From an uncultured Oxalobacter sp. (GTDB lineage Bacteria; Pseudomonadota; Gammaproteobacteria; Burkholderiales; Burkholderiaceae_D), in contig CALGGD010000262.1 of assembly GCA_937916185.1 (NCBI GenBank), forward strand, positions 1 through 9,413: 9,413 nt of DNA, written 5' to 3'. Positions within the stretch are counted from its first letter, which is position 1; each line of letters begins with the position of its first letter. This document shows, piece by piece, positions 1-9,413 of this stretch. Below the pieces are notes generated by a model, which saw nothing but the letters and a program-made list of their open reading frames with translations, did not search any database and was not told where the DNA came from. Both the position numbers and the translations under genes were made by a program.

Positions 1-401
1 AGAACAACATACGGTTCTTCTGTGAGCATAAACACTAACCTTCCATCATTCGGAGTCATTGTCTTGAGTTTTTTCCGCCAGCGAAGCGAACCATCGTCTT
101 CCGATACGGTGGCCTTCACATCACGGATGACGAGCGGTGCATCACCGTCACAGGTCATCGGCTTGTAATGCTCAATGGTATCTGCCTCACCGTTTTTATG
201 GATGCGCCGTACCCATGCACCTGTTTTTGCGGGTTCCCGGCTGTCGTCTGAACGGATGAATACGGTATCTGTCTCGACATCAGCCACCTTGAGCCAATCT
301 GCCCCCAGGAGCGCGGCATCGGTCATCGGTGAGGTTTCCTGTGCGACAGCAGCTGATGCCCAACTGACGCTTAACAGTACGATGGCCAAAAGTTTCTTCA
401 T
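1..401 (-). CDS. Secreted protein, 3' end cut by the window edge
   Basis: 133 codons are open on the minus strand from ATG 401 to the left edge with no stop, so the C-terminus is missing. An AAGGGG ribosome binding site lies 5-10 bases upstream of the ATG. Residues 1-20 form a classic Sec signal peptide: Lys-Lys, then the hydrophobic run LLAIVLLSVSW, then ASAAVA, with likely cleavage before QETS. The mature part begins with a Trp-containing strand (DWLKVADVETDTVFI), has a charged middle, and contains one cysteine in the segment HYKPMTCDGD. The protein is probably exported to the periplasm or cell surface. The pattern of W..V, a mid-chain W.R and a YxxxxCD segment is loosely like small surface-adhesin E-type proteins of proteobacteria, but this is a weak resemblance and not a firm assignment. 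It lies 69 bases downstream of the EVE/membrane gene on the same strand, so the two may be cotranscribed. The reading frame is sure; the function is unknown. Confidence 0.85.
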   Translation of the reverse strand, partial: MKKLLAIVLLSVSWASAAVAQETSPMTDAALLGADWLKVADVETDTVFIRSDDSREPAKTGAWVRRIHKNGEADTIEHYKPMTCDGDAPLVIRDVKATVSEDDGSLRWRKKLKTMTPNDGRLVFMLTEEPYVV

Positions 402-470
402 TGCTTTTCCCCTTTTCAGATGGATGGTGTGCCAGTGTGCAGCCGCTTTCCCATGAATCAGCAGGCCTTT

Positions 471-1364
471 CTACCAGTCAAGCCCATTGCCTTTCGCCTT
501 TATGACGGGGGGCGGTACTGTCTTTCCCCTGGCAGGAGCCACTGTCCTGTGCGTTGGAAGCACCCCCGCTTTCCGACCGGCCATCACTGCCTTTTCAGTG
601 GAAGCCGGTGCCTGGTTCTCTTGGACACCAGAGGCAGCAGGGGCTTCAGCAGGTTTTGCCGCTTCTGCCGGTTTCTGTGCTGCGGGCGGTTGAGGTGACG
701 GCTCAGGACTTTTCTTTTTGCCCCCCATAGCAAAAAAGGCACCACCACCCACAATGACAGCGACGGCTATCCCTGCAATGGCATAAATGCCTGTCTTGGA
801 TTTCTGCTGGGGTTGGGGTGTCGATTGCTGTTGTTCTGGATGGGGAGAGGAAGATGCTGGAACATTGCCACCGGTTTCAGCGGCATGGGTTTCCGACTCT
901 GTTTCACGTTGGGTCAAAGCGGTCGGCTGTCCGGCTGAAACAGGCGCATCATCGAAACACCGGCTGATGTACCCTGCAAGCTCCCTGCTTATCCTGATGG
1001 GGCCAAGCGGTGCCCTAAGCAACCCGTTCTCCTGAAGCTTCGGCAACGACAGCTCTTCACGGTCAGCCTGCCTCAGCAGCCTCAGACGGGCATACTTCCG
1101 ACCTGCCCTGTCTTCCTGCCCCCCTTCAGGGTCAGGAACCAGCTTGAACTCCCTGTCTTCCGGCGACACTTCTGAAAAGGGCATCGACTCCTTTTCGACA
1201 ACGGTCTCGTACATCACCCGCTGATAGGGTGCCGAACAGTAGATATAGACGGTATCCCCTACTGCATACCTTGCCGTGTGATGCCAGTCTATGAAACCCA
1301 GCTTCCTGAATGCGCCTGCATGGTCATAGACTTTCGGATTGGCTGAAATCATCCAATTTTGCAT
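471..1364 (-). CDS. EVE-like (PUA-fold) protein with one transmembrane helix
   Basis: 297 residues. Residues 1-135 look like an EVE domain: WMISANPKVYDH, a Trp in GFIDWHH, VGDTVYIYCSAPYQRVMY and a closing segment PIRISRELAGYISRCF. EVE domains belong to the PUA-like fold and are generally thought to bind modified bases in DNA or RNA; they often occur near or fused to restriction-type nucleases. No nuclease is fused here. Residues 136-190 are a polar Ser/Gln/Pro linker, 193-213 a single hydrophobic helix (IYAIAGIAVAVIVGGGAFFAM) followed by GGKKK, and 217-297 a Pro/Ala/Lys-rich low-complexity tail. The likely topology is an N-terminal cytoplasmic domain, with the lysines just after the helix making the tail's side uncertain. 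The start is supported by GGAG ten bases upstream and by WMISANP, which is typical of the domain's first strand. The upstream small gene overlaps this start, suggesting translational coupling. Domain call likely; role of the membrane anchor unknown. Confidence 0.85.
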   Translation of the reverse strand: MQNWMISANPKVYDHAGAFRKLGFIDWHHTARYAVGDTVYIYCSAPYQRVMYETVVEKESMPFSEVSPEDREFKLVPDPEGGQEDRAGRKYARLRLLRQADREELSLPKLQENGLLRAPLGPIRISRELAGYISRCFDDAPVSAGQPTALTQRETESETHAAETGGNVPASSSPHPEQQQSTPQPQQKSKTGIYAIAGIAVAVIVGGGAFFAMGGKKKSPEPSPQPPAAQKPAEAAKPAEAPAASGVQENQAPASTEKAVMAGRKAGVLPTHRTVAPARGKTVPPPVIKAKGNGLDW

Positions 1365-1531
1365 ACATCCATTTCTCCCATCAAAACAGATTTACCGTCT
1401 TCCACTGAAACCACCTTGACACCATCTCTCGTCGTATCGGCATCCCCACGACTTCTTTTGGATTCACATAATATGAAAAATCAGGTTTTTCAGCATATTT
1501 TTCCAACATCCGCTTATGGGCGTAATCGGAC
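1349..1531 (-). pseudogene. Frameshifted small gene cut off by the invertible segment
   Basis: On the minus strand one frame reads SDYAHKRMLEKYAEKPD and on to NPKEVVG, then runs out of frame to a TGA at 1381-1383. The neighbouring frame continues naturally from VVGDADTTRDGVKVV to GEMDVCKIG and stops at TGA 1349-1351. The join lies at a run of four G; one additional G would make one frame of about 60 codons. The restored stop overlaps the ATG of the EVE-like gene by 16 bases, an operon-type overlap that suggests the two once formed a unit. No ATG precedes SDYAHKRML at this copy: the base triplet at the equivalent position is ACG (1531-1533), and an in-frame TAA lies at about 1560. The first possible ATG is 1509, giving a 42-residue product that ends at 1383. 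The first nine codons lie in the 28-bp recombination site. The family is not recognised. It could be a true small phase-variable gene rather than a dead one. Confidence 0.5.
1504..1531 (-). repeat. Left 28-bp inverted repeat, probable recombination site
   Basis: These 28 bases are the exact reverse complement of 2747-2774, with no mismatch. Read on the minus strand, the site has arms TCCGATTA and TAAGCGGA, complementary at 7 of 8 positions, around a 6-base core CGCCCA (plus-strand 1517-1522). Extending the arms to 13 bases each (1504-1516 and 1523-1535) keeps 10 of 13 pairs. This arm-core-arm plan matches the crossover sites of tyrosine recombinases of the Xer type. The core is asymmetric, so the site has polarity. 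Confidence 0.8.
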
Positions 1532-1651
1532 GTTTGATGTCCAGGAAGGCAGAGGAATTTTTACCGGATATAAGGAAAGTGACCTATGGGGTTTCAGAAC
1601 ACCACAGTCTGTCTGTTGGCATTAGACTTCCATCCTTTTCAGAGGTTTTTT

Positions 1652-2644
1652 ATGGAAGCATTGCATCAGATTTCCGCCAGACATCCTGATTTCCACGCAT
1701 CGCTCCAGCGGTTTCTCAAATCATTGGAGTCCAGTCAGAACACTATCCGGTCATACCAGAATGCCATCAGGTCCTTCATGGATTGGATGGCGGCATCAGA
1801 TATTGAAAACCCGAAACGGGAAAATGTCATCCAATGGAAAGACCATATGAAGGCTACACGGTCATTGGGGACTGCACAGACATACCTGACTGCTGTCAAA
1901 GCTTTCTTCAGGTTCCTGGAACAGGAAAACCTCTATAGGGACATTACAGTCAATATCCGGGGTGTACATGTCGGGAATAACCCCAAAAAAGATCCCTTGA
2001 CCGTTGAGCAGGTCCTGACGGTCCTGGCAAAAACACAGGAAAACACCAGTGGAAACCGTGACTATGCCATCATCCTGCTGATGGTGACATGTGGTCTCAG
2101 GATATCAGAAATCGCCCGTGCCAATATCGGGGATTTCCATTGGTCTGGGAACAGTCTGCTCCTGTCCATCCATGGCAAGGGGAAAGACGGTAAAACCGAA
2201 TTTGTCCCAGTCCCTGGAATCACAGCACAGGCAATCAACCATTACCTCAATACCCGCAAAAGGGCAGATGAAAACTCTCCGTTGTTTGTTTCACAGAGCA
2301 ACAACCATTATGGCAGGCGGATATCTCCACGAAGCATCAGCCGAATGGTCAAGCAGACCTTTATGGAATGCGGGCTGTGCAACAGGCGTCTGACTGCACA
2401 TTCACTGAGGCATACCGCCATCACACTGTCATTGATAGCAGGCAGCTCCCTGCAGGAAGCCCAGCAGTTTGCCCGTCACAGCCTGATTACAACCACACAA
2501 ATCTATGCCCATAATCTGGAACATGTCAGGAACCCCTGTGCTGACAGGGTTGCGGAAGCATTGTTTCCGCAACGCTCTTTTGCTGCACTGTTAAAAGGAA
2601 AGATGGCGTTCAATCAAGAAGGAAAGGAGAATATCCGACTATGA
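1652..2644 (+). CDS. Tyrosine recombinase, XerC/XerD-like
   Basis: 330 residues, a full-length phage-integrase-family recombinase acting on DNA by a tyrosine-linked intermediate. Residues 12-100 form the helical core-binding (SAM-like) domain: SLQRFLKSLESSQNTIRSYQNAIRSF, and TYLTAVKAFFRFLEQENL. Residues 115-300 form the catalytic domain with the whole active site: Arg150 in CGLRISEIA, the lysine region HGKGKDGK (174-181), His250-x-x-Arg253 in HSLRH, His276 in FARHS and nucleophile Tyr285 in TTQIYAH. The start at 1652 has AGAGG six bases upstream and gives a normal family N-terminus. A start at 1586 is also possible (AAGGA nine bases upstream) and would add 22 mostly hydrophobic residues, which is less usual. 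The gene is alone between the two 28-bp inverted repeats, which points to those repeats as its substrate. Which DNA it acts on is inference from position. Confidence 0.93.
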   Translation: MEALHQISARHPDFHASLQRFLKSLESSQNTIRSYQNAIRSFMDWMAASDIENPKRENVIQWKDHMKATRSLGTAQTYLTAVKAFFRFLEQENLYRDITVNIRGVHVGNNPKKDPLTVEQVLTVLAKTQENTSGNRDYAIILLMVTCGLRISEIARANIGDFHWSGNSLLLSIHGKGKDGKTEFVPVPGITAQAINHYLNTRKRADENSPLFVSQSNNHYGRRISPRSISRMVKQTFMECGLCNRRLTAHSLRHTAITLSLIAGSSLQEAQQFARHSLITTTQIYAHNLEHVRNPCADRVAEALFPQRSFAALLKGKMAFNQEGKENIRL

Positions 2645-2744
2645 AATCGACTTCCAATAGTATAGAATGGACTTGTTGTAAAGGCAGACAGCATAAGGAC
2701 GTTGATATAAATCTATCTTATTATGGGATTTTTCAAGTTTCTCA

Positions 2745-3048
2745 ATGTCCGATTACGCCCATAAGCGGATGTTGAATCCTCTTATGGAAGCCTCGGTCAG
2801 CCAGCCCTGCAACCTGGTTGGATTATAGCAGGGACTAACGGGAAAACGTACCTTTCCGATATGCCAGTGCGCCACTATGTGACGTACTGGCAAGGTGCTT
2901 CATCAACTGGCAAAGGGACCGGCACTTCAGAATGATGCTGACAACCGATTCAGGTGGAACTGGAATCACTGTAAACCATTTCAGGCGTATCAAGGAAACC
3001 TGTCAACTGATTCAGGAAAGCACAGGGTTGACCTGCCAACTATTTTAA
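2745..3048 (+). pseudogene. Decayed gene remnant to the right of the invertible segment
   Basis: Coding-like text is spread over all three plus frames. From ATG 2745 one frame reads MSDYAHKRMLNPLMEASVSQ and then hits TAG at 2826-2828. A second frame (2774-2930) reads GWIIAGTNGKTYLSDMPVRH and YVTYWQ. A third (2839-3048) reads CFINWQRDRHFRMMLTTDSG, then GTGITVNHFRRIKETCQLIQ and ends at TAA 3046-3048. Joined by two frameshifts these give one plausible protein of about 95 residues. Near the second shift the words ACTGGCAAGG and ACTGGCAAAGG are repeated (about 2885 and 2907), a likely slip or duplication that caused the break. I do not recognise the family. There is no good ribosome binding site before ATG 2745. 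It is followed by the upstream region of the first ATPase gene. Confidence 0.4.
2747..2774 (+). repeat. Right 28-bp inverted repeat, probable recombination site
   Basis: Exact reverse complement of 1504-1531. Core CGCCCA lies at 2756-2761, with 13-base arms at 2743-2755 and 2762-2774 pairing at 10 of 13 positions. The inner edge differs from the left copy by supplying an ATG at 2745-2747, so the repeat reads ATG TCC GAT TAC GCC CAT AAG CGG as M-S-D-Y-A-H-K-R. It lies 102 bases past the recombinase stop codon. Confidence 0.8.
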
Positions 3049-3067
3049 GATTATTCTTGTTTTGTTG

Positions 3068-3118
3068 ATTTTTAAAATATTATTTTAAAAATTAATTTTT
3101 TTAGAAAATTCTTAAAAT
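3068..3118 (+). promoter_or_regulatory. 25-bp perfect palindrome and weak promoter before the first ATPase
   Basis: 3068-3092 is a perfect palindrome with 12-base arms (ATTTTTAAAATA and its reverse complement) around a single T at 3080. It sits in a strongly AT-rich gap and its centre is 54 bases before the ATG at 3134. A TAAAAT box at 3113-3118 could be the -10 element, which would put the start of transcription near 3125 and leave a very short leader; no convincing -35 box is seen. The palindrome would lie just upstream of or over the -35 region and could be an operator for a dimeric protein. AT-richness makes chance palindromes easier, but 12 perfect pairs is notable. Confidence 0.45.
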
Positions 3119-3133
3119 AGAGTCTATTCCACC

Positions 3134-4315
3134 ATGATCAAGCGTGAACACTACATATCCCAAATCAGACCTTTCTACGAAAGTGGCCTGGTAAAAATCA
3201 TCACCGGAATCCGCCGCTGTGGAAAGTCTATAATTCTGCAGCAAGTGTGCAAAGAATTGGAATCTGAAGCCAAAAGGTGCCTTTTCCTGGACTTTGACAT
3301 GCGGCCTGTGCGGAAAAAGATACCGGATGCCGATGCCCTGATTGCATTTGTCGATGAACACCTTGGCAATGAGAAACTGTATCTTTTCCTGGATGAAGTC
3401 CAGAACATCGAAGGCTGGAATGAGGCATGCAGGACACTGCGGCTTTATAACTGCTCTGTCTTCGTCACCGGCAGCAACTCAAAGCTGCTGTCCCGGGAAT
3501 TCACCAAAGAACTGTCTGGACGGTATGTCTCTTTCCGGGTCAAACCATTTGTTTATCAGGAAGCAAAGGAATATGCAGATCAGTTGGGCAGACCTTTTGA
3601 AATCAGCGACTACCTGATATGGGGTGGATTCCCTGCCGCACTGGAACAACCCAACGAAGAGGCACTCAGGCGGTACCTGAACGACTTGAACAGTACCATT
3701 ATCTACAACGACCTCGAAAACAGGTACAACATCCGCAAAAAAGATGTCTTTGAACGCATCGTTGACTATATCCTGGTATCAAACGCCCGGATTTTCAGCG
3801 CAAAATCCATAGCAGATTATATGAAGGGGCAAAATATCACTATCACTGTCCCAACAGTCATAAAGTACCTGGAATACCTGAAAGAAGCTTATGTGATTGA
3901 GGAAGTCCCCCTCTACTCACCGAAAGCCAAGGCAAAGATGAGCTATTATCACAAACTTTATGACGAAGACGTATCCATGAACAGCATCAGGGCTGAAAGC
4001 AGACACTATGACCTGACCCACAACCTTGAGAATATTGTTTACAACGAGCTTGTTTACCGGGGATATGAGATTTCCGTCTATAACCACAAAGGCAGGGAAA
4101 TCGATTTCCGTGCATCCAAAGACGGCAAACTTTACCTCATCCAAGTAGCATACAGTGTCGCTGAAAGGAAAGCCTATGACAGGGAGTTTTCTGCTTTCGC
4201 CAGTATTGACAACGCCATGAAAAAAATCCTCATCACGAATGATGATATCGACTATTCAACAAGCACTGTCTATCACTACAGACTGAAAGACTTTCTGCTG
4301 ATGGATGGGCTGTAA
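3134..4315 (+). CDS. ATPase of the AAA_14/DUF4143 family (COG1373), first copy
   Basis: 393 residues. The N-terminal AAA-type domain has Walker A GIRRCGKS at 25-32, Walker B LYLFLDE at 82-88, and a sensor-1-like VTGSNS followed by the family-typical ELSGRYVSFRVKPF. The C-terminal DUF4143 part (about 200-393) holds a conserved helical region and then GREIDFRASKDGKLYLIQV near 320-338, which matches the PD-(D/E)xK-like tail of the family with Gln in place of the usual Lys. The biochemical role of the family is not well defined; members are thought to be nucleotide-dependent switches or DNA-associated ATPases. The start is backed by MIKREHYISQI, a normal family opening, although no Shine-Dalgarno sequence is present; a short or absent leader is likely. 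The gene converges on the WYL regulator, with a hairpin between them. It resembles the second copy more than the third, as shown by the shared TGIRRCGKS and GRY/IR motifs. Confidence 0.92.
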   Translation: MIKREHYISQIRPFYESGLVKIITGIRRCGKSIILQQVCKELESEAKRCLFLDFDMRPVRKKIPDADALIAFVDEHLGNEKLYLFLDEVQNIEGWNEACRTLRLYNCSVFVTGSNSKLLSREFTKELSGRYVSFRVKPFVYQEAKEYADQLGRPFEISDYLIWGGFPAALEQPNEEALRRYLNDLNSTIIYNDLENRYNIRKKDVFERIVDYILVSNARIFSAKSIADYMKGQNITITVPTVIKYLEYLKEAYVIEEVPLYSPKAKAKMSYYHKLYDEDVSMNSIRAESRHYDLTHNLENIVYNELVYRGYEISVYNHKGREIDFRASKDGKLYLIQVAYSVAERKAYDREFSAFASIDNAMKKILITNDDIDYSTSTVYHYRLKDFLLMDGL

Positions 4316-4318
4316 CCA

Positions 4319-4364
4319 GATTCCCGCTCTATCAACCATATCCTGCCAGCAGGAAACGGGAATC
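4319..4364. terminator. Hairpin between two convergent genes
   Basis: GATTCCCG (4319-4326) pairs perfectly with CGGGAATC (4357-4364), and inside this a second stem TCCTGC (4341-4346) pairs with GCAGGA (4349-4354). The structure fills the gap between the ends of the first ATPase (4315) and the WYL gene (4390), where a two-way transcription stop is expected. There is no T-run after either arm, so it is not a textbook intrinsic terminator. Confidence 0.4.
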
Positions 4365-4389
4365 CTCCAGGCGGGAATGGACAGGATAT

Positions 4390-5406
4390 TCACCTGGCGT
4401 AACTGGCCGCCATGTCTTTTGCTGTCTTCACAAAAACTTCCCGCAGCGATGCCGGTTCCAGGACTTCGACATCCGCTCCGAACGCCATCAGCCACCAACG
4501 CAGCTGGGAGGTGTCTGAAACGGTCGCCTCGACACGGACTTTACCCCCCTCTTCGGTCAGTTCCTGGTCTCTGGACAAAGGGGTCTCATAAAGGTGGGCG
4601 GCGGCTGTTTCTGAAAAAAGCGCAACCAGATGGATGGTTCCCCGGTCAAAGAAACCCAATGCACCGGAAGCCATGTAATCGGCAAGGCAGAAGCCCTTGG
4701 GCCTCCTGGAAGGCCGGTCCAGTTTTTCCGCCGAGCGGATGCGGTGCAACGCAAACAGACGGATATCGGTGTATCCATCGACCGTCACGATCAGGTATAT
4801 GACGCTGCCACGCTGGACAAGCCCCAATGGATGGACGGTATGGGTCTGTTTCCTGCGTTTGGAACGAGAGGTATAACTGATTTCAAGCAGTTTTTCCGAT
4901 AACAGGGCATCATGGACGGTTTCGAGGATGCCTTCGTCATATTCAGGGGCAATCAACGGCTGGCTGGCGGAAATCAGGGTCACTTTGTCCCGCCAGTCCG
5001 CCATGTTCCTGACGCTGTCGCCGCTCAGCAGCACGTTGTCGGCATACCGGAAATATGGGGACAGGACATTCATCAGCGATGCCGGCAGCAGGTTCCTCAG
5101 ATGGTCATGCGCCAGGCTGAGGGTCAGCGCCTGGATGGGCGACATGCCAGGTACGGCAAACATGCCGGCATCCCTCTGCCAGCTCCATCCATAGGGCCGG
5201 GAACGGTCGTCCGCCTGGAGCGGGAAGATGCCTGACAGAGTCTGAAGGTTCCTCTCAATCGTCCGTTTGCTGACAGCGAACCCTTCATCCTCCAGACGGT
5301 GCATCAGGTCGGTCGCCGTGATTTTCCTTGGATACTGCGGGATGTTTTTCAGGATTGCCCACTGCCTCAGCAGGGTTTCCAGTCCATTGCCTTTGTTGCT
5401 CATCAT
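4390..5406 (-). CDS. WYL-domain transcription regulator
   Basis: 338 residues. Residues 10-65 form a winged helix-turn-helix of the HTH_11/DeoR type (ITATDLMHRLEDEGFAVSKR, then TIERNLQTLSG), followed by GWSW and a linker region. Residues 165-232 form the WYL domain: LLEISYTSRSKRRKQTHTVH, PLGLVQRGSVIYLIVTVDGY and DIRLFALHRIRSAEKLD. The signature WYL reads Ile-Tyr-Leu here (203-205). Residues 255-335 match the C-terminal WCX region. Such proteins bind DNA as dimers and sense small ligands or nucleic acids; many regulate defence islands (BrxR and CapW are known examples). AGGAG lies just before the double ATG at 5406 and 5403. The promoter region at 5467-5522 carries two dyads, consistent with autorepression. 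It is transcribed in the same direction as the second ATPase upstream. Family call firm; target genes are inferred from position. Confidence 0.93.
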   Translation of the reverse strand: MMSNKGNGLETLLRQWAILKNIPQYPRKITATDLMHRLEDEGFAVSKRTIERNLQTLSGIFPLQADDRSRPYGWSWQRDAGMFAVPGMSPIQALTLSLAHDHLRNLLPASLMNVLSPYFRYADNVLLSGDSVRNMADWRDKVTLISASQPLIAPEYDEGILETVHDALLSEKLLEISYTSRSKRRKQTHTVHPLGLVQRGSVIYLIVTVDGYTDIRLFALHRIRSAEKLDRPSRRPKGFCLADYMASGALGFFDRGTIHLVALFSETAAAHLYETPLSRDQELTEEGGKVRVEATVSDTSQLRWWLMAFGADVEVLEPASLREVFVKTAKDMAASYAR

Positions 5407-5466
5407 GTTCTCCTACCTGTCATTGTGCCTCTGATTCCCTGCTTTTCCCTCATGGGTGCCACCCTG

Positions 5467-5522
5467 AGTCCCGTGCCCAGGGACTGACCTTATTATAGGC
5501 ACCTGAACGTCATGTTATGACG
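5467..5522 (-). promoter_or_regulatory. WYL gene promoter bracketed by two dyads
   Basis: On the minus strand a perfect TATAAT box lies at 5492-5497, placing the transcription start near 5485 and giving a leader of about 80 bases before ATG 5406. No clear TTGACA-like box is present at the right distance. A dyad AGTCCC (5467-5472) and GGGACT (5480-5485) with a 7-base spacer covers the start point. A second dyad CGTCAT (5508-5513) and ATGACG (5517-5522) with a 3-base spacer covers the -35 area. The two dyads differ in sequence, so they may bind different proteins. Confidence 0.5.
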
Positions 5523-5556
5523 CATCGGGAAAGGTATGCGGGCTGACCGCTCCCAT

Positions 5557-6795
5557 TCACTCTGCCAGCAACCAGTCGATCAGGTTGATGGAACGGATGC
5601 CTTCATATGACTGGATGAAATCCCTGTCCATCGACAGGACGGTTTTTTCATAATTGTCATTGATTGCCTGCAGCGGCCTCAGTTCCCGGTCACGGGTTTC
5701 CTTTGCCGCCATGCTTTCAGTAACCTGGATATAGACTTTCTTATCAGGTTTTTCAGCAATGAAATCGACTTCAGTATCACCGAACTTACCGATATAAATA
5801 CGGTAATCCCTTCTAAGCAGTTCAAGGAAAACGATGTTTTCCAAGATATGTCCCCTGTCTGCATCGCGGTATCCAAGCAGGATGTTCCGGAATCCCAAAT
5901 CGATGATATAGTTTTTACCCAAGGTCTTCAGCTGTTGCCGCCCTTTGATATCATATCTGCCCACAGAATAGAAAATATAAGCATTGCGGAGCATCTCGAC
6001 ATACCTTTCAACTGTCCTGCCTGCTGTTTTCCTTGCCTTCCCACCTTCAAGATTGCCCTCATCCGTCAGTACATTCCCGATGTTGTTTGGAGAAGTGATG
6101 CTGCCAATTGTTGAGCAGAGATAACGCATGATTTTCTGCAGTGTTGTCTGGTCAGCCCCTTTATTGCGTTGAAGGACATCGCGGAGTATGACGGTTGAAT
6201 AAATCCCTTCAAGGACTTGATGGCATCTGGACTCATTGAACTGGTATTCATGGAGGACAGGCATTCCCCCAAACTGAAGATAACGCTGGAACCGGCTTTC
6301 GATGGATCCGCTGGCATCGAATTGATAAAACGTCAGGAATTCCCTGAAAGAAAGCGGCAGCATACGGATTTCAACATACCTGCCTGAAAGCAAGGTGGAA
6401 AACTCCGTTGAGAAAAGGTATGCGTTTGAGCCAGTGATATAAATGTCAACATCAAAGTCAAGGCGGAACGATTCAATGGCTTTTTCCCAATGTTCGACAA
6501 CCTGAAGTTCATCAAAAATCAGATAGGTTTTGGCGTTATCAGGAATACGCTTGCTGACATCCTCATAGAAAGCCCCGTAATCTTTCAATTCACGGTAACG
6601 GAGGGACTCCAGATTCATATGAATGATATTCTGAGGAGGTACACCATCATCAAGCAGGTATTGATGGTAAAGTTCCAGCAATGAAGACTTCCCGCACCGT
6701 CTGATACCGGTCACGATTTTAACGGGACTGGTATTGCGATGCCCAATAAGCTGGTTGAGGTACTCTGGCCGGTTGATAAGATTGGTTGCCATCAT
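5557..6795 (-). CDS. ATPase of the AAA_14/DUF4143 family (COG1373), second copy
   Basis: 412 residues. Walker A is GIRRCGKS at 30-37, Walker B YLIFDE at 91-96 and the sensor-type segment ITGSNAYLFS at 120-129, followed by SGRYVEIRMLPLSFREF. The DUF4143 C-terminal half includes GKNYIIDLGFRNILLGYRD, a histidine-bearing GHILENIVFLELLRR, and the nuclease-like segment TEVDFIAEKPDKKVYIQV near 341-358, with Gln where a catalytic Lys is common. All ATPase motifs are intact. AGGGA lies eight bases before the double ATG at 6795 and 6792. The gene has its own promoter region with twin dyads (6857-6918) and ends 150 bases before the WYL start on the same strand. The 30 bases encoding EVDFIAEKPD (5743-5772) also occur in split form around the recombinase (see findings). 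The family is sure; the biological role is unknown. Confidence 0.92.
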   Translation of the reverse strand: MMATNLINRPEYLNQLIGHRNTSPVKIVTGIRRCGKSSLLELYHQYLLDDGVPPQNIIHMNLESLRYRELKDYGAFYEDVSKRIPDNAKTYLIFDELQVVEHWEKAIESFRLDFDVDIYITGSNAYLFSTEFSTLLSGRYVEIRMLPLSFREFLTFYQFDASGSIESRFQRYLQFGGMPVLHEYQFNESRCHQVLEGIYSTVILRDVLQRNKGADQTTLQKIMRYLCSTIGSITSPNNIGNVLTDEGNLEGGKARKTAGRTVERYVEMLRNAYIFYSVGRYDIKGRQQLKTLGKNYIIDLGFRNILLGYRDADRGHILENIVFLELLRRDYRIYIGKFGDTEVDFIAEKPDKKVYIQVTESMAAKETRDRELRPLQAINDNYEKTVLSMDRDFIQSYEGIRSINLIDWLLAE

Positions 6796-6856
6796 CTGTT
6801 TTTCCCTATCAGGAAGGTTTCCCCCATCTTAATGGAAAGCAACTTCAAGTCAATAC

Positions 6857-6918
6857 TTTTTGATATGAAAGTCAAAAATTATAAAAAATAATGATGTTTT
6901 TGACTTATATATCAAAAA
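6857..6918 (-). promoter_or_regulatory. Twin 22-bp dyads around a TATAAT box upstream of the second ATPase
   Basis: Two copies of TTTTTGA-N8-TCAAAAA lie at 6857-6878 and 6897-6918. Their centres are 40 bases apart, close to four helical turns, so bound dimers would sit on the same face of the DNA. A TATAAT box on the minus strand (6878-6883) lies between them, putting transcription start near 6871, inside the first dyad. This is the arrangement expected for a repressor operator. The two 8-base spacers differ (TATGAAAG and CTTATATA), so the arms are the conserved part. Confidence 0.6.
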
Positions 6919-6960
6919 ATAATATCCTTAAACAGGATTGCTTGATGTAGGAAAAATGGC

Positions 6961-6998
6961 AAAAAGACTCTGGTGACAGCTTCAAAAACCTTCACCAG
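6961..6998 (-). terminator. Probable intrinsic terminator after the 77-residue gene
   Basis: Read on the minus strand, CTGGTGA (6992-6998) pairs with TCACCAG (6970-6976) across a 15-base loop, then AGTC and a run of five T (6961-6965). It lies about 55 bases past the stop of the 77-residue gene. The stem is only seven pairs with a long loop, so strength is uncertain. Confidence 0.5.
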
Positions 6999-7051
6999 CT
7001 TCATGAGAGCATGGAATCAACTGTGCCTTGCCCTGTTTTATGCCATGCCTG

Positions 7052-7285
7052 TCAGTCACTGGTTTCAGTGACATCTTCTTCAGTCAGTTCCAGGTATTCG
7101 GTTTCCCCTGACAGGGAACAGCACATGGTGATTTCCAGGCTGGGCGGTCCTCCATGGATTTTCATCCGGCTTTCTGCCATATCGATATAGGATTGGATGG
7201 TCTGGTCTGTGACGTTGCCTGCCAGGTTTTCCCTCACAAAGTCTGCGATGGCTTTTTTCCCTGCTTCGTTGATGGTCCTGCCCAT
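7052..7285 (-). CDS. Small acidic protein of unknown function
   Basis: 77 residues, opening MGRTINEAGKKAIADFVREN, then a helical stretch TDQTIQSYIDMAESRMKIHG, a GGPPSLEI strand segment and a very acidic tail ending ELTEEDVTETSD. AAGGAG stands six bases before the ATG, one of the best ribosome binding sites in the window, so it is probably expressed. It follows the third ATPase on the same strand after a 92-base gap with no obvious promoter, and a terminator-like hairpin comes next, so the two may form a transcription unit. Two cysteines (MCCSL) lie in the middle. I recognise no family. An antitoxin or partner role for the ATPase would be speculation. The N-terminal helical region and strong ribosome site argue for a real gene. 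Confidence 0.7.
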   Translation of the reverse strand: MGRTINEAGKKAIADFVRENLAGNVTDQTIQSYIDMAESRMKIHGGPPSLEITMCCSLSGETEYLELTEEDVTETSD

Positions 7286-7377
7286 GACTGCTCCTTGTTT
7301 TCAATGTACTGACAGAAGAGATTATGGCATATCTGCCCTTGGAATTGATGCCTGTGGATTTTCCAAGATGCCCTTTA

Positions 7378-8655
7378 TCAGTTTTTCAAAGCTGTTATCG
7401 GCACGACAAAGACACCGTCAGGACGTTGATAAGCTGCATTTGACAGTCCACAGACAACGCAGAGTGTTTGGGGAGGTTTGGCTTTTGCATCCTGTTCAAA
7501 GGCTTTCTTGATTTTCAGCAGATTGGCGGCACCGGCATCAATTTCATTGGCGCCGAGCTTGATTTCGAACGCACTCCACTCGCCATTGGGCAATTCAATG
7601 ACAGCATCAATTTCTCTATTACTGTAATCTTGGTAGTGATACAGTCTGCCATCAAACGTTTCTGCATAGATACGCAGATCTCTTTCGACCAGTGCTTCAA
7701 AAAGGAACCCCAATGTATTGAGGTCTCCAAGCAACCTGTCAGGTGTTGCGCCTAGGAGTGCACAGGCAAGGGATGGGTCGCAGAAATGGCGCTTTTCCTG
7801 CTGTTTGACCCGCACGGAAGAACGCAGTGAGGTCGAGAATGGCAGCTGGTTGTCCAGCAGGAACAACCGGTTGAAGATGTCCAGGTATTCTGCGATGACA
7901 TTGATATCAATATCATCGTCATCTTTTTCTATGATGTCCCGTTTCAATGTCCTGTTGGAAGCCGTTGTACTTTCATTCCTCGCTAAAGACCGGAGAAGTT
8001 TATGTATCTTGCGGGTATCCCGTTTTATGCCATCCAACCGATAAATGTCATCAGCCAGGATTGCCTGGATGTATTGACCAGGAAGCAGCATTGCAAGGTC
8101 AAGCGGTACACCGATGTTTTCAGGCCAGCCGCCCCGGATAATCCGGTCGATGATTTCCATCAGGTCAACCTCTCCTGTCATCAACGACGGGGCTTCCCCG
8201 GTACAGATGTCCTTCAGGGATACCTGTCCACTGGAATAGCCTGCCTCATAGAGTGACATGGTATGCATCCTGAGCCTGGCAATCCGCCCAGCTCCGCTAT
8301 GGAGGATACCTTTGTGTTTTGGTGTGGATGACCCTGTCAGGATGAACCCACCTTTGGTACCAGACCTGTCAACATGAGCCCTGACCGCATCCCATAAGGC
8401 AGGGACTTCCTGCCATTCGTCAATCAGTCGTGGAGATGCTCCAGAAAGGACAAGGGAAGGATTCATTTCTGCAAGCCGACGGTTCTGGAAATTCCCATCA
8501 GGATTCCCAATCCTGACCTCACTTGCAGCATGAAAAGCTGAAGTCCATGTTTTTCCACACCATTTCGGTCCTTCAATACAGATGGCACCAAATGCAGACA
8601 GATGTTTTACCACCTGTATGTCAATGAGACGTTCTATATATCTGTCATTTTTCAT
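7378..8655 (-). CDS. ATPase of the AAA_14/DUF4143 family (COG1373), third and most divergent copy
   Basis: 425 residues. Walker A is GPKWCGKT at 29-36, the form typical of one large branch of this family, and Walker B is RLIDEWQ at 76-82, followed by VPALWDAVRAHVDR and the sensor-type ILTGSSTP at 105-112. GRIARLRMHTMSLYEAGYSS is another family hallmark. The C-terminal DUF4143 half contains FCDPSLACALLG and then NREIDAVIELPNGEWSAFEIKLG. Its Glu-Ile-Lys keeps the full PD-(D/E)xK pattern (Asp, Glu, Lys), unlike the first two copies, which have Gln-Val. The DNA before ATG 8655 lacks a good ribosome site. Its promoter has an extended -10 box and a 23-bp tandem repeat. The 77-residue gene follows downstream. 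Family certain; cellular role not established. Confidence 0.92.
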   Translation of the reverse strand: MKNDRYIERLIDIQVVKHLSAFGAICIEGPKWCGKTWTSAFHAASEVRIGNPDGNFQNRRLAEMNPSLVLSGASPRLIDEWQEVPALWDAVRAHVDRSGTKGGFILTGSSTPKHKGILHSGAGRIARLRMHTMSLYEAGYSSGQVSLKDICTGEAPSLMTGEVDLMEIIDRIIRGGWPENIGVPLDLAMLLPGQYIQAILADDIYRLDGIKRDTRKIHKLLRSLARNESTTASNRTLKRDIIEKDDDDIDINVIAEYLDIFNRLFLLDNQLPFSTSLRSSVRVKQQEKRHFCDPSLACALLGATPDRLLGDLNTLGFLFEALVERDLRIYAETFDGRLYHYQDYSNREIDAVIELPNGEWSAFEIKLGANEIDAGAANLLKIKKAFEQDAKAKPPQTLCVVCGLSNAAYQRPDGVFVVPITALKN

Positions 8656-8688
8656 GTTATGGTCTTTTTTGAGAGGTTCTTGTGTTGC

Positions 8689-8697
8689 AGTATAGCA
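8689..8697 (-). promoter_or_regulatory. Extended -10 promoter for the third ATPase
   Basis: On the minus strand the bases TGCTATACT (8697 down to 8689) match the extended -10 form TGnTATAAT. No good -35 box is seen, which extended -10 promoters can do without. The start of transcription would be near 8683, giving a leader of about 28 bases. The tandem repeat at 8699-8779 starts just upstream of it. Confidence 0.5.
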
Positions 8698-8698
8698 G

Positions 8699-8779
8699 AA
8701 CCTGACATATTTTAGAAAATCAACCAGACATATTTTTAATTTTCAAACAGATATATTTGGAATTTTTAATCAGACAGAT
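8699..8779. repeat. 23-bp direct repeat, three and a half copies, upstream of the third ATPase
   Basis: Units at 8699-8721, 8722-8744 and 8745-8767, with a partial unit at 8768-8779. Each begins AACCAGACATAT or a close variant, then an AT-rich stretch. Units one and two agree at 17 of 23 positions, units two and three at 18 of 23. The period is exact, with no spacer. The array spans about -16 to -96 relative to the predicted transcription start, so it could be a set of operators bound side by side; 23 bases is a little over two helical turns. It fills the gap between the ATPase promoter and the helicase region. Confidence 0.6.
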
Positions 8780-8965
8780 TCAACGGTAAAACGCAGACCG
8801 TCTTTTGACCTTGATGACAGGAATGTCTATCATGGCAGGTTTGACCTGATACCTGGCCATCCCGTTTGGTTTGACCAGCGCAGGGCTGATGTTCCTTTTC
8901 CACTTCCTGGGCAGGACACGGATGATGGAAAACCGTCTATCCGCCCGTGGTTGCAGGACAGGCAA
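8780..8965 (-). CDS. Doubtful small basic ORF after the helicase stop
   Basis: A 61-codon open frame with a TTG start directly follows the TAG of the helicase and is in the same frame, separated from it by one alanine codon. It is rich in Arg and Lys (SIIRVLPRKWKRNIS, KVKRRSAFYR). There is no ribosome binding site of note before TTG; an internal ATG (GMARYQVKPAMIDIPVIKV) gives a shorter version. It may be noncoding, a small unrelated gene, or a remnant. The helicase already ends where its relatives do, so read-through is not needed. Confidence 0.2.
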   Translation of the reverse strand: MPVLQPRADRRFSIIRVLPRKWKRNISPALVKPNGMARYQVKPAMIDIPVIKVKRRSAFYR

Positions 8966-8968
8966 CGC

Positions 8969-9413
8969 CTAAAGCACAGGCACTTTCTCCTTCAGGAACG
9001 CACAGGCAACCGTTTCATCCCGTGTCCGTGCGAATGGCGGCATGCTCCGCCAGATCCTGCCACCATAGGGCTTGTCAACCAGCCGGGTGTCACAGACCAT
9101 CAGGACACCGATGTCCTTGTCATCACGGATCAGCCTGCCTGCCCCCTGCTTCAGGCTGATGATGGTCTCCGGCACCTGATAGTCCATGAAACCGTTCCCG
9201 CCATTCCGTTCAAGGACTTTCAGCCGTGCAGCCAGCACGGGATCATCGGGCGGCGCAAACGGCAGTTTGTCCACGATGACCAGAGAAAGCGCCCTGCCTT
9301 TGACATCCACGCCTTCCCAGAAGCTCTGGCTGCCGATCAGGATACCGTTCCCTGCACGGCGGAACTGTTCGAGGAGTTCGTGCCGGCTGGCGGTGCCTTG
9401 GACAAAGAGGGGG
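8969..9413 (-). CDS. yoaA: ATP-dependent DNA helicase of the YoaA/DinG family, N-terminal part beyond the window
   Basis: 148 codons at the 3' end of a superfamily 2 helicase gene, open to the right edge of the window. It reads PLFVQGTASRHELLEQFRRA, then ILIGSQSFWEGVDVKGRALS, LVIVDKLPFAPPDDPVLAAR and the motif VI segment ISLKQGAGRLIRDDKDIGVL, ending with CDTRLVDKPYGGRIW and FLKEKVPVL. FWEGVDVKG and KLPFAPPDDP are characteristic of YoaA rather than DinG, whose equivalent is AEGLDLPG. YoaA is an XPD-like 5'-3' helicase, usually with an iron-sulphur cluster (not in this part), that works with a polymerase III subunit in tolerance of replication blocks. GTG at 9310 is not a true start; the protein continues upstream. 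Its end coincides with the normal family C-terminus. Confidence 0.93.
   Translation of the reverse strand, partial: PLFVQGTASRHELLEQFRRAGNGILIGSQSFWEGVDVKGRALSLVIVDKLPFAPPDDPVLAARLKVLERNGGNGFMDYQVPETIISLKQGAGRLIRDDKDIGVLMVCDTRLVDKPYGGRIWRSMPPFARTRDETVACAFLKEKVPVL

Follow-up and report, generated by a model that had tools for sequence, protein, structure and literature searches.

A predicted invertible segment enclosing its own tyrosine recombinase gene in an uncultured Oxalobacter

Oxalobacter are oxalate-degrading bacteria of the gut, and the window described here (the whole stretch of 9,413 nucleotides analysed, from an uncultured member of the genus) carries an intact gene for a Xer-like tyrosine recombinase that lies between the two copies of an inverted repeat (Table 1). 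The start of the gene is better placed at the ATG at 1652 than at 1586, because it is at 1652 that the relatives align. Its product combines the Phage_integrase domain with the R-K-H-R-H-Y residues by which a tyrosine recombinase of the Xer-like type is recognised (R150, K176, H250, R253, H276 and Y285), the columns of which are invariant among the aligned relatives, and it is not a serine recombinase of the Hin type. The nearest solved structures by sequence are archaeal XerC-like/XerA proteins and the XerD of E. coli. When compared with the NCBIfam models the protein is not an equivalog of the enzymes of chromosome dimer resolution, scoring 128 bits against a cut-off of 335 for XerC and 127 against 330 for XerD, and it also misses the cut-off of XerA_Arch (139 bits against 220).

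Table 1. Features of the window around the recombinase gene, with positions counted from its first nucleotide.
Feature	Position	Strand	Remarks
Candidate left target gene	471..1364	-	297 aa; start 139 bp from left site
Predicted invertible segment	1504..2774	.	1,271 bp with both sites; based on inverted register and identical asymmetric 6-bp centres
Left recombination site, predicted	1504..1531	+	28 bp; exact inverted copy of 2747-2774
Left site, 26-bp register	1507..1532		arm CATCCGCTTA, centre TGGGCG (1517-1522), arm TAATCGGACG
Xer-like tyrosine recombinase, intact	1652..2644	+	330 aa; Pfam Phage_integrase 4.3e-26, SAM_1 1.4e-11
Small ORF	2641..2775	+	44 aa; start overlaps recombinase stop (ATGA), ends at right-site edge
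Right recombination site, predicted	2747..2774	-	28 bp; 26-bp register 2746-2771, centre CGCCCA 2756-2761
Candidate right target gene, AAA_14/DUF4143 ATPase	3134..4315	+	start 359 bp from right site

The inverted repeat is exact over 28 bp and is 97% identical over 31 nt. A preliminary description of this DNA had placed a perfect repeat of this length at these positions, with one complete recombinase enclosed by the arms, and all of this is confirmed; when the window was shuffled 200 times by a first-order Markov model, the longest exact inverted repeat had a mean length of 13.7 and never exceeded 20. The imperfect inverted arms that had been described within the repeats are also real, with 10/13 pairs in the left copy and 9/13 in the right around a 4-bp centre, or 10/12 and 9/12 respectively around a centre of 6 bp. 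The two sites agree at 19/20 arm positions, whereas the pairs of relatives introduced below agree at 10-19/20, and they lie in inverted orientation with an identical central overlap, which is the arrangement of an inversion system. The spacing of the sites is 1,239 bp, against 176-215 bp in 18 pairs from relatives.

Inspection of the flanks by eye found no direct repeat outside the arms, that is, no target-site duplication as left by a transposon. A switch of the Fim type would have a promoter pointing outwards from ~200-300 bp of DNA towards a surface-structure gene, and the segment is longer than this and carries a gene. Promoter-like sites within it occur at the level of chance, with 4 found and 3.2 expected. 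In layout only it is of the Hin type, as the recombinase gene is inside the segment that is predicted to invert. The exact 25-bp site of the window has no match in viral contigs, the window as searched by blastn has none in a plasmid collection, and arms of the window type are absent from all 13 genomes of the genus Oxalobacter.

The genes at 471..1364 and 3134..4315 are candidate targets of a switch by virtue of their position. The product of the former has an N-terminal part common to HNH-domain proteins, and a Pfam search found no surface-structure or adhesin-type family among the neighbours of the segment. When the segment is inverted in silico no gene is broken or fused, with the sole change being to the end of the small ORF behind the recombinase gene, which would then end in 13 further residues; this ORF may itself be due to chance. 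The flanks of the segment are without syntenic match in the genomes of the genus, thus a syntenic empty site was rejected as a test; nor did the relatives examined contain the segment and its neighbours in synteny.

Close relatives of the recombinase are confined to six of 195 genomes of the family (G001-G006, best E values 1.8e-100 to 1.5e-59), with the next genome reaching 1.0e-21. Within the genus set six of the 13 genomes have close relatives, the remaining seven reaching just 8.8e-9 to 1.9e-16. There is one copy each in G001-G003 (51-53% identity) and one each in G005 and G006, whilst G004 has three window-type recombinases and a remnant. The closest relatives at the protein level (P0002-P0006) are 60-66% identical, and in a tree of 39 proteins, which has flagged long branches and leaves some of the deeper forks open, the recombinase of the window groups with them (99/96). 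The XerC/D-like proteins of G001-G003 form a group apart from the window-type recombinases in this tree. A neighbouring clade contains Acinetobacter proteins, one of which is named as plasmid-borne, and the recombinase of L006. A search of a phage protein collection gave 415 records, all of which are below 60% identity, with the best at 25-29%, and no member of the clade of the window's recombinase was confirmed in viral contigs. One relative comes from a record titled Alistipes senegalensis (L003), which is nevertheless part of the genus set of Oxalobacter as well as of the family set and has a recombinase that groups with that of O. formigenes, so the title of the record looks wrong.

Enclosure of the recombinase gene by its sites was looked for in 18 relatives, none of which has it enclosed by an inverted pair resembling the 28 bp within 1.2 kb, the best being 23/28 in L002. 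There is one notable exception at a span of 4 kb, in that L006 (Burkholderiales, 44% identity) has an AT-rich inverted repeat at 4428-8190, exact over 18 bp and 92% over 24 nt, that spans 3.7 kb and encloses the recombinase together with neighbours. These include a ParA-like gene next to the recombinase, whose start resembles that of a ParA partition ATPase. The repeat of L006 is unlike the sites of the window, and it may be a product of chance in TA-rich DNA or may represent another self-enclosed layout.

What the relatives do have are short pairs of sites. All six of the recombinase-bearing genomes of the genus contain inverted site pairs, 176-215 bp apart, which are found beside the recombinase and/or near genes for surface proteins, compared with one of the other seven genomes. 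That one is G182 (1.4 Mb), where the pair (L187:382-585) is 178 bp apart with a matching centre, and where no close relative of the recombinase was found in the assembly. In five rumen-type loci (L007, L009, L011, L013, L014) an inverted repeat with 155-167 nt between its arms separates the recombinase gene from a divergently oriented gene whose product has an ESPR signal, and YadA-type domains are found in L007, L009 and L013, either in the divergent gene or in the ORF next in line. The cassette adjoins the recombinase in these five loci and also in L001, where the arms of a perfect 25-nt pair, 173 nt apart, lie downstream of the recombinase gene; no such pair adjoins the recombinase in L002 or L003. 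The position of the recombinase is different in O. paraformigenes (G002), where the closest of the listed sites is ~17.7 kb away and the genome carries seven scattered site pairs, and in G003, where it is more than 230 kb from the sites on the same contig.

The 13 genomes of the genus were searched with the pattern TGTCCGTTAATNNNNATTAACGGACA, allowing up to 3 mismatches, with matches in L001 and L007 built in because the pattern was derived from the loci described above. The pattern was found seven times in G002, five times in G003, four times in G001, twice in G004 and once in G182, with none in the rest of the 13 genomes, and the reversed pattern was not found in any of the 13. Inverted pairs, 14 in number, account for 17 of the 19 pattern sites. 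The two without a partner are both in G001, one on C20 at 12191, where the contig ends 31 nt afterwards, and one on C31 at 110843, which has no partner within 1.6 kb. The latter (L201:5044-5069) is a lone perfect site, and on the same stretch is a gene that reads like one for a formyl-CoA transferase.

A shared consensus of the form TGTCCGTTAA-n6-TTAACGGACA can be drawn from the sites of L203-L213, L001, L007, L009, L011, L013 and L014. In a Pfam survey of the genes near the pairs, which took in no downstream gene for L212, autotransporter beta-domain proteins were found near five (L203, L205, L207, L209, L211), a porin near L210 and a PfkB/cytidylyltransferase protein near L204. The genes tested near L001 and L213 gave no Pfam family, L208 has one nearby gene without a family and another with SUFU, Imm33 and TPR domains, and the ESPR/AIDA protein of L206 has its listed start 1.5 kb away. 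It is predicted from these positions that invertible cassettes are spread across the genus Oxalobacter, close to genes for an LPS-sugar enzyme, a porin, autotransporters and YadA-type adhesins, and that they would control these genes. A search of the open-licence literature found no account of inversion-based phase variation, or of such switches, in Oxalobacter. The cassettes of the relatives are ~200 bp in length and without any gene. Matches resembling sigma-70 promoters within them reach 8-10/12 at best, in both directions and as scored without a null, so that to call them promoter cassettes is to go by their position and size, not by a promoter signal.

That these pairs are crossover sites is suggested by their centres. 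For a tyrosine recombinase to exchange strands the centres must be identical, with more freedom in the arms, and the 6-bp centres are identical in inverted register in 15/15 of the pairs tabulated, whose arms agree at 10-19/20. The table of 15 omits L013, L014 and L187 (the pair of G182), and with these added the centres are identical in 18/18. Picking as partner whichever candidate matched best as reverse complement is biased towards matching centres, so a control was run in which random 26-mers were handled alike; 21/419 had a 6/6 centre, and 3/419 were also 150-230 bp apart. A half-site matrix built from 30 sites of the relatives, with the window excluded, ranks position 2746 first (9.43) and 1507 second (8.86) of 9,388 positions in the window, with the next at 4.99. 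Some position scoring at least 9.43 is held by 5% of 200 shuffled windows, thus the matrix by itself gives modest support, and its strength is that the two top positions are the repeat that had been found independently. By this measure both sites of the window match the arm consensus of the relatives and belong to the Oxalobacter site family. The preliminary description had preferred a DNA switch to a generic integrase gene, and this is supported by the repeats matching the family of sites that bounds cassettes in those Oxalobacter genomes that have related recombinases.

Signs of inversion itself can be seen in the relatives. L202 (G001) breaks off 31 nt into a cassette, the outer left flank of which matches L212 (G003). 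Of these 31 nt, 25 agree with the reverse complement of the right inner end of L212 and 8 with its left inner end, where the shuffled maximum was 21 in 20,000. The left site of L202, CATCCG...CGGACA, is the hybrid that is predicted from the two sites of L212. By sequence comparison the two genomes thus appear to have the cassette in opposite orientations, and the half-sites are hybrid as expected after inversion. In the assembly of O. paraformigenes HOxBLS (G002) a single 163-bp cassette is present twice in L207, in opposite orientations on either side of a run of N, and both copies continue into an identical 26 nt made up of the right half-site and flank. This is explained most simply by one assembly holding both phases of one switch, the alternative being a true inverted duplication. 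The stretch with both copies, L207:4254-4784, adjoins an ESPR/pertactin-type autotransporter gene. Finding both orientations for these two cassettes favours the reading of the repeats as parts of a switch, whilst counting against inversion are L013 and L014 (90% identity), which share their orientation, and L210 and L212, which do likewise.

The stretch at 1504-2774 is therefore probably a switch that is inverted by its own recombinase, which is stated as a prediction as inversion of the window itself was not observed. Protomers of the recombinase would bind the four arms and pair both sites, the strands would be exchanged within TGGGCG and the 1.27-kb segment would be turned round. Inversion would turn the recombinase gene along with the sequence that flanks it, so that its transcription would point either right (3134) or left (1364). 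Rightward transcription would face the AAA_14/DUF4143 gene and leftward transcription the gene at 471..1364; alternatively, inversion would sever the recombinase gene from a promoter outside the segment. If the window does flip, it provides a compact invertible unit of one gene, with a tyrosine recombinase riding inside its own switch, and feedback of the recombinase on its own expression becomes testable.

A recombinase inside the segment it is predicted to invert is unusual, as the recombinases of the relatives adjoin their cassettes or lie far from them. It is conceivable, and is put forward tentatively, that a tyrosine invertase has here captured itself, with an enzyme of the Xer type that in Oxalobacter serves switches of surface genes across the genome becoming enclosed by its own crossover sites. 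Each flip would then turn the gene of the recombinase itself and could change or silence its expression, giving a self-limiting system that is Hin-like and yet independently evolved.

Several other readings need to be weighed against a working switch. The sites could be genuine and the segment now fixed, having once been a short cassette whose second site ended up past the recombinase gene, through displacement or copying. This would account for a spacing that is far outside that of the 18 pairs of the relatives, for the lack of a promoter signal above chance and for there being no obvious surface gene adjoining, but the arms are intact and differ at just one of 20 positions, and the catalytic residues have been kept, which makes a fixed segment rather unlikely. 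A role for the recombinase mainly in trans, acting on distant cassettes with the flanking repeat being incidental or autoregulatory, has its model in O. paraformigenes and in G003, where enzyme and sites are far apart. It is nevertheless improbable as the main explanation, given that cassette and recombinase adjoin in the five rumen-type loci and L001, and action in trans is in any case compatible with self-inversion.

A gene between inverted repeats is also the layout of a small mobile element, in which the 28 bp would be terminal inverted repeats and the recombinase a transposase or integrase, and the lack of a syntenic copy of the segment and its neighbours in the relatives examined would suit such an element. 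It is a very improbable reading, because there is no direct repeat outside the arms, the same family of sites bounds recombinase-free cassettes in the relatives, and the pattern of the sites and the layout of the recombinase fit conservative inversion. Nor are sites of the window type dispersed, either in the 13 genomes of the genus or as the exact 25 bp in viral contigs. The preliminary description had named relatives in which the repeats serve as transposon ends as a case that would tell against a switch; no such case was found, with window-type arms in 0/13 genomes of the genus.

Against systems that are already known, the predicted switch of the window shows partial likenesses. Closest are promoter switches of the Fim type with a tyrosine recombinase nearby, in particular ipuS and IpuA of uropathogenic E. 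coli, a 260-bp switch with 7-bp repeats beside an autotransporter operon, with the distal repeat within the coding sequence of the recombinase and only the 3' end of ipuA inside the switch (PMC6083910). The combination of a tyrosine recombinase with short inverted repeats is alike, and in L007, L009, L011, L013 and L014 the cassette is likewise arrayed with a recombinase and an adhesin gene, whereas the window has a whole recombinase gene inside 1.27 kb and repeats of 28 bp. The Hin invertase of Salmonella is described as encoded within its invertible segment (PMC5903667), and the recombinase gene of the window is likewise inside the segment predicted to invert, but Hin is a serine recombinase and the window has a tyrosine recombinase and a different site anatomy.

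The pneumococcal cod locus has the gene for the tyrosine recombinase PsrA between inverted repeats and rearranges the locus, with repeats that are inside hsdS genes and shuffle reading frames, and with PsrA catalysing only the IR1 inversion (PMC4948785). The repeats of the window are outside any known protein gene, and PsrA is a partial precedent. The master invertase Mpi of Bacteroides fragilis is described as one recombinase, of the serine type, with many dispersed pairs of sites (PMC5903667). The likeness here concerns the relatives and not the window, with such an arrangement likely in G002 and G003, where the Oxalobacter enzyme is of the tyrosine type. In a study of gut invertons Oxalobacter is absent from the main text, the accessible part of which contains no report of a recombinase within an inverton and does describe one group of invertons with recombinase genes in a regulatable orientation (PMC11892184).

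The remainder of the window, to the right of the segment, has features of its own. Three AAA_14/DUF4143 ATPases lie within 5.5 kb (3134-8655), of which that at 5557-6795 has 84% protein identity to a gene of G005. Marking the window as Oxalobacter-like, the gene at 7052-7285 and the end of a helicase-type gene at 8969-9412 have 96% and 97% protein identity respectively to G004 (Oxalobacter sp. MBin.057), and the DNA at 8854-9413 is 90% identical to that of the same genome.
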